Positions 1-56,714 of a DNA stretch of 56,714 nucleotides are shown in pieces; the stretch's first letter is position 1, and each line of letters opens with the position of its first letter. The stretch spans positions 1 to 56,714 of the forward strand of contig NZ_CALMFB010000005.1 of NCBI RefSeq assembly GCF_937863155.1. The letters are read 5' to 3'. The notes beneath the pieces were generated by a model. It had not been told where the DNA came from and searched no databases. It worked only from the letters and a program-made list of their open reading frames with translations. A program made the translations under genes and the position numbers. This DNA is from an uncultured Brevundimonas sp. (lineage in GTDB: Bacteria > Pseudomonadota > Alphaproteobacteria > Caulobacterales > Caulobacteraceae).

Positions 1-2
1 AA

Positions 3-35
3 AGGCCCCGGAGATCGCTCTCCGGGGCCTTCTTC
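3..35. terminator. bidirectional rho-independent terminator
   Basis: A 12-bp perfect stem (AGGCCCCGGAGA and its complement) closes on the tetraloop TCGC. It is followed by TTCTT on the plus strand and by an AAA/TTT tract on the minus strand. It sits just beyond the stop codon of the minus-strand RcnB-like gene and probably ends that transcript as well as one entering from the left. The same hairpin, inverted, recurs at 48661-48690. Confidence 0.8.
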
Positions 36-48
36 GTCGCGCCGAAAC

Positions 49-1086
49 CTACCAGCGCCAGGCGTCGTAGATCGCCTCGACCACATAGCCGTCGTAGCGG
101 TCGACCAGATAGATGCTGTTGTCCACGAACACCCACATGGTGCCGGCGGGCGGGTAGGGCAGGCCCCAATAGGCCCAGTCGCGGATTTCATAGCGCCAGA
201 ACAGCGACGGCAGATAGTCGCCTTCATAGTAGCGCCGACCCCAATAGCTGCGGGGCACATTGTAGTAGCCGTAGCCCGGCGCAAAATAGAAGCCGATGCG
301 CACGCCCGACCAGCCACGGAAATAGCGGTCGTTGCGCCACCAGTCGGGACGGCTGTGGCGCCGGCCCCAGTCATTGCGCCAATGATCGCGGTTGAAGCGC
401 TGGCGGAACTCGCGGTGGTCGCGGTCGCGGCGGTCGTTGTTCCAGTTGCCGCCCGGACGGTCGGGCCGGTTCGGACGGTCGTTGTCGCGCGGGCGGTCCG
501 GGCGGTTCGGCCGGTCGGGGCGGTTCCAGCCGTCGTTGTCGCGCGGCCGGTCGGGCCGGTTGGGGCGGTCGGGACGATCCGGCCGCTCCTGACGGTTCCA
601 GCCGCCACGGCCGCCATTGCCGCCATCGCCTTCGCGCGGACGGTTCCAGCCGCCGTCGTTGGGCCGGTCAGGCCGGTCGGGACGGCTCTGGCCGCCGCCG
701 GGCCGGTCAGGGCGGTTGGGGCTGTCCGGCCGCTGGGGTCGGGCGTCGGGCCGGGCATCTGGCCGGTTCTGGGGCCTGTCGGGGCGATCCGGGCGATTCC
801 AGCCCTGACCGCCGCCATTCGGCGCCGAAGGCTGTTGAGGTTGCGGCGGCGGTTGTTGCGGCCGTTGCGGACGCTCGGGACGCGGTCGGTCGTCGGGGCG
901 TGGCTGGTCGGCGTTCGGCTGTTCCTGGCGCGCTTCCTGCTGGCGACCGCCATTGGAGCGGCCGCGGTTGCGCGGGCTGTCGCGTTCTTCGGCCTGGGGG
1001 CCGTCCTGGGCCAGCACGGCCAGGGGCGCCGCCGCCGGTACGGCGAAGGCGGAGATGGCGCAGAAGACCATCAGGGTGCGTTTCAT
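49..1086 (-). CDS. RcnB-family periplasmic protein with Pro/Arg/Asp-rich repeat region
   Basis: The 345-residue product begins with a Sec signal peptide (hydrophobic stretch in residues 9-26, Ala-rich cleavage region before QDG). About 200 residues of low-complexity sequence follow, dominated by RPDRPNRPDRP-type repeats. The C-terminal ~90 residues form an RcnB-like module rich in Tyr, Trp and Gly (for example APGYGYYNVP and a final Tyr/Asp/Trp segment). RcnB of E. coli is a periplasmic protein affecting Ni/Co homeostasis; most alphaproteobacterial homologues are uncharacterised, so metal handling here is only a family-based guess. It lies 88 bases downstream of a second RcnB-like gene on the same strand, suggesting a duplicated pair. 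The ATG at 1086 starts directly at the signal peptide. Confidence 0.8.
   Translation of the reverse strand: MKRTLMVFCAISAFAVPAAAPLAVLAQDGPQAEERDSPRNRGRSNGGRQQEARQEQPNADQPRPDDRPRPERPQRPQQPPPQPQQPSAPNGGGQGWNRPDRPDRPQNRPDARPDARPQRPDSPNRPDRPGGGQSRPDRPDRPNDGGWNRPREGDGGNGGRGGWNRQERPDRPDRPNRPDRPRDNDGWNRPDRPNRPDRPRDNDRPNRPDRPGGNWNNDRRDRDHREFRQRFNRDHWRNDWGRRHSRPDWWRNDRYFRGWSGVRIGFYFAPGYGYYNVPRSYWGRRYYEGDYLPSLFWRYEIRDWAYWGLPYPPAGTMWVFVDNSIYLVDRYDGYVVEAIYDAWRW
430..800. repeat. imperfect tandem repeats encoding RPDRP/NRPDRP units
   Basis: Short GC-rich units related to CGGTCGGGCCGGTT recur many times on the plus strand, with interspersed variants. They encode the Pro-Arg-Asp repeats of the minus-strand RcnB-like protein. 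The bias opens long spurious frames on the other strand. Such tracts commonly vary in copy number. Confidence 0.7.
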
Positions 1087-1135
1087 GGAGCGTCTCGTTC
1101 TCGATGCGCCTGGAAGCCGATGGCTCCAGGAAGGC

Positions 1136-1161
1136 GGCCCCGCGGGTTCGTCCGCGGGGCC
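1136..1161 (-). terminator. GC-rich hairpin, likely terminator between the two RcnB-like genes
   Basis: A perfect 10-bp stem (GGCCCCGCGG with its complement) carries a 6-base loop. It lies 14 bases beyond the stop codon of the upstream minus-strand RcnB-like gene. There is no strong T run after it, so it may attenuate rather than fully terminate. Confidence 0.5.
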
Positions 1162-1174
1162 TGGATGGCGGGGT

Positions 1175-1735
1175 CTAGAAGATGTCGTACAGCACGCTGG
1201 CGATCAGGCCCGACGCCAGGGCGATCATCACGATGTCGCTGCCCGCATGGACATAGCGATACCCGCGCGGCGCCGGCGGCAGGCCGTAATAGTAGGGGTC
1301 GTTCACATAGTAGTGGCGATAGGCCGGGGGCAGATAGCCGCCGCGCTGCCAGCGCTGGCCGTAATAGCGCGGCTCGACGCGATAATAGCCGTGGCCGGGG
1401 GCGTACCAGTACCCCTGACGCGCGCCGCGATAGTCGCGGAATTCGGCGCGGCCCCGCCACCAGTCGCGGTTGTTGCGGTCCCAGCGGTCGTTGCGGCGGT
1501 TGTCCTGGCGCCAGTCGCGGCGGTCATCGCGACGATCCTGACGCCACTCGCGGCGGTCCTGACGCCATTCGCGCCGGTCGTCCCGGCGATCCTGACGCCA
1601 TTCGCGACGGTCATCGCGACGATCCTGACGCCATTCGCGGCGGTCGTCGCGTCGGCTCTGGGCCTCGGCGGCCATGGGGGCGGCGGTGGTCGCCAGGGCG
1701 ATGGCGACGACGGCGGCCTTGGTCATGCGGTTCAT
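1175..1735 (-). CDS. RcnB-family periplasmic protein with [11 protein letters not shown] repeats
   Basis: This 186-residue protein has a Sec signal peptide ([20 protein letters not shown], cleavage near AEA-QS). A highly charged Arg/Asp/Trp/Gln repeat follows at about residues 28-95 with an 11-residue period. The C-terminal RcnB-like domain contains the family's aromatic pattern ([31 protein letters not shown]). The same architecture, with different repeat chemistry, occurs in the neighbouring gene, pointing to paralogy. The periplasm is the expected location. Function is unproven: RcnB relatives are implicated in nickel and cobalt homeostasis, but no metal-binding His/Cys cluster stands out. 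An alternative ATG nine bases inside is possible. Confidence 0.8.
1499..1665. repeat. 33-bp tandem repeat array inside the RcnB-like gene
   Basis: Units such as CGATCCTGACGCCATTCGCG recur about every 33 bases, with one shortened unit, and encode the 11-residue [11 protein letters not shown] motif on the minus strand. Adjacent units are nearly identical, implying recent expansion or homogenisation. Confidence 0.75.
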
Positions 1736-1896
1736 GATAGGGTCTCCATCGATGTCGGCGCCCGCCCCCCGAGCGTCCGGTTAATGCCCGCACGCTCGGC
1801 CCCGGCGCATGAACCGTCCCTGAACGGCGGGTTCAGGCGGTTGCGCCCGTCAGAAACCGTCACCAGATCGGTTGCAGCAGTCTTCAGGAGACCCCC

Positions 1897-2616
1897 ATGA
1901 CCCAGCCCATCGAACTCTGGTACTGGCCCACGCCCAATGGCTGGAAAGTCTCCATCGCGCTGGAGGAAATGGGCCTGCCCTATCAGGTGCGGCCGGTGAA
2001 CATCGGGGCGGGCGAGCAGTTCGCGCCCGAGTTTCAAGCCATCAGCCCCAATGGCCGCATGCCCGCCATCATCGACCCTGACGGCCCGGACGGCCAGCCG
2101 ATCTCGATCTTCGAATCCGGGGCCATCCTGCAATATCTGGGTCAGAAGTCAGGCCGCTTCTATCCCGCCGATGTGCGCGGCCGGGCCGAGGTGGATCAAT
2201 GGCTGTGCTGGCAGGTCGGGGGCCTGGGCCCGATGGCGGGCCAGACGCACCATTTCCGCCAGTACGCCCCGGCGATCATCAAGGACCAGCGCCAGATCGC
2301 CTATGGCGTCCGCCGCTATACGGACGAGACGCATCGTCTTTACGGTGTGCTGGACCGGCGGCTGGCGGATCGCGACTATATCGCCGGCGACTACTCCATC
2401 GCCGACATGGCCGCCTGGCCGTGGATCCTGCCCACGCTTCAGGGGCAGAACATTCAGGAGTTCCCGAACCTGAAGGCCTGGGTCGAACGGGTGGGCGCGC
2501 GTCCGGCGGTCATCGCGGGCCGGGCGGTGGGGGATGACCTGCGCCGCGACCTGGGCGGGTCCGGCGCCGGCGCCGAGGCGGCGCGCAAGGTGCTGTTCGG
2601 CCAGCGCGGGCGGTGA
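1897..2616 (+). CDS. glutathione S-transferase family protein (YfcG/Nu-like)
   Basis: The 239-residue protein has a thioredoxin-like N-terminal domain (residues ~1-85) opening with TPNGWKVSIALEE. The cis-Pro region RMPAIID and the glutathione-contacting ESGAILQYL follow. An all-helical C-terminal domain spans ~90-215. The Thr-Pro-Asn-Gly active-site entry is typical of the YfcG/Nu-class, which use glutathione or glutathione disulfide for disulfide reductase chemistry rather than classic conjugation. The C-terminal tail beyond ~215 is Gly/Ala rich and probably flexible. It is monocistronic, transcribed away from the RcnB-like genes. The ATG follows a purine-rich AGGAGACC stretch. Confidence 0.88.
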   Translation: MTQPIELWYWPTPNGWKVSIALEEMGLPYQVRPVNIGAGEQFAPEFQAISPNGRMPAIIDPDGPDGQPISIFESGAILQYLGQKSGRFYPADVRGRAEVDQWLCWQVGGLGPMAGQTHHFRQYAPAIIKDQRQIAYGVRRYTDETHRLYGVLDRRLADRDYIAGDYSIADMAAWPWILPTLQGQNIQEFPNLKAWVERVGARPAVIAGRAVGDDLRRDLGGSGAGAEAARKVLFGQRGR

Positions 2617-2793
2617 TTATGAATCGATCCTTTCGGTTCGATTGAGGATGTCTGAATCGGTGTTTCAGTATTCATTTTCGCTTTACTGAAAAGTCCCCGC
2701 GCACCCTTTCGCTGTTAACTTTAACTTCAAACCGCGGGTATTTGATCGCGTATCAGGAGAGGCGGGCCAGAACGGCGACGCCTGGAGGATACG
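2617..2793 (+). promoter_or_regulatory. AT-rich intergenic region upstream of the Sel1-like gene
   Basis: This 177-base gap is clearly more AT-rich than its surroundings. It holds an inverted repeat (AATCGA ... TCGATT near 2622-2645) that could terminate the GST transcript. A second pair (TTCAGT ... ACTGAA near 2664-2690) follows, then the run GTTAACTTTAAC, which resembles promoter or CtrA half-site sequence. No gene is seen; promoter function is inferred from composition only. Confidence 0.4.
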
Positions 2794-2796
2794 GTG

Positions 2797-3096
2797 ATGA
2801 ACGCGCAAGAACTGGCGCACGACAACGCCCAGGCGGCCCTGCCGCTGCCGACGGCCGACATGGACGGGGACGCCCTGTTCCGGCTGGGCATGATGTATTC
2901 GGCCGGCTCGGGCGGGTGCCCGATGGACCGGGTCTCGGCCCACATGATCTTCAACCTGGCGGCCATGAAGGGCTCGGTCGAGGCGCGTCTGTACCGCCGC
3001 GAAATGAGCCAGGAGATGGAGCGAGAAGAGATCGCGGAGGCCCAGCGCGCGGCCCGTCAATATATCGACGCGGGCGTGGTTCGGCTGGTCGCCTGA
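2797..3096 (+). CDS. small Sel1-repeat-like protein
   Basis: This protein of 99 residues contains one recognisable Sel1/TPR-like unit at about residues 28-63 (ALFRLGMMYSAG followed by AHMIFNLAAMKG), an alpha-helical hairpin used for protein-protein contacts. Another amphipathic helix rich in Glu and Arg follows (REMSQEMEREEIAEAQ). No signal peptide is present, so it is probably cytoplasmic. A strong GGAGGA lies 8 bases before the ATG at 2797; an in-frame GTG one codon earlier is less well spaced. Small single-Sel1 proteins are common in Caulobacterales, often without known function. It stands alone between the GST and hfsD. Confidence 0.7.
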   Translation: MNAQELAHDNAQAALPLPTADMDGDALFRLGMMYSAGSGGCPMDRVSAHMIFNLAAMKGSVEARLYRREMSQEMEREEIAEAQRAARQYIDAGVVRLVA

Positions 3097-3110
3097 TCCT
3101 TGGGGCGCGG

Positions 3111-3138
3111 TCGTCGGTCCTTCGGGACCTTCCGACCC
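3111..3138. terminator. possible terminator hairpin between convergent genes
   Basis: GGTCC-TTCG-GGACC forms a short stem with a stable TTCG loop, flanked by further complementary GC sequence, between the ends of the Sel1-like gene and hfsD. The tract CCCTAAAAATTC that follows overlaps the hfsD end. It could serve both directions. Confidence 0.35.
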
Positions 3139-3153
3139 GACGCGCCTTGCGCC

Positions 3154-3885
3154 CTAAAAATTCTGATACTGCCCGTTGATCGTATAGTTGAAGCCGATCG
3201 GCAGGGCGTTGCGCACCTGGGTGAAGAAGTTGGCCAGTTCGCCCAGATTGCTGCGCGGCACATAGATCAGGTCGCCGCGCCGCAGGGCCACGACCTCGCC
3301 GCGACGGGGCCTCAGGTCGATCACCCGCATCATCCGCCGTCCGCCCGGTCCGCGCCGGATCAGGGCCGTCTGCTGGGGCTTGGCCGTGGGCAGGAAGTCG
3401 CCCGCCTGGACCACCGCCTGATAGGCGTCGATGTCGCCGTTCATGTCCAGAACGCCGGGGGTCCGCACCTCTCCGGCCACCCAGACCTTCAGCGGCCCGG
3501 CCTGTTTCAGGGTGATCTCGACCACCGGCCGCACCAGTTGCGAGGCGTAGGCGCCGGAACAGGCGGCCTCCAGTTCGGCGATGGTCCGGTCCGCCGCCAT
3601 CAACTGCCCGACCAGGGGCAGGGACACCCGCCCATCCGGCCCGACGCGCAGGGTGCGGGTCAACTCGGGCGCCGTGGGGGTGGCGATCTCGATCTCGTCG
3701 CCGGGATAGAGCACATACTCCGGCTCGTCGTCGGTCCAGTCGGCGAAGGGGATGTCGGGGAAACGCTCGGCCTGCACCCGCTGGACCCGGTCTTGCGCAG
3801 TCGCGCGCGCACCGCCCGCCGCACAGCCCGAAAGCAGGGCGGCGGCGCCCAGCAGGAACAGGCGGCGATCTGGGGTCATGCGCAC
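3154..3885 (-). CDS. hfsD: polysaccharide export outer-membrane lipoprotein (holdfast HfsD-like)
   Basis: This protein of about 243 residues belongs to the Wza/GumB polysaccharide export family. It has a lipoprotein signal (LLGAAALLSGC, lipobox LSGC), then a Poly_export domain (YVLYPGDEIEIATPTAPELTR) and an SLBB domain (VWVAGEVRTPGVLDM). It should form the outer-membrane secretin-like channel for the holdfast polysaccharide. It is divergent from hfsA-hfsB, whereas the family is usually seen with the same partners in Caulobacter. The start is either GTG at 3885 (GGAG 5 bases upstream) or ATG at 3879; both precede the signal peptide. A CtrA-like site sits in the divergent promoter. Confidence 0.85.
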   Translation of the reverse strand: MRMTPDRRLFLLGAAALLSGCAAGGARATAQDRVQRVQAERFPDIPFADWTDDEPEYVLYPGDEIEIATPTAPELTRTLRVGPDGRVSLPLVGQLMAADRTIAELEAACSGAYASQLVRPVVEITLKQAGPLKVWVAGEVRTPGVLDMNGDIDAYQAVVQAGDFLPTAKPQQTALIRRGPGGRRMMRVIDLRPRRGEVVALRRGDLIYVPRSNLGELANFFTQVRNALPIGFNYTINGQYQNF

Positions 3886-3945
3886 GCGGACTCCGGTTCT
3901 AAGGCGGGCGGGAACAGGTTCAGGCGTCAGGCTGGCGACTTATGG

Positions 3946-3960
3946 GTAACCGATGGTTAA
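3946..3960. promoter_or_regulatory. candidate CtrA-binding site
   Basis: GTAA-N7-TTAA differs by one base from the Caulobacter CtrA consensus TTAA-N7-TTAA. It includes ATGGTTAA, the complement of the preferred half-site TTAACCAT. It lies between the divergent hfsD and hfsA starts, 58 bases before hfsA, in a position where it could control both. Confidence 0.5.
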
Positions 3961-4017
3961 CGCCGGGTCGCCACTGTCGCCACAAGCGCCAGTATTGAAC
4001 GGATTCGGCCCCAACCC

Positions 4018-5469
4018 ATGCGCACGGCGACCTATGTGACAGCCCGCCCGCGTTATGGCGTCGCCGATATCGTCGGCCTGCTGTTCCGCGACCTGTGGCT
4101 GATGATCGTGGTCTTCCTTCTGGTGTTCGCCATCGGGGCGGCGGCGGTGCTGCTGACGCAGAAGCGCACCTATATGGCCAGCGCCAGCCTGTTCGCCGGG
4201 GTGGGCCAGGAATATGTCTATCAGCCGCGCGTGGGCCAGACGACCGAGCGGGGCCAGGCGCCGAACGGCGATCAGGTGGCGGCCGCCGAAGCGGAAATCC
4301 TGTCCAGCCAGACGGTCAAGCAGCGGGTGGTGCGCGCCCTGGGCGTCCAGGTGTTCCAGCGCGGCAAGCCCGCGACCGGCAGCGCCGAGCAGCAGGAGGC
4401 CGCGGCGGTCAAGGCGGTCGGCGACGGGCTGAAGGTCGGCACCACGCCCGGCAGCGCCGTGATCCACGTCGGTTTTGAAAGCGACGACGCGGCCTGGTCG
4501 GCCCAGGTGCTGAACGCGGTCATCGACCAGTATCTGATCTATCGCCGCCAGGTGTTTCAGGACCGCACCAGCCCGGCCATCGGCGCCCAGCGCGAGGCGT
4601 TCCAGAGCGATCTGGAGGCCGCCGACACCGCCTATGAACAGTTTCAGTCGTCCAACGACATCGGCGACTTCACCGCCGCCAAGACGGCCCTGGCCACCGC
4701 CTATCAGAACGCCATGACCGACAAGCTGTCGTCGGAGCTGGCCCTGGCGGCGGCGGACCGGCGGCTGCAAAGCCTGACGGCCCAGCAGGCGGCCACCCCG
4801 GCCGAGGTCGCCCTGCAACAGGACCTGAACATCTCGGCCCAGGACCAGATCCTGCAACTGCGGACCGAACGCGAAAACCTGCTGGCCCGCTATACGCCGC
4901 AAAGCCAGCCGGTGACCGACATCGACGCCCGCATCGCGGCCCTGCAGCAATATGTGGCCACCGGCACGGCGGTCGGGGCTAAGGAGGTCCGCACCGGCCC
5001 CAACCCGATCTGGGTCGAACTGGAGACCACGCGCATCAACACCCTGGCCGAGCGCGATTCCCTGCGCGCGCGCCTGTCGGCGGCCGAACAGCAACTGGCC
5101 TTCATCCGCGAGCGGCAGCAGTCCCTGACCCGCCAGGAATCGGAAAACGCGGTCCTGTCGGGTAATCGCGAGATGCTGCAAGGCTCGGTGCGCGAGTTCC
5201 AGCAGCGCGAGGCCCAGAGCCGCGCCGACGGCGCCCTGGTGGCCGCCGGTGCCGACAATGTCACCGTCATCGAACGGGCCCAGACCCCGTCGCGGGGCAA
5301 GAGCCTGAAGGCGCCGCTGATGGCCCTGGCCTTCCTGTTCGCGGGGTTCACGGCCCTGTGCGTCGGCCTGGTTCGCATCTTCACGCGGCGGGGGTTCGTG
5401 ACGGCGGATTCGGCCGGTCGGACGCTGGAGATGCCGGTTCTGGCGGTGGCCCCGGCCAAGGCGACCTGA
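4018..5469 (+). CDS. hfsA: Wzz/GumC-type chain-length and export protein (holdfast HfsA-like)
   Basis: This 483-residue inner-membrane protein has an N-terminal transmembrane helix (about residues 24-44, LWLMIVVFLLVFAIGAAAVLL) and a Wzz domain. A long periplasmic coiled-coil region (~180-400, rich in Gln, Ala, Glu and Leu) follows, and a second transmembrane helix lies near 425-450. It ends soon after in the cytoplasm and lacks the kinase domain of Wzc. It would link the inner-membrane polymerisation machinery to HfsD. hfsB follows 44 bases downstream, so the two probably form the split equivalent of a Wzc protein. A CtrA-like box is just upstream. Confidence 0.85.
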   Translation: MRTATYVTARPRYGVADIVGLLFRDLWLMIVVFLLVFAIGAAAVLLTQKRTYMASASLFAGVGQEYVYQPRVGQTTERGQAPNGDQVAAAEAEILSSQTVKQRVVRALGVQVFQRGKPATGSAEQQEAAAVKAVGDGLKVGTTPGSAVIHVGFESDDAAWSAQVLNAVIDQYLIYRRQVFQDRTSPAIGAQREAFQSDLEAADTAYEQFQSSNDIGDFTAAKTALATAYQNAMTDKLSSELALAAADRRLQSLTAQQAATPAEVALQQDLNISAQDQILQLRTERENLLARYTPQSQPVTDIDARIAALQQYVATGTAVGAKEVRTGPNPIWVELETTRINTLAERDSLRARLSAAEQQLAFIRERQQSLTRQESENAVLSGNREMLQGSVREFQQREAQSRADGALVAAGADNVTVIERAQTPSRGKSLKAPLMALAFLFAGFTALCVGLVRIFTRRGFVTADSAGRTLEMPVLAVAPAKAT

Positions 5470-5513
5470 GCATGCTAGCCTGACGCGATGCGGCAAGGCG
5501 CGTAACCGATTCG

Positions 5514-6215
5514 ATGGTCGATCTGACGTCCGAAATGGCTGGCCTGTGGGCGGCGCTGGGTCCGGCGCCGCAGCATCGCGGCCGCGTGATCCAGTTCGCG
5601 GCCGCCGGCACGGGCGAGGGCGTCTCGACCGTGGCGCGCGAGTTTGCGCGGTTAGCCGCCGTTCGCGCGCGACGCCCGGTCTGGCTGGTGGACGGCGACC
5701 TGCTGCAACAGGGCCAGCTGGAATCCGTGGGCGCCGAGCCGGAGCGGTTCGGTCGTCTGGGCCGCCCGGCCGTGGCCTCGCCCGATGGGTCCAGCTTCTT
5801 CGCCGTCACCCCAAGGGTCGTGGACCGTCAGGGCCAGCCGGTGGTCCCGGCGCGGCTGCTGACGGCGCGCCCGTGCCTGGGCGGTCGGCTGTGGATCACC
5901 CGCTTCGCCACCGAGGTGCTGCGCTCGGGCCAGCGGGTCGAGGTGCTGGGCGAACCGGGCTATTGGGACGCCCTGCGCCGCCATGCCGACACGGTGGTGA
6001 TCGACAGCCCGGCCGCGGACCGCAGCGACATGGCCATCACCCTGGCGCCCTTCGTCGACGCCACCATACTGGTGGTCGCGGCCGAGACCACGGCGGCGCA
6101 CGAGCCGGTCATCCTGCGTGACGAGATCGAGGCCGTGGGCGGCCGCATCGCCGGGGCCGTGGTCAACCGCGCCACCTATCGCCCGCCGGCCTTCCTGAGG
6201 CGGCTGACGGGCTAG
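5514..6215 (+). CDS. hfsB: BY-kinase-like ParA-fold protein (holdfast HfsB-like)
   Basis: The 233-residue protein has the fold of CpsD/CapB tyrosine kinases. A P-loop-like element GTGEGVST is at residues 32-39, a Walker A'-like VDGD near 62-65, and VVIDSPAADRSD near 162-173 corresponds to Walker B. The P-loop lacks the invariant Lys (GEGVST instead of GxGKT/S) and no C-terminal Tyr cluster is present, so kinase activity is doubtful. It probably works with HfsA in holdfast chain-length control. Its last four bases overlap the end of the convergent glycosyltransferase gene. Confidence 0.8.
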   Translation: MVDLTSEMAGLWAALGPAPQHRGRVIQFAAAGTGEGVSTVAREFARLAAVRARRPVWLVDGDLLQQGQLESVGAEPERFGRLGRPAVASPDGSSFFAVTPRVVDRQGQPVVPARLLTARPCLGGRLWITRFATEVLRSGQRVEVLGEPGYWDALRRHADTVVIDSPAADRSDMAITLAPFVDATILVVAAETTAAHEPVILRDEIEAVGGRIAGAVVNRATYRPPAFLRRLTG

Positions 6216-7153
6216 GCGCGATCCAGGCGGGCCAGTTCGCGCGCGCCATAGAAATGCGGCTCGAACCCCCTCATCCAGAACAGTTTTCCTAGGCCGCGCG
6301 CGGCGCGATCCAGCATGTCGGCCCGGCGCGGGTTCAGGATCAGCGTCAGGCCCAGGGCAGCCAGGCCATACACGGTCGCCTGGGCCGCGCCGATGACCAT
6401 CCAGCGCACGACGGCGGGCCAGTCGCGGGCGCGGGCGGCGGTCTGGCTGGGGCCCTGGCCATAGGCGAATGCGCGGGCCAGGGCGTAGGTCAGGGTGGCG
6501 CGATGGGCCGGGGCGTATTCATCGACCCAGGCGTCGGCGGCCCAGCCGAAGCGGCCGCCGCGCGCAGCCAGGGCGGCGAACAGGGCGTCGTCCTCGCCCC
6601 CCGACTGGTCGGCGCCGACATCGAACGGCGCCGGGCCGGGCAGGGCGGTCGCCCGCACCAGCAGGGAATTGCCGCAGCCGTAGCTGTGGGGGATCAGGCC
6701 GGTCTGGGCCGGGCCTTCGCGGCCGAAGAAGCATTCCAGATAGGGCCTCAGCCACGGTTTGGCGTCCGGCGCCCGCCCCCGGATCGGACCGAACACGGCG
6801 TCGGCGCCCGTCGACCGCTGCGTTGCGATCAGGGCCGCCAGCCAGCCGGGCGTGGCGACCTCGTCATCGTCCAGAAAGGCGATCAGGGCGGCGTCGGTTT
6901 CCGCCAGCGCCGCATTGCGGGCCGTGGCCACCCCCGGCGTGGGCGCATGGCGATAGACCAGAGGAACCGGGGCGGCGGCGCTCAGGCGCTGGACCACCGG
7001 CGCGGCCGACCCCTGCGGATCGTTATCGGCCACCACGATGCTGATCAGATCGTCCGCCACGCCTGTCTGGGCGAAGACGGAGACCAGGGCGCGCTCAAGC
7101 TCGGCCGGGCGGCGCAGGGTGGGAATGACGACGCTGACGCCCGCGCGCGCCAT
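6212..7153 (-). CDS. GT2 glycosyltransferase of the holdfast cluster (possibly HfsL-like)
   Basis: This 313-residue GT-A fold enzyme has the N-terminal motif VSVVIPTLRRP, the nucleotide-sugar element GVATARNAAL and the DXD-type FLDDDEV near residue 100. The acceptor-side motif SGGEDDALF lies around residue 195. Near residues 260-280 a hydrophobic stretch (IGAAQATVYGLAALGLTLIL) suggests membrane attachment, and the tail FWMRGFEPHFYGARE follows. The ATG shares one base with the upstream gene's stop (TGATG), so translation is coupled. It is the last gene of the hfsE-hfsF-GT-GT operon. HfsL is a guess from context; HfsG is equally possible. Confidence 0.75.
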   Translation of the reverse strand: MARAGVSVVIPTLRRPAELERALVSVFAQTGVADDLISIVVADNDPQGSAAPVVQRLSAAAPVPLVYRHAPTPGVATARNAALAETDAALIAFLDDDEVATPGWLAALIATQRSTGADAVFGPIRGRAPDAKPWLRPYLECFFGREGPAQTGLIPHSYGCGNSLLVRATALPGPAPFDVGADQSGGEDDALFAALAARGGRFGWAADAWVDEYAPAHRATLTYALARAFAYGQGPSQTAARARDWPAVVRWMVIGAAQATVYGLAALGLTLILNPRRADMLDRAARGLGKLFWMRGFEPHFYGARELARLDRA

Positions 7154-8091
7154 CACACCGCCTCGGCGTAAAGGGCCGCGCGATACAGCCGCAGCGAAAA
7201 GGCCCGCGCCCCGACCGGCAGCCAGGCGAGGGCCGCGGCCCGCTTCATCCACGGCCGAACGGCGGCCAGCCCCGGCACGCGCTTCAGCAGCCGCGCGGCG
7301 CGATAGCTGGGATAGCCGCTGACGATATCGGGATGGCGCGCCACCACGCGGGCGAAATTCGGCGCCGACTGTTCGTATTTGGCGCTCAGGCTCTCGACCG
7401 TATCCAGGCCCATGTGGGTGGCCGGATTGTCCAGGTGCACGACGCGGAACCGGCGCGACACCCGCATGGCCCATTCCACATCCTCCCAGCCCCAGCCGGA
7501 GAAACCTGCGTCGAAGGCCTCGGCCTGGAACACGTCGCGGCGGACCAGCAGGTTGGAGGTGTAGACGTATTTCTCGGGCTGACGCGCGCGCTGGGTATAG
7601 GGCACGCAGTCGGACCGGGTCGCCATGGCCCGATGCACGGCGAACCGCGCTTCATCCGGGGCCTGCAACAGGGAAAAGCCGCCAAAGGCCACGGCCGGGT
7701 CTTCGCGCGCGACCAGATCGGCCCAGTCCTGAAGGAACCGGCGATGGTCCGGCCGCATGTCGCTGTCCAGGAACAACAGGCTGCCGCCCCGCGCCGCCGC
7801 CGCCAGACGGTTGCGCCCCTGGCTGCGGCCCTCGTTGGTCTTCAGCACGATCAGGCGCGCGGGCAGGCGCAGGGCGCGCACCTGGGCCGACAGGCGGGCG
7901 GTCAGATCGGCGTCATTGGTGCCGTCGTCCAGAACCACGACCTCGACCGAGCCTTCCAGCGCGGCCGCCTCTTCGTCCAGCCGGGCCAGCAGGTCGGACG
8001 GATCGTCGTGCAGAAAGGGGATCAGCACCGACAGGGCGGGCCTGGCGCGGCGTCGGCTGGCGCTGTCGATGGTCTGGATGCGCTTGCTCAC
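7153..8091 (-). CDS. hfsG: GT2 glycosyltransferase (holdfast HfsG-like)
   Basis: This 312-residue family-2 glycosyltransferase has SVLIPFLHDDP at the N-terminus, VVVLDDGTND, the GRSQGRNRLA nucleotide-sugar segment, and LFLDSDMRP (DXD-like) near residue 115. The C-terminal acceptor motif is GWGWEDVEWAMRV. It should add sugars to the undecaprenyl-linked holdfast repeat unit at the cytoplasmic membrane face. The start is GTG at 8091 within a GTGA overlap with the hfsF stop. The order hfsE-hfsF-GT matches Caulobacter, where hfsG follows hfsF; that synteny is the main reason for the symbol. Confidence 0.75.
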   Translation of the reverse strand: MSKRIQTIDSASRRRARPALSVLIPFLHDDPSDLLARLDEEAAALEGSVEVVVLDDGTNDADLTARLSAQVRALRLPARLIVLKTNEGRSQGRNRLAAAARGGSLLFLDSDMRPDHRRFLQDWADLVAREDPAVAFGGFSLLQAPDEARFAVHRAMATRSDCVPYTQRARQPEKYVYTSNLLVRRDVFQAEAFDAGFSGWGWEDVEWAMRVSRRFRVVHLDNPATHMGLDTVESLSAKYEQSAPNFARVVARHPDIVSGYPSYRAARLLKRVPGLAAVRPWMKRAAALAWLPVGARAFSLRLYRAALYAEAV

Positions 8092-9533
8092 GCCAAGGCT
8101 CCCTTGCGGCGCGCCAGCAGGCGCAGGGCCAGATCCCGCACCCCGGCGGCGTTCAGCACCAAAGCCACGGCGGCGTAGACCGCCGCTCCCACTGAGGCGT
8201 CCAGCATCAGCTCAGGCAGGCCGCCGATGGCCGGCAGGGGCGCGACCGCCGCCGCCATCACCGCACAGGCGACGCCGCATCGCACCAGGGTGTCCAGCGG
8301 GATGGGCAGGGCCATCACCCGCCGCGTGAGAATCATCGAAAAGGCCAGGCCGATGGCGAAGCTGGCCGCCGTCGCCCAGGCCGCCCCCAGCACGCCGAAG
8401 CGCGGGATCAGCAGAAGGTTCAGCACCACATTCGCCGCCGCCGGCACGGCCATGGCCGGCAGCAGCAGGCCGGTGCGCCGCCCCAGGGTCAGGGCCTGGT
8501 TCACATAGTAATAGGTAAAGCCCGACAGCAGGGCCGACAGGGCGATCCACGGCGTAACCACCGCCGCTGCGTCACGCAGATCCTCGCCCACCATGAATTG
8601 CGCCAGCGGCCGCGCCACCAGGGCCACGCCCACGGCGGCCGGCAGGCCGATCAGCATGAAGGTGGACGCCTGTTCGCGCGCCGCCTCCTTCAGCCGCTCC
8701 ATGCCCCCGCGCTCCAGCGCCATGACCATGGCCGGCCCGCCCGCCGCGCCCAGCCAGACGAACAGCACGTCCAGCGTCCGATTGGCGATGCTGTAGCCGG
8801 CATGATAGGCGCCCACCGCCGCCTCGTTCATGAAGGCTGCCAGAAGGAAGCGGTCGGTGGATGCCAGCACCAGCGCCAACGACAGGCCCGCCGCGATCGG
8901 ATAGCCATACCGGGCGTAATCGCCCATCCGCACGGGGTCCAGCACACCGCCGGTCGCCCGCCGCCATTCGCCCGGCAGGATGAAGGGCAGGGTCAGCAGC
9001 GGCGCCAGCGCCAGCCCGATCAGAGGCGCTGCGGCCCCCGCGCCGGCCAGGGCGAAACCGACCCCGATGGCCAGGCCGCCGATGGCCGTGGCCATGTCCA
9101 GGCCGGCGGCCCGCGACACTTCGCCGGCGGCGCGATACCGCTCCTGCGCCAGCTTGACCAGGCACCGGATCGGCGCCCCGTAAAGCCCCGCCGCCAACGC
9201 CCAGCGGAACAGCGGCTCCAGCGGCGCCAGCAGCACCACGGCGGTGGTGACGATCAGAAAGACGATGCCAATCGCGAAGGCGGATCGATAAAGGCCGGCG
9301 AAATGGTCGGCCGTGTCCAGATCGGTCCTCTGGGCCGCCCAGAAGCGCGCCATGGCCGCCTCCAGCCAGCTGAACACCGCCACATGGGCCAGGGTCATGA
9401 CCGAGAACGCCAGGGCGTAACGGCCGAACTCTTCCGCGCTCAGCAGGCGGGTGAAGGCCACGATGGTCAGGAAGCCGACCACCCCCTGCACGATATTGGC
9501 GGGCAGATAGCCCCAGACCCCGCGCCAGAACAT
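8088..9533 (-). CDS. hfsF: polysaccharide flippase (Wzx/MATE-like, HfsF)
   Basis: The 481-residue polytopic membrane protein has about 12-14 hydrophobic segments, starting with the N-terminal Wzx pattern NIVQGVVGFLTIVAFTRLLSAEEFGRYALAFS. It belongs to the polysaccharide-transporter/MATE superfamily and should flip the lipid-linked holdfast repeat unit across the inner membrane. It follows hfsE by 15 bases and overlaps the next glycosyltransferase start by four bases, indicating one operon. The length is normal for Wzx proteins. Confidence 0.85.
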   Translation of the reverse strand: MFWRGVWGYLPANIVQGVVGFLTIVAFTRLLSAEEFGRYALAFSVMTLAHVAVFSWLEAAMARFWAAQRTDLDTADHFAGLYRSAFAIGIVFLIVTTAVVLLAPLEPLFRWALAAGLYGAPIRCLVKLAQERYRAAGEVSRAAGLDMATAIGGLAIGVGFALAGAGAAAPLIGLALAPLLTLPFILPGEWRRATGGVLDPVRMGDYARYGYPIAAGLSLALVLASTDRFLLAAFMNEAAVGAYHAGYSIANRTLDVLFVWLGAAGGPAMVMALERGGMERLKEAAREQASTFMLIGLPAAVGVALVARPLAQFMVGEDLRDAAAVVTPWIALSALLSGFTYYYVNQALTLGRRTGLLLPAMAVPAAANVVLNLLLIPRFGVLGAAWATAASFAIGLAFSMILTRRVMALPIPLDTLVRCGVACAVMAAAVAPLPAIGGLPELMLDASVGAAVYAAVALVLNAAGVRDLALRLLARRKGALA

Positions 9534-9548
9534 CTCAGCGCCCCCGAC

Positions 9549-11144
9549 TCATCGAACCGCCGCGCGGTCACCCAGCAGCACCGGCACGGTGACCGTCATG
9601 ATCCACAGGTCCATCCAGAAGGATTGGCGCTCGATATATTCGACGTCCAACTGCACCCGGCGGCGCACGTCGGCGGCGGTGTGCAGCGGCCCGCGCGAGC
9701 CCTTGATGGCGGCCCAGCCGGTCATGCCCGGCTTGATGCGATGGCGGTGGGCGTAGTCGGCGACCAGGCGCGCGGATTCCACCTGGCCGGTCTTCATGCC
9801 GATGGCGTGCGGACGCGGGCCGACCAGAGACATTTCCCCCCGCACCACGTTCAGCAGTTGCGGCAGCTCGTCCAGGCTGGTCGAGCGCAGGAAGCGGCCC
9901 ACGCGGGTGATGCGGTCGTCGTCGGCCGTGACCTGGCGGCTGGCGGTGGCGTCGGCGGCGGCGTGACGCATGGTGCGGAATTTCCACACCACGATCTCTT
10001 CGTGGTTGAAGCCGTGCCGCCGCTGGCGGAACAGGGCTGGGCCGGGGCTGTCCAGCCGCACCGCCAGGGCGATCAGCCCCAGCACCGGGGACAGGGCGAC
10101 CAGGGCGACCAGGCCCAGCATCAGATCCTGGATCCGTTTGTGAAACGCCTTGCGGTCCGGGTCGATCGGCCCGTCCAGACTGGCCAGCGGCGTGCGGGCC
10201 AGACGCTCCAGCGCGGCGTTGCGCTCGTCCTCGCCATGCGGATCGACCAGCAGGGTGACCGGATTGGGCAGAACCGACAGGCGTCCGGTCAACTCGCGCA
10301 CCCGCGCCTCGGCCTTGGGGTCGATGGCCACGACGATGCGGTCGACATAGGGGGTCAGCCGGTGGGTCAGCAGGTCTTCGGCCCGGCCCAGCACCGGCAC
10401 CCCGGCCACGGCGTCGGGCGACCGCGCCAGCCGGTCGTCGAACACGCCCAGGATGTTCAGATCGCGCCGCTTCAGCGCCTCCTGGATCAGGGCCTCGGCA
10501 TGTCGGGTGGCGCCGACGATGACCACATTGGGCGTCAGGGCGCCCGAAGCCCGCCAGCGTCCGACCACGCCGCGCCACGCCAGATGCAGCCCATACAGGC
10601 ACAGGGTCGCCAGGGCGGTCCAGATGACGGCCGCCGTGATCGCCGCGGTCCCCGGTGCGAACGCCGCCGTCAGGCCGATGGCCACGCCGCCGCCGGCGAC
10701 GCCGCACACGGCGACCTTGGCCAGATGCGCGCCCAGGCCCTCGTCACGGCCGAACCGATAAAGGTCCATCCGCCGCACCAGCCACAGCATCACCAAGGCG
10801 CCCAGCGCATAGGGCAGAATGGCCGCCAGGGGCGCCTGGATCAGGTTCACCGGCGACGCCGCCCAGGCGCAGCCCAGCGCCAGGACCACCGCCACACTGG
10901 CGTCGATGGCCCGGAAATAATGGGGCGCCAGCCGCGCCGCCGCCCGTTGCCGGGTGTTCAGCCAGACCTCGGGCCGGAACGGCCCGCGCCGCGCCGCGCC
11001 ATCGGCTCCCTGACCCATACGCTGGGCGGCATAGGCCTGAAGCGCCGGGGCGCCGGCGGGCGCCGGGGCGGCCTCCAACACGCGTCGAGACAGAGAGTCG
11101 GCCATGGGCGTCCATGCAGCGAAAACGGTCCGGCCAAGCTGCAT
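9549..11144 (-). CDS. hfsE: polyprenyl glycosylphosphotransferase initiating holdfast synthesis (HfsE)
   Basis: This 531-residue WbaP-type enzyme has an N-terminal membrane region with about four helices (~80-200) and a central Rossmann-like CoA-binding domain ([15 protein letters not shown], residues ~205-330). A helix ([20 protein letters not shown]) leads into the C-terminal catalytic domain, which contains [28 protein letters not shown] and SLVGPRPHA. It transfers a sugar phosphate to undecaprenyl phosphate as the first holdfast step. The ATG at 11144 follows AGAGG at good spacing; another ATG 13 codons in lacks a ribosome-binding site. It heads the minus-strand hfs operon. A TTAACG motif lies upstream. 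Confidence 0.88.
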
Positions 11145-11232
11145 GTCCGGCCTCTAGATCACGTTAACGGCCACGAAGTTGACCCTGCCGGATTGCGCGC
11201 CGCCGCCGGCTCCGCTATCCACGCCGCCTGCC

Positions 11233-11324
11233 GGAGACGTGGCCGAGTGGCTGAAGGCAACGGTTTGCTAAATCGTCGTACCCTGTAAGGGGTACCGAGG
11301 GTTCGAATCCCTCCGTCTCCGCCA
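11233..11324 (+). tRNA. tRNA-Ser(GCT)
   Basis: The seven-base acceptor stem GGAGACG/CGTCTCC is perfect. The T arm contains GGTTCGAATCC, a long variable arm (TACCCTGTAAGGGGTA) marks a class II tRNA, and CCA is encoded. The anticodon GCT is at 11267-11269 in the loop TTGCTAA and reads AGC/AGT serine codons. Confidence 0.97.
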
Positions 11325-11384
11325 GATTTCCCTCATGTTTTTCGCTGTTTTCGGGGCGCGGGCGTTCGGTCGGCTGGGCGGCCG

Positions 11385-12989
11385 TTAGTCCAGCATCCGT
11401 TCCAGCGTCGGCAGTTCGTCCGCCTCCTTGGCCGGCTTGTCCCAGCGGATGCGGTTGATGCGGGGAAAGCGCATGGCCACGCCCGACTTGTGGCGTTTGG
11501 AGCGTTGCAGACCCTCGAACGCCACCTCCAGCACCAGGCCGAATGTGCGGTCGGCCCGCACCGCGCGCACCGGGCCGAACCGCTCGACCGTGTGATCACG
11601 CACGAATTTGTCCAGCTGCTTCAGCTCCTCGTCGGTGAAGCCGAAATAGGCCTTGCCCACCGGGGTCAGGGCGTGAACCCCGTCCGCGTCCTGGGTCCAG
11701 ACGCCGAAGGTGTAGTCGGAATAGAAGCTGGACCGTTTGCCGTGCCCGCGCTGGGCGTACATCAGCACCGCGTCGATCAGGTGCGGATCGCGCTTCCATT
11801 TGAACCACGGCCCCTTGGGACGGCCGGCCTCATAGACGCTGTCCCGCCGTTTCAGCATCAGCCCTTCGGCCGACCGGGCGTCGCCGGGCGGCGGCGCGGC
11901 GCGGGCGGCGGCCAGGTCGTCCCAGGTTGAAAAAGCCACCAGCGGCGACAGGTCGATGCGGTCCGAACCGACGGCGGCCACCAGGGCTTCCAGCCGCGCC
12001 CGTCGCTGGACGAACGGCAGGGCGCGCAGGTCTTCGCCATCGGCCGCCAGCAGGTCATAGGCGCGCACGCCCGCCGGATGGCTGGCCATCAGTCGGGCGT
12101 CGGCCGTCTTGCGGTTCAGCCGTTGCTGCAGGTCGCCGAACGGCGCCGCCCGCCCGTCGCGCAGCACCATCAGTTCGCCGTCGATCACCCCGTCATAGTC
12201 CAGCGCCGCCACCACATCGGGAAAGGCGGCCGAGACGTCTTCGCCCGTGCGGCTGTAGAGCCGTTTCACCCCGCCTTCGCTGACGGCTTGAACCCGGATG
12301 CCGTCCCATTTCCATTCGGCGGCGTAGGCGGCGGGGTCCAGGCGCGGCAGGTCGGCCGCCTCGTCGATCGGCTGGGCCAGCATGACGGGGCGGAAGCGGC
12401 CCGGCGCCTGGGCCGAGGGGCGGTCCGCCTTGCCGTCCAGCCAGGCCAGCAGGTCGGCATAGGGGGGCGCCTGGGCGTGCCAAACCTCCTGAATGTCGGC
12501 CACCTGAACTCTGCCGTAATCGGCCGCCGCCTGCCAGGCCAGCCGCGCCGACACCCCGACCCTCAAACCCCCGGTCACCAGTTTCAGAAGCGCCCAGCGC
12601 CCGTCGGCGTCCAGGGCGTCCAGCCAGGTTTCCAGCAGGCCCTGAACCTCGCCGCGCCGGGCGCCGTTCAGGGCGTCGATCACCTCGGACAGCTCCGGCT
12701 CGCGGTTGGCGCCGTGCTGCGCCGGCCAGATCAGGGCGACCGTCTCGGCCAGGTCGCCGACATAGTCATAGGACAGGCGGAACAGCTCGGGATCGACCCG
12801 CCCTTCGACCGCCTGGCGGATCATGGCCGGCTTGGCGGCATTGAACGACAGCCCGCCCGTCAGCGCCGCCAGCGCCCAGCCCCGATCCGGGTCCGGCGCA
12901 TCGGCCAGATGATCGCGGATCAACCGCAGCTTGGCGTTGCGCGACGCCGTGAACGACAGCCGGTCCAGCAGGGCGGCGAAGGCGCGCAT
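11385..12989 (-). CDS. ATP-dependent DNA ligase (LigB type, cluster with MBL exonuclease)
   Basis: The 534-residue protein has an N-terminal DNA-binding domain (~1-190). The nucleotidyltransferase domain has motif I EWKWDGIR (catalytic Lys near 227), then YSRTGEDVS, VIDGELM, EGLMLKRRDS and WFKWKRDP. A C-terminal OB fold ends in FPRINRIRWDK. It is of the bacterial ligase class that occurs with an MBL/beta-CASP exonuclease, an Lhr-type helicase and a metallophosphoesterase in a presumed DNA-repair cluster. Here only the exonuclease adjoins, coupled through a one-base TGATG overlap. It acts on nicked DNA using ATP and is distinct from the replicative NAD-dependent LigA. Confidence 0.9.
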   Translation of the reverse strand: MRAFAALLDRLSFTASRNAKLRLIRDHLADAPDPDRGWALAALTGGLSFNAAKPAMIRQAVEGRVDPELFRLSYDYVGDLAETVALIWPAQHGANREPELSEVIDALNGARRGEVQGLLETWLDALDADGRWALLKLVTGGLRVGVSARLAWQAAADYGRVQVADIQEVWHAQAPPYADLLAWLDGKADRPSAQAPGRFRPVMLAQPIDEAADLPRLDPAAYAAEWKWDGIRVQAVSEGGVKRLYSRTGEDVSAAFPDVVAALDYDGVIDGELMVLRDGRAAPFGDLQQRLNRKTADARLMASHPAGVRAYDLLAADGEDLRALPFVQRRARLEALVAAVGSDRIDLSPLVAFSTWDDLAAARAAPPPGDARSAEGLMLKRRDSVYEAGRPKGPWFKWKRDPHLIDAVLMYAQRGHGKRSSFYSDYTFGVWTQDADGVHALTPVGKAYFGFTDEELKQLDKFVRDHTVERFGPVRAVRADRTFGLVLEVAFEGLQRSKRHKSGVAMRFPRINRIRWDKPAKEADELPTLERMLD

Positions 12990-14011
12990 CAGTCATCATC
13001 CTCGTCGTCATAGCCGACCAGGTGCAGCGCCCGCGCCTTCAGCCCCTGCAGCTCGGCCCAGCGGCGCAGGGCGTCGTCGCGGCCATGGGTGATCCACACC
13101 TCCTGTGGCGACAGTTCGCTCAGGGTGGCGGTCAGTTCGTCCCAGTCGGCGTGGTCCGACAGGATCAGCGGCAGTTCCACGCCCCGCTGGCGCACACGCG
13201 CGCGCACGCTCATCCACCCGGACGCAAAGGCGGTGACCGGATCGGGGAAACGTCGGCTCCAGCGGTCGGCGACGGCCGATGGCGGGGCGATGATGATGCG
13301 CCCGGCGAAGTCCGCCTTGGACCCTGTCGTCGGCGCCAGCGGCCCCAGATCGACGCCGAAATGCTGATAGAGGCGGTTCAGCCGCTCCAGAGCGCCATGG
13401 ACGTAGATGGTCTCGTCATAACCTGCCTCGCGCAACAGGCGGATCACCCGCTGCGCCTTGCCCAGGGCATAGGCGCCGACCAGATGGGCGCGCTCTGGAA
13501 ACTGCTGCACCGAACGCAGCAGGCGGCCGATCTCCTGCGTATCGGGCGGGTGGCGAAACACCGGCAGGCCAAAGGTCGCCTCGGTGATGAAGACGTCGCT
13601 GGGAACCGGCTGGAACCCCGCGCAGGTCGGGTCGCGCCGCCGCTTGTAGTCGCCCGAGGCGGTGATGGTGATCCCGTCGCATCGCACCGTCGCCTGGGCC
13701 GAACCCAGCACGTGGCCGGCGGGCGCCAGCGACACCTGGACGCCTCCGACCGTCAGCCGCTCGCCATAGGCCAGAGCCTGGGTCGTCGTGGCGAAGTCGG
13801 CGCCGTAACGTTCGCCCATGATGGCCAGGGTCTCGGGCGTGGCCAGGACGGCGCCGTGGCCCGACCGCGCATGGTCGGCATGACCATGGGTGATGACCGC
13901 GCGCGCCACCGGTCCCGGCGGGTCGATGTAGAAGTCGCCCGGTTCGCACCACAGGCCCGCCGGCGTGGGTCGCAAGACCTGTTCAAAGCGCCGGGCGGAA
14001 GGGCTGGGCAT
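12989..14011 (-). CDS. ligase-associated DNA exonuclease, MBL/beta-CASP fold
   Basis: The product has about 340 residues. A metallo-beta-lactamase core contains ITHGHADHAR (zinc-binding HxHxDH), GSAQATVRCDG, SGDYKRR and a beta-CASP segment ending in LSDHADWDEL and WITHGRDDALRRW. The family resembles CPSF-73-type nucleases, but in bacteria it is found with ATP-dependent ligases and is thought to trim DNA ends. It is translationally coupled to the ligase gene downstream. The ATG at 14011 fits the family N-terminus (RRFEQVLRPTPAGLW follows within ten residues); a TTG at 14059 would add 16 unlikely residues. Confidence 0.88.
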   Translation of the reverse strand: MPSPSARRFEQVLRPTPAGLWCEPGDFYIDPPGPVARAVITHGHADHARSGHGAVLATPETLAIMGERYGADFATTTQALAYGERLTVGGVQVSLAPAGHVLGSAQATVRCDGITITASGDYKRRRDPTCAGFQPVPSDVFITEATFGLPVFRHPPDTQEIGRLLRSVQQFPERAHLVGAYALGKAQRVIRLLREAGYDETIYVHGALERLNRLYQHFGVDLGPLAPTTGSKADFAGRIIIAPPSAVADRWSRRFPDPVTAFASGWMSVRARVRQRGVELPLILSDHADWDELTATLSELSPQEVWITHGRDDALRRWAELQGLKARALHLVGYDDEDDD

Positions 14012-14147
14012 CAGGTAGTCGAAACGGCGGTCATGAAGTCCGGGTTCCCAGGCATGCAACGGCGCGCATCATGAAAGGTATCGGCCGGTTTGTCCCGGCG
14101 GGTTCTTCAACCCGGCCCGCACTCTGAAGGCCGCATCGCGGATGCGA

Positions 14148-14648
14148 TCAGGAACGATGATCCCGGCGTTCCGGCGGCAAGGTAGGGAAGGCGGCCTTGC
14201 GCCCGCAGGCGCCCAACAGGCCCTCTTCCAGATTGCGCAGAATGGCCCAGTCCAGCAGGGCGAAAACCGTCGCGTGTCGCGGGTCGGCGCAGGCGACCTC
14301 ATGTTCCAGCCAGCGCTTCTCGCTTTCCAGCAGAACGGGGCGGACGGCGGAACGGGTCAGGCCCATGGGCGGCGCGGCCTGGCGCAGCCCCACGACGTGC
14401 GGCCCGTCATGCCAAAGACTGGCCTCCATGACCTGCATCAGGCTGTCCAGTGCGGCTTCCTGTCCGGCCAGCACAGTGACCAGGGTGTCCTGGATATCCA
14501 GTATGATGCAGGTCACCTGCTGCATCTGGGCCAGTCGGCGCGTCACGTTCAACAGGGCTTCGGGGCGGCCGGACCGCGCGGCCGGCGTCATTCGCGCCAG
14601 GCACAGGACTGCCTGCCGGCCGCCGGATTGAGAGAACGCCGTATCCAT
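14148..14648 (-). CDS. degenerate BLUF-like protein, probably not flavin-binding
   Basis: The 166-residue protein shows the layout of a BLUF domain. A first strand (RQAVLCLAR), a helix (PEALLNVTRRLAQMQ), two strands (VTCIILDIQDTLVTVLAG) and a helix (EAALDSLMQVMEASLWHDG) come before a last strand and APPMGL. In true BLUF photosensors strand 1 carries Tyr, the next helix Asn and strand 3 Gln; here these positions read Cys, Gln/Met and Thr. The assignment rests on pattern only and could be wrong. The ~60-residue C-terminal tail is helical. It is transcribed away from the response-regulator gene across a 125-base shared promoter region, so a joint signalling role is possible. Confidence 0.5.
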   Translation of the reverse strand: MDTAFSQSGGRQAVLCLARMTPAARSGRPEALLNVTRRLAQMQQVTCIILDIQDTLVTVLAGQEAALDSLMQVMEASLWHDGPHVVGLRQAAPPMGLTRSAVRPVLLESEKRWLEHEVACADPRHATVFALLDWAILRNLEEGLLGACGRKAAFPTLPPERRDHRS

Positions 14649-14773
14649 GTCGCGGCTTTAGACATGCCGCCGCCATGCGCAATTGCGTGGGATTACGAGG
14701 TTCATTCGCCCGGCTGTGCCTGTAATGGTCAAGGCTGAACGGTTTGAGTCGAGATACGTCCGCCTTGGAGTCC

Positions 14774-15439
14774 ATGAACACGCGCCCGCCCCCAGCGCCC
14801 GATCCCGAAGCGGCGTCCATGACGCCGCCGCAGGCCGTTGTGGGTGAAGGTCTGGCGCTGCATGTCGCGGTGATCGACGACGACCCCGCCATCCTGCGAC
14901 TGACCACCATGATCCTGGAGGGGGCAGGGGTGCAGGTTACGCCGTTCGCCGATCCTCTGGACGCCCTGATGTGGGCCTCGGACGCGGAACCGACCTGCAT
15001 CATCGTGGATCTGAAGATCCCCGGCATCGAGGGGCTGGATCTGGTCAGCGCCTTCTGCGCCCTGCAACGCCACGCCGTGATCCTGCTCAGCGCCTATGTC
15101 GATGTGCTGACCACCGTGGACGCCATGCGCCTGGGCGTCGACAATGTGCTGCAGAAGCCGGTGGGCGAAGACGCGCTGGTCGCCGCCGTGCGTCGGGGCC
15201 GCGACATCCTGGTATCGACGGTCATGCCGGACACCCTGACCTTCACCCGCCGCGAGCGTCAGGTGGCCGAGCGGCTGGTGAACGGCCGCACCACCAAACA
15301 GATCGCCCTGGACCTGAACCTCAGCCCGCGCACGGTCGAGTTCTTCCGCGCCAGCCTGCTGCGGAAAACCCAGTCGCCCAACACTGCGGCCCTGGTCGCC
15401 GGCCTGTCGCGCATCGGGTTCATGCCGTCCGACAATTAG
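14774..15439 (+). CDS. FixJ/NarL-type response regulator
   Basis: This protein of 221 residues has an N-terminal receiver domain (~30-145): acidic pair IDDDP, phospho-acceptor Asp79 in IIVDLKIPG, Ser in LLSAY and Lys128 in QKPV. A LuxR-type helix-turn-helix (~160-215) contains FTRRERQVAERLVNG, TKQIALDLNLSPRTVEFF. It should be a phosphorylation-controlled transcription factor of the FixJ class. The ATG at 14774 follows TTGGAG; an upstream in-frame TTG lacks a site. No histidine kinase is in the window, so it is an orphan. It stops 11 bases before the first LexA box of the next transcription unit. Confidence 0.85.
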   Translation: MNTRPPPAPDPEAASMTPPQAVVGEGLALHVAVIDDDPAILRLTTMILEGAGVQVTPFADPLDALMWASDAEPTCIIVDLKIPGIEGLDLVSAFCALQRHAVILLSAYVDVLTTVDAMRLGVDNVLQKPVGEDALVAAVRRGRDILVSTVMPDTLTFTRRERQVAERLVNGRTTKQIALDLNLSPRTVEFFRASLLRKTQSPNTAALVAGLSRIGFMPSDN

Positions 15440-15443
15440 GCGC

Positions 15444-15472
15444 TTGACGGGAACATAGGTGGAACATAGAAC
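15444..15472 (+). promoter_or_regulatory. sigma70-like promoter of sidA-dnaE
   Basis: TTGACG (15444-15449) and TAGAAC (15467-15472) are separated by 17 bases, close to the housekeeping consensus. The spacer and the -10 element are covered by the two LexA boxes, as expected for a repressed SOS promoter. Confidence 0.65.
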
Positions 15473-15483
15473 ATTCCCAGAAC
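15451..15483 (+). promoter_or_regulatory. tandem LexA (SOS) boxes
   Basis: Two exact matches to the alphaproteobacterial LexA motif GTTC-N7-GTTC, written here as GAAC-N7-GAAC, lie at 15451-15465 and 15469-15483. They are three bases apart with an 18-base centre spacing. The second ends 21 bases before the sidA-like ATG. Confidence 0.85.
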
Positions 15484-15504
15484 AAACAGTCTGGGGATAA
15501 GGCC

Positions 15505-15590
15505 ATGTCGCGTTGGGTTCGGGACCTGCTGTCGCTTGCGTCGTGCGGCGGCTTTGTCTGGATGGTGTGGCAGGCGGCGCTGCTGGCGCA

Positions 15591-15594
<4 letters not shown>
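15505..15594 (+). CDS. sidA: 29-residue membrane peptide, SidA-like SOS cell-division inhibitor
   Basis: The ATG at 15505, preceded by GGGGATAAGG, opens a 29-codon frame ending TGA at 15592-15594. That stop overlaps the dnaE ATG by four bases (ATGA). The peptide starts MSRWVRDLL and is then one hydrophobic helix ([18 protein letters not shown]) with a basic N-terminus, so N-in single-pass membrane insertion is expected. Caulobacter SidA is described as a 29-residue, LexA-controlled inner-membrane peptide that blocks division by acting on FtsW/FtsN. Identical length, membrane character and double LexA control make this a probable orthologue. Sequence identity to the Caulobacter peptide was not checked. 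Confidence 0.75.
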
Positions 15595-19081
<3,487 letters not shown>

Positions 19082-19082
<1 letters not shown>

Positions 19083-19438
19083 TGGCCGAGACGAAAACCC
19101 ACGCCGGTTCGTGCCATTGCGGCGCCGTGGCCTATGAGGTCGATACGGGGCTGGAGGGGCTGGTGGAATGCAACTGCAGTCACTGTCTCAGAAAAGGCTT
19201 GGTGCTGGCCTTTGCGCCGCGTTCGTCCTTTCGCGTGACCCGCGACGGGCCGACGACCGAATACCGGTTCAACGCCCACAAGATCGCGCATCAATTCTGC
19301 CCCACCTGCGGGGTCCAGTCTTTCGCCTATGGGACGATGCCCGACGGGACCGAGACGGTGGCCGTGAACGTGCGCACCCTGACCGACATCGCGCCCTGGG
19401 ACTGGCAGGCCGAGCGGGTCAACGGCCGCGACTTCTGA
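19082..19438 (+). CDS. GFA/CENP-V-fold zinc protein
   Basis: This 118-residue protein has the GFA (glutathione-dependent formaldehyde-activating enzyme-like) fold. Zinc-binding cysteines are [14 protein letters not shown] and [10 protein letters not shown]. Despite the family name, most members have no proven formaldehyde or glutathione role. It shares one base with the dnaE stop and is therefore probably co-expressed with sidA-dnaE, which would put it within reach of SOS control. It is cytoplasmic, of normal length, with all expected cysteines present. Confidence 0.85.
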
Positions 19439-19554
19439 TTGTCCGGGCCGGGTTTGCTCCGGCGGGGGAAGCCCTGTAGAGACGGCGCTCCTCAGGGCGA
19501 AATCGTGTCGGACGCCATCGCGTCCGCGCCAAGATTGCGTTCAGACGGCCGTGT

Positions 19555-19632
<78 letters not shown>

Positions 19633-19636
19633 CGCC

Positions 19637-20353
19637 TTAATCCAGGCGATCCACCACATGGCGCCCGCGCACCATGCGCACGAAGGGCAGGGGGCGGTCC
19701 GGCGTCGCCAGCCGCTCGTGCACTTCGCCCAGGACGAAACGGGTGATGGCCGGCAGATCCTGGTCGCGGGCATCGTCCAGATCCAGCCAGGCGATCTCGT
19801 CCAGTTCGCCCGACCCGGCCGTGGGTTCGGGATGCAGCAGGGCCTCGGCCGGGGCCATGAAGAAGCGGGCGTCGAACCGGCGCGTGCGGCCCGGCGGCGT
19901 CACCGCGCGGGCGACATAGGCCAGGGCCGCCAGGTCCGGCAGGGCGCCTTCGGCCCGAAACTCGCGCCACGGCCCGGCGACAGAGGCGACCGGCGCCGAT
20001 GCGGCCAGCAGCAGGCCCGTCTCCTCGAACGTTTCGCGCACGGCGGTCAGGGCCAGGGCGCGGGCGCGCCGGGCGGGCATCTCGCGTGACAGGCGGCCCA
20101 GCACGTCGGACGACGGCGCCGTGGCGAAGGCGGCGCTGAAATCGGCACGTTCGATCCGGCCGCCCGGAAACACCCATTTCGACGCCATAAAGACATGGCC
20201 CGGCGCGCGGCGGCCCATCAGCACCTGGTCGCGCCCGCGCAACCGGCGGGTCAAGATCAGGGTGGCGGCGTCCTTGGGTGTCTGGCGACCGCCGACACGC
20301 GGCGCGTCGGCCAGGTCTTGCCGGGCGTCGAAGGGGTCAGGCGGACTGGACAC
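19637..20353 (-). CDS. NUDIX hydrolase, NUDT19-like
   Basis: The protein of about 238 residues has a NUDIX fold. The Nudix box is split: [12 protein letters not shown] is followed by roughly 30 extra residues before [13 protein letters not shown], the arrangement seen in NUDT19-type enzymes. The catalytic Glu residues in RETFEE are intact. Family substrates include CoA derivatives; the actual substrate here is unknown. GTG at 20353 (after AGGCGG) gives a start directly before the domain; longer upstream extensions read as low-quality sequence. It ends six bases from tRNA-Pro(TGG). Confidence 0.8.
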
Positions 20354-20379
20354 GCCGCCTGCATAGCATGCCCGACCTT

Positions 20380-21363
20380 CTAAGGGTCCAGCCGGTGACC
20401 AGTCAGGATCAGGATTTCCAGATCGCGCGTCGGGGTCCAGTTCTGATGGCGCACCTCGAACTGGGTCGGGCCGATCTTGCGCACGCCCTCGGCGCAGAAG
20501 CTGACCAGGGCGTCGGGCGAGCCCTTGTCCACCACCAGGCGGAAATCGCCGATGGGGCCGGACCAGTTGGCGCCGGTGGTCAGGATGTAGTTCACCCAGG
20601 TTTCGGTCAGATACAGCCCCTCGGCCCGCTTGCGTGCAGCGGCGGCGATGAAGTCGCGGTCGGTGCAATAACGGGCCGCGTATTCGGCTGCGGCGTCCGG
20701 TATGTCGCTCTCGCGGTCACCGACGATGCTGCCGGCCGAACCGCCCGTGGCCGGGGCGTAGAGATGCTCGATCACCACCTCGCGGCCCGGCTCGAAATAC
20801 TGGGTCCAGAACCAGGTGGTCTTCAGCGTCCAGTTGGTGGTGATCCAGCGGGCGCCGTCCTGACGCTCGACCGCGATCAGCCCGGCGGCGGCCAGGCGGT
20901 CGGCGTCGGGGTCGGACAGGGCCTCCATCGCCGTCATGGCCGATTGGCCCGAGGGGCTGAACGGCAGGTTCATCGCCGCCAATTCGGCGGTCACGTCGCG
21001 GTCGCCCAGCATGGCCTTGCGTTCCAGCTGGACATGAACGGCGTGGTCGTCGACCCAGGTGATGAAGGGCACGATCCGGTCACTGTCGACGTCGCCGCCC
21101 ACGCTTTCCTCCCACGACCCGGCGATGTCGGGCATGGGAAAGGCGACGATGGTTTCGATCGGTTCGGCGGTGTGATTCAAGAAGCGGTATTTCACCCGCA
21201 CCTCGCGCGCCGAGACATACAGATCTTCGGACACCATGCGGATGCCGTCGGTGCGTTGCAGCACCAGCCCGCCCGCGCCCATGGCGGCGGTGGAATCATT
21301 GGCGACGGCGGGCGCCGCCAGCAGGACAAGGCCAAGCGCGGCGGTGAGGGCGAAACGGGTCAT
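20380..21363 (-). CDS. DUF4424-family exported protein
   Basis: This 327-residue protein has a Sec signal peptide (MTRFALTAALGLVLLAAPAVA, cleaved before ND). The DUF4424 pattern NDSTAAMGAGGLVLQRTDGIRMVSEDLYVS follows, with further conserved blocks (VKYRFLNHT, IVAFPMPD) typical of this beta-rich periplasmic family. No enzymatic motif is evident and the family function is unknown. The start at 21363 is supported by GGAG nine bases upstream; earlier in-frame codons would place residues before the signal peptide. It lies between a NUDIX gene and rnr on the same strand. Confidence 0.8.
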   Translation of the reverse strand: MTRFALTAALGLVLLAAPAVANDSTAAMGAGGLVLQRTDGIRMVSEDLYVSAREVRVKYRFLNHTAEPIETIVAFPMPDIAGSWEESVGGDVDSDRIVPFITWVDDHAVHVQLERKAMLGDRDVTAELAAMNLPFSPSGQSAMTAMEALSDPDADRLAAAGLIAVERQDGARWITTNWTLKTTWFWTQYFEPGREVVIEHLYAPATGGSAGSIVGDRESDIPDAAAEYAARYCTDRDFIAAAARKRAEGLYLTETWVNYILTTGANWSGPIGDFRLVVDKGSPDALVSFCAEGVRKIGPTQFEVRHQNWTPTRDLEILILTGHRLDP

Positions 21364-21420
21364 GGCCAGGCTCCGGGTTCGGAAAGCGACGCTATCCGAG
21401 CGTAGCCCCGCCGCCAAGGC

Positions 21421-23739
21421 TCAGCGCCGCTTGCCCTTTCGCACGCCCTTCAGTCCGCCCGAGGGTTTGCCCCCATTGCGGGGCTTGGGTCCGCCGGATC
21501 GACCCTTGCCGCGCATCGGCGGCCCGTCGCCGCCGCGGCCGCGCATGCCCAGCCGCGGCGCCGGGGCGTTGGGATCGCGCGGATCGGGGTCGGACAGCAT
21601 CTCCAGCACCAGGCCGCCGGTGACCGGCGTCGCCTCCACCAGCCGCGCCTCGACCGTCTTGCCCAGGGGCCAGCGGCGGCCCGTGCGTTGGCCGACCAGG
21701 GCGTGGGTGCGGTCGTCGTGGACGAAATATTCGTCGCCCAGCGACGAGACGGGGATCAGGCCGTCCGCGCCGGTTTCGTCCAGCCGCACGAACAGTCCGA
21801 ACCGGGTCACCCCGGTGATCCGGCCGGTGAAGCTGGCGCCCACGCGGTCTTCCAGGAAGGCGGCGATATAGCGGTCCATGGCGTCGCGCTCGGCCGCCAT
21901 CGACCGGCGCTCGGTCTCTGTGATGTGTTCGGCGATGCCCGACAGTTCCGCCACCTCCCGGTCGGTCAGCCCGTCGTTCCCCAGCTTCAGCGCCCGGATC
22001 AGCGCCCGGTGCACGATCAGGTCGGCATAGCGCCGGATGGGTGAGGTGAAATGGCCGTATCGGTCCAGGTGCAGGCCGAAATGGCCGATGTTCTCGGGGC
22101 TGTAGATCGCCTGCATCTGGGTGCGCAGGACCACCTCATTGACCGTCTGGGCGTAGGGGCCGTCGCGGGTCTCGTCCAGCAGCCGGTTGAACCGCTTGGT
22201 GGTGATCGGCTCGCCCTTGTTCCACGGCTTGCCGATGGTCGACAGGAAGTCGGCCAGGGCGAAGATCTTCTCCTGGCTGGGCGCATCGTGGACGCGATAG
22301 ATCAGGGGCGTCTTCTTCTGCTCCAGAGTCTCGGCGGCCGAGACATTGGCCTGGATCATCATCTCCTCGATCAGCCGGTGGGCCTCCAGGCTGACGCGGC
22401 GTTCGATGGAGGCGATGGCGCCGTCCGGCCCCATCTTCACGCGGCGTTCGGACGATTCGATCTGGACCGGGCTGCGCTTCTCGCGGCCGATCAGCATGGT
22501 GCGATAGGCCAGCCACAGCGGTTGCAGGATGGTCTTCAGGATCGGGCCGGTCGCATCGTCCGGCTGGCCGTCGATGGCGGCTTGCGCCTGTTCGTAGCTG
22601 AGCTTGGCGTGGCTGCGCATCAGGCCGCGCACGAAGCGGTGGCCGGTTTTTCGCCCCGTCTTGTCGAACACCATCCGCACGGCCATGCAGGCGCGGTTCT
22701 CGCCCTGTTTCAGGCTGCACAGGCCATTGGACAGCACCTCGGGCAGCATCGGCTCGACCCGGTCGGGGAAATAGGTCGAATTGCCCTTGTCCCGCGCCTC
22801 GCGGTCCAGGGTCGACCCGGGCCGGACATAGGCCGCGACATCGGCGATGGCGACCCAGACGACCCAGCCGCCGGGGTTCTTCTCGTCCTCGTCCCGTTCC
22901 GCATAGACGGCGTCGTCATGGTCGCGCGCATCGGCGGGGTCGATGGTGATGAAGGGGATGGCGCGCAGGTCCTCGCGCCCTTTCAGGGTCGGCAGTTCCT
23001 GGTCGGCGGCCTCGGCCTCGACGGCGTCTGAAAACCCGATCGGCACCCCATGGGCATGGATGGCCAGGATGGAGGCGGCGCGCGGGTCGTCCTCGCGGCC
23101 GATGGTCTCCAGCACCTTGCCGCGCTTGGGACCATAGCGATGCTCGCCCCGCTCGATGGCCGCCAGCACCAGGTCGCCGTCGCGCAAGTCCTGGCCCTGA
23201 GCCTGCGGCACGATCAGCACGTCCCTGGAGCGTTTGTCGACCGGCTCGACGCGGGTCTCGCGCGCCGATTTGCGGATCACGCCCAGGACGCGGTTGGCCT
23301 CGGTGTCCAGCTTCTTGACCAGCCGGGCCTCCCAGCCGTCGACGCCGCGCTGGAATTTGACCAGCAGCCGGTCGCCCATGCCGGGGGCCGGGCCTTTCGC
23401 CTTCGCATGGTCAGGCATCAGAACGGCCCTGGGCGCGTCCTCGCCGCCCTTGACCAGCCGCACATACAGTTCGCCGTCGGCGTCGCGTTCGACCACATCG
23501 GCCACGCCGACGGGGGGCAGGGCGCCGGCCTCGGAAAAGCCCTTGCGGCCGCGCTTGCCCAGGCGGCCCTCGGCCTCCAGCTCCTTCAGCATCTCGCGCA
23601 GCATGCGGCGCTCATTGCCCTTCAGCCCGAAGGCGCGGGCGATGTCGGCCTTGTCGGCCTCTCCGGCTTCGCGGAGGAATCGGACCAGCGTCTCCTTGTC
23701 GGGAAGGCCGTTCGCGGGTCGTTTCGGTGTCTTTGTCAT
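21421..23739 (-). CDS. rnr: ribonuclease R
   Basis: The 772-residue 3'-5' exoribonuclease of the RNB family has an N-terminal winged-helix region (LVRFLREAGEADKADIARAFGLKG) and cold-shock domains. The RNB catalytic core contains ITIDPADARDHDDAVY (metal-binding Asp cluster) and SPIRRYADLIVHRAL. A C-terminal S1 domain (GRITGVTRFGLFVRL) precedes a basic Gly/Lys/Arg-rich tail. It degrades structured RNA and takes part in rRNA and tmRNA quality control. ATG 23739 follows AGGA; the frame stays open upstream but without coding character. It is divergent from the cystathionine beta-synthase gene. Confidence 0.93.
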   Translation of the reverse strand: MTKTPKRPANGLPDKETLVRFLREAGEADKADIARAFGLKGNERRMLREMLKELEAEGRLGKRGRKGFSEAGALPPVGVADVVERDADGELYVRLVKGGEDAPRAVLMPDHAKAKGPAPGMGDRLLVKFQRGVDGWEARLVKKLDTEANRVLGVIRKSARETRVEPVDKRSRDVLIVPQAQGQDLRDGDLVLAAIERGEHRYGPKRGKVLETIGREDDPRAASILAIHAHGVPIGFSDAVEAEAADQELPTLKGREDLRAIPFITIDPADARDHDDAVYAERDEDEKNPGGWVVWVAIADVAAYVRPGSTLDREARDKGNSTYFPDRVEPMLPEVLSNGLCSLKQGENRACMAVRMVFDKTGRKTGHRFVRGLMRSHAKLSYEQAQAAIDGQPDDATGPILKTILQPLWLAYRTMLIGREKRSPVQIESSERRVKMGPDGAIASIERRVSLEAHRLIEEMMIQANVSAAETLEQKKTPLIYRVHDAPSQEKIFALADFLSTIGKPWNKGEPITTKRFNRLLDETRDGPYAQTVNEVVLRTQMQAIYSPENIGHFGLHLDRYGHFTSPIRRYADLIVHRALIRALKLGNDGLTDREVAELSGIAEHITETERRSMAAERDAMDRYIAAFLEDRVGASFTGRITGVTRFGLFVRLDETGADGLIPVSSLGDEYFVHDDRTHALVGQRTGRRWPLGKTVEARLVEATPVTGGLVLEMLSDPDPRDPNAPAPRLGMRGRGGDGPPMRGKGRSGGPKPRNGGKPSGGLKGVRKGKRR

Positions 23740-23842
23740 TGGAATCCTATGTAGGGCGCTTCGCGCTCGGGCGAAATCGTGCGCCGCTTGACGTTCCGGG
23801 GCGGGCGCGACAGCTTCCGCGCCGATAACGCCCCAGGAGAAG

Positions 23843-25249
23843 ATGATGTCCCTGTCCGCCACGCCCGCCCTCAGCGGCCCGACCGGCTCGCTGCTGACGC
23901 TGATCGGCAAGACGCCGATGGTCGAGGTGACCCGGATCGACACCGGCAAATGCCGTCTATTCCTGAAGCTGGAAAGCCAGAACCCCGGCGGGTCGATCAA
24001 GGACCGCATCGCCCTGTCGATGATCGCGGCGGCCGAGCGGGAAGGGTGGTTGAAGCCCGGCGGCACCATCGTCGAGGCGACGGCCGGCAATACGGGCCTG
24101 GCGCTGACCCTGGTGGGGCAGGCCAAGGGTTATAAGGTGCTTCTGGTCATCCCGGACAAGATGTCCAAGGAAAAAATCCAGCATCTCAGGGCCATGGGCG
24201 CCGATGTTCGCCTGACGCGTTCGGACGTGCCGCATGGGCACCCCGAATATTACACCGACATGGCCGAGCGTCTGGCCCAGCAGATTCCGGGCGGTTTCTA
24301 CGTCAACCAGTTCGCCAATGACGCCAACTCCCAGGCCCATTTCGACACCACCGGCCCGGAGATCTGGGAACAGATGGGCGGCGATGTCGGCGGCTTCGTC
24401 GCCGGCATCGGCTCGGGCGGCACCATCACCGGCATCGCCCGCTATCTGAAAAGTGTCGGCTCGAACGCCCAGATCATCCTGGCCGACCCGGTCGGATCGA
24501 CCCTGGCGGGCATCGTCAACGAGGGCGTTCCGGGGCCGGAAGGCAGCTATACGGTCGAGGGCATCGGCCAGAATTTCGTGCCCGACACGGCCGACATGGA
24601 CCTGATCGACACCGCCTATTCCATCCCCGACGCCGAGGCCATCGCCACCGTGCGCGAACTGCTGCTGAAGGAGGGCGTGCTGGCGGGGTCGTCGTCGGGC
24701 ACCCTGATCGCGGCGGCCCTGCGCTGGTGCCGCGAACAGACGGAGGCCAAGACCTGCGTCACCTTCGTCTGCGACACCGGGGCCAAATATCTGTCCAAGG
24801 TCTATAATGACGCCTGGCTGGCCGATCAGGGCCTGGGCGAGCGCGAGCTGCACGGCGATCTGTCGGACCTGATCACCCGCAAATACGCCGACGGCGCCGT
24901 GGTTTCGGCCACGCCGGACGACACCCTGGACACCGTCTTCAAGCGCATGCGGGGCGCCGATGTGTCGCAACTGCCCATCATCCAGGACGGCCGCCTGGTC
25001 GGCATCATCGACGAAAGCGACATCGTCCACGTCATGAACACCGACGAGATCACTCGCCAGGAGCGGTTCAAGAAGGCCGCGGGCACGGTCATGACCCGCG
25101 ACCTGGACACGGTGCAGGTGAACGAGCCGCTGGACGCCCTGATCCCCCTGTTCGACCGCGACCGGGTGGCCATCGTGCTGGACGGCGACCGCTTCGTCGG
25201 CCTGATCACGCGCACGGACCTGATCAATCACCTGAGCCTGAACCGATAG
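23843..25249 (+). CDS. cystathionine beta-synthase
   Basis: The 468-residue PLP enzyme has a fold-type II core (~15-330), PLP Lys53 in PGGSIKDR, substrate loop EATAGNTG and phosphate-binding GSGGTITG. Two C-terminal CBS domains (~345-465; LDTVFKRMRGADVSQLPII and RDLDTVQVNEPLDALIPLF) are regulatory modules that often bind adenosyl ligands. Plain cysteine synthases lack these domains. It condenses serine and homocysteine to cystathionine. A gamma-lyase/synthase gene lies 1.7 kb downstream on the same strand, completing the reverse transsulfuration route. CAGGAGAAG precedes the ATG; a second ATG immediately follows. Confidence 0.9.
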   Translation: MMSLSATPALSGPTGSLLTLIGKTPMVEVTRIDTGKCRLFLKLESQNPGGSIKDRIALSMIAAAEREGWLKPGGTIVEATAGNTGLALTLVGQAKGYKVLLVIPDKMSKEKIQHLRAMGADVRLTRSDVPHGHPEYYTDMAERLAQQIPGGFYVNQFANDANSQAHFDTTGPEIWEQMGGDVGGFVAGIGSGGTITGIARYLKSVGSNAQIILADPVGSTLAGIVNEGVPGPEGSYTVEGIGQNFVPDTADMDLIDTAYSIPDAEAIATVRELLLKEGVLAGSSSGTLIAAALRWCREQTEAKTCVTFVCDTGAKYLSKVYNDAWLADQGLGERELHGDLSDLITRKYADGAVVSATPDDTLDTVFKRMRGADVSQLPIIQDGRLVGIIDESDIVHVMNTDEITRQERFKKAAGTVMTRDLDTVQVNEPLDALIPLFDRDRVAIVLDGDRFVGLITRTDLINHLSLNR

Positions 25250-25254
25250 GCGTC

Positions 25255-26016
25255 ATGCAGGCGCCGCTGAACCGCAGGCAGGGGTTGGGGCTAGGGCTGG
25301 GGCTGGGCCTCTCCTCGGCCGGGGCGGCGCTCGCCGGTCCAGTCTGGACGCAGGACGCCGGAACGCTTGAGGGTGTCCGCCGCGGCAGTTACCGCAGTCG
25401 CGACCGTGACCTGGGCGCACTTGTCGCCACGCCGACGGTGACCGATGGGCCGATGAGCGGCGCGGCGCTTGTTCTGTTGCATGGGGCCGGGGGCATTCGC
25501 CGCGACTTCGGCAATTTCTACGGCAACGCCCGACGCCTGGCGGCCCAGGGCTACACGGTCGTCATGCCCGACTATTTCGGCGACATCGATGGCGGGCGCG
25601 GGTCGAACGATCCTGAACGCTGGGCGGATGCGGTCAGGGACGCCGCTTTGTGGACCGCCACCCTGCGCGGCGTCGATCCGGCGCGTGTCGGGGCCATGGG
25701 CTATTCGCGCGGCGGCTATCTGGCCGGCGAGGTGGCCGTGCGCGAGGCGGGTATCAGGGCCGTGGTCGGTGTCTGTTCGGCCGGCAATGTCGCGGCGAGG
25801 CGTATGGTGCGAAAGCCGCCGGTCCTGCTGATCTACGCCGCCGACGATCCGGTCGTGCCTGCGGTGCGCACCCGCCGCTGGGCCAATGTGCTCGAGCGGG
25901 CCGGGATCACGGTCGAAACCCATGTCATCGACGTGCGCCGACACGGCTTCTTCGAAGGCGAATGGGCCGATATTTTCGAGCGTTCGGATGATTTCCTGAG
26001 GCGATCTATGACCTAG
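25255..26016 (+). CDS. exported dienelactone-hydrolase-family protein
   Basis: The 253-residue alpha/beta-hydrolase has a Tat-like signal (NRRQGLGLGLGLGL, then AGAALAGP). Oxyanion region LLHGAGGIRRDF, nucleophile elbow GYSRGG, acidic residue in YAADDPVVP and HGFF with the catalytic His complete the fold. The nucleophile is Ser, whereas classical dienelactone hydrolase uses Cys, so it is an esterase-type relative with unknown substrate. It starts six bases after the cystathionine beta-synthase stop and is probably in that operon. The Gly-Leu repeat in the signal peptide is unusually regular. Confidence 0.8.
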   Translation: MQAPLNRRQGLGLGLGLGLSSAGAALAGPVWTQDAGTLEGVRRGSYRSRDRDLGALVATPTVTDGPMSGAALVLLHGAGGIRRDFGNFYGNARRLAAQGYTVVMPDYFGDIDGGRGSNDPERWADAVRDAALWTATLRGVDPARVGAMGYSRGGYLAGEVAVREAGIRAVVGVCSAGNVAARRMVRKPPVLLIYAADDPVVPAVRTRRWANVLERAGITVETHVIDVRRHGFFEGEWADIFERSDDFLRRSMT

Positions 26017-26119
26017 CGGGCGTGTTGTACGTCCCGGCTGGAAATGTGGCGAAAATGTGCTTTCTTACGACTTCGCATTCGGGGATTCTGGGTGCGCAGG
26101 CGTTGGAAAGGTGTGTCTT

Positions 26120-26944
26120 ATGCGAACGCATGCAGCGTGGGTGGCGGGTGCAGCGATCATGCTGGGCGGTGCGCAAGAGGCGCCGGGGATTGTCGTGTCG
26201 GCGGCTCCGGCCGCGCCGCCGACGGCGGATCGACCCAATGGCGACTATTATCCCGACGCCATGGTCTGCCCGGACGATGTGCCGGTGAACGCCCGGCGCG
26301 GCACCATGAAGATCCCCAGCAACAACCGCCAGGTGGACGCCATGGTCTATACGCCGCGCGAGGGGCGCAACACGGCGGTGATCGTGATGCTGCATGACGC
26401 CCGCGGCCTGCGACCCACCTTGCCGGGGTTCGATCCGCGCGCCCTGCAGTTGGCCAGTCGTGGATATGTGGTTGTCATGCCTCAATATTACGACGCCACC
26501 AGTGGCGAACGTGAGCGGGATCGACGCAACATCGACCGCTGGCGCGACGTGGCCGACGATGTGGTGAGCAGCGTCGCCGAATTCGCCGGGGTGGATCGCA
26601 GCAAGGTCGGCGTATGGGGCGTATCGCTGGGCGGTTGGTTGGCGGCGGAAGGCGCCATGCGCAACGAAAGCCTGCGGTCGGCGGTGGCGGTCTCGGCCGG
26701 TGCGGACGTGGCGCCCGCGCGGACGTTCAGGCGCCAGGTTCCGATCCTGATGATCAACGCCGACGGCGATCCGATGATCTCCGCCAAATCGGCCCAGGAG
26801 TTCGCCGCCGACCTGACCCGGCGGGGCGCGGAGATCGAATCCGAGACGCTGGACAGCGACCAGCATTTCTTTGAACAGCCTCTGTGGTGCCAGACGTTCA
26901 CCGCCTCGCGGGAATTCTTCGACCGGACGCTTCTGGCGCCCTAA
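26120..26944 (+). CDS. exported dienelactone-hydrolase-family protein, second copy
   Basis: The 274-residue protein has a signal peptide (MRTHAAWVAGAAIMLGGAQ) and an alpha/beta-hydrolase domain with VIVMLHDARGLRP, nucleophile elbow GVSLGG and the acidic INADGDPM. SDQHFFEQP probably supplies the catalytic His. It resembles the preceding gene in architecture but has diverged strongly. It is separated from it by about 100 bases without a visible terminator, and the cystathionine lyase follows by nine bases. The substrate is unknown; carboxylic esters or lactones in the periplasm are the family expectation. Confidence 0.78.
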   Translation: MRTHAAWVAGAAIMLGGAQEAPGIVVSAAPAAPPTADRPNGDYYPDAMVCPDDVPVNARRGTMKIPSNNRQVDAMVYTPREGRNTAVIVMLHDARGLRPTLPGFDPRALQLASRGYVVVMPQYYDATSGERERDRRNIDRWRDVADDVVSSVAEFAGVDRSKVGVWGVSLGGWLAAEGAMRNESLRSAVAVSAGADVAPARTFRRQVPILMINADGDPMISAKSAQEFAADLTRRGAEIESETLDSDQHFFEQPLWCQTFTASREFFDRTLLAP

Positions 26945-26953
26945 AAGGCGGCC

Positions 26954-28114
26954 ATGTCGATCAAGAACGCCCAGGGATTCTCCACCCGCGCCATCCACGC
27001 CGGTCAACGGCCCGACCCCACGACCGGGGCGGTGATGACGCCCATCTACGCCACCTCGACCTACGCCCAGGAAAGCCCGGGCGTGAACAAGGGGTATGAA
27101 TATGCGCGCGGCAAGAACCCGACGCGCGAGGCGTTCGAGGCTTGTATCGCCGACCTGGAGGGCGGAACCCACGGCTTTGGTTTCGCCAGCGGCATGGCGG
27201 CGACGTCCACGGCGCTGGAGCTGCTGGACGCCGGGTCGCACATCGTCACCGGCGACGACCTGTATGGCGGCACCTGGCGGCTGTTCGAGCGGGTTCGGCG
27301 CCGGTCGATGGGTCTGGACTTCAGCTATGTCGATCTCAGCGACCTGAACGCCGTCGAGGCGGCGATCACCGACAAGACCCGCATGCTGTGGGTCGAGACG
27401 CCGACCAATCCCCTGATGAAGCTGGCCGACATCGCGGCCCTATCGAAACTGGCCAAGGCGAAGGGGCTGATCCTGGTGGTCGACAACACCTTCGCCACCC
27501 CCTTCTGCCAGCAGCCGATCGGCCTGGGCGCCGACATCGTCATGCATTCGGCGACCAAATATCTGAACGGCCATTCCGACGTCATCGGCGGGGTTCTGGT
27601 GACCGCAAACCCCGATCTGGCGCCCCAGATCAAGTTTCTGCAGAACTCGGTCGGTGGGGTGATGGGGCCGTTCGACGCCTTCCTGGTCAACCGGGGGCTG
27701 AAGACCCTGGCTCTGCGGATGCAGGCGCATTGCGCCAACGCCCTGGCCGTCGCGCGCTGGCTGGAGGACCGCAAGGGCGTCGCCCGCGTCGTCTATCCCG
27801 GCCTGGTCGCCCATCCCCAGCACGACCTGGCCGCGCGTCAGATGACGGGCGGGTTCGGCGGCATGGTGACGGTGCTGATCGACGGCGACCTGTCGCGCAC
27901 CAAACAGGTGCTGGAGCGGGTGCAGGTCTTCACCCTGGCGGAGTCTTTGGGTGGGGTCGAAAGCCTGGTCAACCACCCGGCCATCATGACCCATGCCAGC
28001 GTGCCCAAGGATGTGCGCGAGGCGGGCGGCGTCACCGACAACCTGATCCGCCTGTCGGTCGGGGTCGAAAACGTCGAAGACCTGATCGCCGACCTGGATC
28101 AGGCGCTGGGCTGA
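26954..28114 (+). CDS. cystathionine gamma-lyase/synthase family PLP enzyme
   Basis: The 386-residue Cys/Met-metabolism enzyme has the PLP Lys202 in HSATKYLNGHSD, YARGKNPTREAFE at the N-terminus, GFASGMAATSTAL, and C-terminal SLGGVESLVNHP. The family covers cystathionine gamma-synthase, gamma-lyase and related activities that cannot be separated by eye. With the adjacent cystathionine beta-synthase, gamma-lyase activity making cysteine is the most economical reading. Its start is nine bases after the second dienelactone-hydrolase-like gene, so all four genes are likely one transcript. The gene ends six bases from a convergent small gene. Confidence 0.87.
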   Translation: MSIKNAQGFSTRAIHAGQRPDPTTGAVMTPIYATSTYAQESPGVNKGYEYARGKNPTREAFEACIADLEGGTHGFGFASGMAATSTALELLDAGSHIVTGDDLYGGTWRLFERVRRRSMGLDFSYVDLSDLNAVEAAITDKTRMLWVETPTNPLMKLADIAALSKLAKAKGLILVVDNTFATPFCQQPIGLGADIVMHSATKYLNGHSDVIGGVLVTANPDLAPQIKFLQNSVGGVMGPFDAFLVNRGLKTLALRMQAHCANALAVARWLEDRKGVARVVYPGLVAHPQHDLAARQMTGGFGGMVTVLIDGDLSRTKQVLERVQVFTLAESLGGVESLVNHPAIMTHASVPKDVREAGGVTDNLIRLSVGVENVEDLIADLDQALG

Positions 28115-28120
28115 AACAGG

Positions 28121-28384
28121 CTAAAGCGTCTTCGCGTCGGGCAGGGCGGTCTGGTGTCCGGTGACGGGCGCGACCTTCTTTTTCGGCGCGGGCCGGGCCT
28201 TCTTCACAGGTTTGGGGGCGGCTGAGGCCCGTGCGGCGTTCTCCGCATCGATCAACGGAATGATATCCGCCGCCTTTTCCATCTGCACCGGCGAACCCGT
28301 TTCGGTCAGGCGGACGGCGTTGAGCCGCAGCGCCTTCAGATCGGCGTCGGTCATGGCGGGGATCATTTCGGCCAGGGGCGTCAT
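28121..28384 (-). CDS. small protein with Lys/Pro/Ala-rich tail, unknown function
   Basis: This 87-residue protein is not recognised. The N-terminal half is helical (MTPLAEMIPAMTDADLKALRLNAVRL). A middle segment (QMEKAADIIPLIDAENAARA) is amphipathic, and the C-terminus is a basic histone-like tail (KPVKKARPAPKKKVAPV), suggesting nucleic-acid contact. No signal peptide is present. ATG 28384 follows GGAGAA at normal spacing. It lies downstream of the cold-shock gene and the IF-1-like frame on the same strand and may share their transcript, but no functional link is established. Confidence 0.6.
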   Translation of the reverse strand: MTPLAEMIPAMTDADLKALRLNAVRLTETGSPVQMEKAADIIPLIDAENAARASAAPKPVKKARPAPKKKVAPVTGHQTALPDAKTL

Positions 28385-28409
28385 CCGGCATTCTCCATGC
28401 GGAAAGGCC

Positions 28410-28655
28410 TCAGGGCCGGCGCGCAAGGCGCCAGCCCTTCAGCTGATTGAAAGCGATTTCAGCGACGATCCTGTCGCCCAGCAATGTCACTTCGGTCTGG
28501 CGCCCCAGTGAGGGCAGGACCGTGATGAGATGGCCGTTGTCCAGCCGAACACGTCGACCGCCCAGCGGCAGCAGGCCGGTGACGACGCCTTCAAAGGCGA
28601 TGCCGTCACTGACGCTATGAACAGGATCGTTCGTATTGGCCGCGGGAGGCTTGTC
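28410..28655 (-). other. IF-1-like OB-fold reading frame, in frame after the csp amber codon
   Basis: Directly after the TAG of the upstream cold-shock gene, the same frame stays open for 81 codons and then stops with TGA. Its last ~64 residues read like translation initiation factor IF-1: IAFEGVVTGLLP, RVRLDNGHLITVL, TLLGDRIVAEI and WRLARRP, in the right order and spacing. No ATG, GTG or TTG occurs before the domain and no ribosome-binding site is evident. It could be reached by amber readthrough, by a non-standard start, or be a relic of an OB-fold gene or fusion. It does not look like the cell's main infA. Confidence 0.5.
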
Positions 28656-28868
28656 CTACTCCACGGCCTTGAGACGCCCGGCGGATTCCTTGCCCGACCG
28701 CGGATCGCGCTCGACCTCATAGGCGATCTTCTGGTTTTCGCTCAGGGCGCCGAAGTCCGAGACTTCCAGGGCGGAGGCGTGGACGAAGACATCCTTGCCG
28801 CCGTCATCCGGTTGGATGAATCCATAACCCTTGGTCGAATTGTACCATTTCACAGTGCCGGTCGCCAT
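28656..28868 (-). CDS. cold-shock protein (CspA family)
   Basis: The 70-residue single cold-shock domain has RNP1 [11 protein letters not shown] and RNP2-like DVFVHASAL; TGTVKWYNSTKG is the canonical N-terminus. It binds single-stranded RNA or DNA as an RNA chaperone. A strong GGAGGTCCTGA precedes the start. The upstream leader contains a block shared with the second csp gene. The stop is TAG and the frame continues into an IF-1-like sequence. Trp replaces nothing essential, although the usual KWFN reads KWYN. Confidence 0.92.
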   Translation of the reverse strand: MATGTVKWYNSTKGYGFIQPDDGGKDVFVHASALEVSDFGALSENQKIAYEVERDPRSGKESAGRLKAVE

Positions 28869-28996
28869 TCTCAGGACCTCCGTTAGCAGTTGACCGCCGG
28901 AGAAAGTCCGGGATCGGCCTGTCGGGTCTGAATGGGATCGGCTTGGGACCTCGGTGCGCGATGCAAAGGGCAGCAGCGTTTCGCAGAGAGATCGAC
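28869..28996 (-). promoter_or_regulatory. 5' leader of the first csp gene
   Basis: About 55 bases (28941-28996) closely resemble 29397-29452 upstream of the other csp gene, with the block starting 73 bases before this ATG and 71 before the other. Both end in the same GGAGGTCCTGA. Conserved untranslated leaders of csp mRNAs often act as temperature-responsive structures; that role is inferred here. Confidence 0.5.
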
Positions 28997-29042
28997 ACTA
29001 CACAGGTGGGGTCTGTGAGGGGCTTCGGCAAGGCCCTCGCCG

Positions 29043-29084
29043 GAAAACGAAAACGGCGGCGAAGGCATCGCCCTCGCCGCCGTT
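29043..29084 (-). terminator. rho-independent terminator of the second csp gene
   Basis: An 11-bp perfect stem (AACGGCGGCGA and complement, 29052-29062 with 29074-29084) is followed on the minus strand by TTTTCGTTTTCC. It lies 30 bases after the stop codon. Confidence 0.8.
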
Positions 29085-29113
29085 CCAGATCACATCGCCG
29101 AAGCGACGGGCGA

Positions 29114-29326
29114 TCAGCCCTCGGTCTTCAGTTGACCGGCCGATTCCTTGCCCGAGCGACGGTCAGTTTCGATCTCGTACGAGATCTTCTGGTTCTCATC
29201 CAGGCCGCGCAGGCCGGCGGCTTCCACCGCCGAGATGTGGACGAAGACGTCCTTGCCGCCGTCGTCCGGCTGGATGAAGCCGTAACCCTTGGTGGAGTTG
29301 AACCATTTCACAGTGCCGGTAGCCAT
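29114..29326 (-). CDS. cold-shock protein (CspA family), second copy
   Basis: The 70-residue cold-shock domain is nearly identical to its neighbour in the first 30 residues ([31 protein letters not shown]) and diverges around residues 31-58. Aromatic RNA-contact residues are intact. It has its own leader, a strong Shine-Dalgarno sequence and a clear terminator, so it is an independent transcription unit. It is a recent tandem duplicate of the other csp, but it ends in TGA and is not followed by an IF-1-like frame. Confidence 0.93.
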
Positions 29327-29452
29327 ATCAGGACCTCCATTGGCGTTGGCCGCAGGGAAAGAGCCCCTGTGGCGGAATGTCGGTTCTGGTGGAGCAGCTT
29401 GGACCTCGGTGCGCAGTGCGAAAGGTGCAGGCGTTACGCATAGAGATCGACA
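29327..29452 (-). promoter_or_regulatory. 5' leader of the second csp gene
   Basis: This region holds the counterpart (29397-29452) of the conserved csp leader block, followed by the shared GGAGGTCCTGA. The upstream hypothetical gene ends at 29496, so the promoter must lie in this gap or just above it. Confidence 0.5.
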
Positions 29453-29495
29453 TCTTCATTCTGAACCAGGTTTGCGCCTGGCGCAAGGCGCAGCC

Positions 29496-29708
29496 TCAGT
29501 CAGATGAGATGGGCGGCAGGGTCGGTGCATAGTGCTGCTGGCACAGCGCCCTGAGCGCCCGGGTCACGGACTGACCGTACAGGCTTTCCTGAACGCGCTC
29601 ATACCCTTCGGCGGACAGGCGTTGGCGGATTTCGGTGACCGAACGACAGCCGCCGTGGCGGGCCAGCTGATAGGCGCGTTCGATGGTCGTGGGGCGATGA
29701 CTGCTCAT
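29496..29708 (-). CDS. small conserved protein of unknown function
   Basis: This 70-residue, basic, cytoplasmic protein has a single helical domain: TIERAYQLARHGGCRSVTEIRQRLSAEG, then ESLYGQSVTRALRALC. The SVTEIRQRLSAEGY part resembles a small winged or helix-turn-helix-like unit common in short alphaproteobacterial proteins, but no function is known to me. ATG start, own stop (TGA). It lies between a TorF-type porin gene and the second csp gene on the same strand. Confidence 0.6.
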   Translation of the reverse strand: MSSHRPTTIERAYQLARHGGCRSVTEIRQRLSAEGYERVQESLYGQSVTRALRALCQQHYAPTLPPISSD

Positions 29709-29752
29709 GACCCTAGATGGGGGAGGTCGTGCCGCGTTGCGATGGCCGCCGC

Positions 29753-30436
29753 TCAGAAGCCGAAGCTGATCGCGGCCACCACGGCGTCGGCATAGCGCGG
29801 ATCGTTCGACGGCCCGTCCGTTCCGTACCAGCGCACGTCCAGCGCGGCGCGACGGTTGATGGCCCAGCTCATGCCGGCGTTATAGCCGGTGTAGTCGATG
29901 GCCCCGTCCTGTTCGCGGCGGCCGATGGCGGCGCTGGCCGAGACGGTTTCATTGAAGTCCCACCCCGCCTGGGCCTCGACCCAGGTCCAGGCCTTCACCG
30001 CGCCCGTGCCATCGGGCGAATGCTGCAGCTGCAGACGCGCGCGCGCCGGTCCGATGGAGCGCGACAGATTGGCCGTGAACTCCCAGGCCTCGGCGTCCGC
30101 GCCCGGATTAGCGTCCAGTTGCCATTTGTGCGCGATGTTCAGGTCCAGGTCGAAGCCCGCGATCTGGGGCCGCACACCGAAGCCCAGTTCGCCTTCGGTG
30201 TCCGAACCGTTGGACTGGATCCCCTCCAGCCCGCCTTGGGCATAGAAGAAGCCGCTGTCGTTTTCCCATTCGGCGCTGGCCCAGACGAACTCCTGGCCCA
30301 TGGATTTGGACGCGGCCTTGGACCGGTTGTCGGTGCCGGCCCCGAAGCCGAAATTCCAGCGGCCCGGGGCGTCCTGCGCCAGGGCGGGCGTGGCCAGAAG
30401 CGCGATCAGGGCGGCGGTCGTCAGGGTGCGGATCAT
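29753..30436 (-). CDS. TorF-family putative outer-membrane porin
   Basis: The 227-residue protein has a Sec signal peptide (MIRTLTTAALIALLATPALAQD). Alternating aromatic/polar beta-strand sequence follows (FGFGAGTDNRS, EFVWASAEWEN, FFYAQGGLEGI, LQLQHSPDGT), ending with aromatic Phe (AAISFGF), typical of a beta-barrel outer-membrane protein. The opening resembles TIGR02001/TorF-type proteins. The transported substrate is unknown. The frame extends upstream through the nitronate monooxygenase gene as a shadow, but the signal peptide fixes the start at 30436. Confidence 0.75.
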   Translation of the reverse strand: MIRTLTTAALIALLATPALAQDAPGRWNFGFGAGTDNRSKAASKSMGQEFVWASAEWENDSGFFYAQGGLEGIQSNGSDTEGELGFGVRPQIAGFDLDLNIAHKWQLDANPGADAEAWEFTANLSRSIGPARARLQLQHSPDGTGAVKAWTWVEAQAGWDFNETVSASAAIGRREQDGAIDYTGYNAGMSWAINRRAALDVRWYGTDGPSNDPRYADAVVAAISFGF

Positions 30437-30468
30437 GTCCCCGCTTTGCCTTGAACCTATGGCGAAGT

Positions 30469-31416
30469 CTAGGCGGGCGAGCTCGGGGCGAAGGCGTCCG
30501 CCGCCGCGAAGCCGGCCACGGCCTGCGCATATTCCTCGCGCATGCGGGCGACCAGGTCGTGCGTGGTCGGAATATCGTGCACGGCGCCCGAACCCTGGCC
30601 GGCGGACCACACGGTTTTCCAGGCCTTGGCCTCTTCGCCCATGTCCAGCTTGTGTTCGGGCAGGGTCTTGGGGTCGATTCCGTTGGCCAGCAGCGAGGGG
30701 GTCAGGAAGTTGGCCGGAATGCCCGAAACGGCGGGAGTGTAGGTGATGTCGGCCGATCCGGCCTCGACGATCATCTGCTTGTATTCGGCCTGGGCGGCGC
30801 TCTCGGCCGTATTGATGAAGCGGGTGCCCATATAGGCGAAGTCGGCGCCCATCATCCGCGTCGCCGCCACGTCGCGCCCGGTCGACAGACAGCCCGACAG
30901 AATGATGGTCCCGTCGAAGAAGCCGCGCACTTCCTCGACCAGGGCGAAGGGATTGACCACCCCTGCATGGCCTCCGGCGCCTGCGGCGACCAGGATCAGG
31001 CCGTCGACCCCTGCCTGGGCCGCCTTTTTGGCGTGACGCACATTGGCGATGTCGTGGAACACGACCCCGCCATAGCCGTGCACCGCATCCACCAGATCGC
31101 GCACTGCCCCCAGCGAGGTGATCACCAGCGGAACCTGCTCGGCCACCGTCACCTCCAGGTCCGCCATCAGCCGGGTATTGGTCGGGTGGACGATGTGATT
31201 GACGCCGAACGCCGCCGCATCCGCCGTGCGCCGCGCCTTGATCTGTTGCAGCCAGTCCCGATAGCCCTCGGTCGTGCGCTGGTTCAGCGACGGAAAGGTG
31301 CCGATCACCCCGGCGTTGCAGCATTCGACCACCAGATCAGGCCCGGAGACCAGGAACATGGGGGCGGCGATGACCGGCAGTTTCAGGCCGGCTTGCAGCG
31401 AGGCGGGAATGGCCAC
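30469..31416 (-). CDS. nitronate monooxygenase (2-nitropropane dioxygenase family)
   Basis: The 315-residue FMN-dependent TIM-barrel enzyme has the N-terminal PVIAAPMFLVSGPDLV. VVFHDIANVRHAKKAAQAGVDGLILVAAGAGGH carries the phosphate-binding and catalytic-His region, and MGADFAYMGTRFI completes the FMN site. It oxidises alkyl nitronates such as propionate-3-nitronate. GTG at 31416 is preceded by AGGAGA. The gene ends about 30 bases before the porin gene start. Family members vary in substrate, so the exact reaction is inferred. Confidence 0.88.
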   Translation of the reverse strand: MAIPASLQAGLKLPVIAAPMFLVSGPDLVVECCNAGVIGTFPSLNQRTTEGYRDWLQQIKARRTADAAAFGVNHIVHPTNTRLMADLEVTVAEQVPLVITSLGAVRDLVDAVHGYGGVVFHDIANVRHAKKAAQAGVDGLILVAAGAGGHAGVVNPFALVEEVRGFFDGTIILSGCLSTGRDVAATRMMGADFAYMGTRFINTAESAAQAEYKQMIVEAGSADITYTPAVSGIPANFLTPSLLANGIDPKTLPEHKLDMGEEAKAWKTVWSAGQGSGAVHDIPTTHDLVARMREEYAQAVAGFAAADAFAPSSPA

Positions 31417-31475
31417 GGGCGTCTCCTGGGTTTTGTTTCGCTACGCTTAGCGGGCTGACGATGCGGAAGGCAACG

Positions 31476-31946
31476 AAATCCTCCCCCGCCGGGGGAGGGG
31501 GACCGCGAAGCGGTGGAGGGGGCTAACCCCGCACTCGGCGCCGGATGCGTTGCAACACATCCTCCAGATCCTCCAGCACATCGCGCGCCGCGATCCGCAT
31601 GACCGCGACGTCGTTTCGATGCAGCCATTCGGTGCGGCGTTCATCGTGCGCCGCGGCGTCAGGATGCTCGTGGCCCTGACCGTCGATCTCGACCGCAAGC
31701 CGGGCGTCCTCGCAGTAGAAATCAAGGATGTAGGGCCCGAGGGGATGCTGCCGTCGAAACCGCACATCATCCATGCGGCGGCCACGGATGGCGTTCCACA
31801 CCAGAACCTCAGGCAGGGTCATCTTGCGCCGCAGGCTGCGGGCCTTGGCTACGGTCGCCTTTGGCGCATAGGTCACTGACGCTCGGGCATGTGGCTGGCC
31901 CCCTCCACCACTTCGCGGTCCCCCTCCCCCGATGGGGGAGGATTTT
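31476..31946. mobile_element. DUF559 cassette bounded by ~48-bp inverted repeats (copy 1)
   Basis: The left end (31476-31524) starts AAATCCTCCCCC and ends GGTGGAGGGGGCT. The right end (31899-31946) is its inverted counterpart, starting GGCCCCCTCCACC and ending GGGGGAGGATTTT. Each end contains an internal palindrome (CCTCCCCC/GGGGGAGG). Between them lies one DUF559 gene whose TAG stop overlaps the repeat end. A second copy sits at 35496-35992. No target-site duplication is visible. Confidence 0.65.
31523..31876 (-). CDS. DUF559 protein, Vsr/PD-(D/E)XK nuclease-like
   Basis: The 117-residue protein contains a compact restriction-endonuclease-like fold. An N-terminal basic helix (KARSLRRKMTLPEVLVWNAIRG), RFRRQHPLGPYILDFYCEDARLAVEIDGQGH (D...ExD nuclease-like core) and MRIAARDVLEDLEDVL follow in order. 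DUF559 proteins are related to Vsr endonucleases and often carried by repeat-bounded cassettes. GTG 31876 gives a start that matches the second copy; a longer upstream frame runs through the inverted repeat. The cellular role is unknown. Confidence 0.8.
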   Translation of the reverse strand: MTYAPKATVAKARSLRRKMTLPEVLVWNAIRGRRMDDVRFRRQHPLGPYILDFYCEDARLAVEIDGQGHEHPDAAAHDERRTEWLHRNDVAVMRIAARDVLEDLEDVLQRIRRRVRG

Positions 31947-31968
31947 AAAGCGCGCCGCAAGCGCCTAA

Positions 31969-32439
31969 ATGGCCCCTATGACCACCGACACTTCCGGCCT
32001 TTCCCAGCTCGGCGCCCAGACGGCCCAGCCGACCAGTCCCGAAACCGCCGTGCTTGAGCGCGTGCCCAATCCGCATGCCGACAGCCTGTATGTCGCGCGC
32101 TTCACCGTGCCCGAGTTCACCAGCCTGTGCCCCGTGACGGGCCAGCCGGATTTCGCCCATATCGTCATCGACTATGTGCCCGGCGACTGGCTGGTCGAAT
32201 CCAAGTCGCTGAAGCTGTATCTGACCGCGTTCCGCAACCATGGCGCCTTCCACGAGGACTGCACCGTGGCCATCGGCAAGCGGCTGGCTGATCTGCTGGC
32301 CCCCAAATGGCTGCGGATCGGCGGCTACTGGTATCCGCGCGGCGGCATCCCCATCGACGTCTTCTGGCAGACGGGCGCGCCGCTGGACGGCGTCTGGCTG
32401 CCGGATCAGGGCGTGCCCACCTATCGCGGCCGGGGCTGA
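31969..32439 (+). CDS. queF: NADPH-dependent 7-cyano-7-deazaguanine reductase QueF
   Basis: The 156-residue protein of the short, unimodular QueF type has [20 protein letters not shown] with the catalytic Cys and Asp. [23 protein letters not shown] is the QueF signature and binding Glu/His region. It reduces preQ0 to preQ1 for queuosine tRNA modification. The ATG at 31969, or one at 31978, begins only 22-31 bases from the right end of the DUF559 cassette. Neither has a clear ribosome-binding site, and its promoter probably lies inside or across the cassette. Confidence 0.92.
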
Positions 32440-32505
32440 GGCGTCCCGAAAAACCTCATCTCGACCTCATGATTTGACGGCGTCGCGCGGCCTAAGGGCT
32501 GGGGC

Positions 32506-33369
32506 ATGACCGTTGATCGCCTTCCGCTGGAAACCCTGGGCCGGGCCTGGCTGGCGCGGCTTCAGGCCCGCGCCGACCGCGCCGCCTGGTCGCGCCATGC
32601 CTTCGAGTTCCTGATGTTTGGGCTGAAGCAGGCCTGGGCCTGTCTGTTCGGCGGGGCGATGCTGGCCTTGCTGGTGGGCACGCACCTGCTGTGGCCCGAC
32701 CGTGCGCCCGTCGCCCGTTATGACGCCCTGGTGCTGGGCGCCGTCGCCCTTCAGGCGGCCATGCTGGCGCTGCGGCTGGAGAGCTGGGAGGAGGCGCGGG
32801 TCATCTTCCTGTTCCACATCGCCGGCACGGTGATGGAGCTGTTCAAGACCGCGCACGGATCGTGGATCTATCCCGAGGCGTCGGTGCTGCGGATCGGGGA
32901 CGTGCCGCTGTTCTCGGGCTTCATGTATGCGGCGGTCGGCAGCTATATCGCGCGGGTCCAGCGCATCTTCCACATCCGGGTGCGGGCCTATCCGCCGCTG
33001 TGGACCACCTGGATTCTGGCCGGCGCCATCTACGTCAACTTCTTCGCTCACCACTGGCTGCCGGACGTGCGGCTGGCGCTGTTCGCGGCGACGGCGGCGC
33101 TGTTCGCGCGGGCGCGCTTCTGGTTCACGGCCGATCGGGCGCGGCGGTCGATGCCGATCCTTCTGGGCTATGGCCTGGTAGCCCTGTTCATCTGGTTCGC
33201 CGAGAACCTGGCCACGTTCGCGCGGGCCTGGACCTATCCCGACCAGGCGGCGGGGTGGGAGATGGTGTCGCTGGCCAAGCTGGGCAGCTGGTTCCTGCTG
33301 ATGATCGTGTCGGTGGTTCTGGTGTCCATCGTCCACCGGCCGCAGCCTGAGATCAGCCCAGCCGCGTGA
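32506..33369 (+). CDS. DUF817 integral membrane protein
   Basis: The 287-residue polytopic protein has about seven to eight hydrophobic helices: near 42-62, 72-88, 100-116, 130-150, 163-185, 193-206, 226-245 and 263-280. Conserved polar motifs of the DUF817 (YoaT-like) family, FKTAHGSWIYPE and PLFSGFMYAAVGSYI, are present. No transport or enzymatic function is established. The last 17 bases overlap the convergent nitroreductase gene. Confidence 0.8.
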   Translation: MTVDRLPLETLGRAWLARLQARADRAAWSRHAFEFLMFGLKQAWACLFGGAMLALLVGTHLLWPDRAPVARYDALVLGAVALQAAMLALRLESWEEARVIFLFHIAGTVMELFKTAHGSWIYPEASVLRIGDVPLFSGFMYAAVGSYIARVQRIFHIRVRAYPPLWTTWILAGAIYVNFFAHHWLPDVRLALFAATAALFARARFWFTADRARRSMPILLGYGLVALFIWFAENLATFARAWTYPDQAAGWEMVSLAKLGSWFLLMIVSVVLVSIVHRPQPEISPAA

Positions 33370-33955
33370 CCTTGCCCGCCATGTCGGGACGCGGCCGTTC
33401 CAGCGGCGGCTCGGTCAGGGTTCCGATATGGATGAAGCCGGCGATCCGTTCGCCGTCTCTGACCCCGAACAGAGCCGTGGCCTGGGGGTCATAGCTGTAC
33501 CAGTCGGTGATCCAGCTGGCGCTGTAGCCCAGCGCGCCTGCCGCGTGTTCCAGGTTCATGCACACCGCCCCGGTGGACAGTTCCTGTTCCCACACCGGCA
33601 CCTTGTGGCCGGCGATCGGGGCCGAGATCACCAGAACCGTCACCGGCGGCGCCGTCAGCTTGACCAGAACCTTGGCCGCCTTGCCCGGATCGGGCTGTTG
33701 CTGCGCCAGGGGCGTCAGGGCCTGGGCGATGCGGTCGCGGGCGTCGGGCGACAGGATCACGAACCGCCACGGAAACAGCTTGCCATGGTCCGGCGTGCGC
33801 GCGCCCAGGTGCAGGATGTCGTTCAGCTCGGCCTCCGACGGGCCGGGCGCGATCAGGCTTTGCGCCGGGGCCGAACGGCGGGTCGCCAGTCGGTCGCGCC
33901 ACTGGGGCGACGGAACGGGAAGGGGCAGGGCGGCGCCCAGAACATCATCGGCCAT
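33353..33955 (-). CDS. nitroreductase-family flavoprotein, YdjA-like
   Basis: The 200-residue FMN enzyme has a RRSAPAQSL N-terminal FMN-binding pattern. ARTPDHGKLFPWRFVIL, QELSTGAVCMNLEHAAGALGYSASW and FIHIGT follow in order. Short members of this type resemble E. coli YdjA, whose physiological substrate is unclear. ATG 33955 begins immediately before the conserved domain; the frame continues upstream without coding character. It is convergent with the DUF817 gene and divergent from the following NUDIX gene over a 46-base gap. Confidence 0.85.
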   Translation of the reverse strand: MADDVLGAALPLPVPSPQWRDRLATRRSAPAQSLIAPGPSEAELNDILHLGARTPDHGKLFPWRFVILSPDARDRIAQALTPLAQQQPDPGKAAKVLVKLTAPPVTVLVISAPIAGHKVPVWEQELSTGAVCMNLEHAAGALGYSASWITDWYSYDPQATALFGVRDGERIAGFIHIGTLTEPPLERPRPDMAGKVTRLG

Positions 33956-34001
33956 GCGCCTAGCTAGGATTTGCCGGGGCGCGGCGCCATAGGTGCGGGC
34001 G

Positions 34002-34643
34002 ATGAGCCAGGATGAAAACGAACCCCAGAACGACCCGCCGTGGGCCGAGGGCGTGACCCGGCCGCCGCCGTGGACGGATGCGGGCGGCCGCACCGTCTAT
34101 GAGAACCCCTGGCTGCGCCTGACCGAACACAACGCCACGGCCCCGACCGGGGCGCCCGCCCTCTATGCTGTTCTGCGGCCCCGGAACCTGGCGGTCGGCG
34201 TCCTGCCGATCCACGATGACGGGACCGTGACCCTGGTGGGTCAGTCGCGCTTCGCCTGCGCCGACTTTTCGTGGGAGATGCCCGAAGGCGGCGCGCCCTT
34301 CGATGAAGACCCGCTGGAGGGCATACGGCGCGAACTGGCCGAGGAGGCCGGGCTGAAGGCCGATCATTGGCTGGAGGTGCTGCAGATGCAGATGTCCAAC
34401 TCGGTGACCGACGAACGGGCCGTGGCCTGGTTGTGCTGGGGCCTGTCGCCCGCGCCGGTCGCGCCGGACCCGACCGAGGTGATCGTGACCGCCCGGACCC
34501 CCTTCATGACCCTGATCGACGCCATCGGCCGGGGCCAGGTGCAGGACGCCTTCACCGTGGCGACGGCGCTGCGGGCCTACCATATGGCGCGTGAAAGCCT
34601 GCTGCCGGGCTGGCTGGCCCATGTCATGCTGCACCGGCTATGA
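34002..34643 (+). CDS. NUDIX hydrolase, ADP-ribose pyrophosphatase-like
   Basis: The 213-residue protein has an intact Nudix box GGAPFDEDPLEGIRRELAEEAGL, with Gly and the Glu quartet in register. It is preceded by VGVLPIHDDGTVTLVGQ and followed by long C-terminal helices. The layout resembles ADP-ribose or nucleoside-diphosphate-sugar hydrolases, though the substrate is unproven. The ATG at 34002 is nine bases into a longer frame that starts with GTG. cysE begins about 24 bases downstream. Confidence 0.85.
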   Translation: MSQDENEPQNDPPWAEGVTRPPPWTDAGGRTVYENPWLRLTEHNATAPTGAPALYAVLRPRNLAVGVLPIHDDGTVTLVGQSRFACADFSWEMPEGGAPFDEDPLEGIRRELAEEAGLKADHWLEVLQMQMSNSVTDERAVAWLCWGLSPAPVAPDPTEVIVTARTPFMTLIDAIGRGQVQDAFTVATALRAYHMARESLLPGWLAHVMLHRL

Positions 34644-34666
34644 TGGCGCCGAACGAAAGGACGCCC

Positions 34667-35488
34667 ATGACCCGACTGGAAGTCGTCGCCGCGCGTGAAG
34701 ACGTCTGGGGCCAGCTGCGGGCCTCGGCCGAGGCGGCCGCGCGCGACGAGCCGGGCCTGGCGTCCCAGATGAACGCCGTCATCCTGGCCCACGCGGATCT
34801 GGCCGGCGCCCTCAGCTTCCAGATCGGGCGCAAGCTGGGAGACGCCGAACTGGGCGCCATGACGGTGCGTGAAGTGTGTCTGGAGGCCTATGAGGCCGAT
34901 CCGGCCATCGTCGCGGCGGCCGAGGCCGACCTGGCCGCCGTGGCCGAGCGCGACCCGGCCATCCGCTCGCTGTTGCAGCCGTTTCTGTATTTCAAGGGCT
35001 TCCAGGCGCTTCAGGCCTATCGCGTGGCGCACTGGCTGTGGACGCGCGGACGCGAGACCCTGGCCCTGCATTTCCAGAGCCGGATGTCCGAACTGTTCCA
35101 GGTCGACATCCACCCCGGCGCCCGCATGGGGTCGGGCCTGTTCCTGGACCACGGCACCGGCATCGTCATCGGCGAAACGGCGGTGGTGGGCGACGAAGTG
35201 TCCATGCTGCACGCTGTCACCCTGGGCGGCACCGGGGCCGAACGCGGCGATCGCCACCCCAAGATCGGCCGCGGCGTCCTGCTGGGCGCGGGGGCCAAGG
35301 TGCTGGGCAACATCACGGTCGGCGACTACGCCAAGGTGGCCTCCGGTTCGGTGGTGCTGAAGCCGGTGCCCGCAGGCTGCACGGTGGCGGGGGTTCCGGC
35401 CCGGCTGGTCAACTGCCCGACCGAGGCGGCCCCGGCGCGGACCATGGACCATACGCTGGCCGACATCGTCTATGATTTCGTGATCTGA
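34667..35488 (+). CDS. cysE: serine O-acetyltransferase
   Basis: The 273-residue enzyme has an N-terminal helical domain and a C-terminal left-handed beta-helix with hexapeptide repeats. Conserved motifs are VDIHPGARMGSGLFLDHGTGIVIGETAVVGDEVSM, GGTGAERGDRHPKIGRG and GAGAKVLGNI. Acetylation of serine is the first step of de novo cysteine synthesis, so the organism has both this route and reverse transsulfuration. AAAGGA before ATG 34667 decides the start over an ATG nine codons earlier. A DUF559 cassette begins eight bases after the stop. Confidence 0.93.
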   Translation: MTRLEVVAAREDVWGQLRASAEAAARDEPGLASQMNAVILAHADLAGALSFQIGRKLGDAELGAMTVREVCLEAYEADPAIVAAAEADLAAVAERDPAIRSLLQPFLYFKGFQALQAYRVAHWLWTRGRETLALHFQSRMSELFQVDIHPGARMGSGLFLDHGTGIVIGETAVVGDEVSMLHAVTLGGTGAERGDRHPKIGRGVLLGAGAKVLGNITVGDYAKVASGSVVLKPVPAGCTVAGVPARLVNCPTEAAPARTMDHTLADIVYDFVI

Positions 35489-35495
35489 GCCTCGC

Positions 35496-35992
35496 AAATC
35501 CTCCCCCATCGGGGGAGGGGGACCGCGACCCGAAGGGCGGCGCGTAGCAGTCAAGCGGTGGAGGGGGCTGGCTGGATGCTGGATCGCCCGTGACCTACGC
35601 CCCCAAACCAACCGTCGCCAAGGCTCGCAAGCTCCGCCGCAAGCTGACCTTGCCGGAAGTCCTCGTCTGGACCGCGCTGCGAGGTCGGCGCCTGGATGGC
35701 GTTCGCTTCCGTCGCCAACATCCTGTGGGGCCCTACATTCTCGATTTCTACTGCTAGGACGCGCGCCTGGCGGTCGAGATCGATGGTCAGGGACACGAGC
35801 ATCCCGACGCCTTCGCGCACGATGAGCGACGGACCGCGTGGCTGAACCAGCATGGCGTATCGGTCATGCGTATTGCGGCCAGAGATGTATTGGACGATCT
35901 CGAAGACGTGCTGGCGCGCATCCTGCGGCGTGCTCGCGCTTAGCCCCCTCCACCGCCTGCGGCGGTCCCCCTCCCCCGATGGGGGAGGATTT
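35496..35992. mobile_element. DUF559 cassette bounded by inverted repeats (copy 2)
   Basis: The left end begins AAATCCTCCCCCATCGGGGGAG; relative to copy 1 it carries about 24 extra bases inside the arm (near 35529-35552) before GCGGTGGAGGGGGCT. The right end (35942-35992) begins AGCCCCCTCCACC and ends GGGGAGGATTT. The cassette is in the opposite orientation to copy 1 and encloses a DUF559 gene interrupted by an amber codon. Confidence 0.65.
35590..35943 (+). pseudogene. DUF559 nuclease-like gene with internal amber codon
   Basis: From GTG 35590 the frame encodes the same 117-residue protein as copy 1, with 21 differing positions by my count. At codon 56 (35755-35757) TAG stands where copy 1 has GAG (Glu) in DFYC-E-DARL. 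Everything after it (LAVEIDGQGHEHPDAF, SVMRIAARDVLDDLEDVL) is still conserved, so the mutation is recent, or a sequencing error. The stop at 35943 overlaps the right inverted repeat, as in copy 1. Confidence 0.8.
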
Positions 35993-36066
35993 CCATCGGG
36001 GCTTTCAAACCCGACCCGACCTCACTAGGGTCCGCGCCCAATTCACCATCCTGACGAGGCCGCCCC

Positions 36067-36276
36067 GTGACCGAAGCCGACATCAAGCGCGTCGAGACGC
36101 ATCTGAAGCGCACCTTCAACCATGGCGGTCTGAAGCTGAAGGCCCGCAAACAGGCCGATTCCGCCGAGGTCTATGTCGATGACGAATTCATCGGCGTGGT
36201 GTTCGAAGACGAGGACGAGGCCGGCTCCTACATGTTCGAAATGGCCATTCTGGCGGAAGACCTGCCCCAGGCCTGA
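36067..36276 (+). CDS. DUF3126 family protein
   Basis: The 69-residue acidic cytoplasmic protein begins MTEADIKRVETHLKRTF and has the DUF3126 pattern AEVYVDDEFIGVVFEDEDEAGSY. The family is restricted to Alphaproteobacteria and has no known function. Start is GTG 36067. It is followed 26 bases later by mmsB and may be cotranscribed with it. It lies about 75 bases after the right end of the second DUF559 cassette. Confidence 0.8.
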   Translation: MTEADIKRVETHLKRTFNHGGLKLKARKQADSAEVYVDDEFIGVVFEDEDEAGSYMFEMAILAEDLPQA

Positions 36277-36302
36277 AGACCGAACGCACCGGAGACGCCG
36301 TC

Positions 36303-37211
36303 ATGACCGCGCAACGCATCGCCTTCATCGGGCTGGGCAATATGGGCGGCGGCATGGCCGCCAACCAGGCCAAGGCGGGCCGACAGGTCATGGCCTTCGA
36401 CCTGTCGCAGGACGCCATGGATCGCGCCGTGGCGGCCGGCTGCACCGCCGCGGCTTCGGTGGCCGAGGCGGTCAAGGATGCGGATATCATCATCACCATG
36501 CTGCCGGCCGGGCCGCATGTGATGAAGGTCTATTCCGAACAGATCATCGGCGCGGCGCCGACCAGCGCGCTGCTGCTGGACTGTTCGACCATCGATGTGG
36601 ACACGGCGCGCGCCGTGGCTGGCCGGGCGCGCGAGGCGGGCTACGCCTTCGCCGACGCGCCGGTGTCGGGCGGCACCATGGCGGCGGACGCCGGGACGCT
36701 GGCCTTCATGGTCGGCTGCGACGAAGACCAGTTCGCCCGCATCGAGGCGGCGCTGGCGCCCATGAGCCGCGCCACCTTCCGCGCCGGCGACCATGGCGCG
36801 GGTCAGGCGGCCAAGATCTGCAACAACATGATCCTGGGCATCACCATGCTGGGGACGTGCGAGGCGATCGGCCTGGCCGAGAAGCTGGGCCTGGACCCGG
36901 TCAAGATGTTCGACATCGTGGCCAAGTCGTCGGGCCAGTCTTGGTCGGTGACCACCTATTATCCCTGGCCCGGCCCGGTGCCGACGGCGCCTTCGAATCG
37001 CAACTACGACGGCGGGTTCGCCGCCGCCATGATGCTGAAGGATCTGAAGCTGGCCCAGGACGCGGCGGCCAAGGCCGGCGCCAGCACCCCCCTGGGCGCC
37101 CAGACCGAGGCCCTGTTCCAGATGTTCAACGGCCTGGGTTACGGCGGCCGCGACTTCTCGGCCATCCTGCAGATGCTGCGCGGGAAACTGGACGAACTGC
37201 CCCAGGGTTGA
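36303..37211 (+). CDS. mmsB: 3-hydroxyisobutyrate dehydrogenase
   Basis: The 302-residue beta-hydroxyacid dehydrogenase has an N-terminal NAD-binding Rossmann motif FIGLGNMGGGMA, DAPVSGGTMAADAGTLAFM (substrate loop), and catalytic Lys in GAGQAAKICNNM. The C-terminal helical domain has KDLKLAQDAA. It oxidises 3-hydroxyisobutyrate to methylmalonate semialdehyde in valine catabolism. No other valine genes are nearby. GGAG precedes the ATG. Confidence 0.9.
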   Translation: MTAQRIAFIGLGNMGGGMAANQAKAGRQVMAFDLSQDAMDRAVAAGCTAAASVAEAVKDADIIITMLPAGPHVMKVYSEQIIGAAPTSALLLDCSTIDVDTARAVAGRAREAGYAFADAPVSGGTMAADAGTLAFMVGCDEDQFARIEAALAPMSRATFRAGDHGAGQAAKICNNMILGITMLGTCEAIGLAEKLGLDPVKMFDIVAKSSGQSWSVTTYYPWPGPVPTAPSNRNYDGGFAAAMMLKDLKLAQDAAAKAGASTPLGAQTEALFQMFNGLGYGGRDFSAILQMLRGKLDELPQG

Positions 37212-37293
37212 GACGCGCTGAGGCGCGCCGTTCGGCGTTAACTCTCAATCCATGGTTGTGGTCGACTCTGGCTGAGTCGCATTAGCGACGCTG

Positions 37294-37312
37294 TTGAGAG
37301 TCGTTATCAATT
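37294..37312. promoter_or_regulatory. candidate Fur/iron-responsive box upstream of hemA
   Basis: TTGAGAGTCGTTATCAATT resembles classical Fur boxes (TGAGAATCATTATCA): 13 of the 15 core bases agree. It lies about 100 bases before the hemA start in an otherwise gene-free 197-base gap. The same gap also contains the inverted repeat GACTC-N5-GAGTC at 37264-37278 and ACTCTCAA at 37241-37248, complementary to TTGAGAGT. Confidence 0.5.
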
Positions 37313-37408
37313 AGGGGGTTGCGACCTTTTCTCCCCGTCCTGAATGTGGACTTTCCGGGCGCGGGGGCGCATAGGCCGGGCCAGCATCATCGAGGGACGA
37401 AAACGGCC

Positions 37409-38635
37409 TTGTTCGACTATCGCGCCGCGTTCGAAAGCGCCGTAGAGCAGGTGAAGGGGGAGGGGCGCTATCGCGTCTTCGCCGACCTGAAGCGCGTGGC
37501 CGGTCAGTTCCCGGTGGCCCGCCGTCGCCGCGCGGACGGCACCGAGCAAGACGTGGTCGTCTGGTGCTCGAACGATTACCTCGGCATGGGCCAGCATCCG
37601 GCCGTTCTGGACGCCATGACGGCCGAGATCGCCGCGACCGGCGCCGGCGCCGGCGGCACGCGCAACATCTCGGGCACCACCCGTTCGGCCGTGGACCTGG
37701 AGGCCGAGCTGGCGTCCTGGCACGGCAAGGAAGCGGCCCTGCTGTTCACCTCGGGCTATGTGGCCAATGAGGCGACGCTGACGACGCTGCAGCGCATCCT
37801 GCCGGGCCTGATCATCTTTTCCGACAGTCTGAACCATGCCTCGATGATCGCGGGCATTCGCAACGGCGGGTGCGAGCGGCACATCTTCGCGCACAACGAT
37901 CTGACGCACCTTGAGGCGCTGCTGGCCGACGCCCCGGCCGATGCGCCCAAGCTGATCGCCTTCGAGAGCGTCTATTCCATGGACGGCGACATCGCCGACC
38001 TGAAGGGCACCCTCGCCCTGGCGCGCAAATACGGCGCCCTGACCTATCTGGACGAGGTTCACGCCGTGGGCCTGTACGGCGAAACCGGCGCCGGCGTGGC
38101 CGAGCGCGATGGCGTGCTGGACCAGATCGACATCATCGAATGCACCCTGGGCAAGGCCATCGGCGTCATGGGCGGATACATCGCGGCTGACGCCGTGATC
38201 GTGGACGCGGTGCGGTCTTGGGCCGCGGGCTTCATCTTCACCACCAGCCTGCCGCCCGCCCTGACCGCCGGCGCCCTGGCCTCGGTGCGGCATCTGAAGA
38301 CCCATCCCGAACTGCGCGCCGCCCATCAGGAGCGCGCCGCCACCCTGAAGCGCCTGTTCGCCGAGGCGGGCATTCCGGTGATGGACAGCGAAAGCCACAT
38401 CGTGCCGGTGCGCGTGGGCAACCCGGTCCACTGCAAGATGATCTCGGACATGCTGCTGGAAGACCACGGCGTCTATGTCCAGCCGATCAACTATCCCACC
38501 GTGCCCAAGGGGACCGAGCGGCTTCGCTTCACCCCGTCGCCCAACCACACCGACGCCATGATGGCCGATCTGGTGGCGGCGATGGACCGGCTGTGGACCC
38601 ACTGCAATGTGGCGCGTCGCCCGGCGGCGGCGTGA
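37409..38635 (+). CDS. hemA: 5-aminolevulinate synthase
   Basis: The 408-residue PLP enzyme condenses glycine and succinyl-CoA (C4 pathway of heme synthesis). It has [48 protein letters not shown] and the PLP Lys249 in CTLGKAIG, matching Lys248 of well-studied alphaproteobacterial enzymes. The TTG at 37409 gives the family's normal length and N-terminus, with GAGGGA upstream. Another TTG 30 codons earlier adds residues of no recognisable character. A Fur-like site upstream suggests iron control. Confidence 0.92.
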
Positions 38636-38824
38636 TTGGCCGCGCCTGACCCGGAACTGGGCGAGGTTCTGTTCGAACTGACCCGTAACGGGCCCTATCT
38701 GAAATGTTCGGCCATCCACGCCGCGACGGGGATCGAGGTGTCGGCCCTGGGTCCGGCGAACCAGCCCGAGGCCCTGAAGCGCGTGGCCATCGCCAAGCTG
38801 AAGCGGGCGCTGCTCAGCCGTTGA
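38636..38824 (+). CDS. small DUF6898-like protein
   Basis: The 62-residue protein starts with TTG immediately after the hemA stop. LGEVLFELTRNGPYLKCSAIHAATGIEVSALGP and a C-terminal helix LKRVAIAKLKRAL match a small alphaproteobacterial family (DUF6898) often found near hemA and glyA; no function is known. Translation is presumably by coupling to hemA. Its last 11 bases overlap the convergent IPTL-CTERM gene. Confidence 0.6.
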   Translation: MAAPDPELGEVLFELTRNGPYLKCSAIHAATGIEVSALGPANQPEALKRVAIAKLKRALLSR

Positions 38825-39578
38825 TTTGACGGCGGTGGTGCAGGTGCATGACGGCGCCCATCGCCAGAAGCCCACCGAACAGGATCATCGCCCATTCGCT
38901 CAGGGTCGGCACCGTGGGGACGGGCGGCGGCGGCGGCGTCAGGGACACGGTGACGCTGGCCGCGCTGGCGAATGAAACCCCATCCGCGGGCCCACCCGAG
39001 GCGTTCAGGCAGCCGGCGCCGAAGGTGCCGCCCGTAGGGTTGCCGAACCCATCCTCGGCGTTGTCGCCCCGCACCTGGCAGATGGCGTTGCTCAACACAT
39101 TGACCGGCGTGGCTCCGACACTCGTGAACCAGATCGAAGAGACGCGCGCAGCGGGGTTGGCGGGGGCGCTTACGGGATAAGACCCGGGCGTGTTGACCCG
39201 ATCGAACTTGAACTCGAATCCGATGATTTCGCCGGCGGCGTTGGTGTCGACCTTGGCGGTGTTGATATAGACCGTGTTGTACAGATCCGCTTCGGTATAG
39301 GTGCGCTGGCCATCGTTGATGGTGAAGGTGTTGATGCCGAAGCTGACGTCATAGCCGATCTCGTTCGGCGGCGGCGCGCCGGCCAGTTCAAACTGGCCGC
39401 TCAGCTTATGGGCCGTCGTATAGACACGCGAGCAATCCCCCGCCGGACAGACCACCGCCGTCGAATTGGACGCCGTCGAATAGGGCGCGCTGTCGATATA
39501 GTAGGTGACGGCCTGAGCCGCCGCCTGATTGGCGAACAGACCAAGGGCCAGGGCCAGCCCCAGAACGACACGCTTCAT
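38814..39578 (-). CDS. IPTL-CTERM-anchored exported protein
   Basis: The 254-residue protein has a signal peptide (MKRVVLGLALALGLFANQAAAQ) and a beta-rich extracytoplasmic region with NTFTINDGQRTYTEADLYN and VNVLSNAICQVRGD. A Pro-rich linker (PPPPPVPTVP) precedes the C-terminal sorting signal TLSEWAMILFGGLLAMG and a basic tail HLHHRRQ. IPTL-CTERM tags are processed by exosortase-type enzymes, placing the protein at the outer surface. No exosortase is in this window. The ligand or role is unknown. Confidence 0.8.
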   Translation of the reverse strand: MKRVVLGLALALGLFANQAAAQAVTYYIDSAPYSTASNSTAVVCPAGDCSRVYTTAHKLSGQFELAGAPPPNEIGYDVSFGINTFTINDGQRTYTEADLYNTVYINTAKVDTNAAGEIIGFEFKFDRVNTPGSYPVSAPANPAARVSSIWFTSVGATPVNVLSNAICQVRGDNAEDGFGNPTGGTFGAGCLNASGGPADGVSFASAASVTVSLTPPPPPVPTVPTLSEWAMILFGGLLAMGAVMHLHHRRQING

Positions 39579-39675
39579 GATTCTCTCCCCGCAAGCCGTG
39601 CAGTTTAGGGAGGTATCCTCCAAGGGCAAAAACTTCGGTCGCGAAATTGGATCGGATTCCAAAATCACGGACTTG

Positions 39676-39691
39676 CCACAAGATGTTGTGG
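39676..39691. promoter_or_regulatory. candidate NrdR box upstream of glyA-nrdR
   Basis: CCACAAGATGTTGTGG is a 6-bp inverted repeat with a 4-base centre. It keeps the invariant bases of the NrdR-box consensus acaCwAtATaTwGtgt. It lies 65 bases before the glyA start, and nrdR is the next gene, so autoregulation is plausible. Only one box is seen; pairs are more usual. Confidence 0.5.
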
Positions 39692-39755
39692 TCAGCTCGG
39701 GTGCAGCGTAGACAGGACGGCGTTTTCGTCGCCCTCTCTAGTTTCGGAATCGCCC

Positions 39756-41039
<1,284 letters not shown>

Positions 41040-41046
41040 GCCGCTG

Positions 41047-41505
41047 ATGAAATGCCCTTTCTGCGGAAATGTGGACACCCAGGTGAAGGACAGCCGCCCG
41101 TCCGACGATGGCGCGGCCATCCGGCGTCGGCGGTCGTGCGCGGCCTGCAACGGGCGTTTCACCACCTTCGAGCGGGTGCAGCTGCGTGAACTGGTCATCC
41201 TGAAGCGCAACGGCCGCCGCACCCCGTTCGACCGCGACAAGCTGGAGCGGTCCCTGGGCGTGGCCCTGCGCAAGCGGCCGGTCCAGCCGGACCAGGTCGA
41301 GCAGATGGTCAACCGCATCGTCCGCCAGCTGGAAAGCCTGGGCGAGACCGAGATCCCCTCCAGCGTCGTCGGCGACTTCATCATGAAGGCGCTGAAGGGC
41401 GTCGATGAAGTGGCCTACGTCCGCTACGCCTCGGTCTACAAGGACTTCCGCCACACCAGCGACTTCGCGAAATTCCTCGGCGACGAGGGTCTGGACGAGG
41501 GCTGA
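41047..41505 (+). CDS. nrdR: transcriptional repressor NrdR
   Basis: The 152-residue regulator has an N-terminal zinc ribbon ([19 protein letters not shown]) and an ATP-cone domain ([21 protein letters not shown]). It senses ATP/dATP and represses ribonucleotide reductase genes through NrdR boxes. It follows glyA by seven bases and shares one base with ribD (TGATG). A candidate box upstream of glyA suggests autoregulation. Confidence 0.95.
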
Positions 41506-42149
41506 TGCGCCCGCCAGACCGCCCGCATGTGACGCTGAAACTGGCCACCTCGCTGGACGGCCGCATCGCCACGGCGACGGGCGAGAGCCAATGGATCACC
41601 GGCGACGCCGCGCGCGAACAGGGCCACCGTCTGCGCGCCGTCCACGACGCCATCCTGGTCGGGGTCGAGACGGTGCTGGCGGACGACCCGGAGCTGACCG
41701 TGCGACTTCCTTCACCTATTGCGGGGGGAAGGCAACCGTTGCGGGTCGTTATGGACAGCCGCCTGCGCACGCCACCATCCGCCCGGATCGCGGCCGCCAA
41801 CACCCTGATCCTGACCGCCGCCGATCCGCGCTTTGTCGGCGGGGCGCAAGTGCAGCAGGTGGCGGCCGAGAACGGTCGTCCGGCCATCAGCGCCGTTCTG
41901 GCCGCCCTGTCCGAGCGTGGCGTCCGTTCGCTGCTGATCGAGGGGGGCGGGCAGGTGGCGGCGTCGTTTCTGGAGGCGGGCGCCGTGGACGCCATCGAAT
42001 GGTTCCGCGCGCCGATCCTGCTGGGCGGGCAGGGGCGTCCGGGCGTCGCCGCCCTGGCCCTTGCCCGGCTTTCCGACGCGCCGCGCTTTCGCAGGCTTGC
42101 GGTTCAGCCCCTGGGTGACGACCTGTGGGAGCGATACGAGAGGCTCTGA
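41505..42149 (+). CDS. ribD: RibD-type pyrimidine reductase, reductase domain only
   Basis: The 214-residue protein equals the C-terminal reductase half of RibD: HVTLKLATSLDGRIAT, SQWITGDAAREQGH, AILVGVETVLADDPELTVR and LLIEGGGQVAASFL. The N-terminal zinc deaminase domain (HAE...CxxC pattern) found in bifunctional RibD is absent and not encoded elsewhere in the window. Residues ~68-74 (PSPIAGG) are encoded by a palindromic tract with rare codons, looking like an insertion. The ATG shares a base with the nrdR stop. Alternatively it is a dihydrofolate-reductase-like RibD_C protein. Confidence 0.85.
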   Translation: MRPPDRPHVTLKLATSLDGRIATATGESQWITGDAAREQGHRLRAVHDAILVGVETVLADDPELTVRLPSPIAGGRQPLRVVMDSRLRTPPSARIAAANTLILTAADPRFVGGAQVQQVAAENGRPAISAVLAALSERGVRSLLIEGGGQVAASFLEAGAVDAIEWFRAPILLGGQGRPGVAALALARLSDAPRFRRLAVQPLGDDLWERYERL

Positions 42150-42743
42150 ATGTTCACCGGCATCGTCACCGACATCGGCAGGGTGCGCCGCGTCGCCGAA
42201 ACGGCGCGCGACCGCCGCTATGAGATCGAGACCGCCTGGGACACGGCCGGCATCGACCTGGGCGCCTCGGTCAGCCACGCCGGCTGCTGCCTGACCGTCA
42301 CGGAAAAAGGCCCCGGCTGGTTCGCGGTCGAGGTGTCGGGCGAAACCCTGTCGAAGACCACCCTGGGCGGCTGGCGCGCGGGCGATCCGGTCAATCTGGA
42401 GCGGGCGGCGCGGCTGGGCGACGAAATGGGCGGCCATGTCGTCTCGGGCCATGTCGACGGAATGGGCCAGGTGGTGTCGGTGACGCCGGACGGCGGCTCG
42501 CACCGCATCGTCATCGCCGCGCCGCCGCCGCTGCATCGCTATATCGCGTCCAAGGGGTCGATCACGGTCGATGGGGTCTCCCTGACGGTGAACGCCGTCG
42601 ACGGCGTGGAATTCGGCCTGAACATCATCCCCCACACCTGGACGGCCACGACCCTGGGCCGGTTGAAGGCGGGGGATTTCGTCAATCTGGAAATCGACAT
42701 GCTGGCGCGATACCTCGCGCGGTGGCAGGAGACGGCGGCATGA
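42150..42743 (+). CDS. ribE: riboflavin synthase alpha chain
   Basis: The 197-residue protein has two internally similar lumazine-binding barrels. MFTGIVTDIGRVRRV and SVSHAGCCLTV belong to the first; GHVDGMGQVVSV and ITVDGVSLTVNAVDG to the second. It dismutates two 6,7-dimethyl-8-ribityllumazine molecules to riboflavin. It starts directly after the ribD stop and overlaps ribBA by four bases (ATGA). Length is normal. Confidence 0.94.
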   Translation: MFTGIVTDIGRVRRVAETARDRRYEIETAWDTAGIDLGASVSHAGCCLTVTEKGPGWFAVEVSGETLSKTTLGGWRAGDPVNLERAARLGDEMGGHVVSGHVDGMGQVVSVTPDGGSHRIVIAAPPPLHRYIASKGSITVDGVSLTVNAVDGVEFGLNIIPHTWTATTLGRLKAGDFVNLEIDMLARYLARWQETAA

Positions 42744-43873
42744 ACCTGGCGGCCAATATGAATGACAGTCCGATCAGCCCGATCGAGGACATCCTGGAGG
42801 ACGCCCGCAACGGGCGGCCCTACATCCTGGTCGACGCCGAGGATCGCGAGAACGAGGGCGACGTCATTATCCCGGCCCAGTTCGCGACGCCGGACCAGAT
42901 CAACTTCATGGCCAAGCATGCGCGCGGCCTGATCTGCCTGGCCATCACGGCTGATCGCGCGCGCCAGCTGCGTCTGCCGCCCATGGCCGCCGAGAACCGC
43001 ACCAGCATGGGCACGGCCTTCACCGTCTCGATCGAGGCCAAGGAGGGCGTGACCACCGGCATCAGCGCCGCCGACCGCGCCCGCACGGTTCAGGTGGCGG
43101 TCGATCCGAACCGCGGCGCCGACGACATCGTTTCGCCCGGCCACGTCTTCCCCCTGGTCGCGCGCGACGGCGGGGTCCTGGTCCGCACCGGCCACACCGA
43201 GGCGGCCGTGGACATCAGCCGCATGGCCGGCCTGACGCCCGCCGGGGTGATCTGCGAGATCATGAATGACGACGGCACCATGGCCCGGATGCCCGACCTG
43301 GTCGCCTTCGCCCAGCTGCACGGGCTGAAGATCGGCACCATCGCCGATCTGATCGCCTATCGCCGCCGCACCGAACGGTTCGTCGAGCGGGTGCTGGAGA
43401 CGCCGTTCGACAGCGTCCACGGCGGCCCCTTCCGCCTGATGGTGTTCAGGAACGCCATCGAGGGGGTCGAGCATGTCGCCCTGGTCAAGGGCCGGATCGA
43501 GCCGGGCAAGCCGGTGCTGGTGCGGATGCATCAGGTCGACTTCGCCGCCGACCTCCTGGGTCATGTCGAGGCGCGGCAGGACTATTTGCCCAAGGCGCTG
43601 AAGGCGATCAGCGATCACAACGGCGCGGGCGTGGCGGTCTTCCTGCGCGACCCCGAACTGGCGGGCCTGGCCGAGCGTCTGGCCGGCGGGGCCAAGCCGG
43701 CGGCCGTGGATCGCTCGCTTAAGGCCTATGGCGTCGGCGCCCAGATCCTGCTGGACCTGGGGGTGCGCGACATGATCGTGATGAGTTCGACGCGCCCCAA
43801 TCCGACCGCGCTGGAAGGCTATGGCCTGCGCATCGTCGGCTGGCGCGACATGGACGGAGAAGACCAATTCTGA
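42740..43873 (+). CDS. ribBA: RibBA-like protein: DHBP synthase with degenerate GTP cyclohydrolase II domain
   Basis: This 377-residue protein has an N-terminal 3,4-dihydroxy-2-butanone 4-phosphate synthase domain (~15-215) with the catalytic acid pattern [26 protein letters not shown] and [15 protein letters not shown]. The C-terminal half aligns with GTP cyclohydrolase II by position, but the zinc-binding cysteines and catalytic block are missing: [15 protein letters not shown] stands where HSECLTGD is expected. Only the DHBP synthase step is therefore likely. ATG 42740 overlaps ribE; an upstream ATG is possible. The ribH start overlaps its stop. Confidence 0.9.
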
Positions 43874-44346
43874 TCGACGGCCCCCGTATTCTGATCGTCG
43901 AGGCGCGGTTCTATGACGCCCTGGCCGACGCCCTGCTGGAAGGGGCCAAGGACGCCCTGCGCGCGCGCGGCGCGGTCTTCGACGTCATCACCGTGCCCGG
44001 CGCGCTGGAGATTCCACCGGCCATCGCCCTGGCCGAGGAGGCCGGTCGCTATCCGACCGCCCCGCGCTATGACGGCTATGTCGCGCTGGGCTGCGTGATC
44101 CGGGGCGAGACCTATCATTTCGAGATCGTGTCGGATCAGTCGGCGGCCGGCGTCATGCAGCTGGGCCTGAAGGGGCTGTGCATCGGCAATGGCGTGCTGA
44201 CGGTGGAAGACGAAGCCCAGGCCTGGGCGCGCGCCCGGATTAGCGAGGGCGACAAGGGCGGCGGCGCGGCCCGCGCCTGTCTGGACCTGATCGCATTGAA
44301 GAAACGCCTGCGCCTCGGCCTGGCGTCGGAAGGACAGACGGCGTGA
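43870..44346 (+). CDS. ribH: 6,7-dimethyl-8-ribityllumazine synthase with CTG start
   Basis: The 158-residue protein has the RibH N-terminus [21 protein letters not shown], then [29 protein letters not shown] and [11 protein letters not shown]. The N-terminal 41 residues precede any ATG or GTG in this frame. CTG at 43870 overlaps the ribBA TGA (CTGA), and GGAGAAG lies seven bases upstream, so CTG is the best start. It forms lumazine from the DHBP synthase product and the pyrimidine intermediate. It couples by GTGA to nusB. Confidence 0.9.
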
Positions 44347-44858
44347 GCGACCCCAACAGCCTGCAATCGGTGATGGCCCATCTGGCCGGCAAGACGGACG
44401 AAGCGCCGCTTAGCGGCAAGCAGCGCCGCGCCCGCACCATCGCGCGGCTGGCCGCCGTTCAGGCCCTGTATCAGATGGAGCTGGCCGGCGAGGGGGTCGA
44501 GACGGTCATCGAGGAATTCTCGCGCCACCGTTTCGACGGCGACATCGAAGGCCAGATGTTGGCCGAGGCGGATGAAGACTATTTCGCCCAGATCGTGCGC
44601 GGCGTGGTCACCGGCCAGGTGGCCATCGACGGGGCGGTGAAGGCCCGGCTGGCGTCCAACTGGCGGCTGGAGCGTCTGGACGCCACCCTGCGCGCCCTGC
44701 TGCGCTGCGGAGCGTGGGAACTGCGCGACCGGCCCGACACCCCGCGCGAGGTGGTGATCGACGAATATGTCGAACTGGCCAAGGCCTTCTTCGACGAGGC
44801 CGAGGCGAAATTCGTCAACGCCGCCCTGGACGGCGTCGCCCGCGATGCCCGCGGTTGA
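44343..44858 (+). CDS. nusB: transcription antitermination factor NusB
   Basis: The 171-residue all-helical protein has [22 protein letters not shown] at the N-terminus. [20 protein letters not shown] and [34 protein letters not shown] at the end are canonical NusB segments. It acts with NusE on boxA RNA in rRNA antitermination. GTG 44343 overlaps the ribH stop. The ribH-nusB order is conserved in many proteobacteria. thiL starts 14 bases before its end. Confidence 0.93.
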
Positions 44859-45834
44859 CGTCGCCGGAGAGTTCGAGACCATCCACCGCCTGCTGAAGCC
44901 GCTGGCGCATCCCGACTGGGCGCGCGGCCTGGTCGATGATGCGGCGGTTCTGCCGTCACGGCCCGGTTTCGATCTGGTCCTGACCAAGGACGCCATCATT
45001 GAAGGCGTGCATTTCCTGGCCGACGATCCGCTGGACACCGTGGCCCAGAAGCTGTTGCGGGTGAATCTGTCGGACCTGGCGGCCAAGGGGGCCGAGCCGT
45101 TCGGCTATCTGCTGGCCTGTCATTGGTCCGAACGCTGCGGCTGGCCGGAGCGCAAGGCCTTCGCCGAGGGGCTGAAGGCCGATCAGGCCGAGTTCGGCGT
45201 CTGGCTGATGGGCGGCGACACGGTGAACACGCCCGGCCCGCTGAGTTTCAGCCTGACGGCCCTGGGCTGGGTTCCCAAGGGGCGGGCTGTGTCGCGCGCC
45301 GGCGCACGGCCCGGCGATCTGGTGTTCGTGACCGGGACCATAGGCGACGGCGCCCTGGGCCTGATGGCGGCGCAGGGCGGGCTGACGCTGGAGCCGGAAC
45401 GGCTGGACGCCCTGATCGCCCACTATCGCGCGCCGCGCCCGCGGGTCGAGTTCGCGGAGGCCGTGCGCGATCTGGCCACCGCCTGCGCCGACGTGTCGGA
45501 CGGCCTGATCGCCGACGCCGGCCGGATCGCCCAGGCCAGTGGCGTCGGCCTGATGCTGGACCTTGAGAAGACGCCCCTGTCGGCGGCGGGTGCGGTGTGG
45601 TTCGACGGCCGGGTGGACCCTGAGGCGGCGCTGGTGCGCCTGGCCACGGGCGGTGATGACTATGAGCTGGTGCTGACGGCGCCGCCCCGGGCCGAGGGGG
45701 CGTTACGGGCGGCGGCCGAGGCTCGGCATCTGCGCCTGACGCGGATTGGAGAGGTTACCGGCGGGTCCGAGGTCGTCGCGACCTATCTGCGCCAGCCGGT
45801 GGCGATCGACAGCGCCGGCTGGACCCACGACTGA
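44845..45834 (+). CDS. thiL: thiamine-monophosphate kinase
   Basis: The 329-residue kinase of the PurM/ThiL superfamily has [73 protein letters not shown] and [10 protein letters not shown]. It phosphorylates thiamine monophosphate to the diphosphate. ATG 44845 lies inside the nusB end and removes a non-homologous upstream stretch. It closes the glyA-thiL operon. Confidence 0.93.
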
Positions 45835-45881
45835 CCCCGGCCCGCAACCAAATCCTAATGCGGGTCGATCAGAATGGCCCG

Positions 45882-46304
45882 ATGGATCGCCGCACCCTGA
45901 TCGCCGCCAGTCTCGCCGCCGCCAGCGTGGGCGGCCCCGCCGTCGCGGGCCCGGGTGGAGGAGAGGCGGCGGCGCCCGCGCTGGGCATATCGGGCGTGGG
46001 CCTGCCGGTGATCGAGGGCGGGCGGGTGCGCAACTATGTGTTCGTGTCGCTGAAACTGCATCTGGGCGCCGGCAAGACGCCCCAGGAGATGCGGGCCAAG
46101 GAAGCCTATTTCCGCGACGCCCTGGTCAAGGCGGCGCATCGCACGCCCTTTCTGGTTCCGGGCGACTGGACCCGGTTGGACGAGGCGGCCCTGCAACGCA
46201 GCCTGATGGCCGACGCGGCGCGAATCGCCGGGCGTGGCGCCGTGACCCGCGTCGAGATCATCGCCCAGGCGCCGCGCCGTCGCACCGGCGTCCGCGCCGG
46301 CTGA
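45882..46304 (+). CDS. exported protein, weak FliL-like pattern
   Basis: The 140-residue protein has a twin-arginine or Sec signal (MDRRTLIAASLAAASVGGPAVAG). The mature part (RNYVFVSLKLHLG, then KEAYFRDALVKAAHRTPF and DEAALQRSLMADAARIAGRGAVTRVEIIAQ) follows the strand-helix-helix-strand order of FliL/stomatin-like domains. There is no membrane anchor after the signal and no flagellar gene nearby. I do not recognise it with confidence. It follows thiL by 47 bases. Confidence 0.6.
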   Translation: MDRRTLIAASLAAASVGGPAVAGPGGGEAAAPALGISGVGLPVIEGGRVRNYVFVSLKLHLGAGKTPQEMRAKEAYFRDALVKAAHRTPFLVPGDWTRLDEAALQRSLMADAARIAGRGAVTRVEIIAQAPRRRTGVRAG

Positions 46305-46326
46305 CAGCTGTTCTCAAAAGGCCGGT

Positions 46327-46343
46327 TGCGTCAGCCTGACGCA
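46327..46343. promoter_or_regulatory. inverted repeat upstream of hppA
   Basis: TGCGTCA-GCC-TGACGCA is a perfect 7-bp inverted repeat with a 3-base spacer. It lies 23 bases after the preceding stop and 142 bases before hppA. It may be a weak terminator (TTTGG follows) or an operator. The rest of the 180-base gap shows nothing clear. Confidence 0.4.
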
Positions 46344-46484
46344 TTTGGCACGTTTCCGCCGCATTTCCCGCGGGACGCGCTGTGGCGTCCGTGAGCGCAC
46401 GGGGGGACCGGAAGGCGGACAGAGGCAAAACGCCCGCCGCGCCAAGGGTCCGCGCGCCCAAGGCAATTGAGGTTGGAAACACCC

Positions 46485-48635
46485 ATGACGAACTATCTGT
46501 GGCTGGTCATTGCGGCCGGCGCTCTGGGGGTGCTGTACGGCGCCGTACAGACCGCCGCCCTGATGAAGGCCGGAACCGGCAACGACCGGATGCGCGAGAT
46601 CGCGGCGGCCATTCAGGAAGGCGCATCCGCCTATCTGCGGCGCCAGTACACCACCATCGGCATGGTCGGGGTCGTGATCCTGATCGCCGCCTGGCTGTTG
46701 ATCGGCCCGTGGGCGGCCATCGGCTTCCTGATCGGCGCCGTGCTGTCGGGCGCGGCGGGTTTCGCCGGCATGCTGATCTCGGTCCGCGCAAACGTGCGCA
46801 CGGCCCAGGCGGCGTCGGAAAGCCTGTCCAAGGGTCTGGACCTGGCCTTCCGGTCGGGCGCCATCACCGGCATGTTCGTGGCCGGCGGCGCCCTGTTGGG
46901 CGTGGCGGGCTATTACGCCTTCATGACGCTGGGCATGGGCTTTGAAAGCACCAGCCGCGAGGTCGTGGACGGCCTGGTGGCCCTGGGCTTCGGCGCCTCG
47001 CTGATTTCGATCTTCGCGCGTCTGGGCGGCGGCATCTTCACCAAGGGCGCCGACGTGGGCGGCGACATGGTGGGCAAGGTCGAGGCCGGCATCCCCGAGG
47101 ATGACCCCCGCAACGCCGCGACCATCGCCGACAATGTGGGCGACAACGTCGGCGACTGCGCCGGCATGGCCGCCGACCTGTTCGAGACCTATGCCGTCAC
47201 CATCGTGGCGACCATGGTCCTGGCCGCCATCTTCTTCCGCGGCCAGCCCTATGTGGACGTGATGATGCTGCTGCCGCTGGCCATCTGCGGCGTCTGCATC
47301 GTGACCTCGATCATCGGCAGCTTCTTCGTGCGTCTGGGCAAGAGCCAGAACATCATGGGCGCCCTGTATCAGGGTCTGATCGTCACCGGCGTCCTGTCGG
47401 TCGGCGCGGTCTGGTGGATCATCAACACCCTGGTCACCGGTCCGATCCAGACCAACGGCGGCCTGATGATCGAGCCGATGAACCTGTTCTGGTCCGGCGT
47501 GGTCGGCCTGGTCGTGACGGCCGCCATCGTGGTCATCACCGAATACTACACCGGCACCGGCTTCCGCCCGGTGAAGTCGGTCGCCAACGCCTCGGTTTCG
47601 GGCCACGGCACCAACGTCATCCAGGGTCTGGCCATGTCGCTGGAAGCCACCGCGCTTCCGGCCCTGACCATCATCGTCGGCATCATCGTGACCTATCAGC
47701 TGGCGGGCCTGTTCGGCATCGCCATCGCCACCACCACCATGCTGGGCGTGGCGGGCATGATCGTGGCGCTGGACGCCTTCGGTCCGGTCACCGACAACGC
47801 TGGCGGTATCGCCGAAATGGCGGGCCTGCCGTCCGACGTGCGCGAAAAGACCGACGCCCTGGACGCCGTGGGCAACACCACCAAGGCGGTGACCAAGGGC
47901 TACGCCATCGGTTCGGCCGGCCTGGGCGCCCTGGTGCTGTTCGCCGCCTATACCGAAGACCTGAAGCATTTCTCGGCCGAAGCGGCGCCGGGCAGCTTCT
48001 TCGACGGTCTGGGCACGGTCGCGTTCGATCTGGCCAACCCCTATGTCGTGGTCGGCCTGCTGTTCGGGGGGCTGCTGCCCTTCCTGTTCGGCGGCATGTC
48101 GATGACCGCCGTGGGCCGCGCTGCCGAAGCCGTGGTGGCCGAGGTGCGTCGTCAGTTCCGCGAGAACCCGGGCATCATGACCGGCCAGGTCAAGCCCGAG
48201 TATGGCCGCGCGGTCGACATCCTGACCTCGGCGGCGATTCGCGAAATGATCGTGCCGTCGCTGCTGCCGGTGCTGTCGCCGATCGTGCTGTTTGTGGCGG
48301 TGCTGCTGATCCAGCCGGACAAGGCCAACGCCTTCGCCGCCCTGGGCGCCATGCTGATGGGCGTGATCGTGACCGGCCTGTTCGTGGCCATTTCGATGAC
48401 CTCGGGCGGCGGCGCCTGGGACAACGCCAAGAAGGTGATCGAGGAAGGCTTCACCGACAAGAACGGCCAGATCCACGGCAAGGGCTCCGAAGCCCACAAG
48501 GCCGCGGTGACGGGCGATACGGTCGGCGATCCCTACAAGGACACCTCCGGCCCGGCGGTGAACCCGATGATCAAGATCACCAACATCGTGGCCCTGCTGC
48601 TTCTGGCGGTGCTGGCCTCGGGCAAGATCGTCTGA
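46485..48635 (+). CDS. hppA: membrane-bound proton-pumping pyrophosphatase, K+-independent type
   Basis: The 716-residue protein has about 16 transmembrane helices. The PPi-binding motif is [30 protein letters not shown], followed by [18 protein letters not shown]. Lys467 in GNTTKAV is the hallmark of K+-independent H+-PPases (K+-dependent enzymes have Ala there). It couples PPi hydrolysis to proton export. ATG 46485 matches the family start (MTNYLWLV); an upstream alternative is less likely. A strong terminator follows 26 bases after the stop. Confidence 0.95.
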
Positions 48636-48660
48636 TCCGCCGACATCGGTGACCAAGGAA

Positions 48661-48698
48661 AAGGCCCCGGAGAGCGATCTCCGGGGCCTTGTTCTTTT
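48661..48698. terminator. rho-independent terminator after hppA
   Basis: A 13-bp stem AAGGCCCCGGAGA with its complement, loop GCGA, is followed by GTTCTTTT. It is the exact inverted copy of the hairpin at the window start. It may also end the convergent bamE transcript. Confidence 0.9.
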
Positions 48699-48746
48699 GG
48701 GGGCAGGCCTGAACTGAAGCAGAGGCCGCCAGCAGTGATCCGGTCG

Positions 48747-49238
48747 TCAGTCGGGGCGGCGCTGGCCCGGAACGTCGTCTTCGGTGCGCGGCAGCTGGCC
48801 ACGGCCGACGTTGCCCAGCAGTTGCTCCAGCACCGTCAGGCGACGACCGCGCGTCGGCGTCTCGGCCCCATCCATGCTGACCCCTTCGCCATCGGCCAGC
48901 GACAGGGTGCGAACGGCGGCCACCTGATCCGAACCTTCGGCGAAGGTGATCTCGGTCACCGAGCGCTGGGTCACTTCGGGCCGGCGGAAGGTGTATTTCT
49001 CGGTGACCTGGCTGATGTAGTACCAGACCTGATCCTTCTCGAAGGTCGAGGTGGTCGAGGGCGAACCCAGGCGGGCCAGCACCGTGGCCTTGGTGTCCGT
49101 GCCCGCCACGACATCGGCGGGCGCGGCGTCGATGACCTGGAAGCCATTGGCGCCGACGATGGGCGCACAGGCCGCCGAGGCCAGAAGGGCCGCGCCGGCA
49201 AGGGCGCGAAGGGCGAAGACGGAAGCGTTTCGGGGCAT
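48747..49238 (-). CDS. bamE: outer-membrane assembly lipoprotein BamE
   Basis: The 163-residue SmpA/OmlA-family lipoprotein has a lipoprotein signal ending LLASAAC. The BamE domain begins PADVVAGTDTKATVLARLGSPSTTSTFEKDQVWYYIS and continues with VTEITFAEGSDQ. A C-terminal extension (TRGRRLTVLEQLLGNVGRG) is typical of alphaproteobacterial members. It is part of the BAM complex inserting beta-barrels into the outer membrane. Divergent from cbp3 across about 90 bases. Confidence 0.9.
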   Translation of the reverse strand: MPRNASVFALRALAGAALLASAACAPIVGANGFQVIDAAPADVVAGTDTKATVLARLGSPSTTSTFEKDQVWYYISQVTEKYTFRRPEVTQRSVTEITFAEGSDQVAAVRTLSLADGEGVSMDGAETPTRGRRLTVLEQLLGNVGRGQLPRTEDDVPGQRRPD

Positions 49239-49326
49239 GAGATGACGCCTGCGGGAAAACAAGGTCTTTGACCTAGCCGGACCTGCGTCCTAGTTCAACG
49301 TCGCGGCGGAAAAGGGGCCGTCGAAC

Positions 49327-49851
49327 ATGCTGCGATCACTCTTCAAGTCCCGCCCGTCACGGGCCACGGCCGAAACCCTGTACGCCCTGGCGGCGGATCA
49401 GGCGCGAACGCCCGCCTTCTATACCCGCCTGGGCGTCGCCGACCGGATCGACGCGCGGTTCGAGCTGTACACCCTGCATGTGCTGCTGCTGGTGCTGCGG
49501 CTGCGTCATGAGGGCGACCAGGGCGCCGAAACGGCCCAGGCCCTGTTCGACACCTATGTGTCTTCGCTGGACGACACCCTGCGCGAGCTGGGCGTCGGCG
49601 ACATGGCGGTGGCCAAGAAGATGCGCAAGCTGGGCGAGGCCCTGTACGGCCGCATGCAGGCCTATGAGGCCGCCATCGTCGAAGCGGACGAGGCCGCGCT
49701 GTCGGCCGCCCTGGCGCGCAATGTCTATGAGAGCGAGGATCCCGCCGCCGGCGCCGCCCTGGCCCGCTATGCGCTGGACAGCCGCGCCCGGCTGGCGGAT
49801 CAGCCGGCCGCGACCCTGGCCGCCGGACCCCACTGGGGAGAGATCGGATGA
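49327..49851 (+). CDS. ubiquinol-cytochrome c chaperone family protein (Cbp3-like)
   Basis: The 174-residue helical protein has the Cbp3/CBP3 pattern: YTRLGVADRIDARFELYTLHVLLLVLRLR, then LFDTYVSSLDDTLRELGVGDMAVAKKMRKLGEALYGRM and ARNVY. In mitochondria Cbp3 assists cytochrome b assembly; bacterial homologues are presumed to assist the bc1 complex. It overlaps yceD by four bases, forming the conserved alphaproteobacterial group bamE/cbp3/yceD/plsX/fabH/ihfA. Confidence 0.88.
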   Translation: MLRSLFKSRPSRATAETLYALAADQARTPAFYTRLGVADRIDARFELYTLHVLLLVLRLRHEGDQGAETAQALFDTYVSSLDDTLRELGVGDMAVAKKMRKLGEALYGRMQAYEAAIVEADEAALSAALARNVYESEDPAAGAALARYALDSRARLADQPAATLAAGPHWGEIG

Positions 49852-50381
49852 ACGCCCAGCCGAATCAGCCGCCCCTCAGCGACATCGTGCGGGTGAACCA
49901 GATCGGCGCCGGGGTGAACCGCACCCTGACGCCCGACGCCGAGGCGCGCCGCAGGATCGCCCGGGAGCTGGACCTGGCGGCGCTGGACGCGTTCGAGGCG
50001 GTGCTGACCCTGGCGCCCGGAGAAACGGGATGGCGGCTGACCGGCCGGGTGACGGCCGAGGCGGTTCAGAGCTGCGGCCTGACGCTGGAGCCCCTGCCGG
50101 TCTCGATCGACCGCGATTTCGTCATCGAGCTGGTCGAGCGCGCTGAAGACGCCGACGCTGACGACGAGGAGATCGAAATCCTGCTGGAAGACGAGGCGCC
50201 GGACGTGATCGAGGACGGCCGTATCGACCTGGGCCAATATGCGCTGGAACAACTGGCGCTGTCGCTGGACCCATTCCCGCGCAAGCCGGGGGCCGAGTTC
50301 GTCCAGCCCCCCGAACCGGCCGAGATCAATCCCTTCGCCGTGCTGAAGACCTTCAAGACCAAGGATGACGGCGAAGGTTGA
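49848..50381 (+). CDS. YceD/DUF177 family protein
   Basis: The 177-residue acidic protein has SDIVRVNQIGAGVNRTLTPDAEAR, VTAEAVQSCGLTLEPL (Cys of the family motif) and an acidic middle (EDADADDEEIEILLEDEAPD). DLGQYALEQLALSLDPFPRKPG ends the conserved part. In many bacteria yceD precedes rpmF (ribosomal protein L32) and contributes to 23S rRNA and ribosome assembly. Here plsX follows directly and no rpmF is found in the 93-base gap. Confidence 0.87.
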   Translation: MNAQPNQPPLSDIVRVNQIGAGVNRTLTPDAEARRRIARELDLAALDAFEAVLTLAPGETGWRLTGRVTAEAVQSCGLTLEPLPVSIDRDFVIELVERAEDADADDEEIEILLEDEAPDVIEDGRIDLGQYALEQLALSLDPFPRKPGAEFVQPPEPAEINPFAVLKTFKTKDDGEG

Positions 50382-50474
50382 CCTAAGGTCCGCCTGGTTG
50401 CATCCCATTGACGCGGCGCTATCGTCGCCCTGACTCAGCGCCGCGACAGACGGCGTGACGGAGCATCGACCCCT

Positions 50475-51563
50475 TTGCCATCCCTGACGACGATCTCTCT
50501 GGACGCCATGGGCGGCGATCACGGCCCGCCCGTGGTCGTGGGCGGCGTAAAGGCCTATCTGGCCCGCCACGGCGGCGAAGGCGTGCGGTTCCTGCTGCAT
50601 GGCGACGAAGCCGCGATCCGCGCCGAGATGACGCGCCTGCGCCTGGACCCAGCGATCATCGAGATCCGCCATTCGGACAAGGTCGTGGCCATGGACGAAA
50701 AGCCCGCCCAGGCCATGCGCCGGGGCAAGGGCTCCAGCCTGTGGAACGCCATCGAGGCGGTGAAGACCGGCGACGCCGCGGCCGCCGTCTCGGCCGGCAA
50801 CACCGGCGCCCTGATGGCGATCTCAAAGCTGATCCTGCGCATGGCCGCGCCGGGGCTGGAGCGGCCGGCCCTGGTGGCCAGTTGGCCCACGGTCAAGGGC
50901 GGGCATACCGCCGTTCTGGACGTCGGCGCCAATATCGACAGCGACGCGGCCCAGCTGATCGAATTCGCCATCATGGGCGAGGCTTTCCAGACGGCGGTGC
51001 ATGGCGTCGAGCGGCCCCTGGTCGGCCTGCTGAACGTCGGCTCTGAAGACATGAAGGGCCATGAAGAGGTACGCGAGGCGCATCGCATGCTGCGCGAAGG
51101 CGCCTTCGACCTGCGCTATCACGGCTTTGTCGAGGGCACGGACCTGGCCACCGGCGAGGTGGACGTGGTGGTCACCGACGGCTTCACCGGCAATATCGCG
51201 CTGAAGACGGCCGAGGGCACGGCGCGGCTGATCTCGACCTTCCTGAAGGAGGCCCTGACCTCCAGCGTGACCTCGCGCGTTGGCGCCCTGATCGCCCTGC
51301 CGGCGCTGAAGGCCATGCGGGCGCGGATCGACCCCAACGCCATCAACGGCGGGCCGTTGCTGGGCCTGAACGGCCTGGTGGTCAAGAGCCATGGCGGCGC
51401 GACGGCGGCGGGCTTCGGCTCGGCCATCCGCATCGCGGTGGACCTGGCGCGCAGCGATTATCTGGCCAAGGTGGCCAAGAACCTGAAACGGCTGGACGCC
51501 GTCTTCGACCATTCGGCCGACGCCACGCCCGATGCGGCGGCGGCCGGGGAGAGCATCCAGTGA
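50475..51563 (+). CDS. plsX: phosphate acyltransferase PlsX
   Basis: The 362-residue protein has ISLDAMGGDHGP at the N-terminus, AMRRGKGSSLWNAIEAVKTGDAAAAVSAGNTGALMA, and VDVVVTDGFTGNIALKTAEG. It makes acyl-phosphate from acyl-ACP for phosphatidic acid synthesis. The start is TTG 50475, giving the standard N-terminus; the first ATG would fall inside the conserved DAMGGD motif. It overlaps fabH (GTGA). Confidence 0.93.
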   Translation: MPSLTTISLDAMGGDHGPPVVVGGVKAYLARHGGEGVRFLLHGDEAAIRAEMTRLRLDPAIIEIRHSDKVVAMDEKPAQAMRRGKGSSLWNAIEAVKTGDAAAAVSAGNTGALMAISKLILRMAAPGLERPALVASWPTVKGGHTAVLDVGANIDSDAAQLIEFAIMGEAFQTAVHGVERPLVGLLNVGSEDMKGHEEVREAHRMLREGAFDLRYHGFVEGTDLATGEVDVVVTDGFTGNIALKTAEGTARLISTFLKEALTSSVTSRVGALIALPALKAMRARIDPNAINGGPLLGLNGLVVKSHGGATAAGFGSAIRIAVDLARSDYLAKVAKNLKRLDAVFDHSADATPDAAAAGESIQ

Positions 51564-52537
51564 GCGTCACCCGTAGCGCCGTCACCGGCGTCGGTTCCTA
51601 TCTGCCCGAACAGATCGTCACCAATGACGACCTGGCCAGGATCGTCGACACCTCGGACGAATGGATCATCGAGCGCACCGGCATCCGCCAGCGACACCGC
51701 GCCCGCGATGACCAGCCGACCAGCGACCTGGCGGTCGAGGCGGCGAAAAAGGCCCTGGAAAACGCCGGGCGTACGGCGGCGGACGTGGACCTGATCATCG
51801 TGGCCACCACCACGCCGGACATGACCTTTCCGGCCACCGCCTCGATCGTGCAGCGCAAGCTGGGCGTACCGGTGTGCATCGCCTTTGACATGCAGGCGGT
51901 GTGTTCGGGCTTCGTCTATGCGCTCAGCGTGGCCGACGGCTTTGTCGCGCGCGGCGCGGCCAAATGCGCCCTGGTCATCGGCGCCGAGGAGATGACCCGG
52001 CTGATGGACTGGACCGACCGGACCACCTGCGTCCTGTTCGGCGACGGCGCCGGGGCTGTGGTGCTGGAGCCGAAGGCGGGGCAGGGGACGCCCGCCGACA
52101 CCGGCCTTTTGGGCTTCGCCCTGCGCTGCGACGGCAACAAGACCGACCTGCTGTATGTCGATGGCGGCCCGGCCACGACCGGCTCGGTCGGTCATCTGCG
52201 CATGGCCGGCAATCAGGTGTTCCGTCATGCCGTGGTCAATATCGCCGAGGCGGTGACGGCCGCGGTCGCCAATGCGGGCGTCCAGATCGCCGACGTCGAT
52301 TGGTTCGTGCCGCACCAGGCCAATCAGCGCATCATCAAGGGCGTCGGCGACCGGCTGGGCCTGGACGAAGACAAGGTCATCTCGACCGTCGCCCAGCACG
52401 CCAACACCTCGGCGGCCTCGATTCCGCTGGCCCTGGACGCCGCCATCCGCGACGGCCGGATCAAGCGCGGCGATCTGGTTCTGCTGGAAGCCATGGGCGG
52501 CGGTTTGACCTGGGGCGCCTGCGCGATTCGCCTGTAA
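51560..52537 (+). CDS. fabH: 3-oxoacyl-ACP synthase III
   Basis: The 325-residue condensing enzyme starts GTG. Active-site Cys115 lies in [12 protein letters not shown], His in [11 protein letters not shown] and Asn in [14 protein letters not shown]. It initiates fatty-acid synthesis from acetyl-CoA and malonyl-ACP. Its stop leaves 77 bases before ihfA. Overlap with plsX suggests coupled translation. Confidence 0.95.
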
Positions 52538-52614
52538 GGCGCATCGCAGGCTTTGACATCGCCGCTCGTTGCCGTCTTATGGGCGCGGGCGATTTTCGGG
52601 ACCGGGAGGCTTTG

Positions 52615-52920
52615 GTGGCCGGACAACAGACTCTGACCCGTGCGGACCTCTGCGAGGCGGTTCATGACGAGGTGGGCCTGTCCCGCCAGGAGTGCTCGGC
52701 CCTGGTCGAACGCACGCTGGAGCTGATCGTCGAATCGCTGGAGCGCGGCGAGACCGTGAAACTGTCCGGTTTCGGTGTCTTCCAGGTGCGCGACAAACGC
52801 GCCCGCATGGGCCGCAATCCCAAGACGGGCGAGCCGGCGACCATCCATCCGCGCCGCGTCATCAGCTTCCGCGCCTCCCAGATCATGAAGGGCCGGGTCC
52901 ACGACGCCGTGGTGGACTGA
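52615..52920 (+). CDS. ihfA: integration host factor alpha subunit
   Basis: The 101-residue HU/IHF DNA-bending protein has [38 protein letters not shown] and the DNA-intercalating arm [27 protein letters not shown] lies five bases before GTG 52615. An ATG twelve codons earlier is in frame but without homologous sequence. It is followed by a MerR-type gene after five bases, as in many Alphaproteobacteria. Confidence 0.93.
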
Positions 52921-52925
52921 CCCGC

Positions 52926-53348
52926 GTGGCCAAGAGCCCCAACGCCTTTCGCAGCATTTCCGAAGCCGCCGAAGAGGTGGGCGCGCCCCAGCATGTGCTG
53001 CGCTTCTGGGAAACCAAATTCAGCTTCATCACCCCCGTGAAACGGGCCGGCGGCCGGCGGTTCTATCGCCCGCAGGACGTGGCGATCCTGAAAGCCGTCA
53101 GAAAGCTGCTGCATGACGACGGCCTGACCATCCGGGGCGTCCAGCGCCTGCACAAGGACGGCGGGCTGAAGCGGCTGCTGGACGGCGAGGGCGTGGATGT
53201 CGGCGCCGCCGTGGCCCCGGCCGAAGCCGCGCCTGCGGCCCCGTCGGCGCGGGGACCGGCGCCGGTGGCGTCCTCGGTCCGGCTGCGGGGTCTGCTGGTC
53301 CAGATCGAGAGCGCGCGGGCGCGTCTGGACGCCGTTCTGGCCCGTTAG
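52926..53348 (+). CDS. MerR-family transcriptional regulator
   Basis: The 140-residue protein has an N-terminal MerR helix-turn-helix ([44 protein letters not shown]). An Ala/Pro-rich linker and a short C-terminal coiled coil ([17 protein letters not shown]) follow. No metal-binding cysteines are seen. GTG start at 52926. This MerR-type gene after ihfA is a conserved alphaproteobacterial pairing; its targets are unknown. Confidence 0.88.
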
Positions 53349-53409
53349 GCCGATCCATCGATTTTGGGGTTTGCGGCGCAGCGAAGCCCCGTCTATAGGG
53401 AGCGCCTCT

Positions 53410-53486
<77 letters not shown>

Positions 53487-53556
53487 TTCAAATCCCTGAT
53501 TTGCATGGCGTCCGAGGCGGGCGGCGGGTCGCAGGACCAGCCGCCCGTTCGCCGTT

Positions 53557-53751
53557 TCAGCCCTTTTCCGCCCACTTCAGCAGCGGGAACAGGGGCACGC
53601 CCCAGCCCATGCCGGCGACGGCGTAGAACAGCAGCTGGACCAGGAAATTGTCCGGCAGCCGCGTCGACAGGCTGACGGCCCCCCAGACCCAGAAGATCAG
53701 GAAGGCCAGAACACCGACCGAGGCGACGAAACGCCGCGCGCGCGGCGGCAT
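53557..53751 (-). CDS. DUF2842 small membrane protein
   Basis: The 64-residue protein has two transmembrane helices (FVASVGVLAFLIFWVWGAVSL and LVQLLFYAVAGMGWGVPLFPL) and ends in the family's WAEKG-like tail. It fits DUF2842, an alphaproteobacterial family of unknown function. Its ATG shares one base with the stop of the preceding minus-strand gene (TGATG), indicating coupled translation. Confidence 0.82.
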   Translation of the reverse strand: MPPRARRFVASVGVLAFLIFWVWGAVSLSTRLPDNFLVQLLFYAVAGMGWGVPLFPLLKWAEKG

Positions 53752-54002
53752 CAGCGCTTGTTCCGAAACAGGAAGAAGGCGACCAGGCAGATCACAGCTC
53801 CCGCCATGGCCCAGCCGACCCAGGTCCAGTCCGTCAGGGTGGCCACCGTGAACACCCGCAGCGCCAGAAAGGCCCCGCAGGCCGCCCCCACGCCCGAGAC
53901 CAGCAGGGTGGCGAAGAAGCCGCGACGGCCGGTGATCTGATCGGCGATCGCCGCCAGGATTAGCACACCCAGGGCCGCGGCGATGATTTCGGCGTATTGC
54001 AC
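53751..54002 (-). CDS. small membrane protein, possibly transglycosylase-associated-like
   Basis: The 83-residue protein has three hydrophobic helices (AEIIAAALGVLILAAIA, FFATLLVSGVGAACGAFLAL and WVGWAMAGAVICLVAFFLF) and a basic C-terminus (RNKR). Gly-rich helix 2 recalls the GlsB/YeaQ/YmgE group, but the match is weak. AGGAGC lies six bases before GTG 54002; an upstream extension has no membrane or domain character. Cotranscribed with the DUF2842 gene. Confidence 0.65.
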   Translation of the reverse strand: MQYAEIIAAALGVLILAAIADQITGRRGFFATLLVSGVGAACGAFLALRVFTVATLTDWTWVGWAMAGAVICLVAFFLFRNKR

Positions 54003-54142
54003 GTCCTGCTCCTGAAAACCTGTGCGACCGCCGGTCGCTCGAAACCGACTCGATCTCGTCACCGGAGACGGGCATATCCCGTGCGAGACGTCCAGCGGCC
54101 ACGCTGGGCGATGAGCATATCGGGCTTAACGGCAGGCGTCGA

Positions 54143-55270
54143 ATGAACCGTTTCGGGATCCGGGATCGGGACCGCGTCGTGGCGGTGTGGATGTTCATCA
54201 CCGCCGCCCTGGTCTTCGCCATGGTGGTGGTGGGCGGGGCGACGCGGCTGACCGGTTCGGGCCTGTCGATCACCGAATGGGCGCCGATCCTGGGCGCCGT
54301 GCCGCCGCTGAACGACGCCCAGTGGGCCGAGGCCTTCGACAAGTACAAACAGATCCCCCAGTACGCCCAGGTCAATGCGGGCATGAGCCTGGCCGAGTTC
54401 CAGGGCATCTTCTGGTGGGAATGGGCGCACCGGTTCCTGGGGCGGTTCATCGGCCTGGTGGTCGGGGTTCCGGTCATGTTGGCCCTGGTGGCGCGGCTGC
54501 TGACGGCGACGATGTTCCGCACGGCCGGGCCGGGGTCGCTGCTGCGCAAGATGGGCCTGCCGGATCGGCTGTTCTGGCGGGTGCTGGTGCTGTTCGCCCT
54601 GGGGGGGCTTCAGGGGCTGGTCGGCTGGTGGATGGTGGCCTCGGGCCTGAGCGAGCGGGTCGATGTCGCGCCGGAGCGGCTGGCCACGCACCTGGGCCTG
54701 GCGCTGGTCATTCTGATGGGGGCGGTCTGGACGGGGCTGGAGGCGTGGGCCGGGCCGGAGCATTCGCGTTCGCCCGCCGGATGGTCGCGCGGGGCGGCGA
54801 TGCTGCTGGGGGTCGTCTTCGTTCAATGCCTGTTGGGCGCCCTGGTGGCCGGGGCCAAGGCGGGCTTCGTCTATACCGACTGGCCGCTGATGAACGGCGC
54901 GGTCCTGCCCCCTGTCGACTGGGCCGGGCTGGGCGTTCTGGCCGTGCTGCACGATCAGGGGCTGGTGCAGTTCATGCACCGCCTATGGGGCTATGGCCTG
55001 CTGGTGTTCGTGACGGTCTATGCAGTCCAGGCGTGGCGCTGGCGATTAGCCGAAGGGTCCGGGGCGGCGGCCATGGCCACCGCGGCCTCGGTCTGGCTGC
55101 AGGCGCTGCTGGGGATTTTCACCCTGATCCACGCCGTGCCGCTGATGCTGGGGGTGCTGCACCAGGCGGGGGCGGCGGTGGTGCTGATTCTGGCGACGCT
55201 GAACCTGTGGCTGGTGCGACGCAGCCAGCCGCGCCTGTTCACATCTGGACGGTCGCCCAGGGGCCTGTGA
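54143..55270 (+). CDS. ctaA: heme A synthase
   Basis: The 375-residue COX15/CtaA protein has about eight transmembrane helices. VVVGGATRLTGSGLSITEW and FWWEWAHRFLGR hold conserved Gly/His heme-binding residues; matching His residues recur in the second half (HLGLALVIL and FMHRLWGYGLL). It oxidises heme O to heme A for cytochrome aa3 oxidase. It overlaps the convergent PhoX-like gene by 32 bases. A 140-base gap upstream holds no other gene. Confidence 0.93.
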   Translation: MNRFGIRDRDRVVAVWMFITAALVFAMVVVGGATRLTGSGLSITEWAPILGAVPPLNDAQWAEAFDKYKQIPQYAQVNAGMSLAEFQGIFWWEWAHRFLGRFIGLVVGVPVMLALVARLLTATMFRTAGPGSLLRKMGLPDRLFWRVLVLFALGGLQGLVGWWMVASGLSERVDVAPERLATHLGLALVILMGAVWTGLEAWAGPEHSRSPAGWSRGAAMLLGVVFVQCLLGALVAGAKAGFVYTDWPLMNGAVLPPVDWAGLGVLAVLHDQGLVQFMHRLWGYGLLVFVTVYAVQAWRWRLAEGSGAAAMATAASVWLQALLGIFTLIHAVPLMLGVLHQAGAAVVLILATLNLWLVRRSQPRLFTSGRSPRGL

Positions 55271-56654
55271 TCGCGAAGGTGATCCCCGGCGTCTGTACAT
55301 TGACGAACAGCACCGATCCGTCCGGCGAGAAACAGACCCCCGCGAACTCCGAGTTGGTGATGTAGGCGCTCTTGGCCACGGCATAGGTCCGGCCGTCCGG
55401 CGTCACGCCGCGCAGGAAGTTGGGGTTCTGCTCCGAATAGTTGTCTTCGCAGACGAACAGATGCCCCCACGGCGCGACCGTCAGATTGTCGCCCATGTTC
55501 AGCACCCGCGCGTCGGTGCTTTCGACGAACAGCTGAAGCCGGCCCGGACGGCGACTCTCGCCCGCGCGGCCTTCGTCGGGCGAGGGGACATAGCGCAGCA
55601 CCTGGCCGCGCCCGATCGGCCCGCCCGAGGTGGCGGTCAGATACAGTTCGCCGTCGCCCCAGTGGATGCCTTCCCCGCGCGAGACCAGGGCGGCGCCATC
55701 GGCGTGACCGCGCTGGCGCAGGTCGCCGTTCGGGCTTTCGACCTCCGCCAGATCGATCCAGTCGACAGCCAGCCCGTCGCCGGTGTTCCACAGCCGGTCG
55801 GTCTTGTTCGAGGTGTCGGCGCCGCGCTTGTCGCGGATCACCATGGCCTGCAGCCGCCCGCCGCGCGCCATCTCGCCGCGCACTTCCGGGATGAAGCGGT
55901 AGAACAGGCCGTCGATCTTGTCTTCGGTCAGATAGACGACGCCCGTGCGCGGATCGACGGCCACGGCCTCATGGTCGAACCGGCCCATGGCCTTCAGCGG
56001 CACGGGGTCGGCCAGGCCGCGATCCAGGGCCGGCACCTCGAACACCCAGCCGTGGGTCTGGGCCACATCGGCGGTGTCGGGCGTGGCCTCGGTCTCTTCG
56101 CAGGTCAGCCAGCTGCCCCAGGGCGTCAGGCCGCCGGCGCAGTTGGTCGAGGTGCCCGCCAGGCTGAGGCGCTGCGACACGGTGCGGCCGGTGGCCAGGT
56201 CATAGATCTGGGTCGAGGTGCCGCCCGGCAGCACCTTGCCGTTCTTGTAGGTTCCATAGGCGCGCTCGCGCGGGATCAGGTCCAGCCGTTCCTGGTTCAG
56301 CCCGCCGGGGCCCCAGTTGCGGTGGCTGCGGCTGCCGTGTCTCAACTCGTGGTTCCGCACCAGGGCGACGCGCGTGCCCCCGGCCGGGAAACAGGCCATG
56401 CCGTCGAACTGGCCCGGCAGGAACAGGCCGTCGTCCATCGTCTCGCCGCCCTGGGCGATGATGCGGTACGAAAAGCCCTCGGGCAGGTCCAGGATGCGAT
56501 TCGCATCGGGCTTCAGCGCGCCATAGCCGGGAACCTGGTTCAGCGGTCCCTGTTCGACGCTGGGCGCCGTCTGGGCGACCGCGCTGCGCGACAGGCCCGA
56601 AAAGGCCATGACGGCGGCGCCGCCGGAAATCAGGCCGCGACGATCCAGACGCAT
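55239..56654 (-). CDS. PhoX/DUF839 family exported protein
   Basis: The 471-residue protein has a Tat signal (RRGLISGGAAVMAFSGLSRSAVA) and a DUF839 beta-propeller. Recognisable blocks are GDETMDDG-like QGGETMDDGLF, LVRNHEL, GTSTNCAGGLTPWGSWLTCEE, MGRFDHEAVAVDP, VYLTEDK and WGHLFVCEDNY. PhoX enzymes are Ca/Fe alkaline phosphatases; many DUF839 members lack proven activity. ATG 56654 gives the signal peptide; another ATG six codons upstream is possible. Confidence 0.87.
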   Translation of the reverse strand: MRLDRRGLISGGAAVMAFSGLSRSAVAQTAPSVEQGPLNQVPGYGALKPDANRILDLPEGFSYRIIAQGGETMDDGLFLPGQFDGMACFPAGGTRVALVRNHELRHGSRSHRNWGPGGLNQERLDLIPRERAYGTYKNGKVLPGGTSTQIYDLATGRTVSQRLSLAGTSTNCAGGLTPWGSWLTCEETEATPDTADVAQTHGWVFEVPALDRGLADPVPLKAMGRFDHEAVAVDPRTGVVYLTEDKIDGLFYRFIPEVRGEMARGGRLQAMVIRDKRGADTSNKTDRLWNTGDGLAVDWIDLAEVESPNGDLRQRGHADGAALVSRGEGIHWGDGELYLTATSGGPIGRGQVLRYVPSPDEGRAGESRRPGRLQLFVESTDARVLNMGDNLTVAPWGHLFVCEDNYSEQNPNFLRGVTPDGRTYAVAKSAYITNSEFAGVCFSPDGSVLFVNVQTPGITFAITGPWATVQM

Positions 56655-56714
56655 GACGAACTCCCAATCCAACCGCCGCGCTTATGCCCGGTGCGGTTCA
56701 AGCTTTGATGACAC

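Follow-up and report, generated by a model that had tools for sequence, protein, structure and literature searches.

The window, that is, the whole stretch of 56,714 nucleotides of Brevundimonas DNA analysed here, carries on its plus strand the gene for the replicative DNA polymerase III alpha subunit, dnaE (15591-19082), whose 1163-residue product shows the Pfam PHP, DNA_pol3_alpha, finger, HHH_6 and OB domains. Two other DnaE-family proteins of the same genome are 30-32% identical to it. Directly ahead, on the same strand, lies an open reading frame of 29 codons and a TGA stop (15505-15594), which starts with ATG and which conservation, profile matches and pN/pS lead us to treat as the sidA orthologue of this genome. 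Its stop codon and the start codon of dnaE overlap in the sequence ATGA (15591-15594, plus strand), and both the 29-codon frame and the overlap are exactly as a sequence-only reading of this DNA had described them. The predicted peptide has a short basic N-terminus followed by one hydrophobic helix, as judged from its sequence. The same reading credited the frame with a good ribosome-binding site; a Shine-Dalgarno-like GGGGA is indeed present on the plus strand (15493-15497), 7 nt before the ATG, but we would call it fair rather than strong.

Upstream of the frame we read a promoter in which TTGACGG, box 1, ATA and box 2 follow one another. TTGACGG (15444-15450, plus strand) would be the -35 element, and the first LexA box, GTTCCACCTATGTTC (15451-15465, minus strand), occupies the promoter spacer. 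The second, GTTCTGGGAATGTTC (15469-15483, minus strand), starts 18 bp after the first, and the -10-like CATAGAAC (15465-15472, plus strand) sits at their junction, between and overlapping both boxes, and is probably the -10 element. With an exact box defined as GAAC-N7-GAAC (GTTCN7GTTC on the minus strand), both are exact matches, so that the two LexA boxes claimed earlier for this position are confirmed. We regard them as putative LexA operators of the sidA promoter; LexA bound to box 1 would lie over the spacer, and LexA bound to box 2 over the start region. The fit of the promoter was judged against what we take to be the Caulobacter housekeeping consensus, and an E. coli-type promoter scan found no promoter at this place. 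A gene for a LuxR-type response regulator (14744-15439) lies on the same strand upstream of the promoter.

Three exact boxes were observed in the window against 1.2 expected, so the number of boxes alone is not unusual. The third (1811-1825), possibly a chance occurrence, is far from sidA and stands ahead of an open reading frame (1897-2616) that looks glutathione transferase-like by eye. The whole genome, 77 contigs totalling 2.79 Mb, has 109 copies of the exact motif and 22 of the reversed pattern; its own lexA has an exact box roughly 70 nt upstream of the start. No exact box was found within 400 nt before the RecA-domain match of the genome, which indicates that the exact definition misses some expected SOS genes here.

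Coding selection and relation to Caulobacter SidA

Matches to sidA were found at E<1e-4 in 126 of 131 genomes of the genus, its own included, and at E<=10 in 127. Four of the five remaining genomes (G068, G074, G108 and G111) gave only distant DnaE-family matches, and in these the sidA-dnaE locus is probably unassembled. The fifth, G050, keeps dnaE, and the frame ahead of it is, by eye, diverged and broken by a shift, which may be a mutation or an assembly error, since the sequence fits either. Absence of the frame from relatives, named by the sequence-only reading as the observation that would speak against a gene, is therefore not what the genus shows. Among 156 distinct sidA coding sequences (1888 pairs at 75-97% identity), pooled pN/pS was 0.32 in frame, and the two alternative frames gave 1.0 and 2.5. 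In the 25 comparisons listed with the window peptide, one (L041) was near 1 and the other 24 were 0.51 or less. Length is also kept: 98 of 129 distinct peptides of the Caulobacteraceae have 29 residues, and all have 28-31.

The LexA boxes accompany the gene. In all 168 distinct 120-nt Caulobacteraceae upstream regions there is a box with at most one mismatch, which is exact in 115. Paired boxes, each with at most one mismatch and starting 18 bp apart, occur in 123/168, by far the commonest spacing (the next being 28). All 123 regions paired at 18 bp have TTG no more than 14 nt ahead of box 1, a raw count given without a chance level, and ATA or ATG precedes GAAC in 18 of the 21 paired-box regions listed. 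Conservation in 126/131 genomes, frame-specific pN/pS and a LexA box in 168/168 upstream regions place the frame far beyond chance, and the open reading frame at 15505-15594 is a protein-coding gene.

The earlier reading had likened the peptide to Caulobacter SidA in length and character, and profile comparisons bear this out. The NCBIfam SidA model NF033228 (29 positions), an equivalog model with a curated cut-off of 35 bits, matches residues 1-27 at E 2.9e-5 with 23.9 bits; the peptide falls below the threshold and does not reach equivalog status, so that this model alone would not name it SidA. A Pfam search of the peptide returned no real match, the best being PsaJ at E 0.18. At E<=1 the SidA model matches in 190 of 199 Caulobacteraceae genomes, 118 of them above the cut-off, and in 7 of 14 named control genomes, unrelated species included, so that weak matches mean little; one of these seven, presumably Caulobacter vibrioides, lies above the cut-off. 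When seven Brevundimonas-type peptides were compared with six Caulobacter-type peptides by hhalign, the probability was 96.8% over 28 columns with no gap. In the alignment with Caulobacter SidA, which had been proposed as a check, the window peptide is 41% identical to the Caulobacter row. From these comparisons we judge the window peptide to be homologous to SidA, and the open reading frame to be a diverged SidA orthologue whose score stays under the level set for annotation. The likeness claimed earlier was thus right, and understated, in that the frame is the diverged orthologue itself rather than a similar new gene.

SidA of Caulobacter crescentus (CCNA_02004, PMC11034885; model NF033228) is a 29-residue inner-membrane protein that acts as the main SOS-induced division inhibitor and binds FtsW (PMC4211646), and Caulobacter cells without lexA are described as filamenting owing to SidA (PMC12700426). 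Like the window gene, it encodes 29 residues with one membrane helix, has a LexA box upstream and, in the C. vibrioides loci, stands directly before dnaE; the two peptides are homologous over 27-28 residues by the comparisons above. They differ in the core, ALVSVxxFVWMMC in Caulobacter SidA and a different one in the window peptide, and in the junction with dnaE, which is an overlap in the window and a short gap in the Caulobacter loci listed. DidA of C. crescentus is also a damage-induced division inhibitor with a single helix, but it has 71 residues and is SOS-independent (PMC4211646). YneA of Bacillus and SosA of Staphylococcus are SOS-induced division inhibitors, and YneA also acts on FtsW (PMC13396833, PMC6851548); they belong to another phylum and are analogous only, likened here by description.

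Linkage of sidA to dnaE in the Caulobacteraceae

For 80 loci, which are named as Caulobacteraceae genera or MAGs and include Phenylobacterium and many Brevundimonas, DnaE was the sole means of retrieval. A SidA-type open reading frame precedes dnaE in 79 of them; the sequence of the 80th opens at a contig edge, only 42 bases ahead of its match. Among the 79 are Caulobacter vibrioides DSM 9893 (L168) and OR37 (L173), and consequently the published sidA also stands before dnaE. In the full set of 216 dnaE-bearing family loci, many of them redundant, 209 carry a SidA-type frame of 28-31 codons within 420 nt before the dnaE match. Since 122 of the 216 were fetched via a sidA match, this count is no measure of the gene's frequency, and 79/80 is the unbiased figure. 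In the seven others the frame is further away (L012), broken (L135), absent (L137, L139, L147) or at a contig edge (L148, L171). The link to dnaE that the earlier reading proposed for an SOS division checkpoint holds as far as gene position goes, without being a speciality of this genome.

The ATGA overlap, with residue 1 of dnaE aligned at that place, occurs in seven loci, the window's own (L004) and six others. In many congeners tens to hundreds of nucleotides separate sidA from dnaE (some 385 nt in L012), which means that tight coupling is no general rule. In the window, the overlap leaves a separate dnaE promoter no space other than upstream of the boxes or within sidA, and the supply of basal DnaE without SidA in undamaged cells then needs explaining. 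In Caulobacter dnaE is CC1926 (PMC1839093), and it is listed among genes reported as SOS-regulated in C. crescentus (PMC3323433, section 8). We found no statement that sidA and dnaE are neighbours in the literature searched, passages of PMC9578287 included. The arrangement points to a single transcription unit behind both the division checkpoint and the SOS control reported for dnaE (PMC3323433).

Absences within the family were followed in 24 genomes picked for no or weak SidA match and then checked for dnaE. Fourteen had a dnaE1-level match (in G131 cut at a contig edge) and ten had only distant DnaE-family matches, so many of the sidA gaps are assembly gaps. The 13 with readable upstream DNA comprised nine genomes of one genus (g14) with a diverged peptide, three with none, and the broken frame of G050 (L135). 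The g14 peptides (L136, L138, L140-L146) have HN replacing the R-D/E pair and give weak or nil scores with NF033228, and in the g14 regions L136 and L144 two LexA-like boxes are kept in the degenerate form GAAC-N7-GAAT. At L137 and L139 (genus g17) and L147 (g16), dnaE has neither an exact LexA box nor a SidA-type frame before it.

Eight weak or second matches away from dnaE (L106-L113) were opened as candidate second sidA copies. Seven of them are chance frames, three (L109, L112, L113) being one recurring site, and no exact LexA box was found within 400 nt before any of the eight. The remaining one (L111, 1971-2084, minus strand, in genome G151) is a SidA-like open reading frame of 37 residues, MTRLIRETLAFAAAATFVWAVCVGALVVGDLFRSLPA, which overlaps the end of the preceding gene and matches the SidA model at E 9.6e-6 in that genome. 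Its closest other match among the 199 family genomes (68%) lies at the SidA place of G278. A second copy linked to dnaE was also seen at L105, in a 66%-complete assembly (G053).

Proposed action and alternative explanations

From the reading frame with its coding selection, its homology to SidA, the operator sequences and the synteny, we infer LexA repression, co-transcription, membrane topology and the FtsW target. The reading that we prefer, and to which we assign a probability of roughly 0.87, is that the open reading frame is the SidA orthologue of this Brevundimonas, a LexA-controlled, FtsW-binding division brake whose messenger is probably common with dnaE. Each of the tandem operators would be occupied by LexA, the first within the promoter spacer and the second covering the -10 together with the start region. 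On DNA damage RecA would be activated, LexA cleaved and the 29-residue peptide made, and the peptide would insert in the inner membrane as a single N-in helix. There, in analogy to SidA of Caulobacter, it would bind the late divisome through FtsW and stall constriction until the damage is cleared; arrest of division through FtsW by the Brevundimonas peptide is proposed because size, layout, operator type and place are the same as in Caulobacter SidA, which makes the same action the best inference. As the sidA stop overlaps the dnaE start, dnaE would probably be on the same messenger and translationally coupled, and a replacement polymerase and the division brake would then be induced together.

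The overlap could also be read in another way, with the short frame acting as a leader peptide, or as a device that couples its translation to that of dnaE, so that its translation matters and the peptide does not. Short frames before dnaE recur in other lineages (see below), and ribosome profiling of Sinorhizobium meliloti found a translated sORF25 in the dnaE1 5'-UTR, which is discussed by its finders among possible upstream open reading frames and which, by description alone, resembles the window sidA as a translated short frame before dnaE1 (PMC10117765). We consider a leader peptide improbable, given that the amino-acid sequence is under purifying selection, that a gap separates sidA from dnaE in most of the relatives listed, and that a function in its own right has been published for the Caulobacter orthologue. 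A peptide that depolarises the membrane, in the manner of TisB or DinQ, rather than inhibiting the divisome is less probable still. TisB is similar in size, in its SOS control and in having a single helix. The same likenesses hold for DinQ (PMC3567139), and against both stands the direct homology of the window peptide to SidA in the NF033228 and hhalign comparisons. Finally, a TTG start at 15513 would give a dnaE frame of 1189 residues, and the short frame might then be part of a longer DnaE N-terminus, or simply a chance frame in GC-rich DNA. Many relatives have a dnaE start well downstream of a separate sidA, and we give these two explanations almost no weight, both being refuted by the conservation in 126/131 genomes and by pN/pS in the frame of sidA.

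LexA boxes and short frames before dnaE in other families

Outside the Caulobacteraceae, the SidA profile found nothing convincing in a 249-genome sample of the order, its best match there (E 0.005) lying inside a frame of 567 residues, and relatives outside the family were consequently exposed only by a positional test. A scan upstream of dnaE in other Caulobacterales had been suggested with the original claim, and it was productive: an exact LexA box followed by a frame of 22-45 codons with a hydrophobic helix precedes dnaE in 17 of 28 genomes, from four other families, where shuffled sequence gives 0.0 expected. None was found in the six genomes of family f2 that were read (L306, L307, L312-L314 and L316), which have neither an exact box nor a SidA-type frame there, nor in two loci of family f3 (L292 and L297).

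The class-wide search found dnaE in 139 of 144 genomes and, with two Brevundimonas and nine others left out, gave 128 dnaE upstream regions. In the first 88 of these there were 23 with an exact box (1.25 expected) and 15 with a box and a helix frame (0.02 expected); in all 128 the counts were 25, within 600 nt, and 16. Among 551 control windows, 37 had a box and none had a box with a helix frame. When one mismatch in the box was allowed, no class locus was gained and 6 of the 551 control windows matched. With GAAC-oriented boxes only and up to 60 codons, criteria for which control figures exist only with an HMM added, 17 of the 128 class loci were positive (L424 dropping out, L341 and L345 coming in), and none was found at the other 111. 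The 17 loci fall in 13 families. Five of these families were sampled twice, and four have a peptide in both genomes; in the fifth (f20) one genome has it and the stretch of the other (L417) breaks off where its contig ends. An HMM trained on the picks together with SidA found, at 10 bits, 17/128 class, 20/28 order and 0/551 control regions, of which only the control count is independent, as the model was trained on the class and order picks. Control counts were 0, 1, 4 and 13 of 551 at 10, 8, 6 and 4 bits, respectively.

Several observations bear on what these wider peptides are. In 13 pairs of related order or class frames, pN/pS was 0.03 to 0.48 (pooled 0.23), and by this measure the frames look like genes, although several pairs have a sequence in common and are not independent. 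An alignment of all 35 peptides shows D or E at the same N-side place of the helix in 31, preceded by K, R or Q in 24, and tryptophan is frequent in the second half. The choice of starts favoured ATG with a match to AGGAGG, and the ATG and Shine-Dalgarno features are for this reason no evidence. A first alignment of 22 peptides was hand-picked, and the profile test was repeated with all 35 automatic picks. Against the SidA profile the 35 peptides as a group score 33.4, whereas none of 60 column-shuffled controls exceeds 14.1; the class peptides by themselves score 28.1 against a shuffled maximum of 14.9, and the order peptides 29.2 against 14.4. The null for these group scores consists of composition-keeping shuffles, without real unrelated membrane peptides. 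Taken singly, 11 of 29 peptides exceed their own shuffles at p<0.05. One peptide, in family f13, is close to SidA by eye; trimmed to RWFQDIAALASVAAMGWTVLLW, it reaches 17.6 bits against the SidA profile and outscores every one of its 300 shuffles. Homology of the wider peptides to SidA appears likely from these profiles, and stays short of proof because of the single-peptide result and the composition of the null. Ten of the wider peptides searched against NCBIfam gave no match, and against Pfam none beyond one at E 0.046. In the literature searched, from which most subscription journals were excluded, we found no SidA-type peptide described outside Caulobacter.

Taken alone, the window gene is a further SidA; the recurrence of a LexA-controlled micro-frame before dnaE in scattered lineages of the class is what deserves more attention. 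We think it more probable than not that the alphaproteobacteria have an old and so far unannotated family of LexA-controlled SOS division brakes of 25-47 residues, each with a single helix and placed before dnaE, of which SidA would be the branch in the Caulobacteraceae. If so, the LexA box attributed to dnaE would be the promoter of the brake, brake and polymerase would be induced as one unit, and many lineages with no known SOS division brake would have one. Because inhibitors of this kind are short and change quickly in evolution, searches by sequence miss them. A search by position (LexA box, micro-frame, dnaE) instead of sequence recovers a SidA-type peptide at 79/80 family loci and candidates in 13 further families, and these candidates are testable genes for how alphaproteobacteria besides Caulobacter halt division after DNA damage.

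Where the window has the response-regulator gene, several of the order and class loci have the end of an ATPase gene that we take, by its look, to be lolD, and in f2 this presumed lolD runs almost to dnaE.
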